From: Candidatus Brevefilum sp.
Lineage (GTDB): Bacteria > Chloroflexota > Anaerolineae > Anaerolineales > Anaerolineaceae
Reading direction: 5' to 3'
NCBI GenBank assembly: GCA_029210815.1
Contig: JARGGB010000023.1
Coordinates: forward strand, 1 to 41,360
Length of the DNA: 41,360 nucleotides
Shown: positions 1 to 41,360 of the stretch, in pieces
Layout: each line of letters starts with the position of its first letter
Position numbering within the stretch: position 1 is the first letter of the stretch
Program-made: the position numbers and the translations under genes
Notes under the pieces: generated by a model
Databases searched by the model: none
Seen by the model: only the letters and a program-made list of their open reading frames with translations
Told to the model about the DNA's origin: nothing

Positions 1-106
1 CCGAGAAAGTGTCTTGGGTTTATTCAACCTATGGTAATCTTAAAAAATCACTGTTGCACTTGATACTTGAATCCAAGACTAAATCAAATTGAAACGGAGG
101 AAACAT

Positions 107-547
107 ATGAACAAAAAGCTTTTCGAAAAATTAAACAAGTACCTTGCTGATACTGGCATAATGTACATCAAGCTGCACAACCTGCACTGGAATGTTTATG
201 GTGCGCAATTCAAACCTGTCCATGAATATCTTGAGGAACTTTACGACGGTTTCACAGAGAACATGGATGCCATCGCCGAACTTATCCGGATGCATGGTGA
301 ATACCCGGCTGCTTCACTGGCAGATTTCCTGAAAATCAGTGATGTTAAAGAGCTTCCCACTCAGAAGGTTGCTGTAAAAGAGGCACTCTCCATCGTTTTG
401 GAAGATTTGAAAGCTCTGGATAAAGAAGCCAAAGAAATTCGATCAACTGCAGATGAAGATGATCTATTTGATGTCGTTGCCATGATGGAAGATCATTGCG
501 CAAACTATCAGAAGACAATCTGGTTCATCAGCTCAATGCTTGTCTGA
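107..547 (+). CDS. dps: Dps-family ferritin (DNA-binding protein from starved cells)
   Basis: Predicted Dps mini-ferritin of 146 aa, which oxidises Fe(II) at dimer interfaces and stores iron in a dodecameric shell, protecting DNA from Fenton chemistry. The inter-subunit ferroxidase ligands are visible as H27, H39, D54 and E58. Their spacing (12, 15 and 4 residues) matches the classical Dps site, and the motif LHNLHWNVYG is typical. The ATG at 107 is chosen because GGAGG at 96-100 lies 6 nt upstream. A TTG six codons earlier would overlap that ribosome binding site. The gene is followed at once by a T-rich hairpin, so it is probably monocistronic. No Fur, PerR or DtxR box was recognised upstream. 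DNA binding by the short N-terminus cannot be judged. The family call is secure. Confidence 0.95.
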   Translation: MNKKLFEKLNKYLADTGIMYIKLHNLHWNVYGAQFKPVHEYLEELYDGFTENMDAIAELIRMHGEYPAASLADFLKISDVKELPTQKVAVKEALSIVLEDLKALDKEAKEIRSTADEDDLFDVVAMMEDHCANYQKTIWFISSMLV

Positions 548-550
548 TAG

Positions 551-574
551 ATCTAAAATAATTTAGATTTTTTT
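551..574 (+). terminator. Intrinsic terminator after dps
   Basis: A 7-bp stem (551-557 with 562-568, loop ATAA) is followed by a run of seven T. The stem is A/T-rich, but its position four bases after the dps stop codon supports a terminator. Confidence 0.65.
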
Positions 575-576
575 GA

Positions 577-670
577 AGGGGCCTGGCGCGAAGTGTCGAC
601 GTATCGAAGACAGCCAAGCCCCTACAGGTTTAATGAAGTTCAATGCTAACAGCAAAACTGAGTTTTGAAC
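577..670. repeat. Hairpin repeat element, copy 1 (GGGGC...GCCCCTAC type)
   Basis: AGGGGC plus CTGGC (577-587) pairs with GCCAA plus GCCCCT (613-623) with one mismatch, around a loop of about 25 nt. The next roughly 50 bp resemble the bases after a second hairpin at 819-844 (copy 2). The shared order is CCCTAC, a G/A step, TTTAATGA, then a diverged stretch ending in TGAG and TT. This suggests two diverged copies of one non-coding element in the 423-bp gene-free stretch between dps and the tRNA gene. No ORF of substance lies there. Confidence 0.5.
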
Positions 671-818
671 CCAATAATCCCCATTGGTACGTGCATTGTT
701 TATCTGTTTCTACACTAAAATCGCCCAACAATAATTGAGCGATTTAAAATTCCAGCAAAGGGGGACGCGAAGTACGGATTAATGCTTGCCTAATTAAAAT
801 CAGATATTTATGATTGCA

Positions 819-895
819 TAGGGGCTCGGCGTGCCGAGTCCCTACGGATTTAATGATATTAGATTCTACTGGCAAGAATGAGATTCAATCCTGTC
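819..895. repeat. Hairpin repeat element, copy 2
   Basis: An almost perfect inverted repeat at 819-844 (TAGGGGCTCGGC against GCCGAGTCCCTA, 12 pairs including one G-T, 2-nt centre) is followed by about 50 bp similar to the tail of copy 1. The CCCTAC end motif recurs near 27514-27520, so this may be a dispersed family. Confidence 0.5.
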
Positions 896-933
896 AATAC
901 CTCATGGTTCTCTCCAAGGTCTGAATTAAAGCA

Positions 934-961
934 AAACCACCCAGGATGTACCGGGTGGTTT
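934..961 (-). terminator. Terminator hairpin after tRNA-Ser
   Basis: A perfect 9-bp stem (934-942 with 953-961) lies just past the 3' end of the minus-strand tRNA-Ser gene. On the minus strand it is followed by TTTTGCTTT, a short, imperfect T-tract. Confidence 0.55.
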
Positions 962-970
962 ATGATTCAG

Positions 971-1058
971 CGGAGAGAGTGGGATTCGAACCCACGGTAC
1001 CCAGAGGGTACACGCGCTCTCCAGGCGCGCGCATTAGGCCGGACTATGCTATCTCTCC
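971..1058 (-). tRNA. tRNA-Ser (anticodon GGA)
   Basis: The minus strand folds into a complete 88-nt class II tRNA. The acceptor is GGAGAGA/TCTCTCC with discriminator G. The anticodon stem CGCGC/GCGCG carries loop CTGGAGA, giving anticodon GGA, which reads UCC and UCU. A long variable arm and the T-arm GTGGG-TTCGAAT-CCCAC complete it. The long variable arm and G73 are serine features. CCA is not encoded. Confidence 0.95.
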
Positions 1059-1102
1059 ATGCCTGAATAAGTATTAGTTATTCAGTTTTTCAAGCGAGGA
1101 AA

Positions 1103-1131
1103 ATTATACCAGACACCATTAAACTTGTTAA
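1103..1131 (-). promoter_or_regulatory. Promoter of tRNA-Ser
   Basis: Minus-strand TTAACA (1131-1126) and TATAAT (1108-1103) are separated by 17 bp. A start near 1096 would give a leader of about 37 nt before the tRNA 5' end. Confidence 0.6.
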
Positions 1132-1190
1132 GAGCGAGTCCCGATTGCAACTTTTTATCCCCATCATCGTATATTGTACTGGAGGTAAAA

Positions 1191-1418
1191 ATGACTGAAC
1201 ATAATAGAAAACGCGTCCACTGGCTTTTGTATCCTTTTTGGTTAATATGGCGTCTGGTGATCTGGATCATTGAAGCAACCGGCCGCTTAATTGGTGCCAT
1301 CCTTGGGCTTGTGTTGATGATTGTTGGTGTGGTTGTTTCACTCACCGTGGTCGGTGCTATTGTTGGCATCCCCCTGGTCATCTTTGGCTTTATGCTGCTT
1401 GTTCGCAGTCTTTTTTAA
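1191..1418 (+). CDS. Small membrane protein, two hydrophobic segments
   Basis: A 75-aa protein of unknown function. A basic N-terminus (EHNRKRVHW) is followed by an amphipathic, Trp-rich segment and two strongly hydrophobic stretches, roughly residues 33-50 and 52-70, rich in Val, Gly and Ile. The ATG at 1191 has GGAGG at 1181-1185, 5 nt upstream. Longer in-frame reading would run into the tRNA promoter region. Composition and ribosome binding site support a real gene, but no family is recognised. It stands alone between the tRNA gene and a convergent lipoprotein gene. Confidence 0.75.
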   Translation: MTEHNRKRVHWLLYPFWLIWRLVIWIIEATGRLIGAILGLVLMIVGVVVSLTVVGAIVGIPLVIFGFMLLVRSLF

Positions 1419-1469
1419 CCTGGTTCCCAATCTCAATTGGATAATTGACCGGATTTTTTGTGATTGAGT

Positions 1470-2501
1470 TTATTCTATAGCTGTTGACCAGGTCAAAAAG
1501 TGGATTGAGAGCTGTCCTGCCAGGAAATCCTCAAACAAGAACCAGCCGGGCAACCCCTCTGAGGACTTAAAACACACATAAGTTCCAATTGGTAATTCCT
1601 GGTAATTGAGGGGGTCTTCTGAAAATTCTGCGGCAATGCAGTCATCATATCGAGGTTCAGCTTCACCCATTACCAACCATTCAAGACCATTCATTGTTGA
1701 AAGGGTATGCGCTGGTTCTGCACCTTGTTGATAGAGAAAGTCTGCTTCAGCAGCGTTTTTGGGATTGATCGTCCCTGTATCAAGATCCAGTTGATCCTGG
1801 TTGTTCAATAAGACTTCATCTGTCAGGTAGACCATGGGCGTCAGTGTCACCGTGGGTGTCACTCCAGGAGTGCTGGTGATGGATGCAATAACTTCAATTT
1901 GCACCCAAAACGGTGCATCACCATTGGGACCAATGCCAAATAAATCGCCGCGAGGATCCAGCAGCATCCAATTCCCCTGGTAAAAGCCTGAAGAAGCAGG
2001 CGCCTTCATATCCACGGTGAGATCGATCGCTTCACCAGGTTCAACTTCAGCTGAAAGGAAATGGCTTTGGATAGCATCCATACTGTTCCCCGAGAAAAAA
2101 GTGACGGTATACTGACGTGTCCAGGTGCAGCGTCCCACATTTTCAAGCCGCCAGGTCTTTGAAAATGTTTCACCGGGAAACATCACCGTCCCATCGGGGA
2201 TTGTCACATCAATGGGGTGACCGGCAGCCGCCTGATTACAAACTTGCTCAGGCGTTGGAGAATGAACAGGGGGGCGCGTACGATCCAGGGTTGCGATTGC
2301 CGTCCAGGTGTGAACCGGTGCCAGAGTTTGTGTCGGCACGACAACCTGAGCTTGGGTTTGAACATAATCGGATGTTGCCAGGCTGACAGCTGTTTCATTT
2401 AATCTATCTGCGTCCAATGTAGGGATGCTCACAGGCGCGTTGTCAGGCGCACAGGAAGCCAAAAGGAGCAGTAAAATGCAAAAGTAAAAAGCTTTCTTCA
2501 T
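1470..2501 (-). CDS. Lipoprotein with NBR1-type Ig-like domain
   Basis: Predicted secreted lipoprotein of 343 aa. The N-terminus is a lipoprotein signal peptide ending in the lipobox LLASC, so C17 would be lipidated. A Thr/Pro-rich spacer follows, then an Ig-like domain of the NBR1 central-domain type (about residues 90-205). Its typical elements are FPGETFSKTWRLENVGRCTW and, later, GFYQGNWMLLDPRGDLFG. A C-terminal part of about 120 aa is not recognised. This domain is common in extracellular proteins of Anaerolineae, with unknown ligands there. The ATG at 2501 gives the usual short signal peptide. A GTG at 2519 would add six residues, and neither start has an ideally spaced ribosome binding site. 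The gene diverges from the glycosyltransferase gene. Confidence 0.8.
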   Translation of the reverse strand: MKKAFYFCILLLLLASCAPDNAPVSIPTLDADRLNETAVSLATSDYVQTQAQVVVPTQTLAPVHTWTAIATLDRTRPPVHSPTPEQVCNQAAAGHPIDVTIPDGTVMFPGETFSKTWRLENVGRCTWTRQYTVTFFSGNSMDAIQSHFLSAEVEPGEAIDLTVDMKAPASSGFYQGNWMLLDPRGDLFGIGPNGDAPFWVQIEVIASITSTPGVTPTVTLTPMVYLTDEVLLNNQDQLDLDTGTINPKNAAEADFLYQQGAEPAHTLSTMNGLEWLVMGEAEPRYDDCIAAEFSEDPLNYQELPIGTYVCFKSSEGLPGWFLFEDFLAGQLSIHFLTWSTAIE

Positions 2502-2594
2502 GATTGCGTTTGTTTTCACCTACTTATTTTCAAATAAGATTCTACCCTAAAGGGCTGAATGCAAAGGTGCCAATTATATCCCATATCCCACAGC

Positions 2595-2623
2595 TTGTCA
2601 GGAATTGAAGATTAAAGTATAGT
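2595..2623 (+). promoter_or_regulatory. Promoter of the GT39-NHL gene
   Basis: TTGTCA (2595-2600) and TATAGT (2618-2623) are 17 bp apart. The predicted start near 2630 leaves only about 14 nt before the ATG at 2644, or about 53 nt before the ATG at 2683. Confidence 0.5.
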
Positions 2624-2643
2624 TCTAAAATCAAGCCAATCTA

Positions 2644-5600
2644 ATGAACTCGACAACCAAAGTGCTGACAGAAAATAAAATCATGACAACAAACTCAAGA
2701 ATTAACACCTGGTTGGATCGCCCTGTACTTCCCTTCTGGCCTCGTTTTACAATTTATCACCTGATCGTATCCCTGATACTGATCACAACCGTCCTGACCC
2801 GGTTCATCATGCTTGGTGAGCGTGTGATGAGCCATGACGAAGTCAATCATGTTGTCCCAGCCCACACCTTCTACCAGGGCGGCGGTTATCGTTACGACCC
2901 CGTAACACATGGTCCACTTCAATTTCACTTGATCGCTCTGTCCTATACATTATTCGGCGACAATGATTTTACAGCTCGCATTCCTGATGCTGTCTTTGGG
3001 GTTGCTGTTGTCGCTTTTGCACTTTTTGCTTTCAAGGATTACCTCGGTCGGGCAGGATCATTGATCGCCGGATTTTTGTTTACGATATCCCCCTACATAA
3101 GTTTTTACAGCCGCTACACCCGCAACGAAATCTATATTGTCTTCTGGGGAATGGTGCTCATTTGGGGTGTCCTGAGGTACCTTAAATTTGGCCGGAAGCG
3201 CACTTTGTTGTTAATCACCATTATCACAGCACTTCACTTCACCGATAAAGCTACTTCTTATATATTCACAGCGGAATTATTGATATTCTTAGCCGTTGTC
3301 TTTATTTCACGCATTCTGACCAAACCCTGGCATCATAAGCGCTATCGAACGATTTTCTTGCTCGTTGTCGCCATCGCTATGCTGGCGGGGGTTGCCGCCT
3401 TTGGCATCGGGTATAACGCTTTGACCAATGCTCCCCAAACGCAGGATGAGGACAGCGTTGGCGTGATGCTCAATGAACTCGATACCGGCACCCGCATCTT
3501 GATCGGCAGCCTGGGATTGATACTAATTGCTGGCATTGTGACTGCAGCATACCTCCTGATCAAAGGCATCGGATGGCACAGCTTGCGAGATGAACGCTCC
3601 TTTGATTTACTTATCCTGCAGGGGACCATCGTTCTACCCTTGCTGGCAGCCCTGCCCATGGACATATTGGGCTTCAACCCCATGGATTACAGCAGCAGCG
3701 GCATCATCACGTCGGTACTTTTCATCATTCCATTATTTATTATCGCCCTGCTGATCGGAATCTGGTGGAATTGGAAGACCTGGGCGATCAACATCGGCAC
3801 CTTCTGGGCAATTTTCGCCATCTTTTACACGTCATTGTTTACCCAGGGCAGCGGCTTTCCGATGGGATTAATGGGTGCCCTCGGTTACTGGATGGCACAG
3901 CAAGGTGTCACTCGGGGCACACAGCCGCTTTACTACTACGCGCTGGTGCAGATCCCCATGTATGAATTTTTACCTGCTTTTGGGACCATCCTGGCAGCAA
4001 TTATGGCTGTGCCGAAAGTTCTCCAATCATTACGAGCACGAGAAATTGAATTTGAAATTGACGAGAGCCAGGAAGAACTTGAATCAGTTGAAAATGAGGT
4101 GCTTGAATTTGAAACAAATGAAGTAGAAGTTGAAACAGAAGAAGATCTGGGGAACACAGCAGTAGAACATCAATCGCGCATTGTGGATAATGAGGGTGAA
4201 GTCCGTCAGCCCCCCGTTTTAGCCTTGCTCCTGTACTGGTCTGTAATGAGCCTGATTGCATTCAGCTTTGCCGGCGAGCGCATGCCCTGGCTGACCTCAC
4301 ATATCACCATGCCGATGATCCTCACCAGCGGGTGGAGCTTCGGACAGGTATTCAAAGGCTTTGATTGGCAGTCTTTCAAAAAGCAGCGCGGATGGCTGGT
4401 GTTAATTATCGGCTTCCTTTTCCTGCTGACGACAGCACGCACATTTGGTTCACTTTTTGGTGCAAATCCACCCTTCCAGGGGAGAGAACTCGCCCAACTT
4501 GAAGCCACCAGCACCTTTTTGATGGCATTCATCGGGATGGCTGCAACTGTGACTGTATTGTTCTTCCTGCTGCAAAACTGGACGCTTAAACAAATCGGGA
4601 AATTATCCTTGATCGTGTTCATTGCCGTCCTTTCTGGGATAACCATACGAACCAGCTTCCGTGTAAACTTCATTCTATATGACACAGCCAAGGAATTCCT
4701 GGTCTATGCCCACGCTGCCAGGGATCCAAAGGACGTTTTGGAACAGGTTGAGGAGATCAGCCATCGGACAACGGGCGGCAAAGACATTGTTGTCGCCTAT
4801 GATAACGATTTGCTTTATCCCTACTGGTGGTATTTCCGTGATTATCCAAATAAACGGTGGTACTCAGATAATCCCACCCGTGATTTACAGGATGCCCCCG
4901 TTATCCTTGTAGGAAGTGGAAATTACGGCCTGATCGAGCCGGTTGTGGGCGACGATTATATCCGCTTTGACTACACCAGGTTGTGGTGGCCTTCACAGGC
5001 TTATTACAACCTGACTTTTGAACGCGTTTGGAATGCCATTTCGGATCCTGCAACACGGAATGCCCTGTGGGAAATATGGTTCAATCGCAATTATGATCCC
5101 TATGCCCAGCTAGCGAACATCGATACCCTTACCCTCGAGAACTGGCAGCCATCAGATTCATTTAGGATGTATATCCGAAAGGATGTCGTTTCCCAAATTT
5201 GGGAATATGGCGCAACACCCGTTACATTGGAACCCAGTGTCGATCCTTATGAAGCGAACACAATTGACTTGCAAGCCAGCCAGCTAATTCAAGGCGGGGA
5301 GCAATTTCAGTTAAATGCCCCGAAAGATATCGATTTTGCTGAGGATGGCACATTTTATGTCAGCGATTCTCAAAACCACCGCATCCTGCATATCGACCAG
5401 GAAGGGAACCTGCTCCATTCCTGGGGACAATACGGGGCAAGTGACTATAATGCCATGGTTATGGCCCCGGAAGGAAGTTTCAACGAACCCTGGGGCCTGG
5501 CTGTTGGACCGGATGGATCCGTTTATGTGGCAGACACATGGAACAACCGCATTCAGAAATTCACTTCAGATGGCGAATTTATCACAATGTGGGGTGAATT

Positions 5601-6195
5601 CGGTGCCGCAGAAACTCCTTACCACTTCTGGGGGCCGCGCGGCGTTGCGGTGGATGATCAGGGCAGGGTCTATGTCACAGACACAGGAAACAAGCGCGTG
5701 GTCATCTTTGACAGCGATGGCAGCAGCCTTGCCTCCTTTGGCGGCGCCGGTCTGGGGGTAGGTCAATTCGATGAGCCAGTTGGCATCGCCGTTGACGACC
5801 AGGGACGCATTTATGTTGCCGATACCTGGAACAAACGCATCCAGGTCATGATCCCATCCGGGGATAACCTGACCTATCCCACCCACATCACCTGGGACAT
5901 CGAAGCCTGGTACGGCGAATCGCTGGATAATAAACCCTTCCTGGCAGTAGATGAGGATTACAACTCGTACATCGCTGACCCAATTTTTGGGCGGGTGCTC
6001 GTTTTTGATATCGAAGGGAATTTCTTGCGAGCCTGGGGTGGTTATGGCAGCGGCTTAAACGAAATCGGCACCGTTGGCGGTCTGGCTGTTGACTCCCAGG
6101 TAAGCGTTTGGGTGACAGATTCAAGAAATAATCGAATTATGCGCTTTGATTTGCCGCCTGCTGCCTCAGAAGAAGGTCAAAGCGTCGAATATTAA
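2644..6195 (+). CDS. GT39/TIGR03663-type membrane glycosyltransferase fused to six NHL repeats
   Basis: A 1183-aa polytopic membrane protein. The N-terminal half (about 35-720) resembles the TIGR03663 (Agl23-like) branch of the dolichyl-phosphate-mannose mannosyltransferase family. The acidic pair D65-E66 in SHDEVNH sits in the first extracytoplasmic loop, as in GT-C enzymes, and more than ten hydrophobic segments follow. A strongly acidic insert (about 463-510, mostly E, V, L and N) separates two membrane blocks. The C-terminal third (about 885-1175) holds six NHL repeats with motifs such as VYVADTWNNRIQKF and IYVADTWNKRIQV, predicting a six-bladed propeller outside the membrane. The likely role is sugar transfer from a lipid carrier to a protein or lipid, with the propeller binding the acceptor. 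Acceptor and sugar are unknown. An alternative start is the ATG at 2683, and neither ATG has a clear ribosome binding site. Confidence 0.85.
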   Translation: MNSTTKVLTENKIMTTNSRINTWLDRPVLPFWPRFTIYHLIVSLILITTVLTRFIMLGERVMSHDEVNHVVPAHTFYQGGGYRYDPVTHGPLQFHLIALSYTLFGDNDFTARIPDAVFGVAVVAFALFAFKDYLGRAGSLIAGFLFTISPYISFYSRYTRNEIYIVFWGMVLIWGVLRYLKFGRKRTLLLITIITALHFTDKATSYIFTAELLIFLAVVFISRILTKPWHHKRYRTIFLLVVAIAMLAGVAAFGIGYNALTNAPQTQDEDSVGVMLNELDTGTRILIGSLGLILIAGIVTAAYLLIKGIGWHSLRDERSFDLLILQGTIVLPLLAALPMDILGFNPMDYSSSGIITSVLFIIPLFIIALLIGIWWNWKTWAINIGTFWAIFAIFYTSLFTQGSGFPMGLMGALGYWMAQQGVTRGTQPLYYYALVQIPMYEFLPAFGTILAAIMAVPKVLQSLRAREIEFEIDESQEELESVENEVLEFETNEVEVETEEDLGNTAVEHQSRIVDNEGEVRQPPVLALLLYWSVMSLIAFSFAGERMPWLTSHITMPMILTSGWSFGQVFKGFDWQSFKKQRGWLVLIIGFLFLLTTARTFGSLFGANPPFQGRELAQLEATSTFLMAFIGMAATVTVLFFLLQNWTLKQIGKLSLIVFIAVLSGITIRTSFRVNFILYDTAKEFLVYAHAARDPKDVLEQVEEISHRTTGGKDIVVAYDNDLLYPYWWYFRDYPNKRWYSDNPTRDLQDAPVILVGSGNYGLIEPVVGDDYIRFDYTRLWWPSQAYYNLTFERVWNAISDPATRNALWEIWFNRNYDPYAQLANIDTLTLENWQPSDSFRMYIRKDVVSQIWEYGATPVTLEPSVDPYEANTIDLQASQLIQGGEQFQLNAPKDIDFAEDGTFYVSDSQNHRILHIDQEGNLLHSWGQYGASDYNAMVMAPEGSFNEPWGLAVGPDGSVYVADTWNNRIQKFTSDGEFITMWGEFGAAETPYHFWGPRGVAVDDQGRVYVTDTGNKRVVIFDSDGSSLASFGGAGLGVGQFDEPVGIAVDDQGRIYVADTWNKRIQVMIPSGDNLTYPTHITWDIEAWYGESLDNKPFLAVDEDYNSYIADPIFGRVLVFDIEGNFLRAWGGYGSGLNEIGTVGGLAVDSQVSVWVTDSRNNRIMRFDLPPAASEEGQSVEY

Positions 6196-6228
6196 ACGAG
6201 ATCTTTGAAGAAAATTTGATTTTTAACA

Positions 6229-6262
6229 CAAAAGAGGCTGCCGTGTTGGCCGCCTCTTTTTT
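6229..6262. terminator. Bidirectional terminator between GT39-NHL and rplT
   Basis: AAAGAGGC (6231-6238) pairs with GCCTCTTT (6252-6259). The hairpin is flanked by A-rich and T-rich runs, so it can end transcription from both convergent sides. Confidence 0.75.
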
Positions 6263-6276
6263 CATTTGATACCTAT

Positions 6277-6627
6277 TTATTTTTCCATTGCTTTTTCAAC
6301 AATGGCTGAGAAGGCTTCTGGTTCTCGCACAGCCAGATCAGCCAGCATCTTTCGATTCAGGTTGATATTGGTCTGTCTCAAACCATGGACCAATCGGCTG
6401 TACGTCGTGCCGTTCAGACGAGAGGCAGCATTAATCCGAGAAATCCATAACCTTCGCAGATCCCGTTTGCGATTCCGGCGGTCGCGATAAGCATACCATT
6501 GGCTTTTCAGGTACTGCTCATTTGCTCTGCGGAACAACTTGCTCTTGGTACCGTAGTAACCTTTGTTGAGCTTCAGGATCTTCTTGTGCCGACGGTAACC
6601 GTGCGGTCCACTTTTTACACGTGCCAT
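6277..6627 (-). CDS. rplT: Large ribosomal subunit protein bL20
   Basis: Ribosomal protein bL20, 116 aa, the usual length. It binds 23S rRNA early in assembly of the large subunit. The N-terminus [20 protein letters not shown] and the central [18 protein letters not shown] are diagnostic. AAGGAG lies 6 nt before the ATG. It is the last gene of the infC-rpmI-rplT block and ends at a bidirectional terminator. In several bacteria bL20 represses its own operon by binding the mRNA. Whether that occurs here is open, but a hairpin lies before rpmI. Confidence 0.98.
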
Positions 6628-6720
6628 TTCACACTCCTTTGCGAGCCCCTGAGCGCCGGCAGTTTATTTCAACCACCTGTTGCAAACACCCAACAGCCGC
6701 AACCAAAAAAATAATACGAT

Positions 6721-6957
6721 TTATTTGTTCTTGTCCATATAGGGCGCAAGACGCTTCACGGTCTTCTTAAGAGATCGGGTCTTGACCGGGATCATTCGCT
6801 CAAACAACATCTTTGTGCGATCGGGTGTCCGTCGGCGAAGGTGGCCTTTACCGATTTTTGTCCGCATGATCTTTCCGGAACCTGTCATCTTGAAGCGTTT
6901 CGAGGTTGCCTTATGGGTCTTCATTTTGAACTTGCCGTCTTTTTGTTTACGTGGCAT
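6721..6957 (-). CDS. rpmI: Large ribosomal subunit protein bL35
   Basis: Ribosomal protein bL35, 78 aa. The core KMKTHKATSKRFKMTGSGKI and the basic run GHLRRRTPDR are typical. The N-terminus carries about ten extra residues (MPRKQKDGKF) compared with the common 64-66-aa form. The start is supported by AGGAG 7 nt upstream. It lies 100 bp after infC and 93 bp before rplT, the conserved order for these genes. Confidence 0.97.
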   Translation of the reverse strand: MPRKQKDGKFKMKTHKATSKRFKMTGSGKIMRTKIGKGHLRRRTPDRTKMLFERMIPVKTRSLKKTVKRLAPYMDKNK

Positions 6958-6980
6958 TCCTAAACTCCTCTCATGAAAAT

Positions 6981-7009
6981 CCTACGGCACATTCTTACAC
7001 AACCGTAGG
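6981..7009 (-). promoter_or_regulatory. Hairpin in the infC-rpmI gap (possible regulatory structure)
   Basis: CCTACGG (6981-6987) pairs with CCGTAGG (7003-7009), a perfect 7-bp stem with a 15-nt loop, directly upstream of the rpmI ribosome binding site in the mRNA. In other bacteria bL20 binds structures in this leader. The position fits such a site, but no specific bL20 motif was recognised. Confidence 0.35.
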
Positions 7010-7057
7010 GCTTTTTCCATTTTATGAACCTGTCTTGTTCTGCAGATTTCTTATCTA

Positions 7058-7573
7058 CTACTTATTCGGAGCAAGCATCATGAACATCGATCGCCCCTCT
7101 AGTTTCGGGGCTTGTTCCACTTCTGAAACATCCGATAATTCTTCCGCGATCTCTCGCAAATCTTCCAGAGCAATTTCTGGGTAGGTGATTTCGCGTCCCC
7201 GGAATCGAATGGTCACTCGAACCTTCATTCCGTCACTCAACCACCGGCGTGCATCCCGGACTTTGAATCCTTTGTGGTGATCGGTCGTTTTTGGGCGCAA
7301 ACGGATCTCTTTGATCTCGATTTTTGTCTGCGATTTCCGTGCTTCTCGTTCTTTCTTTTCCTTCTCGTAAAGAAATTTACTGAAGTTCATAATCCTGGCG
7401 ACCGGTGGGTCAGCGTTTGGAGCGACTTCAACCAGATCAAACCCTGCTTCTTCTGCTCGAGTCAAACCTTCCCGCAGGCTGACAACACCTACATTTTCAC
7501 CATCCTGATCAATTAATCGAATTGATGTTGCACGGATTTGCTTGTTGATCCGAAAATCATCTTTGTTACTTAT
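7058..7573 (-). CDS. infC: Translation initiation factor IF-3 with apparent AUA start
   Basis: Initiation factor IF-3, 171 aa if started at ATA 7573-7571. It binds the 30S subunit, checks start codon-anticodon pairing and prevents early subunit joining. The N-domain begins FRINKQIRATSIRLIDQDG, followed by VGVVSLREGLTRAEEAGFDL, and the C-domain has KEIRLRPKTTDHHKGFKV. The first in-frame canonical start is a TTG at 7465, which would delete most of the N-domain. The only good ribosome binding site, AAGGAG at 7589-7584, lies 10 nt before an in-frame ATA, and no ATG, GTG or TTG is in frame between it and the conserved N-domain. Non-AUG infC starts are known (AUU in E. coli) and allow IF-3 to repress itself. 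The AUA assignment is an inference from the sequence. Confidence 0.93.
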   Translation of the reverse strand: MSNKDDFRINKQIRATSIRLIDQDGENVGVVSLREGLTRAEEAGFDLVEVAPNADPPVARIMNFSKFLYEKEKKEREARKSQTKIEIKEIRLRPKTTDHHKGFKVRDARRWLSDGMKVRVTIRFRGREITYPEIALEDLREIAEELSDVSEVEQAPKLEGRSMFMMLAPNK

Positions 7574-7645
7574 AGTTAACGCTCTCCTTCTGATAAAATC
7601 ATCATGATTAACACAAACATTATTCCCATAAAGGGAACGGACTTC

Positions 7646-7675
7646 ATCTTACCATATATTTGAGGGAATCGTCAA
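7646..7675 (-). promoter_or_regulatory. Promoter of infC-rpmI-rplT
   Basis: Minus-strand TTGACG (7675-7670) and TAAGAT (7651-7646) are 18 bp apart. The leader to the infC start would be about 66 nt and contains a small hairpin (TTCCC with GGGAA, near 7623-7637). This makes infC independent of thrS. Confidence 0.6.
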
Positions 7676-7740
7676 CAGATTCCAGGAAGTTATTGTGTGT
7701 GAATTGCCGGATTCTGCATTATTGCAAAGGTAATGCAACG

Positions 7741-8122
7741 CGATCTGATCTCTCTGGTGTCCTCACCAGAGAGGACCCTATCCGACCTCCTTGGTGCCCC
7801 ACCACCATTATCAAAATATCATCCCGGTGAGACACCGGGAAGATCATAATAAACCCGTCGCTTCCCTGGTGTCCTCACCACCCGATCTCTCTGGTGTCCC
7901 AACATCCGATCTCTCTGGTGTCCTCACCAGAGATCAACTGTATACACCTCAATACCGATCAGTCTTGTGCCCCACCACCATTATCAAGAGAGATGATCCC
8001 GGTGAGACACCGGGATCATCATAAGATACCCACTACCAGATCGCTCTGGTGTCCCCACCAGAGCGAAAACTGATGCAAACACACCTGATCTCCCATCCCA
8101 CTGGTGAAGACACCAGTGGGAT
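7741..8122. repeat. REP-like palindrome cluster, infC side (eight palindromes)
   Basis: Eight palindromes share a core GGTG-TC(C/T)1-2-CACC and differ in their outer arms. Stems and loops: 7750-7759/7764-7773 (10 bp, loop TCCT); 7822-7829/7833-7840 (8 bp); 7867-7871/7876-7880 (short, decayed); one near 7888-7905 with a decayed right arm; 7912-7920/7925-7933 (9 bp); 7992-8004/8008-8020 (13 bp perfect); 8041-8051/8056-8066 (11 bp); 8095-8106/8111-8122 (12 bp perfect). The second, sixth and eighth are inverted relative to the others. An internal 21-bp direct repeat (7794-7814 and 7967-7987, period 173 bp) shows that a larger unit was duplicated. These lie between infC and the 3' end of the RAYT gene, and no gene is seen among them. 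Confidence 0.85.
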
Positions 8123-8167
8123 CATCAAAAACCAGTGTGATTATGAGATCACTGTCAAAACTGTTCG

Positions 8168-8716
8168 CTACTCCTCCTCTTCAATGACCATTGAAATCGG
8201 GATATCCCCTGCTTCTCCATTAATCCAAAATCCCGCTGATGAAAACCGCCAGTGTTCTGGCACTTGCACATACCCCTTACTAACCGGGTTTTGATGAATA
8301 TATTCCACTTTTTGATTTACAAACGCTTCACTCGCCAATCCCTCAGCGTGCCAGCCCGGTATCCAAACCACTCTACTGCGATCCTTCATTGAATTATTTC
8401 GAATCACGCTTGAAATAGATGTGGCAAGATTATTATCGACATAATCTGCCAACTTATGTCCGGTGAATTTTCTGAATTTAGCCAGGGTCTTCTGCAACCG
8501 TGCATTATCAAATTTTGCATCAAAAACCACCAAATGAAGGTGATTGGGCATGATCACATAAGCGTAAACTCTCAGGGACCTCTCATTGATACAAAAATTC
8601 AAACTGTCGGTAATAATATTTAAAGGTTCTGGATTAATGAAAATGGGCAGCCAATCTACCACTGTGAAAGTTACAAAGTAAACGTAAATACCTTCGATGA
8701 ATTTATAGCTGTCCAT
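8168..8716 (-). CDS. REP-associated tyrosine transposase (RAYT, Y1/HUH family)
   Basis: A 182-aa transposase-like protein of the Y1_Tnp/IS200-related family. RAYT enzymes cut and rejoin single-stranded REP palindromes, using a histidine pair to hold the metal and one tyrosine as nucleophile. The HUH motif is H59-L-H61 in YAYVIMPNHLHLVV. The likely catalytic residue is Y139 in KVEYIHQNPVSKGYV, followed by the typical PEHWRFSS. Length and motifs fit a full-length enzyme. It is a single copy without IS ends and is flanked on both sides by palindromes of one family, the arrangement that defines a RAYT. No ribosome binding site is visible before the ATG. It lies inside the thrS-infC interval. The final residues are acidic (IEEEE). 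Confidence 0.88.
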   Translation of the reverse strand: MDSYKFIEGIYVYFVTFTVVDWLPIFINPEPLNIITDSLNFCINERSLRVYAYVIMPNHLHLVVFDAKFDNARLQKTLAKFRKFTGHKLADYVDNNLATSISSVIRNNSMKDRSRVVWIPGWHAEGLASEAFVNQKVEYIHQNPVSKGYVQVPEHWRFSSAGFWINGEAGDIPISMVIEEEE

Positions 8717-8811
8717 GAAATGATTATATATTGAAATTTATTAAACTTTGGGTGGCTAATTACAATCCAAAATGCAAATTTTAGCCTTTGGTGTGACTAG
8801 TGAGATATTAG

Positions 8812-8997
8812 GATGTCGCTGGTGGGACACCACCGACATCTCAGGAAAACCAAGGGTTATCACCATAACATCAAATGATAACAAGAGATCTTCCCGGTGA
8901 GACACCGGGAAGATCTTGAGCTTGTTGATCCTAATGGTATCTGTTAATTTCACTTGTATCTGCTGATCTCACTGGTGGGGACACCAGTGAGATCAGC
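8812..8997. repeat. REP-like palindrome cluster, thrS side (three palindromes)
   Basis: Three further palindromes of the same family, all in the inverted orientation: 8812-8824/8828-8840 (13 bp with one mismatch, loop GGA); 8886-8899/8903-8916 (14 bp perfect, loop AGA); 8962-8977/8982-8997 (16 bp perfect, loop GGGA). They fill the 329-bp gap between the RAYT start and the thrS stop. In transcripts of thrS they would form strong hairpins about 50-230 nt after the stop codon, so they may end or protect the thrS mRNA. Confidence 0.85.
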
Positions 8998-9045
8998 GAA
9001 AATCAATGGTTTAATACTTCCAACTTTATAGCAAAAGTGAAATCT

Positions 9046-10827
9046 CTATCCTTCAACCTTTTCTTCGACATCCTTCACAGCCAACACCTTAAACTCATTC
9101 ACCAGCATGGCGCCAAGGCGCTCGCCGCTTCGTCGACGGATATCCACCTGCCCGTTTTCCATCTCACGATCTCCGACCACGAGCATATAAGGCACCTTCC
9201 GCTTCTCTGCATCACGGATTTTGGCGTTCATTCGGTCGCTTCTATCATCTACCTCAACACGCAAATCCGCTTCCTTAAGCTGTCTGGCAACTTCCTTAGC
9301 AAAATCGACATGGCGGTCAGCAATCGGGATGATCACCGCCTGGGTTGGCGACAGCCATACCGGGAACGCACCGCCGTAATGCTCAATCAACACACCAAAA
9401 AAACGCTCGATACTGCCTAAAAGTGCCCGGTGGATCATATATGGCCTGTAAGCCTGGCCATCCTCTTCAATGTAAGTCATGTCAAAGCGTTCGGGGTTAT
9501 TGAAGTCAAATTGGATCGTCGATAGCTGCCATTCCCTGCCTAATGCATCTTTGACCTTCAAATCAATCTTCGGCCCATAGAAAGCACCGCCCCCTTCATC
9601 AACATGGTAGGGCAATTCTGCCCGCTTAAGAGATTGTTCCAATGCTGCCTCAGCATCTACCCAACGCTGTGGATCGCCAACAGCTTTTTCAGGGCGCGTG
9701 CTCAAATAAGCCTCAATTTCCTGGAAGCCAAAGGCGCGCAGCATATTCAGACTGAAAGACAGCACAAAATCTATCTCTCCTGGCATCTGCGCAGGGGTGC
9801 AGAAGTGATGTGCATCATCTTGTGTAAAGCCCCGCACGCGCAGCAGGCCGTGCATCACGCCGCTGCGCTCATAACGATAAACCGTGCCTTTTTCAGCATA
9901 GCGCAGGGGCAAATCACGGTAGGATCGAATGTCCGATTTGTAAACCTCAATGTGGAAGGGGCAGTTCATCGGCTTGAGATAATACTTCTGATCTTCAATC
10001 TCAATCGGGGCATACATGTTCTCAGCATAATAATCAAGGTGCCCGCTGGTTTTCCACAAATCAGCCTTCCCGATATGGGGCGTATACACAAAATCATAAC
10101 CATTTTTCAGGTGCTGATCTTCCCAAAACCGTTCTACCAAAAAGCGAACCTTAGCGCCGTTGGGATGCCACAGAACCAGCCCTGAACCGACGTTGTCACT
10201 GACGCTGTAAAGGTCAAGTTCCTTTCCAAGCTTGCGATGATCGCGTTTCTTGGCTTCCTCTAACTTCCACAAATATTGCTTCAGATCTTTGGGTGATAGC
10301 CAGGCGGTTCCATAGATCCGCTGAAGCATGGGATTATGCTCATCACCGCGCCAGTATGCGCCAGCAACATTCATCAATTTGATCGCCTTGGGATGGATCT
10401 TGCCCGTGCTCTCTAAGTGCGGTCCACGGCACAGGTCGACAAATGCATCGCTCTTATAAATCGTGATGACCTCTTTCTCATCAACAGGGTCACCGTGCTC
10501 ATCAACATCACCCTTTTCAAGGCCCTCAATCAGCTCGAGTTTATAGGGCTGATCCGCAAAGATTTCCCTCGCTTGCTCAGCTGAAACCTCTTCTCGGACG
10601 AATTCGCTGTCACTTTTAATGATCTCCCGCATCCGATCTTCGATTTCCTCCAGATCTTCTGGGGTCAAAGGTCTGGGGAGATCAAAATCGTAATAGAAAC
10701 CATCCTCAATAGGTGGACCTATTGCGACTTTTCCTTCCGGGAATTTTTCGAGCACTGCCTGTGCCATCACATGGGCAGCAGAGTGGCGTAACCGAAATAA
10801 TTTTGATTCTTCATAATTTTCTGCCAT
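9046..10827 (-). CDS. thrS: Threonine--tRNA ligase lacking the TGS domain
   Basis: Threonyl-tRNA synthetase, 593 aa, which charges tRNA-Thr using ATP. It starts directly with the editing domain (H15 and H19 in RHSAAHVMAQ; C133 and H137 in DLCRGPH), so the N-terminal TGS domain of the usual enzyme of about 640 aa is absent. The class II catalytic core shows the zinc ligands in PMNCPFHIEVY, DDAHHFCTP and MIHRALLGSIERF. The C-terminal anticodon-binding domain begins near VWLSPTQAVIIPIADRH. The start is firm: GGAGGAGG lies just upstream and a T-box leader before it leaves no space for a longer protein. A short acidic insert (EKGDVDEHGDPVDEKE) precedes the editing cysteine. Control is by the upstream T-box. 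Confidence 0.97.
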   Translation of the reverse strand: MAENYEESKLFRLRHSAAHVMAQAVLEKFPEGKVAIGPPIEDGFYYDFDLPRPLTPEDLEEIEDRMREIIKSDSEFVREEVSAEQAREIFADQPYKLELIEGLEKGDVDEHGDPVDEKEVITIYKSDAFVDLCRGPHLESTGKIHPKAIKLMNVAGAYWRGDEHNPMLQRIYGTAWLSPKDLKQYLWKLEEAKKRDHRKLGKELDLYSVSDNVGSGLVLWHPNGAKVRFLVERFWEDQHLKNGYDFVYTPHIGKADLWKTSGHLDYYAENMYAPIEIEDQKYYLKPMNCPFHIEVYKSDIRSYRDLPLRYAEKGTVYRYERSGVMHGLLRVRGFTQDDAHHFCTPAQMPGEIDFVLSFSLNMLRAFGFQEIEAYLSTRPEKAVGDPQRWVDAEAALEQSLKRAELPYHVDEGGGAFYGPKIDLKVKDALGREWQLSTIQFDFNNPERFDMTYIEEDGQAYRPYMIHRALLGSIERFFGVLIEHYGGAFPVWLSPTQAVIIPIADRHVDFAKEVARQLKEADLRVEVDDRSDRMNAKIRDAEKRKVPYMLVVGDREMENGQVDIRRRSGERLGAMLVNEFKVLAVKDVEEKVEG

Positions 10828-10903
10828 TTTATCCTCCTCCGGATAAATTTATCTTTAGTTGTTTTTTACATTCCTAAAATCTAAAATCATTCATTTTGTT
10901 AAA

Positions 10904-11140
10904 CAAAAAACCCTCGCCCACTGGGGCGAGAGTACTCTCACGCGGTTCCACCCAGATTAGCCGATAAATTTTTTAAGCGGCCATCTCTTGGTGCCGATAA
11001 CGGGGCAAACCGTTCACCTTACTCTGCCTGGGCGTTTCGGGGTCATGCTCTCGGGGGGTTTTCATTGATCTTTGCTTAAGAAGATTTTCAGCCGTTGATC
11101 TTCTCTCTCTAGAAGCCAGAATTTCAATTACTCGTCCTGG
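10904..11140 (-). promoter_or_regulatory. T-box leader of thrS
   Basis: On the minus strand the leader contains the T-box sequence TGGAACCGCG (10950-10941) within GGGTGGAACCGCGTGAGAG. It is followed by a GC-rich terminator (CTCGCCC-CAGT-GGGCGAG, then GGTTTTTT, about 10930-10904). Upstream, AGAGAGAAGATC and CGGCTGAAA fit the distal part of Stem I, and AGTAA fits its base. The stretch ATGAAAACCCCCCGAG occupies the specifier position and contains ACC (Thr). Uncharged tRNA-Thr should pair with the leader and prevent termination. UGGA predicts a U73 discriminator in the partner tRNA. The exact boundaries of Stem I were not folded. Confidence 0.85.
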
Positions 11141-11161
11141 TCAATGCTTTTTAATATTCAG

Positions 11162-11235
11162 TGGGTGGTATAGGGCTCGAACCTACGACCTCCGCGATGT
11201 CAACGCGACGCTCTAACCAACTGAGCTAACCACCC
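11162..11235 (-). tRNA. tRNA-Val (anticodon GAC)
   Basis: The minus strand folds into a 74-nt tRNA: acceptor GGGTGGT/ACCACCC with A73, D-arm GCTC/GAGC, anticodon stem TCGCG/CGCGG with loop TTGACAT (anticodon GAC, codons GUC and GUU), and T-arm GTAGG-TTCGAGC-CCTAT. CCA is not encoded. No clear terminator separates it from the thrS T-box leader, so co-transcription is possible. Confidence 0.95.
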
Positions 11236-11248
11236 GAATAGTCATAAC

Positions 11249-11277
11249 ATTATACGGTGCACAGCCCTAAAATGCAA
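11249..11277 (-). promoter_or_regulatory. Promoter of tRNA-Val
   Basis: Minus-strand TTGCAT (11277-11272) and a perfect TATAAT (11254-11249) are 17 bp apart. The predicted start near 11242 is about 6 nt before the tRNA 5' end. No separate convincing promoter was found for the T-box leader, so this may also serve thrS. Confidence 0.65.
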
Positions 11278-11427
11278 GCATTAAAATAGGAATAAGATGC
11301 CTTTCATCATATAAAATATGAGATATTTGCATGACCGATTTCGCCTTGTCAGCATTTCAGGTGGATGATAATATTAAGTCGGAAGTAGTGGAATGGACTG
11401 TCTCTAAAAACTAAAAAGGAGCCTTTT

Positions 11428-12498
11428 ATGTCTCATATGTTTGTCCCCGGTCCCGTTGATGTGGACCAAGATGTCCTTGAAGCCCAGACGAAACCGATGA
11501 TCCCGCACCGCTCAGCTGAATTTGAAACAATCTTTCGCGGGACGGAAGCCAAGCTTAAGAAGGTCTTTCTAACTGAAAACCGTGTTTTTCAGCCCCCTTC
11601 CTCAGGCACCGGTATGCAGGAAGCTGGCATTCGTAACCTTGTTCAAAAAGATGTCCTTTCATGCGTCAATGGTGCTTTTGCTGAACGCTGGTACCAGGTT
11701 GCAGTCACCAATGGCAAACAAGCAGATCGATTAGAAGCTGAATGGGGAGACATCATTTCCCCGGACAAATTAGCCGATGCTCTCAAAGCAAAAAATTATG
11801 AAGCCGTCACAATTGTGCACAACGAAACCTCAACCGGTGTTGAAAACCCCATTAAAGAATTGGCTGCTGTTGTTCACGAAGTCAGCCCGGACACCTTAAT
11901 TCTTATTGATGCCGTTTCATCATTGGCTGGTGCAAAGATCGAGACGGATGCCTGGGGCCTGGACTTCGTCCTCACATCATCACAAAAAGCACTAGCCCTA
12001 CCCCCCGGTATGTCCTTCGCTGCAGTAACGGATCGCTGCCTTGAGCGAGCAGAAAAGGTGGAAAATCGGGGTTGGTATTTCGATCTCCTCCGGATGGAAA
12101 AACACCGAATTAAAAATTCAACCGCGATGACACCTTCAATGTCATTAATTTGGGCATTGGATGTCGAGCTTGACAAGATTCTGGCTGAAGGACTTGAAAA
12201 CCGATTTGCAAGACACCAGGCGATGGCGGAACGCGTCCAAACCTGGGCAGTCGAACATGGCATGGAACCCCTGGCACCCCAGGGTTACCGCTCAAAGACC
12301 GTTTCGACCATTAAAAACCTGCGCGGGGTGGATATCGCTGCCCTTAACGAATTCTTGCTCACCAAGGGTATGCGCCTGTCCAACGGCTATGGCGACTTGA
12401 AGAATAAGACCTTCCGCATTGCACACATGGGCGAAACAAAAATGCATCATGTTGATGAATTGCTGGAAGCCTTTGAAGCCTTCATGGAGAAAATGTAA
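11428..12498 (+). CDS. Class V aminotransferase (alanine-glyoxylate/serine-pyruvate type)
   Basis: A 356-aa PLP-dependent enzyme of the fold type I, class V group. It probably transfers an amino group between a small amino acid such as serine or alanine and a 2-oxo acid. The lysine binding PLP is likely K187 in LTSSQKALALPPG, and D161 in LILIDAVSSLAG contacts the pyridine nitrogen. The N-terminal VPGPVDVDQDVLEAQTKPMI is typical of the alanine-glyoxylate and 'soluble hydrogenase small subunit' groups. Length is normal. AAGGAG stands 7 nt before the ATG. A hairpin follows the stop codon, and the gene appears to be transcribed alone. Substrate cannot be assigned, and a phosphoserine aminotransferase role is also possible. 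Confidence 0.88.
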   Translation: MSHMFVPGPVDVDQDVLEAQTKPMIPHRSAEFETIFRGTEAKLKKVFLTENRVFQPPSSGTGMQEAGIRNLVQKDVLSCVNGAFAERWYQVAVTNGKQADRLEAEWGDIISPDKLADALKAKNYEAVTIVHNETSTGVENPIKELAAVVHEVSPDTLILIDAVSSLAGAKIETDAWGLDFVLTSSQKALALPPGMSFAAVTDRCLERAEKVENRGWYFDLLRMEKHRIKNSTAMTPSMSLIWALDVELDKILAEGLENRFARHQAMAERVQTWAVEHGMEPLAPQGYRSKTVSTIKNLRGVDIAALNEFLLTKGMRLSNGYGDLKNKTFRIAHMGETKMHHVDELLEAFEAFMEKM

Positions 12499-12522
12499 GC
12501 TAAAAGAACCTTCAAAACTGAT

Positions 12523-12557
12523 TGCCCGGTCAGCACCGTGTGTGGCCGGGCATCTTT
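12523..12557 (+). terminator. Terminator after the aminotransferase gene
   Basis: TGCCCGG (12523-12529) pairs with CCGGGCA (12546-12552). An interrupted T-stretch (TCTTTAAT) follows. Confidence 0.55.
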
Positions 12558-12590
12558 AATTAATAACATTTCACAGAGTATAGGTGACCC

Positions 12591-13829
12591 ATGACAGAGA
12601 TCGTTCAAATTAAGATGGAAAAACTGGTATACGGCGGTGACTGCCTGGGCAGGCACCCCGATGGACGTGCTGTCTTTGTACCCTTCGTTCTGGCCGGTGA
12701 GGTTGTAAATGTTGAAATTGTTGATGATAAACAGCGTTTTGCTCGCGCAATCCCTGTAGAAATCGTTCAAGAATCACCTGACCGCATCACGCCACGCTGT
12801 ATTCACTTTGGAGAATGCGGCGGCTGCCAGTATCAAAATCTCGACTATGCGAAACAATTGAAGGCAAAGGAAGAAATCGTAAGGGACCAGTTTGAACGCA
12901 TCGGCAAGTTTGATGATCCTCCAATCAAGCCAATTGTCCCCTCCCCAACGCCATGGAACTATCGCAACAATGTCCAATTCCAGATTGGCAAGGGCGGCGA
13001 GCTGGGCTACATCCATGCTGATGGTGAACACTTATTGCCTATTTACGAATGCCACCTCCCCCAAACCATGATCAACGACTTGTGGCCTCAAATTGAGCTG
13101 GGAGAAGACCCGGGACTGTACCGCCTGGGGATCAGGCAGGACACTTATGAAAACCTGATGTTAATCCTGGAAGGTGAAGATAAAACCCCACCGGCATTCA
13201 GTTTGGATATCCCTGTTTCTGCTGTCTATACCCCGCTAGAAGACAGGCTGACCGTCCTGGCAGGTGACGACCATCTCACCTATGAAATCCTTGGGCGAAA
13301 TTTCCAGGTTTCAGCTCGGTCCTTCTTCCAGGTCAATACAAAGATGGCTGAAAAAATGGTTCACTTCCTCCTTGAGCATTTCAAGTTAGATTCGAACACA
13401 CAGGCAGTCGAGCTGTATGCGGGCGTGGGGCTCTTCAGCGCGTTCATCGCCGAAAAAGTGGGTCAGTTGACAGCCATAGAAAGCTCGGGTGCTGCTTGCC
13501 ATGACTTCACAGTTAATCTTGATGATTTCGACAATGTTGACCTTTACGAAGCAGAAGCCGAGGAAGTATTGCCAACTCTAAACCTCCACACCGATGTGCT
13601 GATAGCAGATCCGCCCCGTTCTGGCCTGGCACCAGCAGTTCATGATGCCATCACAGCACTTCAACCAGCCCAAATTGCTTATATCTCCTGCGATCCTGCC
13701 ACCCTGGCAAGGGATCTGAAAAAGATCACACACAATGGCTACCGGCTGGTCTCCGTTACGCCCTTCGATTTGTTTCCGCAAACAGCGCATGTGGAGACGA
13801 TTGTATTAATGTCAAAAGTGGGAAAGTAA
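12591..13829 (+). CDS. TrmA/RlmD-family RNA (uracil-C5)-methyltransferase
   Basis: A 412-aa SAM-dependent enzyme that methylates C5 of a uridine in rRNA or tRNA (the family includes RlmD, RlmC and TrmA). Residues 1-60 form a TRAM RNA-binding domain. Four cysteines, C70, C76, C79 and C154, should bind a [4Fe-4S] cluster. The SAM site is VELYAGVGLFSAFI. The catalytic nucleophile is C367 in YISCDPATLARDL, and the DPPRSGL motif is present. Length fits the family. AGGTGA precedes the ATG. The target base cannot be read from the sequence, so no gene symbol is given. An IS30 transposase remnant starts just after the stop codon. Confidence 0.92.
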   Translation: MTEIVQIKMEKLVYGGDCLGRHPDGRAVFVPFVLAGEVVNVEIVDDKQRFARAIPVEIVQESPDRITPRCIHFGECGGCQYQNLDYAKQLKAKEEIVRDQFERIGKFDDPPIKPIVPSPTPWNYRNNVQFQIGKGGELGYIHADGEHLLPIYECHLPQTMINDLWPQIELGEDPGLYRLGIRQDTYENLMLILEGEDKTPPAFSLDIPVSAVYTPLEDRLTVLAGDDHLTYEILGRNFQVSARSFFQVNTKMAEKMVHFLLEHFKLDSNTQAVELYAGVGLFSAFIAEKVGQLTAIESSGAACHDFTVNLDDFDNVDLYEAEAEEVLPTLNLHTDVLIADPPRSGLAPAVHDAITALQPAQIAYISCDPATLARDLKKITHNGYRLVSVTPFDLFPQTAHVETIVLMSKVGK

Positions 13830-14048
13830 TTATGTGGAAAAGCCCATAAAGGAGCCATCCTCAAAATTCTTGAAGATACAGGAAAGATTGCTGTTTTTCC
13901 GATTTTCAGAGAAGGAACAGATTTCACTCAAGTCTCTGAAGTTGAAATCAATGAAGATCAAAGAAAATTAAATGATCGACCTTGTAAAGCAACGAACTTC
14001 AATAAATCTAACAAGGTCTTCAATAATGTTGTTGCACTAAAAGTTTGA
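13830..14048 (+). pseudogene. Remnant of an IS30-family transposase (C-terminal end)
   Basis: An in-frame stretch without its own start ends at a TGA at 14046-14048. From about 13905 it reads PIFREGTDFTQVSEVEINED, then KLNDRPCKATNF and VFNNVVALKV. This follows the C-terminal pattern of IS30-family transposases (a KGTDF-type motif, LN-RPRK, then a VF...VAL ending). The DDE catalytic residues and most of the protein are missing. The first 25 codons do not resemble the family. No terminal inverted repeats were found. It is a decayed insertion just behind the methyltransferase gene. Confidence 0.55.
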
Positions 14049-14074
14049 AACTAAAACGATAAAGGTTGATAATT

Positions 14075-14386
14075 ATGTTTTTTCTGCTAAACCTTGGAAG
14101 TTTACTTTTCGGGCTTGCATCCTGGATCATTCCCCTGGTTCTCCTGGTTAGCAACAAGTTTACAACCAGCCGTTCTATTAAAGCAATATTTGCCAGCTTG
14201 GCAAGTGTCATTATTGCGCTCATGATGCAAATACTTTACACAAAGCATCTTATCGATATTGAAGATTGGAGTGCATTGATGGACACCAAGAGAAGCCTTG
14301 TTTTAGTTTCTTCGGTGCTGTCAGCTGTCGCAATTGTGCTCAACAGCATACTGTTGGTAAAATCACTTAAGCGCAGCAAGCAATAA
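14075..14386 (+). CDS. Small membrane protein of unknown function
   Basis: A 103-aa hydrophobic protein with three predicted membrane segments (about residues 2-24, 36-55 and 74-95) and a basic C-terminus (KSLKRSKQ). The ATG at 14075 is preceded by AAAGG at 14061-14065. A TTG at 14066 overlaps that site and is less likely. No family is recognised. The gene lies between the IS30 remnant and an esterase gene, 67 bp from the latter, and may be co-transcribed with it. Confidence 0.65.
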   Translation: MFFLLNLGSLLFGLASWIIPLVLLVSNKFTTSRSIKAIFASLASVIIALMMQILYTKHLIDIEDWSALMDTKRSLVLVSSVLSAVAIVLNSILLVKSLKRSKQ

Positions 14387-14453
14387 ATTAAGCTTGCTGT
14401 AACAATATCCAAATATTGTAAAAAACTTATGCGTATGTTTTTATTCGGGCGAT

Positions 14454-15416
14454 ATGAAAATTAGATTCAATCAGATTGACAAAGAATTAAGATTCAATGG
14501 AAGATTGGTCAGGTTGCTTAATCCCACCTTCACTGAGGGAAGGTTGCGCCTATTTGCCAAATTAAAATATCCACCGATATTTAAAGATAAGTCAATCGAT
14601 TTTATCGAAAATTATATTACCCGAGCAGATGGTTCCAATTTGCGCCTGTGTATCTACAAACCAAAAAATCAAAAAGGGGATGTACCGGGAGTGCTTTGGC
14701 TGCACGGCGGGGGCTATGCCATCGGCACGCCAGAACAATCAATGAGCAAGTTAATGAGACTAATAAATGCAAGTCAATGCGTTATCATCGCACCTGATTA
14801 CCGGCTATCCACCGAAGCGCCCTATCCGGCAGCCCTGGAAGACAGCTATACGGCCTTGTTGTGGATGAAAGACAACGCAAGCGCGTTAGGGATCCGGGAG
14901 GATCAGCTCATGATAGGCGGTGACAGCGCTGGCGGTGGGTTAACGGCTGCCCTGACGTTATACGCCAGGGATAAAGGTGAGGTTGCAATTGCATTTCAGA
15001 TGCCGCTGTACCCCATGCTGGATGACAGAATGATATCCGAATCGGCTGTTGATAATAACGCCCCTGTTTGGAATTCGAAATCCAACACCAATGCCTGGAA
15101 ATTGTATTTGGGTGATCTTTTTGGCACAGCAAAGGTTCCATCCTATGCTGCCCCTGCCAGGGCAGAAGATTTCAGGGACCTCCCACCAACAGCCACCTTT
15201 GTTGGTGATTTGGAGCCATTTAGAGATGAAACCATTGAGTATGTGGAAAATTTAAGAAAAGCCGACGTTCCAGTCGAATTTAAAATATTTAAGGGATGTT
15301 ATCATGGGTTTGAGCAAATCTGCCCGAATGCAAACGTCAGCAAACAGGCGATATCGTTTTTCCTGAGTTCATATAAGTATGCAGTCGATCATTATTTTGC
15401 AGAACAAAGCTATTAA
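14454..15416 (+). CDS. Alpha/beta hydrolase, HSL (hormone-sensitive lipase) family esterase
   Basis: A 320-aa cytosolic serine hydrolase that probably cleaves small carboxylic esters. It has the oxyanion motif HGGG (84-87) of the HSL family, the nucleophile S158 in GDSAGGG, and the catalytic H284 in CYHGFE. The acid in VGDLEPFRDE is where most relatives have DPLRDE, so E254 stands in place of the usual aspartate. No signal peptide is visible. The ribosome binding site is weak. Length is normal for the family. The natural substrate is unknown. Confidence 0.9.
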   Translation: MKIRFNQIDKELRFNGRLVRLLNPTFTEGRLRLFAKLKYPPIFKDKSIDFIENYITRADGSNLRLCIYKPKNQKGDVPGVLWLHGGGYAIGTPEQSMSKLMRLINASQCVIIAPDYRLSTEAPYPAALEDSYTALLWMKDNASALGIREDQLMIGGDSAGGGLTAALTLYARDKGEVAIAFQMPLYPMLDDRMISESAVDNNAPVWNSKSNTNAWKLYLGDLFGTAKVPSYAAPARAEDFRDLPPTATFVGDLEPFRDETIEYVENLRKADVPVEFKIFKGCYHGFEQICPNANVSKQAISFFLSSYKYAVDHYFAEQSY

Positions 15417-15506
15417 ACCCTTGTGTCAGGTATTGGAAATCCTTATTACGAACCTGCTGCCGCGAGAGTAAAAAGTTTGGAAACCATCGGGATTTATAAT
15501 CCAGTA

Positions 15507-15815
15507 TCAAAACACCAGATACAGCACCATATCTACTGCAATTGCCGCAATTACGCAAATGATGACGGGGCATTTTAACCATGCAAGCATGCCTGCTGCT
15601 GCACCACCGACAATGCCGATTTCCGGCCGTTCAGCATCCACAAATAGAACGCCGGGGAAGATCAATGCTGCCATTGCAGTATATGGGATCAACCTTAGAA
15701 ATTTTCCCACTTTTGGATTCAGTTTAACGCGATCAATAAAAACTGCAGGCAGTGCCCGGGGAATATATGTCACAAGAGCCATGCCAAGTATTAGAAAAAT
15801 GACAGGATAATTCAT
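15507..15815 (-). CDS. azlD: AzlD-family branched-chain amino acid transport subunit
   Basis: A 102-aa membrane protein of the AzlD family, the small partner of the exporter AzlCD. The N-terminal motif ILGMALVTYIPRALPAVF is diagnostic, and three to four membrane segments are expected. Its ATG overlaps the azlC stop codon in ATGA (15815-15812), so the two are translationally coupled, as usual for this pair. It probably exports branched-chain amino acids or analogues. Confidence 0.93.
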   Translation of the reverse strand: MNYPVIFLILGMALVTYIPRALPAVFIDRVKLNPKVGKFLRLIPYTAMAALIFPGVLFVDAERPEIGIVGGAAAGMLAWLKCPVIICVIAAIAVDMVLYLVF

Positions 15816-16510
15816 ACCATTCCCTGTTCATCGACCAGAGAAATTTCATCTTCCACCACAAACACACCGATAGCTGCGCCCAACACCATCGCAAGAATCA
15901 AAGACCAGCTTTGGGGCAGTAAAAACTGCATCAGCCAATTCAACAATGCTGTCCCCACAACCAGAAATATTAATTGAAAATTGTGTTTGATGCTGGGAAG
16001 GAGCAATCCCAAAAAAGCTGCATATAAAGCGATGCTGAAGCTGTCAATCACAATTTGGGGCAAGAAATCGGTCATCAGGCTGCCAATGAAGGTACTGGCA
16101 ATAAAACTACCGTACAATGCTGAGTTTATACCCAGCAAAAATAAATAACTGTCCTCCTCAGATAGAGAGTAAATTGCAAAGGACTCGTCGCACAAGGCAA
16201 AAGCAGCAGCCAACCTCTGTGGAAGTGCTGCCTTCCTCATCCGATGCATGACAGAACTGCTCATGACAATATGCCGCAGATTAATAAAAAAGGTGCCCAA
16301 AATAATTGCAGAAAGGGCTGCCCCTTGAGTGATCATGCTGATGGACATCAACTGTGCAGCGCCAGCCATTACCATGGCAGACATCAACATTGCTTCAAGG
16401 TTGGTCAGCCCTGCCTTTACTGCTAACAGCCCAAAGGAGATACCGACGGGAATCACACCGAGACAGGCTGGAATTGAGGCTTTCATACCCGATAAAAACT
16501 TGTTGTTCAA
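15812..16510 (-). CDS. azlC: AzlC-family branched-chain amino acid exporter, large subunit
   Basis: The large integral membrane subunit of an AzlCD-type exporter, about 232 aa with several membrane segments. The signature IPACLGVIPVGISFGLLAV near the N-terminus and GTFFINLRHIVMSSS in the centre are typical. The start is uncertain. A TTG at 16510 has GGAG 5 nt upstream and is preferred here, while a GTG at 16516 adds two residues. A TATAAT at 16544-16539 on the minus strand is a candidate -10 element without a clear -35. The operon is azlC-azlD only. Confidence 0.92.
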   Translation of the reverse strand: MNNKFLSGMKASIPACLGVIPVGISFGLLAVKAGLTNLEAMLMSAMVMAGAAQLMSISMITQGAALSAIILGTFFINLRHIVMSSSVMHRMRKAALPQRLAAAFALCDESFAIYSLSEEDSYLFLLGINSALYGSFIASTFIGSLMTDFLPQIVIDSFSIALYAAFLGLLLPSIKHNFQLIFLVVGTALLNWLMQFLLPQSWSLILAMVLGAAIGVFVVEDEISLVDEQGMV

Positions 16511-16690
16511 ATCCACTCCGATTAAATTTGGATTTCTAATTATAAAACAGGAATTAAACGAAGGCTATGTGGTTTTAATAAAAACATAGGAAAAAAATTA
16601 TATGGGCTCCCAGAAAATTCTGTAAATGAAATAAGAAGAAAATTGGGTAATATTAAAGAATAAAAAAACAAATAATCATAGGAGCGAAAA

Positions 16691-17122
16691 ATAATAGGTG
16701 CTGAAATTGACTTCGTTGTCTCAAACAGTTTAAAAGCTTTGGAACTTTATGAAAAAATATTTGATATTGAGCTTATCGAGATGACCGATTTTCCTGTGGG
16801 TGAAAACGAAGTCATCTTTACGCTCTATGGTGTAAGGTTCCACATGCTGGACGAAAATCAAGAGTTCCAGATGATCGCGCCTAAACCTGGCGACCCAAAA
16901 CCAATTTGGTTTAACATTATGGTCCCTGATATTGAAAAAACATTTGAAAAGGCAATCAACGAGGGTTGTAATGAAGTGCAGCCGGTTACAGAAATAATGG
17001 ATTTCGGTGTGTCTAATGCGATCTTCAGTGATCCCTTTGGATATCTTTGGATGCTCCACCAGGTCCATCAAGAAGTCAGCTTTGAAGAACGAAAAAAGCT
17101 TTGGGAAGAAAGGGATAAATAA
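16691..17122 (+). CDS. VOC-superfamily (glyoxalase-like) protein with apparent AUA start
   Basis: A 143-aa protein of the vicinal oxygen chelate superfamily, close to the PhnB-like proteins of unknown function. The reading frame is conserved from GAEIDFVVSNSLKALELYEK, the first VOC strand and helix, through RFHMLDENQEFQMIAPKPG to DPFGYLWMLHQVHQEVS. The ribosome binding site AGGAG (16680-16684) lies 6 nt before ATA at 16691. No in-frame ATG, GTG or TTG occurs until a TTG at 16739, which would remove the first strand. Translation therefore appears to start at AUA, or an original ATG has mutated. It is followed after 1 nt by a DUF1801 gene. Confidence 0.8.
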   Translation: MIGAEIDFVVSNSLKALELYEKIFDIELIEMTDFPVGENEVIFTLYGVRFHMLDENQEFQMIAPKPGDPKPIWFNIMVPDIEKTFEKAINEGCNEVQPVTEIMDFGVSNAIFSDPFGYLWMLHQVHQEVSFEERKKLWEERDK

Positions 17123-17123
17123 A

Positions 17124-17582
17124 ATGCAATATGATGTTAATACTATTGAAGAATATATCGCAGCAATACCAGAAGACAGAAAACCTGTAATAGAGAAGCT
17201 CCGCAAAGAAATTTTAGACAATCTGCCGGAAGGATTTAAGGAACAATTATCCTATGGCATGATCGGTTATGTCGTACCCCTATCGAGGTACCCAAAGGGA
17301 TATCATGTAAAAGAAGGTGAGCCCCTTCCCTTTCTGTCATTAGCCTCTCAAAAAAATTACATAGCACTATATCATATGGGCTTATACGGGAAGCCGGAAG
17401 TAGAAGAATGGTTTGTTAAAGAATACGCTGATCGGGTGCCCACCAAGCTCGATATGGGGAAAAGCTGCATCCGATTCAAGAACCCGGACCATATCCCCTA
17501 TGATCTCGTTGCTGAGCTGTGCCAGAAAATGACGGTTGATGAATACATCCATGCTTATGAAACGGCTCTGAACAGAAAATAA
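17124..17582 (+). CDS. DUF1801 (YdhG-like) family protein
   Basis: A 152-aa protein of the DUF1801 fold. It has the typical opening TIEEYIAAIPEDRKPVIEKL, the block EQLSYGMIGYVVPLSRYP and the C-terminal DMGKSCIRFKNPDHIPYDLV. Relatives have been discussed as iron-chaperone or frataxin-like, but the function is not established. The ATG at 17124 follows the VOC stop by 1 nt, so the two genes are probably coupled. The next gene starts 9 nt downstream. Confidence 0.88.
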   Translation: MQYDVNTIEEYIAAIPEDRKPVIEKLRKEILDNLPEGFKEQLSYGMIGYVVPLSRYPKGYHVKEGEPLPFLSLASQKNYIALYHMGLYGKPEVEEWFVKEYADRVPTKLDMGKSCIRFKNPDHIPYDLVAELCQKMTVDEYIHAYETALNRK

Positions 17583-17591
17583 GCGCACAAA

Positions 17592-17882
17592 ATGATGAAA
17601 CAAACCTATGCGTTTGAAGCAGAAATCAAAAAAGTCCCTGGCATTGACGGCGCTTATGTCGAAATGCCCTTTGATATCCGCGAAGAATTTGGGAAAGGCA
17701 GAGTCAAAGTCCATGCAAGCTTCGATGGCGAGCCATATGACGGCAGCATCGTCAACATGGGACTGACGCACGAGGACGGGAGCATCTGCTACATCATCGG
17801 GCTGCGCAAGGATATTCGCGAAAAAATCAGGAAACAGCCGGGCGACAGCATAAAGGTTACAATTGTTGAAAGAGAAAGCTGA
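17592..17882 (+). CDS. DUF1905 family protein
   Basis: A 96-aa single-domain protein of the DUF1905 family, a small beta-barrel-like domain of unknown function often fused to or next to YdeI/OmpD-associated domains. Diagnostic parts are [20 protein letters not shown] and the closing [18 protein letters not shown]. It sits 9 nt after the DUF1801 gene in a compact four-gene row. Two methionines (17592 and 17595) can serve as start. Confidence 0.88.
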
Positions 17883-17889
17883 GGAATCT

Positions 17890-18300
17890 ATGTGGATATG
17901 CACAAAATGTGGACGTGATTTCAAAAGTGAAAATCAAAGCCACTTCTGCATCGATCCACCAACAACAATTGATGCGTATATTGCGGCCCAACCTGAGCCA
18001 GTTCAACCCTTCTTAAATTTGGTCAGGGATACGATCCGATCTGTGCTGCCAGATGCTGAAGAACGCATCTCGTGGCGGATGCCGACTTACTGGAAAGATC
18101 ACAACATCATCCATTTTGCTGCGCATAAAAACCATATCGGCTTGTACCCTGGTCCGGAAGCAATTGTTCACTTTTCTGACTGATTAAAGGATTATAAGAC
18201 GAGTAAGGGCGCTGCCCAGTTTCCATACGACAGGGAAATACCCCTGAGGTTGATCGAAGAGATTGCAGTATGGTGTTATGAAACAGGGCATCATCATTAA
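17890..18300 (+). pseudogene. DUF1801 protein with N-terminal CxxC motif, interrupted by in-frame UGA
   Basis: A second DUF1801 protein. It starts at the ATG at 17890 with MWICTKCGRDF, a small possible metal-binding motif (C4, C7 and a later HFC), followed by TIDAYIAAQPEPVQPFLNLV, RISWRMPTYW and HIGLYPGPEAIVHFSD. A TGA at 18181-18183 then interrupts it. Reading through in the same frame continues the conserved family end, LKDYKTSKGAAQFPYDREIP and LRLIEEIAVW, to a TAA at 18298-18300. A single C-to-T change of CGA would explain the stop. The gene is thus either freshly inactivated, truncated but functional, or read through. No selenocysteine insertion element was recognised. Confidence 0.75.
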
Positions 18301-18464
18301 TTGAGTTGTTCCTTTGAGCTGTAGATCTCAAAATTGTGCCAAGAAATCATTACCAAAACACACCAAATAGAAACGGTGGTATGCCCCATGATACAAAAAC
18401 GTCAATCAACCTGAAATGCCAGACAACAGCCTTATCATTCTAATAAATTAAGTGAGTGCATGAG

Positions 18465-19421
18465 ATGAACAATATTATTGAATGGCTCCTTGAAGGCGAT
18501 GTCAGCATCCAATATTTAACGAAGAAATACTTAATGAATGCCGGATCTGATGAGCTTCAACATCTAAGAAATAGAATTGCACTTGAAGGCTGGGGAAGAA
18601 AATTCCTTGATGCAAGGAATGAAAACGGTCATTGGGGAAGAGGCTTTTACCAGCCGAAGTGGATCAGCTCTCATTACACGCTGCTGGATCTGCGGTATCT
18701 TGAAATTGAGTCGGTTGAACCAACTATGGAAACCTTAGCGCTGATCCTGCAGGAATCCAAATCGCCTGACGGCAGCATCAACGAGTCAAAAACAGTCCCA
18801 TCCGGAGATCTTTGCGTCAACGGTATGTTCCTCAACTACGCTTCCTTCTTCGGAGTTCCAGAAATCGAACTTAAGTCAGTAGTCGATTACATCCTGAAAA
18901 ATCAAATGCCCGACGGCGGGTTCAATTGTGAGATTACTAGAAAAAATCCAGTTCACAGTTCCATGCATACCACCACTTCCGTCCTTGAGGGCATTTTGGA
19001 ATATACCAGGTCAGGAAATCAATACCGGGTTGATGAATTAAGCCAGGCTAAAAGAGATGCCGAGGTGTTCCTTCTCAAGCATCGATTGTATAAATCAAGC
19101 AGATCCAGAGAAATCATTGATAAAAAATGGACCATGCTGTCCTTCCCTTCAAGATGGCGCTATGACATCCTGCGGGCGCTGGTTTATTTTGTCGATGCCG
19201 GCGTGCCATACGACCCACGGATGAATGATGCCGTTAATCTGTTGAAATCAAAACAAAGAAAAGATGGGACATGGCCCGTTCAGGCAAAACATCCCGGCCA
19301 GGTGCATTTTGACATGGAAAATACAGGCACTCCCAGCAGATTCAATACCTTACGCGCACTGAGAGTATTAAGTGTCTATGATATAAGCACAAGCATGCCA
19401 AATGTTAGTCACCTTACTTGA
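18465..19421 (+). CDS. Squalene-cyclase-like alpha/alpha-toroid protein
   Basis: A protein of about 318 aa built from helical repeats like those of prenyltransferase and terpene-cyclase toroids. Recognisable repeat ends are NENGHWGRGFYQPKW, SPDGSINESK, MPDGGFNCEITR and RKDGTWPVQAKHPGQ. It lacks an obvious DxDD or QW-motif catalytic set and is only about half the length of squalene-hopene cyclase, so an enzyme function is not supported. Similar proteins are annotated as hypothetical or prenyltransferase-like. The ATG at 18465 is preferred; a GTG at 18456 is three codons longer. It converges with the thioredoxin-TPR gene. Confidence 0.75.
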   Translation: MNNIIEWLLEGDVSIQYLTKKYLMNAGSDELQHLRNRIALEGWGRKFLDARNENGHWGRGFYQPKWISSHYTLLDLRYLEIESVEPTMETLALILQESKSPDGSINESKTVPSGDLCVNGMFLNYASFFGVPEIELKSVVDYILKNQMPDGGFNCEITRKNPVHSSMHTTTSVLEGILEYTRSGNQYRVDELSQAKRDAEVFLLKHRLYKSSRSREIIDKKWTMLSFPSRWRYDILRALVYFVDAGVPYDPRMNDAVNLLKSKQRKDGTWPVQAKHPGQVHFDMENTGTPSRFNTLRALRVLSVYDISTSMPNVSHLT

Positions 19422-19457
19422 CCCCCACTCACTATTCACTACTCACCAAATACTAAT

Positions 19458-20288
19458 CTAAAACAACGCTGCAGAGAGATCATTCCGATACTGACGCACT
19501 TCCGGATGAGAATCACCAATTAAAGCTAATAATCCTACAAAAACATCCTTTACCTGATCACCCCTGTAGTGCTTGTCTTTTCTAAGGATATTCAAAAAGC
19601 CATCCATTGCCGCCAATACATTGCCCCGTCTGGCTAAGCGGACGCCATTTCTGTATGCGGCTTCCAATGGTTCAATTTCTTCGAAGGAATCACTTTCTAT
19701 TTCGCTAAAAGCCTTAGCCACAGGTAAGAGTAATTGAGCAGTATTATAGGAAGAACTGGCAGGGAAATTCTTAAGAAGAATTTGAGCCTCACGCCCCTCA
19801 CCCTGGAACAACAAAGCCCGAACCAGACCCAACAATGCTTTAGGATGGTTGGGGCGCATAGACAAAAATTCCCTGAAGGCTTCTTCTGCCCCGGCAAGGT
19901 CACCAAGGATCAGCAAGCTCTCCCCTTTTTCGTAAATTAATTCTTCTGGTTCAGGAGCAAGCCGCCTGACAAAATCGCGTAATTGATCCTCTTCCAGCAC
20001 ACCCGAAAATTCAGAAACCAAGCGTCCATCCACAAAAGCCTTAACCGCCGGGATGTTCCTGACTTTATATTGTCTTGTAAGTCTTGCATTTTCATCAACG
20101 TTGACCTTCGCAAGCCGGAAACTGCCCTCACCTTTCCTGGCAAGGTCTTCAAGCCTGGGACCCAGGACACGGCACGGAACACACCACGTTGCCCAGAAAT
20201 CCACCACAACCGGGACATGCGTGGAATACTGCAGTACTTCGTATTCAAAATCGGATTCGTCGACGTGCACAATAAAATCAGAAACCAT
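19458..20288 (-). CDS. YbbN/CnoX-like thioredoxin-TPR protein
   Basis: A 276-aa protein with an N-terminal thioredoxin domain (about 1-110) and C-terminal TPR-like helices (about 115-275). The active site is C36-V-P-C39 in DFWATWCVPCRVLGP, so both redox cysteines are present. The following KVNVDENARLTRQYKVRNIP is a standard thioredoxin element. The architecture matches YbbN (CnoX), a thioredoxin-like co-chaperone that protects substrates and passes them to GroEL or DnaK. The WCVPC motif suggests that it may also be redox-active. It lies 50 bp downstream of a conserved unknown gene on the same strand, probably as one transcript. Confidence 0.9.
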   Translation of the reverse strand: MVSDFIVHVDESDFEYEVLQYSTHVPVVVDFWATWCVPCRVLGPRLEDLARKGEGSFRLAKVNVDENARLTRQYKVRNIPAVKAFVDGRLVSEFSGVLEEDQLRDFVRRLAPEPEELIYEKGESLLILGDLAGAEEAFREFLSMRPNHPKALLGLVRALLFQGEGREAQILLKNFPASSSYNTAQLLLPVAKAFSEIESDSFEEIEPLEAAYRNGVRLARRGNVLAAMDGFLNILRKDKHYRGDQVKDVFVGLLALIGDSHPEVRQYRNDLSAALF

Positions 20289-20338
20289 GCCTGTACTCCT
20301 GTATCTTAATTTTAACCGATTTTCTCATACTGGCAGGG

Positions 20339-20764
20339 TTATTCTCCATCATTGCCTTCAATGATCCCAGGCTGAATGATATCCAGCACATCCCCATGAA
20401 TAGAAATGATGATTTTAAAGCCCATCATACCCAGGTACATGCGTGTTTCTTCAGGGATACCAACCTGTGCTAATTGATCAAACTGCGAATCCAGGTTCTT
20501 GAATTGATTTTGGATTGCAGCCATTGTAAAAATATCATCCTGTCCCAGCATTTCTGCTGCTTTTTCAGAAAGTAAATCTTCATGTCCTTCGATCTGTTCC
20601 TGCATTATTCGCCAAATTTGCCTGTCCACTTCTTCTGCAGGGATGTGCCGCTTGAAACCCTGGTCATCGACAATATAACAGGGTTCATCACCAATCCAAC
20701 CGGATTGCACCGGGTTATCATATTCGTCATAGACTAAACCTGTAAAAATTGCTATATTGGGCAA
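20339..20764 (-). CDS. Conserved protein of unknown function
   Basis: A 141-aa soluble, acidic protein. The N-terminus (MPNIAIFTGLVYDEYDNPVQ) looks like a beta-rich segment, and the middle is helical (EEVDRQIWRIMQEQIEGHED). The C-terminus (YLGMMGFKIIISIHGDVLDI) is again beta-rich. The start is a TTG at 20764 with GGAGG 5 nt upstream. No family is recognised. It precedes the thioredoxin-TPR gene, which suggests a shared transcript and perhaps a proteostasis role, but nothing in the sequence proves this. Confidence 0.75.
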   Translation of the reverse strand: MPNIAIFTGLVYDEYDNPVQSGWIGDEPCYIVDDQGFKRHIPAEEVDRQIWRIMQEQIEGHEDLLSEKAAEMLGQDDIFTMAAIQNQFKNLDSQFDQLAQVGIPEETRMYLGMMGFKIIISIHGDVLDIIQPGIIEGNDGE

Positions 20765-20864
20765 ACAATCCTCCGAATTCTAAAATTTATATAGATACAT
20801 AGTATAGTCACCAGGTATTAGATTCTGGTTAATCTTTTAGAATAAATTGTTTATAAACAGGGAA

Positions 20865-21938
20865 TTAACGAATAATCACGCGTGTAGCATTATCATCAGA
20901 ATAAAAATAATCTTTTGGAGGCACCGCGGGAGTCGTCCAGCGATACACCCATTTTGCAGCTTCAGGTGTCAGATTGATACACCCATGGCTGTGAGGAACA
21001 CCAAAATCATTATGCCAGTAGGTACCATGAAAGGCAACGCCATTGGAAGTAAAATAACTGACCCAGGGGACTCCCGGCAAATCATAGCCAATGTACACAT
21101 TATCAGATGGATAAGCCATATGCCGGCAAGGACGTTTCCGCGTGGTGCGATAGGATCCCTTTGGCGTCAGAAAGCCACCCTCCCGTGAATGTCTCCCACT
21201 TGAGATACGAGACATGAATACAACTTCATCACCTTCGTAAGCCTTCATCACTTGTGCTGCCAGATCAACCTCAATACGTTTCTCATCCCAGGGGACATCA
21301 GGTGAAATCGGCAGTAATTCGGAAGATGGGACTAACCTGAGGCTGACAGCTGGCACATAAAAATGATTATAATAACGATCATCCAGTAACTTATACCAAA
21401 CATTGCCAAGCCTGTCGGTCTCACGAGCTTCGACCCAATATGTAGAGGCATAATACAACCGGTAAATAAACTGGCTGTTTATATCCATTTGCCGAAAAGC
21501 ATCAACATAGGGCACGGTTATCTCTCCCAGGCAGCCATCCCCTGGAATCACAGTGTTTGTTTTGTTCTCGATATTGCGAACAGGCTGAATGTATCGCGAG
21601 TGAGCAAATCCCTTTCCTTCAATTTCATACCATACACGGTTTGGAAACGAATCATTTTCACTGATCCTTGCTCCCGTGATTTTTAGAAGATCGTCCAGCG
21701 AAAATGCCAATATAGGCTTTGATTCTTCATCTGGTTCCTTAAAGAGCAAATGCCCGTTCCGTGTAACCCTGCCCAATAATTGATCGTCAGTCTCCATAAT
21801 TCGTTTAGCCAAAGAATTTTCAAAAAAGCGCATTGGAAGGGTTAAACCAGCCATGCCCATGACACAGGATCTTATAAAGTCTCGTCGTGAAAACTGCTTT
21901 TGGAGGAAATTAGAAGGGGAAACTTTATTCGTGGACAT
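20865..21938 (-). CDS. L,D-transpeptidase (YkuD) with Tat-like signal
   Basis: A 357-aa exported enzyme that would form 3-3 crosslinks in peptidoglycan or attach proteins to it. The N-terminus carries a twin-arginine motif (FSRRDFIRS, R18-R19) before a hydrophobic stretch (SCVMGMAGLTLPM), suggesting Tat export. The C-terminal YkuD domain has HGTYWHNDFG and the catalytic SHGCINLTPE with C320. The region between resembles two SH3-like segments and is less certain. The ATG at 21938 overlaps the end of the upstream gene by 14 nt. A longer start at 21968 is not needed. It is the last gene of the cell-wall operon. Confidence 0.9.
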   Translation of the reverse strand: MSTNKVSPSNFLQKQFSRRDFIRSCVMGMAGLTLPMRFFENSLAKRIMETDDQLLGRVTRNGHLLFKEPDEESKPILAFSLDDLLKITGARISENDSFPNRVWYEIEGKGFAHSRYIQPVRNIENKTNTVIPGDGCLGEITVPYVDAFRQMDINSQFIYRLYYASTYWVEARETDRLGNVWYKLLDDRYYNHFYVPAVSLRLVPSSELLPISPDVPWDEKRIEVDLAAQVMKAYEGDEVVFMSRISSGRHSREGGFLTPKGSYRTTRKRPCRHMAYPSDNVYIGYDLPGVPWVSYFTSNGVAFHGTYWHNDFGVPHSHGCINLTPEAAKWVYRWTTPAVPPKDYFYSDDNATRVIIR

Positions 21939-22956
21939 TGACCAAAATCCCAACGTGGGACCAATCAAACAGCCAGCCAGCCTCTTCTGTGATCATATTA
22001 ACACAACCATGGCTCATTGGCGTACCAAAATTATCGTGCCAGTAGGTGCCGTGAATGCCGTAATCCTTATAAAAATACATGGTGTAGGGCACATCAGGCA
22101 GGTAATAACCTGGTCCGGACATATCGTCGTATCTCAATTTGATCCAGACCGAAAATTGACCTACCGGTGTAGGGGTCAACCAGGTGCCAGTTGACACCAC
22201 AAAAGACCGAACAATTTCTTTACCCTCATAGGCATACAACCGTTGCAGTGACAGGTCGATATCGATCCAGCATTCATTTGCGCCGATATCATCCGGAAAT
22301 ACCGGGTCATAAGCCTGTGTTGGGCGGGGAGTATTGGTTGGAATTAAAGTGGCAGTCGGCGTTGGGGTCGGCGTGGGTGTTAATGTTGGTGTGCTTGTCG
22401 GTGTCGGCGTTAATGTTGGTGTGGAGGTGGGCGTTGGTGTATTGGTTGCAGTCGGTGTGAGACTTGGCTTTGGTAAATTATCCTGGCTGACCGGGCCTGC
22501 CTTCTCCACCGCCTGGACAAAACCGCCTGGCACAAGGTCAAAACAGAAAAATGCCAGACTCATCGCCACCAATATGATGAACGTCCAAACCCACACCGGT
22601 CGGTGTGTGGTTGTTGTGATGGGCGGTGAAATTTTTAAGGAATCTTGCGAAAATAATGTTCCAAGTTTGTGTGTATCTTCCAGTCTTCTACCACGATGGA
22701 CCAAACCTGAACGTGCCCTTGCCCAGGCAAGTGCTTTTTCAACCCTGGGGTCTTCCGGCGCTATTTGTTGGGCTTTTTCGATGTAAGCCAGGCTCGATTT
22801 TGGGCTGGAAAGCCCACCCAGCAAAAGCCAGGCTTCTACTTCATTTGGATTTATTGCGATGATTTCATGAGCAATCTCTCTCGCCAATGAACGTTGACCG
22901 TGACGAAGTGCTGCCCTGGCACTTTCTAATAATTGGTGAGTGGATTCAGTCATCAT
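21925..22956 (-). CDS. TPR-containing membrane-anchored L,D-transpeptidase
   Basis: A 343-aa protein with three parts. Residues 5-80 form a TPR-like cytosolic helix pair (ARAALRHGQRSLAREIAHEI). Residues 119-140 are one membrane span (VWVWTFIILVAMSLAFFCFD). Residues 165-213 are a Thr/Pro-rich linker made of repeated TPTPTSTPTL units, which crosses the wall space. A YkuD L,D-transpeptidase domain follows, with HGTYWHDNFG and the catalytic C318 in SHGCVNM. The topology places the enzyme outside and the TPR inside, an unusual arrangement that could sense a cytosolic partner. It lies 2 nt after the amidase gene and overlaps the next gene by 14 nt. Confidence 0.9.
   Translation of the reverse strand: MMTESTHQLLESARAALRHGQRSLAREIAHEIIAINPNEVEAWLLLGGLSSPKSSLAYIEKAQQIAPEDPRVEKALAWARARSGLVHRGRRLEDTHKLGTLFSQDSLKISPPITTTTHRPVWVWTFIILVAMSLAFFCFDLVPGGFVQAVEKAGPVSQDNLPKPSLTPTATNTPTPTSTPTLTPTPTSTPTLTPTPTPTPTATLIPTNTPRPTQAYDPVFPDDIGANECWIDIDLSLQRLYAYEGKEIVRSFVVSTGTWLTPTPVGQFSVWIKLRYDDMSGPGYYLPDVPYTMYFYKDYGIHGTYWHDNFGTPMSHGCVNMITEEAGWLFDWSHVGILVNVHE
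22332..22466. repeat. Low-complexity Thr/Pro codon repeat inside the transpeptidase gene
   Basis: Short units of about 30 nt encoding TPTPTSTPTL are tandemly repeated with small changes. Such tracts can change length by slippage, which would alter the distance between membrane and enzyme. Confidence 0.7.
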
Positions 22957-22958
22957 CT

Positions 22959-23816
22959 TTATGGGTTGTTATTGGATTGAATTGTTTCGTTATTGATAAA
23001 ACACAAAATACCAGCAGATATGCCTTCTGCAACGACATCTGTCTTTTCAGTAAGAAAACGGTAGTCCATGTTCATAAAACCGGCTTCAATAATTGCTGCG
23101 CTGGTTTCGTGTGCAATTTCATAAAAAGCATGGTAATAAGTCATGTCATCCGTGACGGATCCCGCATGGTAAGGTAAACCAGTAATATTGGCAAACCGGT
23201 CAGAGATGCAGGCGACCAATCGCTGACTGCCAGTGACATCCTGCACAGAAAGCGCTGAGGTGACCTTGAAACCAGTCGCCTGGTCATTGACATATTCACA
23301 AGAATCCAGGTGAATTGAAACGACAGCAGCACCCTGGTAACCCGTCAACCTCGGGTCGAATTCTTCCAGCAGATCCACATCATAACCAAGATCCGCAAGC
23401 TGCTTTTGGACCATGGTAGCAATTTCCAGGTTTAATTCTGCTTCCGTCATACCATTGGAGCACACTGCACCAGGGTCAGACCCGTAATGCCCCGCCACAA
23501 TACCGATACGGTTGGATCGCGCTTCCTCCTCCGGGTCAACAGCAGGTGCCACCCCGCCAAGCTCCTGAGCAGACTCAAGCGCTTGCGCCATCCTTGCTTC
23601 CAAACCACTTTCAACGAGGCTGCCTGGTGTCCATAAGGTAAATAAAGAAGCAACAATAAATGCAGCAGCCAAAACTGTTTGCAATCCACGCCAAAAAGTA
23701 AAGTCGGCAGGCGATTTATCTTTGCCTGCTTTTGTCTTTGGCTCATCCACCTTTTGTGGATTTTCCTCAGTTTGAGCTTGGAAATTTTCTTCAGAAATAT
23801 CGTTGGTATCCATCAA
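22959..23816 (-). CDS. Membrane-anchored N-acetylmuramoyl-L-alanine amidase (Amidase_3)
   Basis: A 285-aa enzyme that cleaves the bond between N-acetylmuramic acid and L-alanine of peptidoglycan. A charged, cytosolic N-terminus (1-42) is followed by one membrane span (about 45-63) and the Amidase_3 domain (about 102-280). Likely zinc ligands are H110 (IVAGHYG), E125 (MTEAELNL) and H169 (VVSIHLDS), with the catalytic E244 in IIEAGFMNM. The first ligand has HYGSD instead of the common HGG. It is the first gene of a three-gene operon with two L,D-transpeptidases. A TATAAT at 23876-23871 on the minus strand is a candidate -10 element. Confidence 0.9.
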   Translation of the reverse strand: MMDTNDISEENFQAQTEENPQKVDEPKTKAGKDKSPADFTFWRGLQTVLAAAFIVASLFTLWTPGSLVESGLEARMAQALESAQELGGVAPAVDPEEEARSNRIGIVAGHYGSDPGAVCSNGMTEAELNLEIATMVQKQLADLGYDVDLLEEFDPRLTGYQGAAVVSIHLDSCEYVNDQATGFKVTSALSVQDVTGSQRLVACISDRFANITGLPYHAGSVTDDMTYYHAFYEIAHETSAAIIEAGFMNMDYRFLTEKTDVVAEGISAGILCFINNETIQSNNNP

Positions 23817-23901
23817 TTTAAATCTTACCTTGATTCTTTGATTTTAGACAATTGTAATGTTATCGATTCAATTATAAAGCCATTACACCCTGTTCAACAA
23901 C

Positions 23902-23930
23902 TTGACGCTCAGGGATGGACAAAGTATAAC
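23902..23930 (+). promoter_or_regulatory. Promoter of the flavin reductase-AMMECR1 pair
   Basis: TTGACG (23902-23907) and TATAAC (23925-23930) are 17 bp apart, about 25 bp upstream of the flavin reductase start. Confidence 0.6.
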
Positions 23931-23960
23931 AAAATTATCATAAATGGAAAGATAAAATAA

Positions 23961-24452
23961 ATGAAAAAAGTAGTAAATCCTGAAGAATTGAAACAAGCCA
24001 TGCGCGCCTGGATAACCGGTGTGGCAATTGTCTCCAGCTATCACAATGGAATCGTCCATGGCATGACCGCAAATAGTTTTAATTCCATCTCATTATCCCC
24101 ACCAACTGTCCTGGTTGCACTCAGACATCATACTCGAACGCAGCAGCTCGTCAAAGAAGGCGGTGTTTTTGGCGTCAGCATATTGAATACAGAGCAAGTA
24201 AACCTGGCAAAGCGGTTTGCTGGACAAATAGATACGGACAAGCCCAGGTTTGAAGGGGTTGAAACCTTTACAATGGAGACCAATGCACCTTTGATTCGCC
24301 AGGGAATGGCATTTTTTGATTGCAAGGTTGTTAATTCTTTTGATGTGGGTGGAACAACCGTTTTTCTCGGGGAAGTTCTGGCTGCACTTAACAACGGCAA
24401 AGGGCATGATCCCTTGTTGTACATCAATCGAGAATGGCGGAGATTGGCATAA
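23961..24452 (+). CDS. Flavin reductase-like domain protein
   Basis: A 163-aa protein of the flavin reductase-like FMN-binding family. Such proteins bind FMN and either reduce free flavin with NAD(P)H or act as electron carriers. Visible motifs are the opening MRAWITGVAIVSSYHNG, the FMN-phosphate region GMTANSFNSISLSPPTVLVA, and GVFGVSILN. The length is that of the short HpaC-like forms. GGAAAG precedes the ATG. The stop codon is 2 nt before the start of the AMMECR1 gene, so the two are co-translated. Confidence 0.92.
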   Translation: MKKVVNPEELKQAMRAWITGVAIVSSYHNGIVHGMTANSFNSISLSPPTVLVALRHHTRTQQLVKEGGVFGVSILNTEQVNLAKRFAGQIDTDKPRFEGVETFTMETNAPLIRQGMAFFDCKVVNSFDVGGTTVFLGEVLAALNNGKGHDPLLYINREWRRLA

Positions 24453-24454
24453 GG

Positions 24455-25024
24455 ATGTCAGGAGAACTGAACCAGCTTGAACAGAAGATTCTCTTAAAAA
24501 TTGCTCGTGAAGCACTAATAATATCTACCCAGAACCGGGATTTACCTGAGATCAACCTGGATGATCTCCCCACGTCCCTGCAAGTCAAGGGGGCATCCTT
24601 TGTGACCCTCACTAAAGATGATCACCTTCGAGGCTGCATCGGGACATTGGAGGCTTACCAACCCTTAGCCCTGGATGTACAGGAACACGCCCTTGCGGCT
24701 GCACTACAAGACCCGCGCTTCCCAAGAGTCAGGTTTGAAGAAGTGGAACAAATCAAGATTGAAGTTTCTGTTCTGACACCAAAAATTCCCTTAGAATACA
24801 AAATGCCAGAAGAACTTCCTGAGAAAATCCACCCAAAAATTGATGGGGTCGTTTTGCAGGACGGGTTTCGGAAAGCAACCTTTCTCCCTCAAGTATGGGA
24901 TCAAGTAGAAGATCCTGAAGCCTTTCTTTCTCATCTGTGTGCGAAGATGGGTGCGCCATCCAATTTATGGCAAAAAAAGCTTCTAACTGTCTACACCTAT
25001 CAAGTTCAGGAATTTCACGAATAA
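24455..25024 (+). CDS. AMMECR1-domain protein (AmmeMemoRadiSam protein A type)
   Basis: A 189-aa protein of the AMMECR1 family. Its hallmark LRGCIGTLEA is present, with further conserved blocks ALAAALQDPRFPRV and KATFLPQVWDQ. In many bacteria this domain belongs to the AmmeMemoRadiSam three-protein set, but the Memo and radical-SAM partners are not in this window. Its exact biochemical role is unknown. The ATG at 24455 is chosen because the family starts near SGELNQLEQKILLKIAREAL. An ATG at 24434 would overlap the upstream gene by 19 nt. A hairpin follows the stop codon. Confidence 0.9.
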   Translation: MSGELNQLEQKILLKIAREALIISTQNRDLPEINLDDLPTSLQVKGASFVTLTKDDHLRGCIGTLEAYQPLALDVQEHALAAALQDPRFPRVRFEEVEQIKIEVSVLTPKIPLEYKMPEELPEKIHPKIDGVVLQDGFRKATFLPQVWDQVEDPEAFLSHLCAKMGAPSNLWQKKLLTVYTYQVQEFHE

Positions 25025-25045
25025 TTTCCATTTACCTTAAAACAA

Positions 25046-25071
25046 AAAGGGCTTCCTTTTGGAAACCCTTT
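25046..25071. terminator. Bidirectional terminator between AMMECR1 and DUF4013 genes
   Basis: AAGGG-C-TTCC pairs with GGAA-A-CCCTT around loop TTTT, flanked by A and T runs on the two sides. It serves the two convergent genes. Confidence 0.65.
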
Positions 25072-25094
25072 GTTCTTTAAATATCTGCTAAAAC

Positions 25095-25763
25095 CTAAGT
25101 TGTTTCAACTTCGACGATAGCGGGTGCTGCACTCTGGTTGTATGCTTGCCCAAGTAAATGAGAATAAACTGCTGTTCCGTAAACAAAGGTCAGCAATGCA
25201 CCAATACCACAGGCAATTGCACCCAGGGGGGCAATGAAGCCAAGGGCAATAATTTGACCTAATATCACAAGCAGCCATGACACAAAGGATTTTTTAAGCA
25301 TTGCAAAAATTTCTTTAAACTTGAATGCGGCACTAAAATTGCCTTTAGCAACATAGTTTGCCACGGCAGGACCGGCGAAAAATGCTGATGCAATCCCCAG
25401 AACCAGCCCCAATAAGCCGATACAGCTGCCCAGGGTGATCAGTACCCAATTTCCTGAACGACTTTGCTCTGATGCAAAGCCATACATTGCGCCGCTAATC
25501 CCAACAACAATCGCCACAGGGAGGCTGTAGATCAATGCAATTACCGATGCCATAAAGCCATGCCCAAGATCATTACCAAAATCCAGCTCTGGAAGCGCGT
25601 TCCTTTCTTTCCCATCGATCACATTCTTTGTGGCACGAAGTCCCCACCCAACCACAACAAACTCGCCTATGACGGGAATAAGCGCAACAAGTGCAGGAAT
25701 GGCAATTTTCTTAAACCAATCCTTATCTTCAAAAACATAACCAAATGATAGCCCAAAGTCCAT
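25095..25763 (-). CDS. DUF4013 family membrane protein
   Basis: A 222-aa integral membrane protein with about five hydrophobic segments. The family features are the charged opening FGYVFEDKDWFKKI, the motif VVVGWGLRATKNVIDGKERN and LPELDFGNDLGHGF. DUF4013 proteins occur in archaea and several bacterial phyla and have no proven function. It seems to be transcribed alone, ending at the shared terminator. Confidence 0.85.
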   Translation of the reverse strand: MDFGLSFGYVFEDKDWFKKIAIPALVALIPVIGEFVVVGWGLRATKNVIDGKERNALPELDFGNDLGHGFMASVIALIYSLPVAIVVGISGAMYGFASEQSRSGNWVLITLGSCIGLLGLVLGIASAFFAGPAVANYVAKGNFSAAFKFKEIFAMLKKSFVSWLLVILGQIIALGFIAPLGAIACGIGALLTFVYGTAVYSHLLGQAYNQSAAPAIVEVETT

Positions 25764-25892
25764 AATTTTCTCCTCTTCTAAATGATGATTAATTTTCTAT
25801 TTCTAAACACATGAACATTTTGCTCAGTGATTTCACAAAAAGAAATATTTCCATACATACACGTGATTTCAGGAAATCAAAAGCTGTACATT

Positions 25893-26159
25893 TCACAACT
25901 GGGTAAATTTATCAACCTTCAATACAAAAATTGTTGCCCGTTTCTCTTGCGGTTTTTCTGGCTTCTTACTGCTTTCCCTGATAAGATCCAGCGCTTTTTC
26001 GACCTGCTCATCTTCAACGCCAATTAACAAGGTACTTCGCCCGCTTCTTAAAAAGCCCCCAGTCGAAGCAATAAAGGTCACCCGGAATTTTTCATTTGTT
26101 AATGCCCGCGAGACGGCGTCGTTATCCTCATCTTTAATAATCGCAATTATCAGTTTCAT
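25893..26159 (-). CDS. Cyclic-di-AMP receptor-like (DarA/PstA, PII-like) protein, copy B
   Basis: An 88-aa protein of the DUF970 family, whose Gram-positive members (DarA/PstA) are trimeric PII-like receptors of cyclic di-AMP. The core elements MKLIIAIIKDEDNDAVSRAL, FIASTGGFLRSGRSTLLIGV and the ending KRATIFVLKVDKF are all present. It is shorter than the DarA reference (about 109 aa), mostly in the large loop. It follows a paralogue 2 nt upstream, so a mixed trimer is conceivable. No c-di-AMP cyclase gene is in the window. Confidence 0.88.
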   Translation of the reverse strand: MKLIIAIIKDEDNDAVSRALTNEKFRVTFIASTGGFLRSGRSTLLIGVEDEQVEKALDLIRESSKKPEKPQEKRATIFVLKVDKFTQL

Positions 26160-26161
26160 CG

Positions 26162-26515
26162 CTAAAATTCCTCGTAATGATCCACTTCAAGTGTAAACAC
26201 ATTAGCACCGCCAATTGTTACTGGCGTGGGTGCGGGCATAGGCAGTGGTGAATTTTCCATCGGGACAGCAATAAATGCCACCCGCTGACGACAGGTCCTA
26301 TCTAAAATTTCAATTGCCTGATCATGATTTTCAACATTGACGCCAATCATCAATGTCGCGCTCTTTCTACCGAGAAAACCACCGACGCTTGGCAGCCTCG
26401 TGACCGTGAAATCAGCATCAGTCAGTGCCTCAATCGCCATATCCGCATCCTGCCCCTGGACAACAGCAAGTAATAAATCGCTTCTCTCAACATCAGATGG
26501 TATTGTTTCTGACAT
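26162..26515 (-). CDS. Cyclic-di-AMP receptor-like (DarA/PstA, PII-like) protein, copy A
   Basis: A 117-aa paralogue of the next gene. It has SDLLLAVVQGQDADMAIEAL, then LPSVGGFLGRKSATLMIGV and the ending GGANVFTLEVDHYEEF. The GGFL motif, which in DarA belongs to the ligand-binding loop, is conserved. The loop after the fourth strand is longer and proline-rich (MENSPLPMPAPTPVTI). The two genes are 2 nt apart, which indicates an operon. Ligand binding is inferred from family membership only. Confidence 0.88.
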   Translation of the reverse strand: MSETIPSDVERSDLLLAVVQGQDADMAIEALTDADFTVTRLPSVGGFLGRKSATLMIGVNVENHDQAIEILDRTCRQRVAFIAVPMENSPLPMPAPTPVTIGGANVFTLEVDHYEEF

Positions 26516-26653
26516 ACTTACTTCCTTTAACGACGGGCTAATTTAATTGATTTCAGGAATAACCTAAGTATACCTTAATCCGGTATTCCGCTTTCACAAT
26601 TTTTCTGCCGTTTCACTAATATGGTAATGAGAAGATGCAAATCATGAACCAGG

Positions 26654-27112
26654 TCAATCAAACCATTCAACAACCCTTTCTTCGATACGATCCAAATTCA
26701 CCATGTCCTCTGGCACAATCTTCCCACAAATGCTAATTCCAGCCTGCAAAACAGTATGCTGATCACCTGAAACCAGGGGATGCCACCAGGCCAAATCTCT
26801 GCCTTCTGCTAACCTGCGATAAGCACAGGATTCAGGCAACCAGTTAATTTCTTTCAGCAATTCAGGCGTTAAGACAAGGCAATCGCTGACAACTTCTGAT
26901 CGGTGTTGATAATCTTTGCAATGGCAATCGTTAATATCCAAAAGCCGGCAGGCAACATCGGTAAAGAACACTTCGTCGGTATCCATATCCTCTATTTTAT
27001 GCAAACAACACTTCGCACAGCCGTCACACAAGGACTCCCATTCCTCAGGTGTCATTTCTTCAAGTGTTTTGGTTTTCCAGAAAGGCGCTTCTCGATTCAA
27101 AATTGTCCTCAA
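26654..27112 (-). CDS. YcgN-type (UPF0260) cysteine-cluster protein
   Basis: A 152-aa protein of the YcgN/UPF0260 family, related to CxxCxxCC zinc- or iron-sulphur-binding proteins. The motif CDGCAKCCLHK (from about residue 29) and later cysteines in VACRLLDINDCHCKDY, VSDCLVL and PESCAYRRL fit the family. The opening FWKTKTLEEMTPEEWESLCD is diagnostic. The function is unknown. The family is best known from proteobacteria. It is transcribed alone, upstream of a 647-bp gene-poor stretch. Confidence 0.92.
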   Translation of the reverse strand: MRTILNREAPFWKTKTLEEMTPEEWESLCDGCAKCCLHKIEDMDTDEVFFTDVACRLLDINDCHCKDYQHRSEVVSDCLVLTPELLKEINWLPESCAYRRLAEGRDLAWWHPLVSGDQHTVLQAGISICGKIVPEDMVNLDRIEERVVEWFD

Positions 27113-27470
27113 AAAAATTTATTGTTTATTATTTGGACTTAAGGGTTGTTAACATGATATTGAGTCTAACAGAATTTTGTCTTCAATTGGATGAGTCTTT
27201 TCTAATTTCTCCAATGAATTTATGTGCAAAGAAAAATTCCTTACTTTCTTTTTTTGCCCTCTTTTACAAGACTGTTCAATTGGATTAAAACAAGTATTTT
27301 GCTCGAATGACCTAAAAATTATTGATTCTAAACGCTTCATTACAACCCTTAAAATTTTCGTTAATATTATTACTCAATAAGCATCCAGGGTCGTAAAGTT
27401 GATTATTTAGGAGCCAATCAACAAATTTTCGGTTTATTAGGATGCATTATTACGACAAATATTCTTTCTC

Positions 27471-27594
27471 GGGCTGCCACTGCCCGACAACCACCGGGGC
27501 ATAAGCAGGGCAGCCCCTACAAAGAAATTTTATTTGATTGCGAATTAAGTAAATGTAATAAAAGTGTTGTAGGGGTGGGGCTCTGTCCCCACCC
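27471..27594. repeat. Pair of GC-rich hairpins with inverted CCCCTAC/GTAGGGG motifs
   Basis: The first hairpin pairs GGGCTGCC (27471-27478) with GGCAGCCC (27509-27516). The second pairs GGGTGGGG (27573-27580) with CCCCACCC (27587-27594). Between them CCCCTAC (27514-27520) and GTAGGGG (27569-27575) form an inverted repeat around an A/T-rich spacer. The motif matches the ends of the hairpin elements near 619-625 and 839-845, so these may be one dispersed family. Confidence 0.55.
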
Positions 27595-27677
27595 GCCCTT
27601 ATAGATAAAAACACAAAGTAAATTGTATATATTGACTTTGCGAACGCCCTAAATACGCGTCTTGTTCACCTTTATAA

Positions 27678-27706
27678 TTGTAATTAGTCGGTATTCACGT
27701 TATACT
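27678..27706 (+). promoter_or_regulatory. Promoter of the HhH protein gene
   Basis: TTGTAA (27678-27683) and TATACT (27701-27706) are 17 bp apart, about 50 bp before the ATG at 27760. Confidence 0.55.
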
Positions 27707-27759
27707 AAATAAAATCGAATGGTTTTAATAAAAGCGAAACAGGGTTTCAGGAGACAACC

Positions 27760-28128
27760 ATGACAGAAAAGCAAAATTTATCAGTCAATATAAATGATGC
27801 AAAAGCAAACGACTTAATCGCGGTTCCCGGGATTGGGCCAAGCCTTGCACAAAGGATCATTGATAAACGTCCTTATGCTGAATTGCACGAGCTTGTAGAA
27901 ATATCCGGCATCAATGAGCTTAAACTGGCTGCCCTTTTGCCCTACCTGACAATCGAAAAACCGCAGAAAAGAGAAACAAAAGCTGAAGAATTCACACCAA
28001 AAACGGTTGATACAGAAGCTTTCCTTTTCCTGGAAGATCAAAGGGAAAAAGAAGATGCCTTATTGATCATCTTTGGCGGCTTCATCCTCGGATTGATCCT
28101 CCTTCTGCTGCGTCGGAGAAGCCAGTAA
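27760..28128 (+). CDS. ComEA-like helix-hairpin-helix protein with C-terminal membrane anchor
   Basis: A 122-aa protein. Residues 9-66 form two helix-hairpin-helix units like those of ComEA (VNINDAKANDLIAVPGIGPS, then ELVEISGINELKLAALLPYL), usually a non-specific DNA-binding module. A charged linker (67-97) and one membrane span (about 99-116, ALLIIFGGFILGLILLLL) with the tail RRRSQ follow. No signal peptide is present, so the positive-inside rule is ambiguous: both ends are charged. In ComEA the anchor is N-terminal and the HhH faces outside. Here the order is reversed and the HhH is probably cytosolic. AGGAGA precedes the ATG. Confidence 0.8.
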   Translation: MTEKQNLSVNINDAKANDLIAVPGIGPSLAQRIIDKRPYAELHELVEISGINELKLAALLPYLTIEKPQKRETKAEEFTPKTVDTEAFLFLEDQREKEDALLIIFGGFILGLILLLLRRRSQ

Positions 28129-28256
28129 TCACTTTTGGATTTTGAACATAAAAATCTGCTGAATTTCTTTACAATCTGCTATTTGTGCATTCAATTAAAC
28201 TTGAGCTCATTTCTTGATGGATTTCAATATTGAGAATTACCGGTAAACTCGACCAA

Positions 28257-29342
28257 ATGCGGAAGTCATCCCTGAGTTTATTTTTCCTCTGTGTCATCTG
28301 CCTGTCTGCGTGTGGACAAACATCAGAAGAGCCATTGAGCATAGTAGTTGAACCCACACCTTTTGAACTTACAAAACCCCCTATCCCAACAAGCCCCGTC
28401 ATCACAAGCACACAATCGACCCCGGTAATAATGCAAAGCCCAATGCCAACATCAACAACCAGCAGTCAACACATAACGCTCATGGCCGTGGGCGACATCA
28501 TGCTGGGAAGAACCATCGCCGATCTGATCCTTAATGAAGGCTACCAGGCACCGTTTGCTTTCACTGCCGACACGCTTTCATCTGCAGATGTAACCATCGG
28601 CAACCTGGAATGCCCCATTTCCAACCGGGGAGAAGCTGCAAAAAAATATTATGTGTTTCGAGCCCCGTTGGATGCTGCCAAATCCTTGTCCTTTGCTGGC
28701 TTTGACATCTTGAGTCTCGGCAATAACCACATTCTGGATTATGGGCAACAAGGTTTGATCGACACGATAACCGCCCTGGAGTCGGAAAACATCCTGGTTG
28801 TCGGTGCGGGGTTGGACGCAAGCCAGGCCTACGCACCGCAATTTTTTGAACTTAATGGCCTGAAATTGGCTTTTCTTTCGTATGTCGATGTCCCCACAAC
28901 CGATTTTGATTATTTCAACTGGGAAGCAGGGGTTGAACGAACAGGCATTGCCTGGGCACATGCTGACCGGGTACGAGAAGGTGTTCAATTCGCAAAGGAA
29001 GAAGCCGACATTGTTATTGTTTTGCTCCACAACGGCTATGAATTTTGGCAAAAAGTCTCAGATCGACAGCAAGAAATCGCCAAATTAGCCATAGACAGCG
29101 GTGCATCTCTGGTCATCGGAAGCCACCCGCACGTACTCCAAAGAATTGAAGGCTATAAGGATGGATTGATTGCCTACAGCATGGGCAATTTTGTCTTTGA
29201 CAATTTTCTATTCCCCCCAAATTTTTCAGCTATTCTGAGCGTCGAGCTCTCGCCAGAAGGCGTTGAATCATACGAATTAATCCAGGTTGTCGTCCAACTT
29301 AACGGCGTCCCACAAATTATGCCCTATACAATCGAAGAATAA
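28257..29342 (+). CDS. CapA-family lipoprotein (PGA_cap metallophosphatase-like)
   Basis: A 361-aa predicted lipoprotein with lipobox LSAC (C19), a Thr/Pro/Ser-rich linker (about 25-75) and a CapA domain of the calcineurin-like fold. Metal-binding motifs are VGDIMLGR, GNLECPIS, LGNNHILDYG, LLHNGYEFW and SHPHVLQRIEG, with the typical end YSMGNFVFDNF. CapA is known from poly-gamma-glutamate capsule synthesis, but most lone homologues have unknown substrates, and no capBC genes are nearby. The ATG at 28257 gives a normal signal peptide. A TTG at 28230 would add nine residues. Confidence 0.9.
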   Translation: MRKSSLSLFFLCVICLSACGQTSEEPLSIVVEPTPFELTKPPIPTSPVITSTQSTPVIMQSPMPTSTTSSQHITLMAVGDIMLGRTIADLILNEGYQAPFAFTADTLSSADVTIGNLECPISNRGEAAKKYYVFRAPLDAAKSLSFAGFDILSLGNNHILDYGQQGLIDTITALESENILVVGAGLDASQAYAPQFFELNGLKLAFLSYVDVPTTDFDYFNWEAGVERTGIAWAHADRVREGVQFAKEEADIVIVLLHNGYEFWQKVSDRQQEIAKLAIDSGASLVIGSHPHVLQRIEGYKDGLIAYSMGNFVFDNFLFPPNFSAILSVELSPEGVESYELIQVVVQLNGVPQIMPYTIEE

Positions 29343-29345
29343 AAC

Positions 29346-29873
29346 CTAATACAAATCCGGGTTTTTAAATGGGATGAACGCCAGGATCACAGCTTGCTCG
29401 TACAGGGTGGTGCGTGTGACCACATCACCGGTCAGCAAGCCAACCGCCCCAGAGTTTTGTTTAGAATTTTCTTCGCCAAAAACCTGGTCATCCGCCAGTC
29501 CCAACTCCATGCCGGATGTCACCAAATCCTGAACCTGCTTGGGGAGCCTGAAAAGCGCAGTGCGGGCGGATCCATGATTATTCTCGCCAAGCACTGCAAT
29601 CCACGCAAATGCAACCATGTCCTCACCAAGGAAATCACAACCGCCTTCGACCCCCACCCAATAATCCCCGCCTGGTACAGCCCCTCTAGCCTTGATTGCC
29701 CTGTTGGTTGCACCTGTCCGAGTCTCCTCATCGGTCATTGGTTGATCGGACACGCCAGATTCAACAGATACAGTGATCATTTCAAATGGCATATCGGGAA
29801 ATAGTCGCTCAAAACCACTTTTTACTGCCTCTAATTTAACCGGGTTCAGTGAAGAAACAACGATCTTTTTCAT
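29346..29873 (-). CDS. DUF84 family inosine/xanthosine triphosphatase (YjjX-like)
   Basis: A 175-aa enzyme of the DUF84/YjjX family, which hydrolyses ITP and XTP to the monophosphates and so keeps deaminated purines out of nucleic acids. Typical motifs are KKIVVSSLNPVKLEAVKSGF, GVSDQPMTDEETRTGATNRA and DYWVGVEGGCDF. The end, QNSGAVGLLTGDVVTRTTLY, is well conserved. Start at the ATG at 29873, since upstream in-frame codons run into the non-coding gap and the dcd gene. It lies 13 nt after dcd, and both proteins sanitise the nucleotide pool. Confidence 0.92.
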   Translation of the reverse strand: MKKIVVSSLNPVKLEAVKSGFERLFPDMPFEMITVSVESGVSDQPMTDEETRTGATNRAIKARGAVPGGDYWVGVEGGCDFLGEDMVAFAWIAVLGENNHGSARTALFRLPKQVQDLVTSGMELGLADDQVFGEENSKQNSGAVGLLTGDVVTRTTLYEQAVILAFIPFKNPDLY

Positions 29874-29886
29874 TAATTTACAGCCT

Positions 29887-30441
29887 TTATAGTTTTGGCA
29901 GTTCAATGGATTGTTGATACTGATATTTTCCGTTTTTGTCTTTATAAGATGTCTCACAGGGATCATCTGATTCAAAAAATAAAACCTGCGCAATTCCCTC
30001 ATTAGAATAAATCTTGGCAGGCAGGGGGGTTGTATTTGAAATCTCAAGGGTGACAAAACCCTCCCACTCAGGCTCAAATGGCGTGACGTTGACAATAATT
30101 CCGCATCGAGCATAGGTGCTTTTACCCACACAAATGGTTAAAATATTGCGCGGAATCCGAAAATATTCAACCGTTCTTGCCAACGCAAAGGAGTTGGGCG
30201 GGATGATGCACACATCTCCTTTAAAATCGACCATTGATTTTGGATCGAAATGCTTTGGATCAACAACAGCAGAAAATACATTGGTAAAAATCTTATATTC
30301 ATCAGCGACACGGATATCATACCCATAGGATGAGGTGCCAAATGAAATCTTACCCTGGCGGACCTGGCCTTCTTCAAAAGGCTCAATCATCCCGTGTTCT
30401 TCAGCCATGTGTCGAATCCAATGGTCAGCTTTGATTGTCAT
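29887..30441 (-). CDS. dcd: dCTP deaminase
   Basis: A 184-aa dCTP deaminase that converts dCTP to dUTP, the source of dUMP for thymidylate synthesis. The motifs are [27 protein letters not shown] (S108 and R112) and [12 protein letters not shown] with the catalytic E127. The end, [13 protein letters not shown], fits the family. Whether it is monofunctional or also cleaves dUTP (the bifunctional type) was not resolved. The neighbouring DUF84 NTPase gene is on the same transcript. Confidence 0.95.
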
Positions 30442-30486
30442 TGTTAATTTTCTCCTCGTTTAATAAGATGATGAAAGTTGAATAAA

Positions 30487-31512
30487 TTATTTCACCTGTA
30501 AATTAATAAAACCAAGCATGCCGGGTTCCAACGTAAATAATACTTCGTAAAGCGTCCCAACAACGACAGATAAGCGATAATCTCCCGGAGGGACATCTGG
30601 CAGGGCGAAATTCTCAGCCAGGGCTGGGTGGGGATTAATGCCGTCCTGAGCGTAAGTTTGTAGATAATAGGTTTTTACAACCGCGCCATTCCTGTCGAGT
30701 TTCTGGAGTGTTATTGAGGTTTCAGATACCGGTTTCCCAAACCGATCAAGAATCCGCCCTGCAATGGTGCCTGTCTTTGCTGAATCTTGATCTACCAGGG
30801 GTGAAAACCATAAGATCGGGTTCGTGGTGGAAGCGTAATTATTGTTCTCAGAACGCACTTCAAAATGCAAATGGGAACCACTCGCAACCCCGCTTGCGCC
30901 GACCTTTCCCAGGATATCCCCGGGTTCAAGACTTTCGCTCTGTGCCACTTCAATCGATGATAGATGCCCATAAAGCGTGTATAAAGCTTCACCATTGAAA
31001 AGACCCGGATGTTTCAGCACCACCACGTTCCCATAAAAATTCTGGTAAAGGCCGATAAGACCGCCATCATCTGTTCCCGCAAAGACCACTTCACCCCCTG
31101 CTGCAGCACGGACTGCGGTCCCATAAGGATTGGGAAATTCCACACCATGGTGAATGGCAAGGCGTCCATCACTGGTACTCCCATAGGGGTAGGTCAGGTC
31201 AACTCGCTGCCAATCAGGGCTGGAAAATGGACGCAGCAGCATGCCGGGCCATTTCATTTGACAATAAGTCTCACCACACGACAGCTGTTCAATAATTTTC
31301 TGGTTGTCATTCACTTCTTCGGGTACAGGCGCCGCCGCTTGATCACCTGGTCCAAGGGCGACCCCAGGGGGATTTGAGACTTCTTTTTCCTCATCTTCAA
31401 ATACAAACGCTTGCTCAGGAAAGCCGTAAGAACGAGCTGTGCTACCACACCCGGATAGAGACAGCAATAAAGCTGACACCAAAATTAGCGTGACGAAGAA
31501 AAAACGCATCAT
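30487..31512 (-). CDS. M23 (LytM-type) peptidase-like lipoprotein
   Basis: A 341-aa predicted lipoprotein with lipobox LSGC (C22). The M23 domain spans about 105-235, and a beta-sandwich-like C-terminal domain (about 240-341) follows. Zinc and catalytic positions: H121 in HHGVE, H183 in LYGHLS, and H214-L-H216 in SGSHLHFEVR. The usual HxxxD ligand aspartate is replaced by E125, so activity is likely but not certain. Substrates would be peptidoglycan cross-bridges. Its start lies 3 nt after the ftcD stop codon, so it is co-transcribed with ftcD although their functions look unrelated. Confidence 0.9.
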   Translation of the reverse strand: MMRFFFVTLILVSALLLSLSGCGSTARSYGFPEQAFVFEDEEKEVSNPPGVALGPGDQAAAPVPEEVNDNQKIIEQLSCGETYCQMKWPGMLLRPFSSPDWQRVDLTYPYGSTSDGRLAIHHGVEFPNPYGTAVRAAAGGEVVFAGTDDGGLIGLYQNFYGNVVVLKHPGLFNGEALYTLYGHLSSIEVAQSESLEPGDILGKVGASGVASGSHLHFEVRSENNNYASTTNPILWFSPLVDQDSAKTGTIAGRILDRFGKPVSETSITLQKLDRNGAVVKTYYLQTYAQDGINPHPALAENFALPDVPPGDYRLSVVVGTLYEVLFTLEPGMLGFINLQVK

Positions 31513-31515
31513 GGC

Positions 31516-33066
31516 TCAGGAGAGGTTCAACCCACCCCGCTCATTCAGAACCTGCCGCAGTGACTCATCAATTTTATCAACCTGCTTTTCAATGCTCCTT
31601 AACTCATTCAGCATGCTTGCCGGATCAGATTCTTTCTCCAAACCAAGCAAATTTATTCGCACGTTTAAACCCGCCCCTGTAACGGCTGCTTTGGCAAGTG
31701 CTGCCGACGATCCGGCATCTGAAATCGCGTTCACATTGCCTGATTCAGCCGCCTTCAATGCCAGTGCCATTATCTTTGCTGAATCTCTGACCACATGTAA
31801 GGGCACTTCCGCTGCCTTGATGCTTGCTGCCTGGATTGCTTTGATCCGTTCAGATTTTTCCTGTTCCGTATCTCTCGGCAGCCGCCTTGCTTTCATATAG
31901 GCTTCAAAGGCTTCAGCGTCCTTGATCACTGCTTCCTGCATCGCTTTCTGCAATCCGGAAGCTTGTTCAATCATCGCCCACATTTCTTCTTCAACATCTG
32001 TATAATTCTTCTTACCAACGGTCACACGCCCAACCATTGCCACCAGTGAAGCCGCCATAGCAGCGCCATATGCCGATGCCGAACCGCCCCCAGGTGTGGG
32101 CTCTCCAGAAGCTAAAGCATCCAAAAAAGTCTTGTTGCCGGATTCTGCCATATCATCCGTTTTTTCACTGCTTGCATTAAACAAACGTGTTTCTAAAATT
32201 TGATCCGGTTCAAATTGATCCAGCTGCATGTACCAAACAGCAGCATCCACGAGCGCCTGGTTGGGCACCAAACCCACGAGTTCAGAATGGTGTATCTGAA
32301 CGCCATAGCGCTGCGCTTCCCGGCGGATCATCTCAACAACCCGTGCCATCGATGTTTTTCGGTAATCTGTCAGATTCATGGATACCTGGGCACGCCCTTC
32401 AACCATCACACCCATGGATTTGACAAACCTTAAACCGCCAGAAGAATGGCGTATCGCCCTGGCGATCTTATTGGCAACAGCGACATCATCGGTTGTCAGG
32501 TAAACATTAAAGGCAATCAGAGGCTGCCGAGCGCCAATCACCGTTGCGCCTGCGCGTGTCAACGCTGCAGGTCCAAAATCAGGGTCTCGAGCCGGGTTAA
32601 CCCCTAATTCCTGTTTTAATGCTTCATACTGGCCCCGGCGTATGTTCTCTAAATTGATCCGGTCGGGTGACGTCGCCGCTTCCTCGTAAAGGTAAACGGG
32701 GATATTTAGTGTTTCGCCCACACGTTTTCCAAGCCTGCGCGCCATTTCCACACATTCCACCATGCTCACGCCGGAGATTGGCACAAAAGGCACCACATCC
32801 GTTGCGCCGATGCGCGGGTGCTCACCCTGGTGTTTATCCAGGTCAATTAATTCTCCGGCTTTCTCAATTGCTCGAAAAGCTGCCTCTTCTACATCCTCAG
32901 GCGAACCTAACATCGTCACAACGGTCCTGTTATGGTCGGTATCGGAATGCCTATCCAAAATACCGACACCCTTTACAGAGATAATCGCCTGGATGATCGC
33001 TTCAACCACTTCAGGTCGTCGGGCTTCTGAAAAATTTGGGATGCACTCTACAATCTGATTTGGCAT
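31516..33066 (-). CDS. ftcD: Bifunctional glutamate formimidoyltransferase / formimidoyl-THF cyclodeaminase
   Basis: A 516-aa fused enzyme. The N-terminal part (about 1-300) is the formimidoyltransferase, which moves the formimino group from N-formimino-glutamate to tetrahydrofolate: QIVECIPNFSEARRPEVVEA, HQGEHPRIGATDVVPFVP, GARQPLIAFNVYL. The C-terminal part (about 325-515) is the cyclodeaminase, which releases ammonia to give methenyl-THF: LASGEPTPGGGSASAYGAAM and SDAGSSAALAKAAVTGAGLN. Both belong to histidine degradation and one-carbon metabolism. The fused form resembles the animal enzyme. Other hut genes are not in the window. The ATG at 33066 has AGGAG 5 nt upstream, and a GTG at 33072 lies within that region. 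Confidence 0.95.
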   Translation of the reverse strand: MPNQIVECIPNFSEARRPEVVEAIIQAIISVKGVGILDRHSDTDHNRTVVTMLGSPEDVEEAAFRAIEKAGELIDLDKHQGEHPRIGATDVVPFVPISGVSMVECVEMARRLGKRVGETLNIPVYLYEEAATSPDRINLENIRRGQYEALKQELGVNPARDPDFGPAALTRAGATVIGARQPLIAFNVYLTTDDVAVANKIARAIRHSSGGLRFVKSMGVMVEGRAQVSMNLTDYRKTSMARVVEMIRREAQRYGVQIHHSELVGLVPNQALVDAAVWYMQLDQFEPDQILETRLFNASSEKTDDMAESGNKTFLDALASGEPTPGGGSASAYGAAMAASLVAMVGRVTVGKKNYTDVEEEMWAMIEQASGLQKAMQEAVIKDAEAFEAYMKARRLPRDTEQEKSERIKAIQAASIKAAEVPLHVVRDSAKIMALALKAAESGNVNAISDAGSSAALAKAAVTGAGLNVRINLLGLEKESDPASMLNELRSIEKQVDKIDESLRQVLNERGGLNLS

Positions 33067-33148
33067 TTTCACTCCTGAATTCTATTGTTTCCCCAATTAT
33101 ACCAATATCCAAATTCAATCCTCAAAATCAACGAGGATATCTATCAGT

Positions 33149-33176
33149 AAAAAAGCCATCTTCCGATGGCTTTTTA
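33149..33176 (-). terminator. Terminator after the OsmC-family gene
   Basis: A perfect stem, AAAAAGCCATC (33150-33160) with GATGGCTTTTT (33165-33175) and loop TTCC, lies about 20 bp after the OsmC stop on the minus strand and ends in a T-run. Confidence 0.8.
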
Positions 33177-33195
33177 TTGAAACAGAATGTTTTAT

Positions 33196-33627
33196 TTATC
33201 TGAGCCTGAACACAATGGGTGTTACGTTCATCAAATTGTCGGTAGTTGGACAGCGAGAATCTACTTTATGGAAAAATTCTTGTTTTTCCTCATCAGTCAA
33301 ATCAGCATCAATATTGACATTCACCCGAATTTCAGTGAAACCTGCTCGGCCTTCTGTTGTTTTGCCCATTATATTATCAGAATCATATTCACCTTCAATT
33401 TCCATATCAAAGCCTCGAAGGTTTATTCTTTCTTGTTTCGCGACGATGGTTGCAATTGTGCCAAGACAGCCACCCAGTGAAAACAATAAAACATCTAATG
33501 GATTTGGGCCTTCATCATTTCCTCCGCCAGCTTGCGGTTGATCAATAATTATTTTATGATTGCCTGCCTGAAGATCTACGCGAAATCCTCCTTGCCAGGA
33601 CCCAGTTGTTCGTAATGTTTTTTTCAT
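33196..33627 (-). CDS. OsmC-family peroxiredoxin-like protein
   Basis: A 143-aa protein of the OsmC/Ohr superfamily, which reduces organic hydroperoxides through a cysteine pair. The two conserved cysteines are C54 in FSLGGCLGTIAT and C126 in VDSRCPTTDNLMN. The surrounding sequence puts it among the YhfA-like OsmC proteins rather than Ohr. It has its own terminator and is transcribed alone. Start at the ATG at 33627, with AGGAGT just upstream. Confidence 0.92.
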   Translation of the reverse strand: MKKTLRTTGSWQGGFRVDLQAGNHKIIIDQPQAGGGNDEGPNPLDVLLFSLGGCLGTIATIVAKQERINLRGFDMEIEGEYDSDNIMGKTTEGRAGFTEIRVNVNIDADLTDEEKQEFFHKVDSRCPTTDNLMNVTPIVFRLR

Positions 33628-33809
33628 GCTAACTCCTCTAATTTAATAACCAATCTTCTTAAAAAATTCACAGATTAACACTATACTATAAACAAGTTAG
33701 GAATTTATTAGATTGTAAAATGAAACTTAAATCAAGATATCGATAATTGCCTGGTTGTTTACCTTCTAAATAATTAATTTTTCCGACCGCAACGTCTGTT
33801 TAAATGAAA

Positions 33810-33859
33810 TTGATATCAAAATTATTTATTGATATCAAGAATAAATTAAATAATATCAA
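33810..33859. promoter_or_regulatory. Three phased palindromic sites (TTGATATCAA) before the DUF2089 promoter
   Basis: Two perfect 10-bp palindromes TTGATATCAA lie at 33810-33819 and 33829-33838. A third, imperfect copy (8 of 10 matching) lies at 33850-33859. Centre distances are 19 and 21 bp, close to two helical turns, and the third ends 8 bp before a -35 element. The array looks like an operator bound cooperatively on one face of the DNA. The regulator is unknown; the DUF2089 protein itself, which has an HTH region, is a candidate. Confidence 0.5.
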
Positions 33860-33867
33860 TAAGTGTG

Positions 33868-33895
33868 TTGACAAAATTAAATTATATGATAGAAT
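33868..33895 (+). promoter_or_regulatory. Strong promoter of the DUF2089-SHOCT operon
   Basis: A perfect TTGACA (33868-33873) and TAGAAT (33890-33895) are 16 bp apart. The leader to the ATG at 34018 is about 115 nt. The rest of the 390-bp gap upstream (33628-33810) shows only A/T-rich sequence. Confidence 0.75.
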
Positions 33896-34017
33896 ATTTT
33901 CAAGTCTGGAGATTAATAGATCGAATTTTCAGATTTTGAGGAAGATATATTCTTCCAAAAAATTATAGCATATATTTTAATCTTATTTCAACAATCTTCA
34001 CCCTCAAGGAGGTGTTG

Positions 34018-34428
34018 ATGCAAAAACTACCGGAGAAATGTCCCATTTGTAAATCTGACATCCTGGTGACACGGTTCTTTTGTCCTCAATGTGATACAAG
34101 TATTGAGGGACACTTCCAACCGCAATCCGGACCGTTTTCCGATCTCACAGAAGAACAAATCCATTTTGTGTTGACCTTTGTGCGTTGTGAAGGCCGCTTC
34201 AACCGCATGGAAGAAGAACTCAATCTTTCTTATCCCACTCTGCGCAACCGTCTTTATGATGTCATCCGAGCTTTAGGTTATGAACCGGGCAAGGAGGAAG
34301 AACCCACACTGACAGCAGAAGATCGACGAAGAATTCTTGACGATCTCGAGCAAGGAAAAATTTCGCCCCTCCAGGCACAACAACTCCTGCAAGGTCTGGA
34401 AGTTGAATCTATGAAAGGTGAAAAATAA
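34018..34428 (+). CDS. DUF2089 family zinc-ribbon/HTH protein
   Basis: A 136-aa protein of the DUF2089 family. The N-terminus is a zinc ribbon with C8-x2-C11 and C23-x2-C26. A helix-turn-helix of the sigma-70 region 4 or ECF type follows (LTEEQIHFVLTFVRCEGRFN, then LNLSYPTLRNRLYDVI), and the C-terminus is a SHOCT-like segment (ILDDLEQGKISPLQAQQLLQ). It is probably a transcription regulator. The ATG at 34018 has AAGGAGG (34006-34012) 5 nt upstream; GTG and TTG codons just before overlap that site. Its stop overlaps the start of the next gene in TAATG. Confidence 0.92.
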   Translation: MQKLPEKCPICKSDILVTRFFCPQCDTSIEGHFQPQSGPFSDLTEEQIHFVLTFVRCEGRFNRMEEELNLSYPTLRNRLYDVIRALGYEPGKEEEPTLTAEDRRRILDDLEQGKISPLQAQQLLQGLEVESMKGEK

Positions 34429-34823
34429 TGGCTTCAACAGAAGAAAGAATGCGCATATTGATGATGATCCAGGAAGGTAAGATATCCGCAGCAGAGGGGG
34501 CTCGACTGATAGAAGCCCTCGACGAGCTCAGCGAACCCGCACCTGCACCCCCACCTGCCCCCAGCGGTGTTTCAACAGGGAGGAAACCCCGGTACATGCA
34601 TGTGTTGATCACCGACACTGACACCGGGAAAACCCGGGTGAATGTCCGACTGCCTGTTTCCCTGATCAATTCGGGGATTCGTATGGGTGCTCGCTTTGCA
34701 CCTGAAATTGAAGGCCTCAGTATGGAAGACCTTAATGCCTGGCTGAATTCCGGTGAGGTCGGTCAAATTGTGGATGTCTTCGACGGTGAAGATGGTGAAC
34801 ACATTGAGGTTTTTCTCGAGTAA
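34428..34823 (+). CDS. SHOCT-like domain protein, partner of DUF2089
   Basis: A 131-aa protein. Its N-terminus (ERMRILMMIQEGKISAAEGA) closely resembles the C-terminal segment of the protein encoded upstream (DLEQGKISPLQAQQLL), i.e. a shared SHOCT-like helix pair. A Pro/Ala linker (about 36-50) and a domain of about 75 aa with HVLITDTDTGKTRVNVRLPV follow. Such proteins are usually found beside DUF2089 genes in Chloroflexota and Firmicutes, often near YvlB-like proteins and envelope-stress genes. Translation is coupled through TAATG. The shared module may let the two proteins bind each other. Confidence 0.82.
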   Translation: MASTEERMRILMMIQEGKISAAEGARLIEALDELSEPAPAPPPAPSGVSTGRKPRYMHVLITDTDTGKTRVNVRLPVSLINSGIRMGARFAPEIEGLSMEDLNAWLNSGEVGQIVDVFDGEDGEHIEVFLE

Positions 34824-34857
34824 ATCTTTCTAAAACACCATTTTTATTAGACATAAT

Positions 34858-34881
34858 GCGCCTGGATAACCCTTCAGGCGC
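34858..34881 (+). terminator. Hairpin after the DUF2089-SHOCT operon
   Basis: GCGCCTG (34858-34864) pairs perfectly with CAGGCGC (34875-34881). Only a weak T-tract follows, so it may be a terminator or an mRNA-stabilising structure. Confidence 0.4.
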
Positions 34882-34928
34882 TAAATTTCCCTGCTGGAAA
34901 TATCACCATATCCGTAGATGGAACAAAA

Positions 34929-36199
34929 ATGATGATATCGACTGATGAAAGCAAAAAAAAACCGCTCCTGAGCAAAATACTGCTTCTCTTTTTGACAGCC
35001 ATGGTCCTTGCCAATGTCGCAGGAAATATGTACGCGGGCATCCTCCCGCTGTACTTGAAATCGCTTGGTGCCTCTGTCGGTCAAATCGGTTTGTTTTTCA
35101 CTTTATTAAACATCCTGCCTTTAATATTGCAAATCCTCGGCGGATGGATTTCCGATTCGCTGGGTCGGTTGAAATCAATTGCCATGGGAAGCCTTGCAGG
35201 CGTCCTTTCCTATATTGGGCTTATCCTGGCACCCACCTGGCAGTGGGTTTTCTTCGGTGAAAGCCTGGGAGCCATCACACGCTCTTTAATAGGCCAAAGT
35301 TTTGGTGCCTTTATCGCAGAAGAATCCGCAGAAGAAAATCGGGCTCGCGTGTATGGGATCACCCAAACCATATTCCTGGTTGTCACCGTTGTTGGCCCCC
35401 GTTAGGCGGCTGGTTGACAGAATCCTACGGTTTTAAGTTCATGCTGATCATTGCCGCAATCATCTATTTTTGTGCCACAATCCTGCGAGTGCTGATGGCA
35501 AAACGTGCCGCTTCTCATGAGAAGAAAACAGCTTCTGGGAAATTGACCATCAGCTCACTTAAAACCAATTTAGGCGCGATGACCGCGATCATTCTCTCAG
35601 GCGGCGTTGTAACCTGGCTGCTGATAACCGATGGCGTCCGTGATATTTCCTTCAACCTCTCAGGCACTTATATTCCGTTGTATATTGAACAATTTGGCGG
35701 CATGGGGACAACAGAAATCGGCTGGTTAGCTTCCATACTGGGCATCTCGAGCATGTTGATCAATATCCCTGCAGGTTGGTTGGCAGATAAAAAAGGGGAA
35801 CGTGTAAATATAGTGCTGGGATTCATCCTTCAATTCATTGCCCTGATCACATTTGTGCGACTGGACACCTTTTGGGGCTACGCAGTTGTCTGGTCCCTTT
35901 TCGGCCTCGGGAGCGGTTTAATGCAGCCAGCGTATCAATCCTTGCTCAGCAAAGCCCTGCCTGAAAAATTACGCGGTACCGGGTTTGGATTAATTCAATC
36001 CAGCCTGGGGTTGTTCTCACTGCCTGCGCCATATGTGGGTGGATACTTGTATGAAAACATTTCTCCCCGGCTGCCCTTCTTGATCACAGGATGGGCAAGC
36101 TTGCTGGCAATCATCCCGGCATGGCTAAAATTTAAATTACCTGACAAAAAAGAAATCGAAGTTACAGCCCCTCTTGCCCCAGATACTAATTCGGAATAA
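34929..36199 (+). pseudogene. MFS transporter with a frameshift in a C-run
   Basis: A major facilitator superfamily transporter of about 423 aa, split into two frames. The first part (34929-35405) covers the N-terminal segments with GGWISDSLGRLKSIAMG, the loop 2-3 motif, and ends at TAG after VVTVVGP. The second part continues from about 35401 in another frame with GGWLTESYGFKFML and runs to 36199, with a second motif A (GWLADKKGERVN). Five C at 35396-35400 where six would restore GPPLGGW imply a one-base deletion. It is thus either a recent pseudogene or a sequencing error. The substrate is unknown. The next MFS gene begins 10 nt after it. Confidence 0.85.
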
Positions 36200-36209
36200 A
36201 GATATAACC

Positions 36210-37502
36210 ATGAATGAGACCCTTAAATTTGCAGGAAAACCTTATCCGCATTGGCAGCGCCGATTTTTCACGATCTGGTCTGGACAGGCGATCTCAATGT
36301 TGGGCAGCCAAATCGTCAGTTTTGCAATTGTCTGGTACCTGACAGAGCAAACTGGCTCAGCAACCGTCCTGGCAATTGCTTCGATGTTTGGTATTTTGCC
36401 CAACATACTCTTATCACCATTTGCCGGAGCAATGGCGGATCGTGGCGACCGGAAGAGCATTATGATCATCTCAGATCTTATTGTTGGCTTAGCCCGGTTA
36501 TTAGGATTCTTTTTATTTCTGACCGGTGCCATCCAGGTCTGGCATATTTACCTGATGATCTTCGTCGGGTCAGCAGCCGGGTCTTTCCAACATCCTGCGA
36601 TGGCTTCCTCAACGGGATTAATGGTGCCAAAAAAGCACCTCTCCCGGGTCGCAGGAATGAACCAGACCCTTCAAGGCGCCCTGAGTATTGCTGGCCCGCC
36701 CCTTGGTGCCCTGTTGATGAGCCTGACGACCATCGCAAACATCTATATGGTGGATGTCATCACCATGCTGTTTGCTGTTCTTCCTTTGTTGTTCATCCCC
36801 ATACCAAGGCTGGAAACCCGCAAAGACAGCAATGGTGATGTTATCAAACAAAGCTTTTTTCAGGATATCAAAGAGGGCTTTCAATACATTCTAAATTGGA
36901 AAGGGCTGACCCTGTTATTATTATCAGCAATGCTGATTAACTTCCTGATCTCCCCTGCAATGTCCCTGCTGCCCTTGCTCGTCAGCAAACACTTTGGAGG
37001 GAATGAAGTTCAATTAGCCTTGATGAACTCAATGTTGGGCATCGGCATGCTGATAGGCGGCATCATTCTCAGCATCTGGGGTGGTTTCAAAAGGCGCATC
37101 TTTACAAGCTTTATGGGACTGATAGTTAGCGGTCTGAGCCTGGCTGTAGTAGGATTTATCCCTTCAACAGGCTTTTCCGTTGCTGTGTTCGTATTTTTAA
37201 TTTCCGCATTGATGATACCTTTTATCAATGGACCAATTCATGCCGTTGTTCAATCCGCAGTCACACCTGAGATGCAGGGCAGGGTTATATCCCTGATCGG
37301 TACCGCTGCAGGATTTGCCATGCCAATTGGACTGGCAATTGCCGGACCCGTTTCTGATGCGATCGGCATCCAAACATGGTTCATCATCGGTGGGATTTGT
37401 ATGAGTCTGACGGGTATCCTTGGGTTTATGTCCCCTGCGATGCGGCACATTGAGGATCAACACCAGAGATCTGAGAGTATCGAAGCCTTATCGACGAATT
37501 AA
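36210..37502 (+). CDS. MFS transporter, MFS_3 (EntS/macrolide-efflux-like) group
   Basis: A 430-aa transporter with twelve predicted membrane segments, close to the MFS_3 group that includes EntS and Mef-type drug efflux proteins. Typical are the N-terminal FFTIWSGQAISMLGSQIVSF, AGAMADRGDRKSIMI (motif A) and TPEMQGRVISLIGTAAGFAM. It probably exports a small molecule by proton antiport. The ATG at 36210 is chosen because earlier codons overlap the preceding gene. The pair of MFS genes may form one operon. Confidence 0.9.
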   Translation: MNETLKFAGKPYPHWQRRFFTIWSGQAISMLGSQIVSFAIVWYLTEQTGSATVLAIASMFGILPNILLSPFAGAMADRGDRKSIMIISDLIVGLARLLGFFLFLTGAIQVWHIYLMIFVGSAAGSFQHPAMASSTGLMVPKKHLSRVAGMNQTLQGALSIAGPPLGALLMSLTTIANIYMVDVITMLFAVLPLLFIPIPRLETRKDSNGDVIKQSFFQDIKEGFQYILNWKGLTLLLLSAMLINFLISPAMSLLPLLVSKHFGGNEVQLALMNSMLGIGMLIGGIILSIWGGFKRRIFTSFMGLIVSGLSLAVVGFIPSTGFSVAVFVFLISALMIPFINGPIHAVVQSAVTPEMQGRVISLIGTAAGFAMPIGLAIAGPVSDAIGIQTWFIIGGICMSLTGILGFMSPAMRHIEDQHQRSESIEALSTN

Positions 37503-37589
37503 AACGCATGCCCTCTTTGCGTTTCTAATAAATTCATCCGGTTAGCCTTGTGCCCATTTCAGAATGAGATAAATTTACTCAGCTGGATG

Positions 37590-38420
37590 CTATTGGATAA
37601 GCTGCAGACCTTCTTGTCGAATGTAATCGGACACATCTACATTCCAAACAACATCCTCTATATCCGCTATCAGCCATGGTGAGTCCTCGTCCATCCATTG
37701 GGCGGCAAATTTTACGGGCATTTTCCAACCTTTGATCGTGCCCCATTCAATCACCTGAGCCTGCCACCTCGTTTTCTCCTGGTCACCAGCATTCTTCCAG
37801 CGCATTGTTTCCATTTTTTCAATCAAACCTGTAGCAGGATCGAAATACACCTTGAAGGCATCTTCAGTGCTGCCAAAAGGCACAAAGAGCGTGGCAGTAT
37901 CGTCATCGATTGGTTCCCATCTTACGCCTTCAGTACTCAGGAACACCCCGGGAAACATCATCGTCTCACTCCACATTCCCAGGTTGGCAGCTTCGTCAAC
38001 CTGCGGTTCATTTTCAATCACCCCAAAAGGCAGTGCTAAACGACTGCGACCATCAAGATAATGCTCATTAACCTTCATAACAGGCAAACCCCAGAAAGTG
38101 GTTTCAATGTAATGTCGGTATCCTTTGCCGGCATCATGAATGAAACGCATGCGAGCCGGCATTGTCACGCCCATGAATCGGACCTGCCCTCGTCCGTCGA
38201 GAATAAACGAGCGAATGAGGGGTATTTCTTCACCATAAACTTCGCGATAAAAGCGATCAACAGGCTGCGGTAAATCCCCAGGAAGGGGAAAAGTCCCCTG
38301 CTCCGATGGATTTTCAGGGAAAGCACGAAATGGCTGTGGAGTGCGCTTGATGCCATACCCAATAAAAAAAATAATAAGGACAACCAAAACAAGAATTGTG
38401 ACTAAAATATTTTTATTCAT
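37590..38420 (-). CDS. Membrane-anchored protein, DUF6544-like
   Basis: A 276-aa protein with one N-terminal membrane span (about 5-24, NILVTILVLVVLIIFFIGYG) and a soluble, beta-rich, extracellular part. The patterns LPGDLPQPVDRFYREVYGEE, VRFMGVTMPARMRFIHD and YFDPATGLIEKMETMRWKN fit the DUF6544/DUF6920 group as remembered, whose function is unknown. A signal anchor rather than a lipobox is present. It is alone, in opposite orientation to both neighbours. Confidence 0.7.
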   Translation of the reverse strand: MNKNILVTILVLVVLIIFFIGYGIKRTPQPFRAFPENPSEQGTFPLPGDLPQPVDRFYREVYGEEIPLIRSFILDGRGQVRFMGVTMPARMRFIHDAGKGYRHYIETTFWGLPVMKVNEHYLDGRSRLALPFGVIENEPQVDEAANLGMWSETMMFPGVFLSTEGVRWEPIDDDTATLFVPFGSTEDAFKVYFDPATGLIEKMETMRWKNAGDQEKTRWQAQVIEWGTIKGWKMPVKFAAQWMDEDSPWLIADIEDVVWNVDVSDYIRQEGLQLIQ

Positions 38421-38502
38421 AATTTCCTTTCATAAATAGACAGCACTTATCATAATCGCTCAGGAACCAGAGGTCAAATTTTCAATAAGGCCTGTAAATT
38501 GA

Positions 38503-38531
38503 TTGACGGGGTTCCTTGAATGTGCTATCAT
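38503..38531 (+). promoter_or_regulatory. Promoter of the DtxR-family gene
   Basis: TTGACG (38503-38508) and TATCAT (38526-38531) are 17 bp apart. The predicted start near 38538 falls inside the DtxR box just downstream. Confidence 0.7.
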
Positions 38532-38534
38532 AAT

Positions 38535-38548
38535 TTAGGTAAGCCTAA
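38535..38548. promoter_or_regulatory. DtxR/IdeR-type iron box
   Basis: TTAGGTAAGCCTAA matches 13 of 14 bases of the core of the DtxR/IdeR operator (TTAGGTTAGCCTAA). It covers the predicted transcription start, so bound regulator should block the promoter. This indicates negative autoregulation. Confidence 0.75.
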
Positions 38549-38569
38549 TTTTTATCAATAAAGGAAGTC

Positions 38570-39247
38570 ATGCCCCAAAAGATCAGCGAAAATATCCAGG
38601 ATTATCTAAAACGCATTTATGAATTCACCCTCAGCGGCAGCCGGGCTTCGACCAACCAGCTTGCCCAGGCTTTAGGTATTTCTGCTGCATCTGTGACCAA
38701 CATGGTGCAAAAACTATCCAAAACCGACCCACCATACGTCACATACGAAAAACATCAGGGCGTTAAACTCACCCCATTCGGACAGCAGGCAGCATTAAAG
38801 ATCATCCGTCGCCACAGGCTGATAGAGATTTATCTTGTGGAGAAATTAGGCTACACCTGGGATGAAGTCCACGCTGAAGCAGAAGTCCTTGAGCACGCCA
38901 TGTCGCCCCTCCTTGAAAAACGTATTGACGCAGCCCTCGACCACCCCAAATTTGATCCCCACGGGGATCCGATTCCAGATATCAACCTCGAAATTCCAGA
39001 AATTGAGCAAACAGCATTAAGCAGTCTTGAGATTGGGAACAAAGGGCGTGTTCTCCGTGTTCCCAACGAAGACCCCCAGGTCTTGCGCTATCTTGGAAAA
39101 TTTGGCATCCGACCGGGTGCACACATCAAATTGATCTCTCGAACGCCCTACGATCAGACCATGCGGATCAAGATCACAGAAACAGGTAATGAAGCGGTTA
39201 TCGGGCCCAGCCTGGGAAACAAAATTAGCATTGCAAAGGATTCCTGA
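38570..39247 (+). CDS. DtxR-family metal-dependent transcriptional repressor
   Basis: A 225-aa regulator of the DtxR/IdeR/MntR family. It has a winged HTH (about 1-65: YLKRIYEFTLSGSRASTNQL, SAASVTNMVQKLSK), a metal-binding and dimerisation domain (about 66-140: EIYLVEKLGYTWDEVHAEAE, VLEHAMSPLLEKRIDAALDH) and a C-terminal SH3/FeoA-like domain (about 150-225). The three-domain form and the DtxR-like box at its promoter favour iron over manganese sensing. The residue after the SH3-like part suggests nothing unusual. fpg follows after 11 nt, so the same promoter probably controls it. Confidence 0.92.
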   Translation: MPQKISENIQDYLKRIYEFTLSGSRASTNQLAQALGISAASVTNMVQKLSKTDPPYVTYEKHQGVKLTPFGQQAALKIIRRHRLIEIYLVEKLGYTWDEVHAEAEVLEHAMSPLLEKRIDAALDHPKFDPHGDPIPDINLEIPEIEQTALSSLEIGNKGRVLRVPNEDPQVLRYLGKFGIRPGAHIKLISRTPYDQTMRIKITETGNEAVIGPSLGNKISIAKDS

Positions 39248-39258
39248 GAAAATCACAC

Positions 39259-40074
39259 ATGCCAGAACTCCCTGAAGTTGAAACCATCATTCGCCGGCTA
39301 AAAGGTGAGGACGGAACGTCCTCTGTCCTTGGGCAAAAAATCCAGACCGTTGAAGTGAATTGGGTTAAGATCATCGCCCAGCCTGATGCAAGCCAATTCA
39401 AACAAGCCCTGATGGATAAAACCATCATAGATGCAAGACGCCGCGGAAAATTCATGCATTTCCCACTGGATGACGGGCACCTGTTTGCCCACTTGCGCAT
39501 GAGCGGTGATATGCGGTTGGAGAAAAAATCTGATCCTATTGAACCCTATGACCGGGTCCTGCTCAATTTCCTGGGAGATCAGCGCATGGTCTTCAGCAAT
39601 ATCCGAAAATTTGGCCGAATGTGGTACACAAAGGATCCACAGGATGTCATTGGGAGGCTCGGTCCAGAACCCCTCAGCGAAATTTTCACGCCCCAGCTGC
39701 TGTACCAAAAATTACAAAGACATTCCCGCCAAATCAAACCGCTTTTGATGGATCAAAGCTTCATTGCCGGCATGGGAAACGTCTATACCGATGAAGTGCT
39801 CTTCAAAGCCAGGATCCATCCCCTGCGACCTTCCGATTCTCTGACAAAAGTAGATGCAGAACGTTTACACGACGCGATTCAAACCGTCCTGCGTGAAGGC
39901 ATTCGGAGCCTGGGCGCCAGCATCGATTGGATTTACAGGGGCGGGCAATTTCAAAATTATTTCCAGGTTTATAAACGTGAAGGAAGTCCCTGCCCGAGAT
40001 GTGGAACAATAATTATTAAAACCTGGGTCGGCCAGCGGGGTACGCATTTTTGCCCAAATTGCCAGAAAATGTAA
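39259..40074 (+). CDS. mutM: Formamidopyrimidine-DNA glycosylase
   Basis: A 271-aa Fpg (MutM), which removes 8-oxoguanine and ring-opened purines and nicks the abasic site. The N-terminal PELPEVETIIRRL holds the catalytic Pro2 and Glu3. DARRRGKFMHFPLDDG contains the conserved Lys, and SFIAGMGNVYTDEVLF is the H2TH region. The C-terminal zinc finger is C245-x2-C248...C265-x2-C268. Length is standard. The gene lies 11 nt after the DtxR-family gene, probably in one iron-controlled transcript. A hairpin follows. Confidence 0.95.
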   Translation: MPELPEVETIIRRLKGEDGTSSVLGQKIQTVEVNWVKIIAQPDASQFKQALMDKTIIDARRRGKFMHFPLDDGHLFAHLRMSGDMRLEKKSDPIEPYDRVLLNFLGDQRMVFSNIRKFGRMWYTKDPQDVIGRLGPEPLSEIFTPQLLYQKLQRHSRQIKPLLMDQSFIAGMGNVYTDEVLFKARIHPLRPSDSLTKVDAERLHDAIQTVLREGIRSLGASIDWIYRGGQFQNYFQVYKREGSPCPRCGTIIIKTWVGQRGTHFCPNCQKM

Positions 40075-40091
40075 GGTCTGATGAATTAAAA

Positions 40092-40122
40092 AACCAGTCG
40101 CTGGTTAGCAACTGGTTATTAA
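40092..40122. terminator. Terminator between fpg and the epimerase gene
   Basis: AACCAGT (40092-40098) pairs with ACTGGTT (40111-40117). It has A-rich sequence on the left and ATTAACT on the right, between convergent genes. Confidence 0.55.
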
Positions 40123-40136
40123 CTCAAAAAACGTGT

Positions 40137-41141
40137 TTATTCTATCCGTAATTGTCGCTTCGTTTTTCCCAAATTCTCCCACCACCACCGAACGGTATCT
40201 GTGATGCTTTCTACCAGTGTGCGCGGCTTATATCCAAGTTCACTCTTCGCTTTTTCACTGCTGATCTCCGAGTTGCTGAACACTGTTTCCAGCGAATACC
40301 GTGTAACCCGGGGTTTTGATTTTGTGATCTTATAATATAATTCGGCAATCGGTGCAACAATCATTGCAACGGGTAATGGAAAGGTGATCATTGGGGATTT
40401 CTTCCCGGTGACCTTTTCAACCAAACTGTGAAGCAATTTTAGTTCGATCCGCTCCCCGCCCAGAATGTAGGTCTCACCAGGTTTACCAAAGTCTCTTGCC
40501 AGGATATGACCTTTTGCAACATCACGCACATCCACAAAATCAAATGCGCCGTCAACCATAAAGCTCAAGGGTTTGGTCATCCACGAAAGGATCAGCTCAC
40601 CCATTTCCGATCGACGAAAATCATAAGGTCCGACCACGCCCGTTGGACAGATGATACGGGTATCCAGGCCGTCTTCAGTCGCATCTTCGATTAATAAGGA
40701 AGCTTGCGCTTTTGTTCGGTCGTATGATCCAGCCGGATTATCTGCATCAAATTTGCAATTTTCGGAAATACTAACACCAAGGGGCGGCCGCTCCAGGGCA
40801 TGGATTGAACTGGTATAGACAAGTTTTCTAACGCCCATTTGTTTCGCAGCTTCAATCACGTTGCGTGTGCCTTCAACATTTACAGACTGCAGTAAATGAT
40901 TTTTATCTTCAGTGATCGAAACAAGAGCGGCAAGGTGGAACACATTCTCTACACCCGCCATCGCTTTTTTCAAGCACTCAATATCGAGAATATTCCCTTC
41001 CATTAAGGAAACGTTCAGACCCTCCAGGGGTTCCGTGTCCTCACCCGGAAGGATCAGCACGCGAACCTCCTCGCCGCGAGATAAGAGCTCCCGCACCAAA
41101 ACATTCCCCAAATGCCCTGCACCACCAGTCACAAGATTCAT
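40137..41141 (-). CDS. NAD(P)-dependent epimerase/dehydratase, extended SDR
   Basis: A 334-aa extended short-chain dehydrogenase of the dihydroflavonol-reductase/3beta-HSD-like group. The nucleotide-binding motif is NLVTGGAGHLGNVLV (GxxGxxG). The catalytic pattern is VYTSSIHAL with Y and K in SYDRTKAQAS. Further conserved parts are GVVGPYDFRRSEMGELI and FVDVRDVAKGHILA. The acidic residue that would follow beta-2 was not located, so NAD or NADP preference is open. The ATG at 41141 has GAGGAAA upstream and overlaps the stop of the TetR gene in TAATG, so the two are translated together. The substrate is unknown. Confidence 0.92.
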   Translation of the reverse strand: MNLVTGGAGHLGNVLVRELLSRGEEVRVLILPGEDTEPLEGLNVSLMEGNILDIECLKKAMAGVENVFHLAALVSITEDKNHLLQSVNVEGTRNVIEAAKQMGVRKLVYTSSIHALERPPLGVSISENCKFDADNPAGSYDRTKAQASLLIEDATEDGLDTRIICPTGVVGPYDFRRSEMGELILSWMTKPLSFMVDGAFDFVDVRDVAKGHILARDFGKPGETYILGGERIELKLLHSLVEKVTGKKSPMITFPLPVAMIVAPIAELYYKITKSKPRVTRYSLETVFSNSEISSEKAKSELGYKPRTLVESITDTVRWWWENLGKTKRQLRIE

Positions 41142-41360
41142 TAAATTTTCCTCATTCCAGCTAATAACAATCCAATTCCTGACCGGGTTACCGCTTGCCA
41201 ATCGGTTCCTTTTGGCTCAAAAGTTGCCTGTAATAACAAGCCCATAGCCACGGATGTCAACACCCGTGCAGCAACTTCAGGGTCTAAATCTTCCTTGAAT
41301 GAGCCTTCTTCAATGCCGGTTTGAACCAGTTCAGTGAAAAACGTTAAGAATTGCTGATAG
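41141..41360 (-). CDS. TetR-family transcriptional regulator, C-terminal part (cut by window end)
   Basis: The last 72 codons of a gene that continues past the right end of the window. The reading begins YQQFLTFFTELVQTGIEEGS and continues EDLDPEVAARVLTSVAMGLL, which is typical of the ligand-binding domain of TetR-family repressors. The N-terminal HTH would lie outside. The stop codon overlaps the epimerase start (TAATG), so it may control the epimerase gene. The family assignment rests only on the C-terminal pattern. Confidence 0.65.
   Translation of the reverse strand, partial: YQQFLTFFTELVQTGIEEGSFKEDLDPEVAARVLTSVAMGLLLQATFEPKGTDWQAVTRSGIGLLLAGMRKI

Follow-up and report, generated by a model that had tools for sequence, protein, structure and literature searches.

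In the described systems, RAYT genes are always flanked by two inverted REPs, which show complementary changes and a GT(A/G)G head, the RAYT and REP trees match, and REPs usually occur in more than 100 copies per genome (PMC2817692; this and the following publications are cited from portions of their text). RAYT-like genes and REPs outside the gammaproteobacteria have already been published (PMC3733652, PMC6006769). PMC3733652 distinguishes GTAG and CGTC tags and describes GTAG REPs in Chloroflexi, with GTAG-23 in T. roseum; its main text contains no word beginning with GATC. PMC6006769 assigns GT[AG]G to five TnpAY1 subclasses and CnGA to class 3, and describes atypical hairpins in subclass 2.6. 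In the portions consulted of the literature on RAYTs and REPs, including PMC2817692, PMC3733652, PMC6006769, PMC8266576 and PMC8049555, we met no REP with a G-N-T foot.

Here we describe a RAYT locus from the window, the 41,360-nucleotide stretch of DNA that was analyzed, whose arrangement is known from other bacteria; here, the foot differs from GT[AG]G and varies in step with the RAYT tree. Compared with the canonical gammaproteobacterial REPtrons (E. coli TnpAREP, Stenotrophomonas RAYTs; PMC2817692 and PMC8266576, in the portions cited), the locus is alike in its HUH/Y1 enzyme with the fold of PDB entry 4er8, its short footed hairpins, the inverted REPs around the gene, compensatory arm changes, REP pairs, and copies elsewhere in the genome. 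It is unlike them in its G-N-T foot instead of GT[AG]G, in the replacement of E100, H101, and R104, in the small number of copies, and in the lack of a Pfam match. As described, TnpAY1 subclass 2.6 also consists of RAYT-like genes with atypical, GT[AG]G-free hairpins on their flanks; it is mostly from Bacteroidetes (PMC6006769), and many of the relatives found here are Bacteroidota. Class 3 TnpAY1 genes are also RAYT-like and hairpin-flanked without GT[AG]G but have a CnGA foot (PMC6006769), and the Chloroflexi GTAG REPs come from the same phylum but carry the GTAG tag (PMC3733652). The features of the locus are as follows.

7058-7573, minus strand: infC, with a probable AUA start codon at 7573-7571 (from the translation; CTATA conserved in 14 of 14 genomes)
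7646-7675, minus strand: infC promoter TTGACG-N18-TAAGAT, outside the array (consensus-scan match; conserved in 14 of 14 genomes)
7747-7773, plus strand: REP, foot GATC, core GGTG-TCCT-CACC (footed-pattern match, fold z-score)
7817-7845, minus strand: REP, foot GATC, core GGTG-TCT-CACC; inverted partner of the 7747 copy in a REPIN-like pair
7868-7879, plus strand: degenerate core GGTG-TCCT-CACC with no foot and almost no arms
7908-7933, plus strand: REP, foot GATC, core GGTG-TCCT-CACC
7992-8020, minus strand: REP, foot GATG, core GGTG-TCT-CACC; inverted partner of the 7908 copy
8039-8066, plus strand: REP, foot GATC, core GGTG-TCCC-CACC
8094-8123, minus strand: REP, foot GATC, core GGTG-TCTT-CACC; inverted partner of the 8039 copy
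8168-8716, minus strand: RAYT (TnpAREP-like Y1 HUH transposase) gene, 182 amino acids (NF047646, fold match, dN/dS)
8812-8840, minus strand: REP upstream of the RAYT gene, foot GATG, core GGTG-TCC-CACC
8887-8915, minus strand: REP upstream of the RAYT gene, foot GATC, core GGTG-TCT-CACC
8965-8994, minus strand: REP upstream of the RAYT gene, foot GATC, core GGTG-TCCC-CACC
9046-10827, minus strand: thrS, the upstream neighbor (ORF list; 97% identical in L041)

The window protein matched the NCBIfam equivalog model NF047646 (REP-associated tyrosine transposase) with an E-value of 2.6e-26 and 92.3 bits, compared to a curated cut-off of 80. In a Pfam search no family matched at E-values up to 10, and Pfam01797, the domain by which RAYTs were retrieved in the cited part of PMC2817692, was thus not found; the fold match was nonetheless clear. 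The entry 4er8, E. coli TnpAREP bound to a REP hairpin, gave only a weak match in a PDB search by sequence (E-value 0.017) but was the best PDB match (E-value 6.3e-8) of an AlphaFold model with a mean pLDDT of 87.3 built from 24 sequences, followed by ISDra2 and IS200/IS608-type TnpA. A PHROGs search returned weak matches only, none with a function. The HUH residues H59 and H61 were present in all 38 aligned RAYT proteins, the window protein included, and Y139 and N143 in all 36 that are long enough to reach them. With an HUH motif, a catalytic tyrosine, and an asparagine four residues later, the protein has the features that characterize RAYT/TnpAREP, and on this sequence evidence we classify it as a RAYT. 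The model match and the conserved residues bear out the first-pass annotation, which had proposed a full-length HUH/Y1 protein with H59, H61, and Y139. The Chloroflexota host that it had proposed is supported by the three closest named relatives, all Anaerolineaceae MAGs. T. roseum, a Thermomicrobium, belongs to the Chloroflexota as well.

Exact GGTGTCY(N)CACC cores were found at seven positions downstream of the RAYT gene (7756, 7826, 7868, 7917, 8001, 8048, and 8103) and three upstream (8821, 8896, and 8974), and nowhere else in the 41-kb window. An earlier count of three upstream palindromes was thus correct, whereas that of at least eight downstream is reached only if a degenerate half copy at 7888 is included. 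A GAT foot is located 9 nt 5′ of the core in nine of the ten copies, the exception being 7868, and the nine footed copies had z-scores between −3.1 and −9.8 when folded as single-stranded DNA. The array contains both orientations, and the gene is flanked by inverted hairpins of one family, as is characteristic of a REPtron. Two inverted REPs about 100 bp apart, the arrangement that defines a REPIN, were found in the pairs 7747/7845, 7908/8020, and 8039/8123 and in a pair on contig C37 of the same genome.

In the whole genome, GGTGTCY(N)CACC occurred at 27 sites and the reversed pattern at none. GAT stood exactly 9 nt before GGTG at 18 of the 27 sites, while about 0.8 would be expected by chance for G[AT]T, equal base frequencies assumed. 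The core alone was rejected as a REP signature, as 9 of the 27 sites lack the foot; eight of these nine, all but the one on C39, were inspected, and seven paired at most two of five arm positions, the site at C16:5655 pairing all five. The footed pattern added seven sites of a second subtype, GGTC-TCCY-GACC, resulting in 25 footed sites compared to 0 for the reversed control. The further palindromes that had been sought elsewhere in the genome are therefore present, and together with the array they confirm the earlier view of a RAYT amid its own palindrome family in a REPtron layout. The GGTG..CACC core previously regarded as common to this family was found in the ten window copies but marks one subtype only, and the foot had been overlooked; more widely shared are the G-N-T foot, a GGT[C/G] stem top, and a TCY(N) loop, to which many relatives add a 1-nt bulge. 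The footed window copies carry GATC or GATG and not the canonical GT[AG]G, and copy numbers stay below the more than 100 of classic abundant REPs, with 25 footed sites in the own genome and a maximum of 64 (G078) among 147 family genomes. We file these elements as REP-like, with a foot that is not canonical, and place them outside the GTAG superfamily.

The second subtype, G(A/T)TGGTTCA-GGTC-TCCY-GACC, was found at its seven sites on contigs C22, C25, C52, and C72 of the own genome (G000; L103, L104, L105, L109 to L112) and never on the contig of the RAYT gene. On C52, a stretch of several hundred bases was duplicated along with its REP. A longer hairpin-like element with inner letters resembling GCGT(A/C)GCC(T)TCCTGTAA is common to two places in the genome (L090, 1130-1190 and 1440-1500, the two copies separated by a run of N; L106, 1365-1410).

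The arms are not part of the search pattern, which is limited to foot and core, so their pairing could be tested independently; for this test, the 3′ arms were re-dealt in 1000 shuffles. In 17 distinct GGTG copies of the own genome, 86 of 102 arm positions were paired (shuffled mean 49.3, maximum 67), and in nine copies of L041/G026 it was 48 of 54 (mean 25.0, maximum 42). In 15 distinct GGTC-type copies from the family, 89 of 90 positions were paired when one 3′ base was bulged (mean 78.4, maximum 86), but only 16 of 90 without the bulge. Four of the seven copy subsets remained within the shuffled range: the GGTG copies and the GGTC copies of further congeners, a set of five GGTG copies from the family, and five own GGTC copies that are nearly identical. 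Comparison of the window with L041 showed one hairpin with both arms changed in a compensatory manner, from ATCTTCCC/GGGAAGAT to ATAATCCC/GGGATTAT. The hairpins are maintained, and their arms covary.

Association with RAYTs was analyzed in a family sample of 147 genomes, of which 44 had any RAYT-like match (E-value up to 1e-5) and 18 a close RAYT (E-value up to 1e-30). The footed pattern gave 642 matches in these genomes and the reversed control 75. At least five footed copies were present in 16 of the 18 genomes with a close RAYT, whose median was 18, but in only 12 of 128 without one (Fisher p 4.5e-12; G128, with a RAYT fragment at a contig end, was excluded from this comparison). Two of the 18 had no footed copies, and the 12 held up to 31 (e.g., 31 in G075 and 26 in G083). 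Such REP-rich genomes without a close RAYT may be explained by draft assemblies, lost genes, or another enzyme; they are also what would be expected if the palindromes had nothing to do with the RAYT and adjoined it by chance. The positions of the copies relative to the gene speak against such a coincidence. At 15 of the 18 loci L113 to L130, the exact pattern was found within about 1.5 kb of the RAYT gene, the remaining loci being L126, where the gene is cut by the contig end, L128, and L129, and at 11 distant RAYT loci (L131 to L141) the tagged pattern was not found within 1.5 kb.

From a larger group of Anaerolineae genomes, 396 served as the class sample; 39 of them contained RAYTs with E-values up to 1e-20, and the flanks of 20 of these RAYT genes were taken. 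The exact pattern was present in 4 of the 20. A relaxed, foot-blind hairpin scan revealed the same architecture at 13 of the 14 loci L181 to L194, with feet G-C-T or G-T-T; all but L181 also had a 1-nt bulge. A single copy was present at L184 and at L187, whereas L185 had nine on each side. The relaxed scan found no such architecture at L182, L195, L199, and L200, and L196 to L198 carry a different hairpin. Palindromes were thus found near RAYT homologues in relatives, both at L113 to L130 and class-wide, and the outcome that the first-pass annotation had named as refuting its reading did not occur.

Among GG-topped hairpins found without regard to the foot, G-N-T was present at the 5′ foot in 19 of 23 own, 47 of 53 family (L113 to L130), and 54 of 54 class hairpins (L181 to L195), compared to 8 of 23, 4 of 53, and 13 of 54 on the mirrored 3′ side; the foot is directional. 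Outside the own genome it was mostly unpaired, and parts of it were often paired in the own copies. With the foot widened from G[AT]T to G-N-T after the relaxed class scan had been examined, footed hairpins were found within 700 bp at 29 of 38 RAYT loci, at 27 of which the cores were GGT[CG]; the nine loci without one included two, L182 and L195, from within the footed part of the tree. The nearest upstream hairpin was on the strand of the gene at 24 of 24 loci and the nearest downstream hairpin on the opposite strand at 19 of 26, counts that are not independent trials, the loci being related by descent. In the window, unlike most loci, the nearest downstream hairpin is on the gene's own strand. 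Chance neighborhood is already contradicted by these locus and orientation counts, and its probability is practically nil.

Other RAYTs had other hairpins. The more distant RAYTs at L196, L197, and L198 were flanked by CCCACGC-TCY-GCGTGGG, of which the L197 scan showed up to eight copies, and those at L199 and L200, 35 to 37% identical, by a further hairpin family whose tops read GCAG(T)..(A)CTGC. RAYT relatives from Armatimonadota, Cloacimonadota, and Bacteroidota (L044, L045, L055, L058, L059, and L060) had repeated hairpins of their own near the gene; in many of these the tetraloop consists of pyrimidines, or of purines when read in reverse.

infC was found in 14 congeneric genomes, and in three of these a RAYT gene is located between thrS and infC: that of the window, G026 (L041; RAYT 81% and ThrS 97% identical), and G028 (67%), the latter being two of the 13 others. 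Between window and L041, dS was 0.40 for RAYT and 0.53 for thrS, and dN/dS was 0.24 and 0.03, respectively. As the dS values are close, the two RAYT genes are, judged by their sequences, most likely common by descent. A single origin of the thrS-infC insertion in the window, L113, and L115 was not recovered by the tree and not rejected by the AU test (p 0.075). The distance from the RAYT stop to the infC start was 594 bp in the window and 441 bp in L041, the 153-bp difference being located in REP pairs. The C37 pair was common to the own genome and G026, one of two REPs at C16 was absent from the aligned G026 site, and the C3 REP was also absent, a 31-base gap coinciding with the hairpin though the rest of the spacer had diverged. 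REPs thus differ in copy number and presence between two related species, differences in which gain and loss are indistinguishable. A clean insertion at C22 was considered and rejected, as the flanks were too diverged from G026 to align.

An ordinary IS200-like insertion sequence, in which the gene and inverted terminal hairpins move as one unit, would also have inverted hairpins at its ends, as seen at most RAYT loci, and would account for the finding that RAYT and infC are on different contigs in G017, G024, and G025. However, the own genome has a single close RAYT copy, the next homologue being only 27% identical, and gene-free hairpin copies elsewhere; moreover, the protein is named by the RAYT model, and the same site was kept in window and L041, with the dS of RAYT near that of thrS. 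An insertion sequence of this kind is therefore highly improbable.

The first-pass annotation had assumed that the element splits a translation cluster at a cost and might have been domesticated for mRNA processing or termination. The assumed cost is not supported: the infC promoter TTGACG...TATGGTAA(G/T)AT was kept in 14 of 14 congeneric genomes while the sequence above it varied, and four congeners (G018, G020, G023, and G029) have genes other than thrS in the 1.5 kb upstream of infC. As infC keeps its promoter below the array, the array appears to lie outside the infC transcription unit. Hairpins acting as terminators or processing elements of thrS/infC, served by a domesticated RAYT, would fit the observations that all array hairpins are intergenic and would be transcribed with thrS or RAYT, that the site is occupied by a RAYT in two congeners too, and that a terminator scan of 6900-9300 gave 5 sites compared to 1.7 expected. 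Two of these sites are REPs with weak T runs, and they are the only loose matches to an intrinsic terminator (GC hairpin plus T run) among the ten hairpins, their T runs being interrupted; the other eight gave no match. Further arguments against this function are the conserved promoter, the fact that infC does not need the RAYT, since only two of the 13 other infC-bearing genomes hold one there, and the occurrence of the tagged pattern at other RAYT loci and in both orientations. In view of the promoter and the poor terminators, we regard domestication as quite unlikely.

At the infC start, a Shine-Dalgarno-like AGGAG, which varies in G025, comes before a CTATA that is conserved in 14 of 14 congeneric genomes; this points to an AUA start at 7571-7573 on the minus strand of the window; the ORF list places the start at an internal TTG. 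This is reminiscent of E. coli infC, which starts with AUU. In G017 and G025 (L154 and L155), the thrS-infC gap holds other open reading frames, of 122 and 267 amino acids; the former presumably resembles DUF559. The gap may be a permissive insertion site.

Given the protein family with its conserved catalytic residues, the covarying arms, the directional foot, the fixed orientation of the hairpins to the gene, and the association across genomes, the locus very probably works as a REPtron, in which the RAYT acts on the REP hairpins. The HUH/Y1 enzyme would bind single-stranded, folded REPs, which it would recognize by their 5′ G-N-T foot, their irregular stem, and their TCY(N) loop, and would cut them with Y139. 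Acting in trans, it would copy or rearrange REPs and inverted REP pairs at a low rate, so that they would spread mostly near its own gene and to a few intergenic sites.

With "no foot" as a state, the second foot letter required 8 changes on the RAYT tree compared to a shuffled mean of 22.0, a clustering that by itself is expected by descent. In E. coli, W94, Q95, E100, H101, and R104 are GTAG-contact residues or conserved neighbors (PMC6006769, in the portion cited). With the register taken from the sequence alignment with 4er8, the W94 position was invariant and Q95 kept in 32 of the 38 aligned RAYTs, the window protein included, whereas the positions of the GTAG-contact residues E100, H101, and R104 never held E, H, and R, respectively; instead, A, P, or S was found at E100, E in 24 of 38 at H101, and varied residues at R104. 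Columns 33, 152, 131, and 103 were most informative on the foot letter but were not accepted as foot-specific contacts, as they may only follow phylogeny. We consider it as likely as not that the RAYTs and REPs of Anaerolineae form a superfamily marked by a G-N-T(C/G) foot, in which the second letter of the foot (A, T, or C) was re-specified several times together with the enzyme.

The G-N-T feet found across the class widen the range of REP feet, and searches for GT[AG]G would miss them. Knowledge of what a RAYT reads in a REP and of how the cut site is chosen rests on few GTAG systems, and the guide rule was tested on the Marinomonas REPtron Mb (PMC8266576, in the portion cited). The class-wide set, with its variable foot and changed contact residues, supplies naturally occurring substitutions at the presumed cleavage-guiding position. 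If the foot was indeed re-specified together with the enzyme, the guide rule would predict cuts at GA, GT, CA, or CG instead of CT, and the clade would represent a natural series of guide re-specification.
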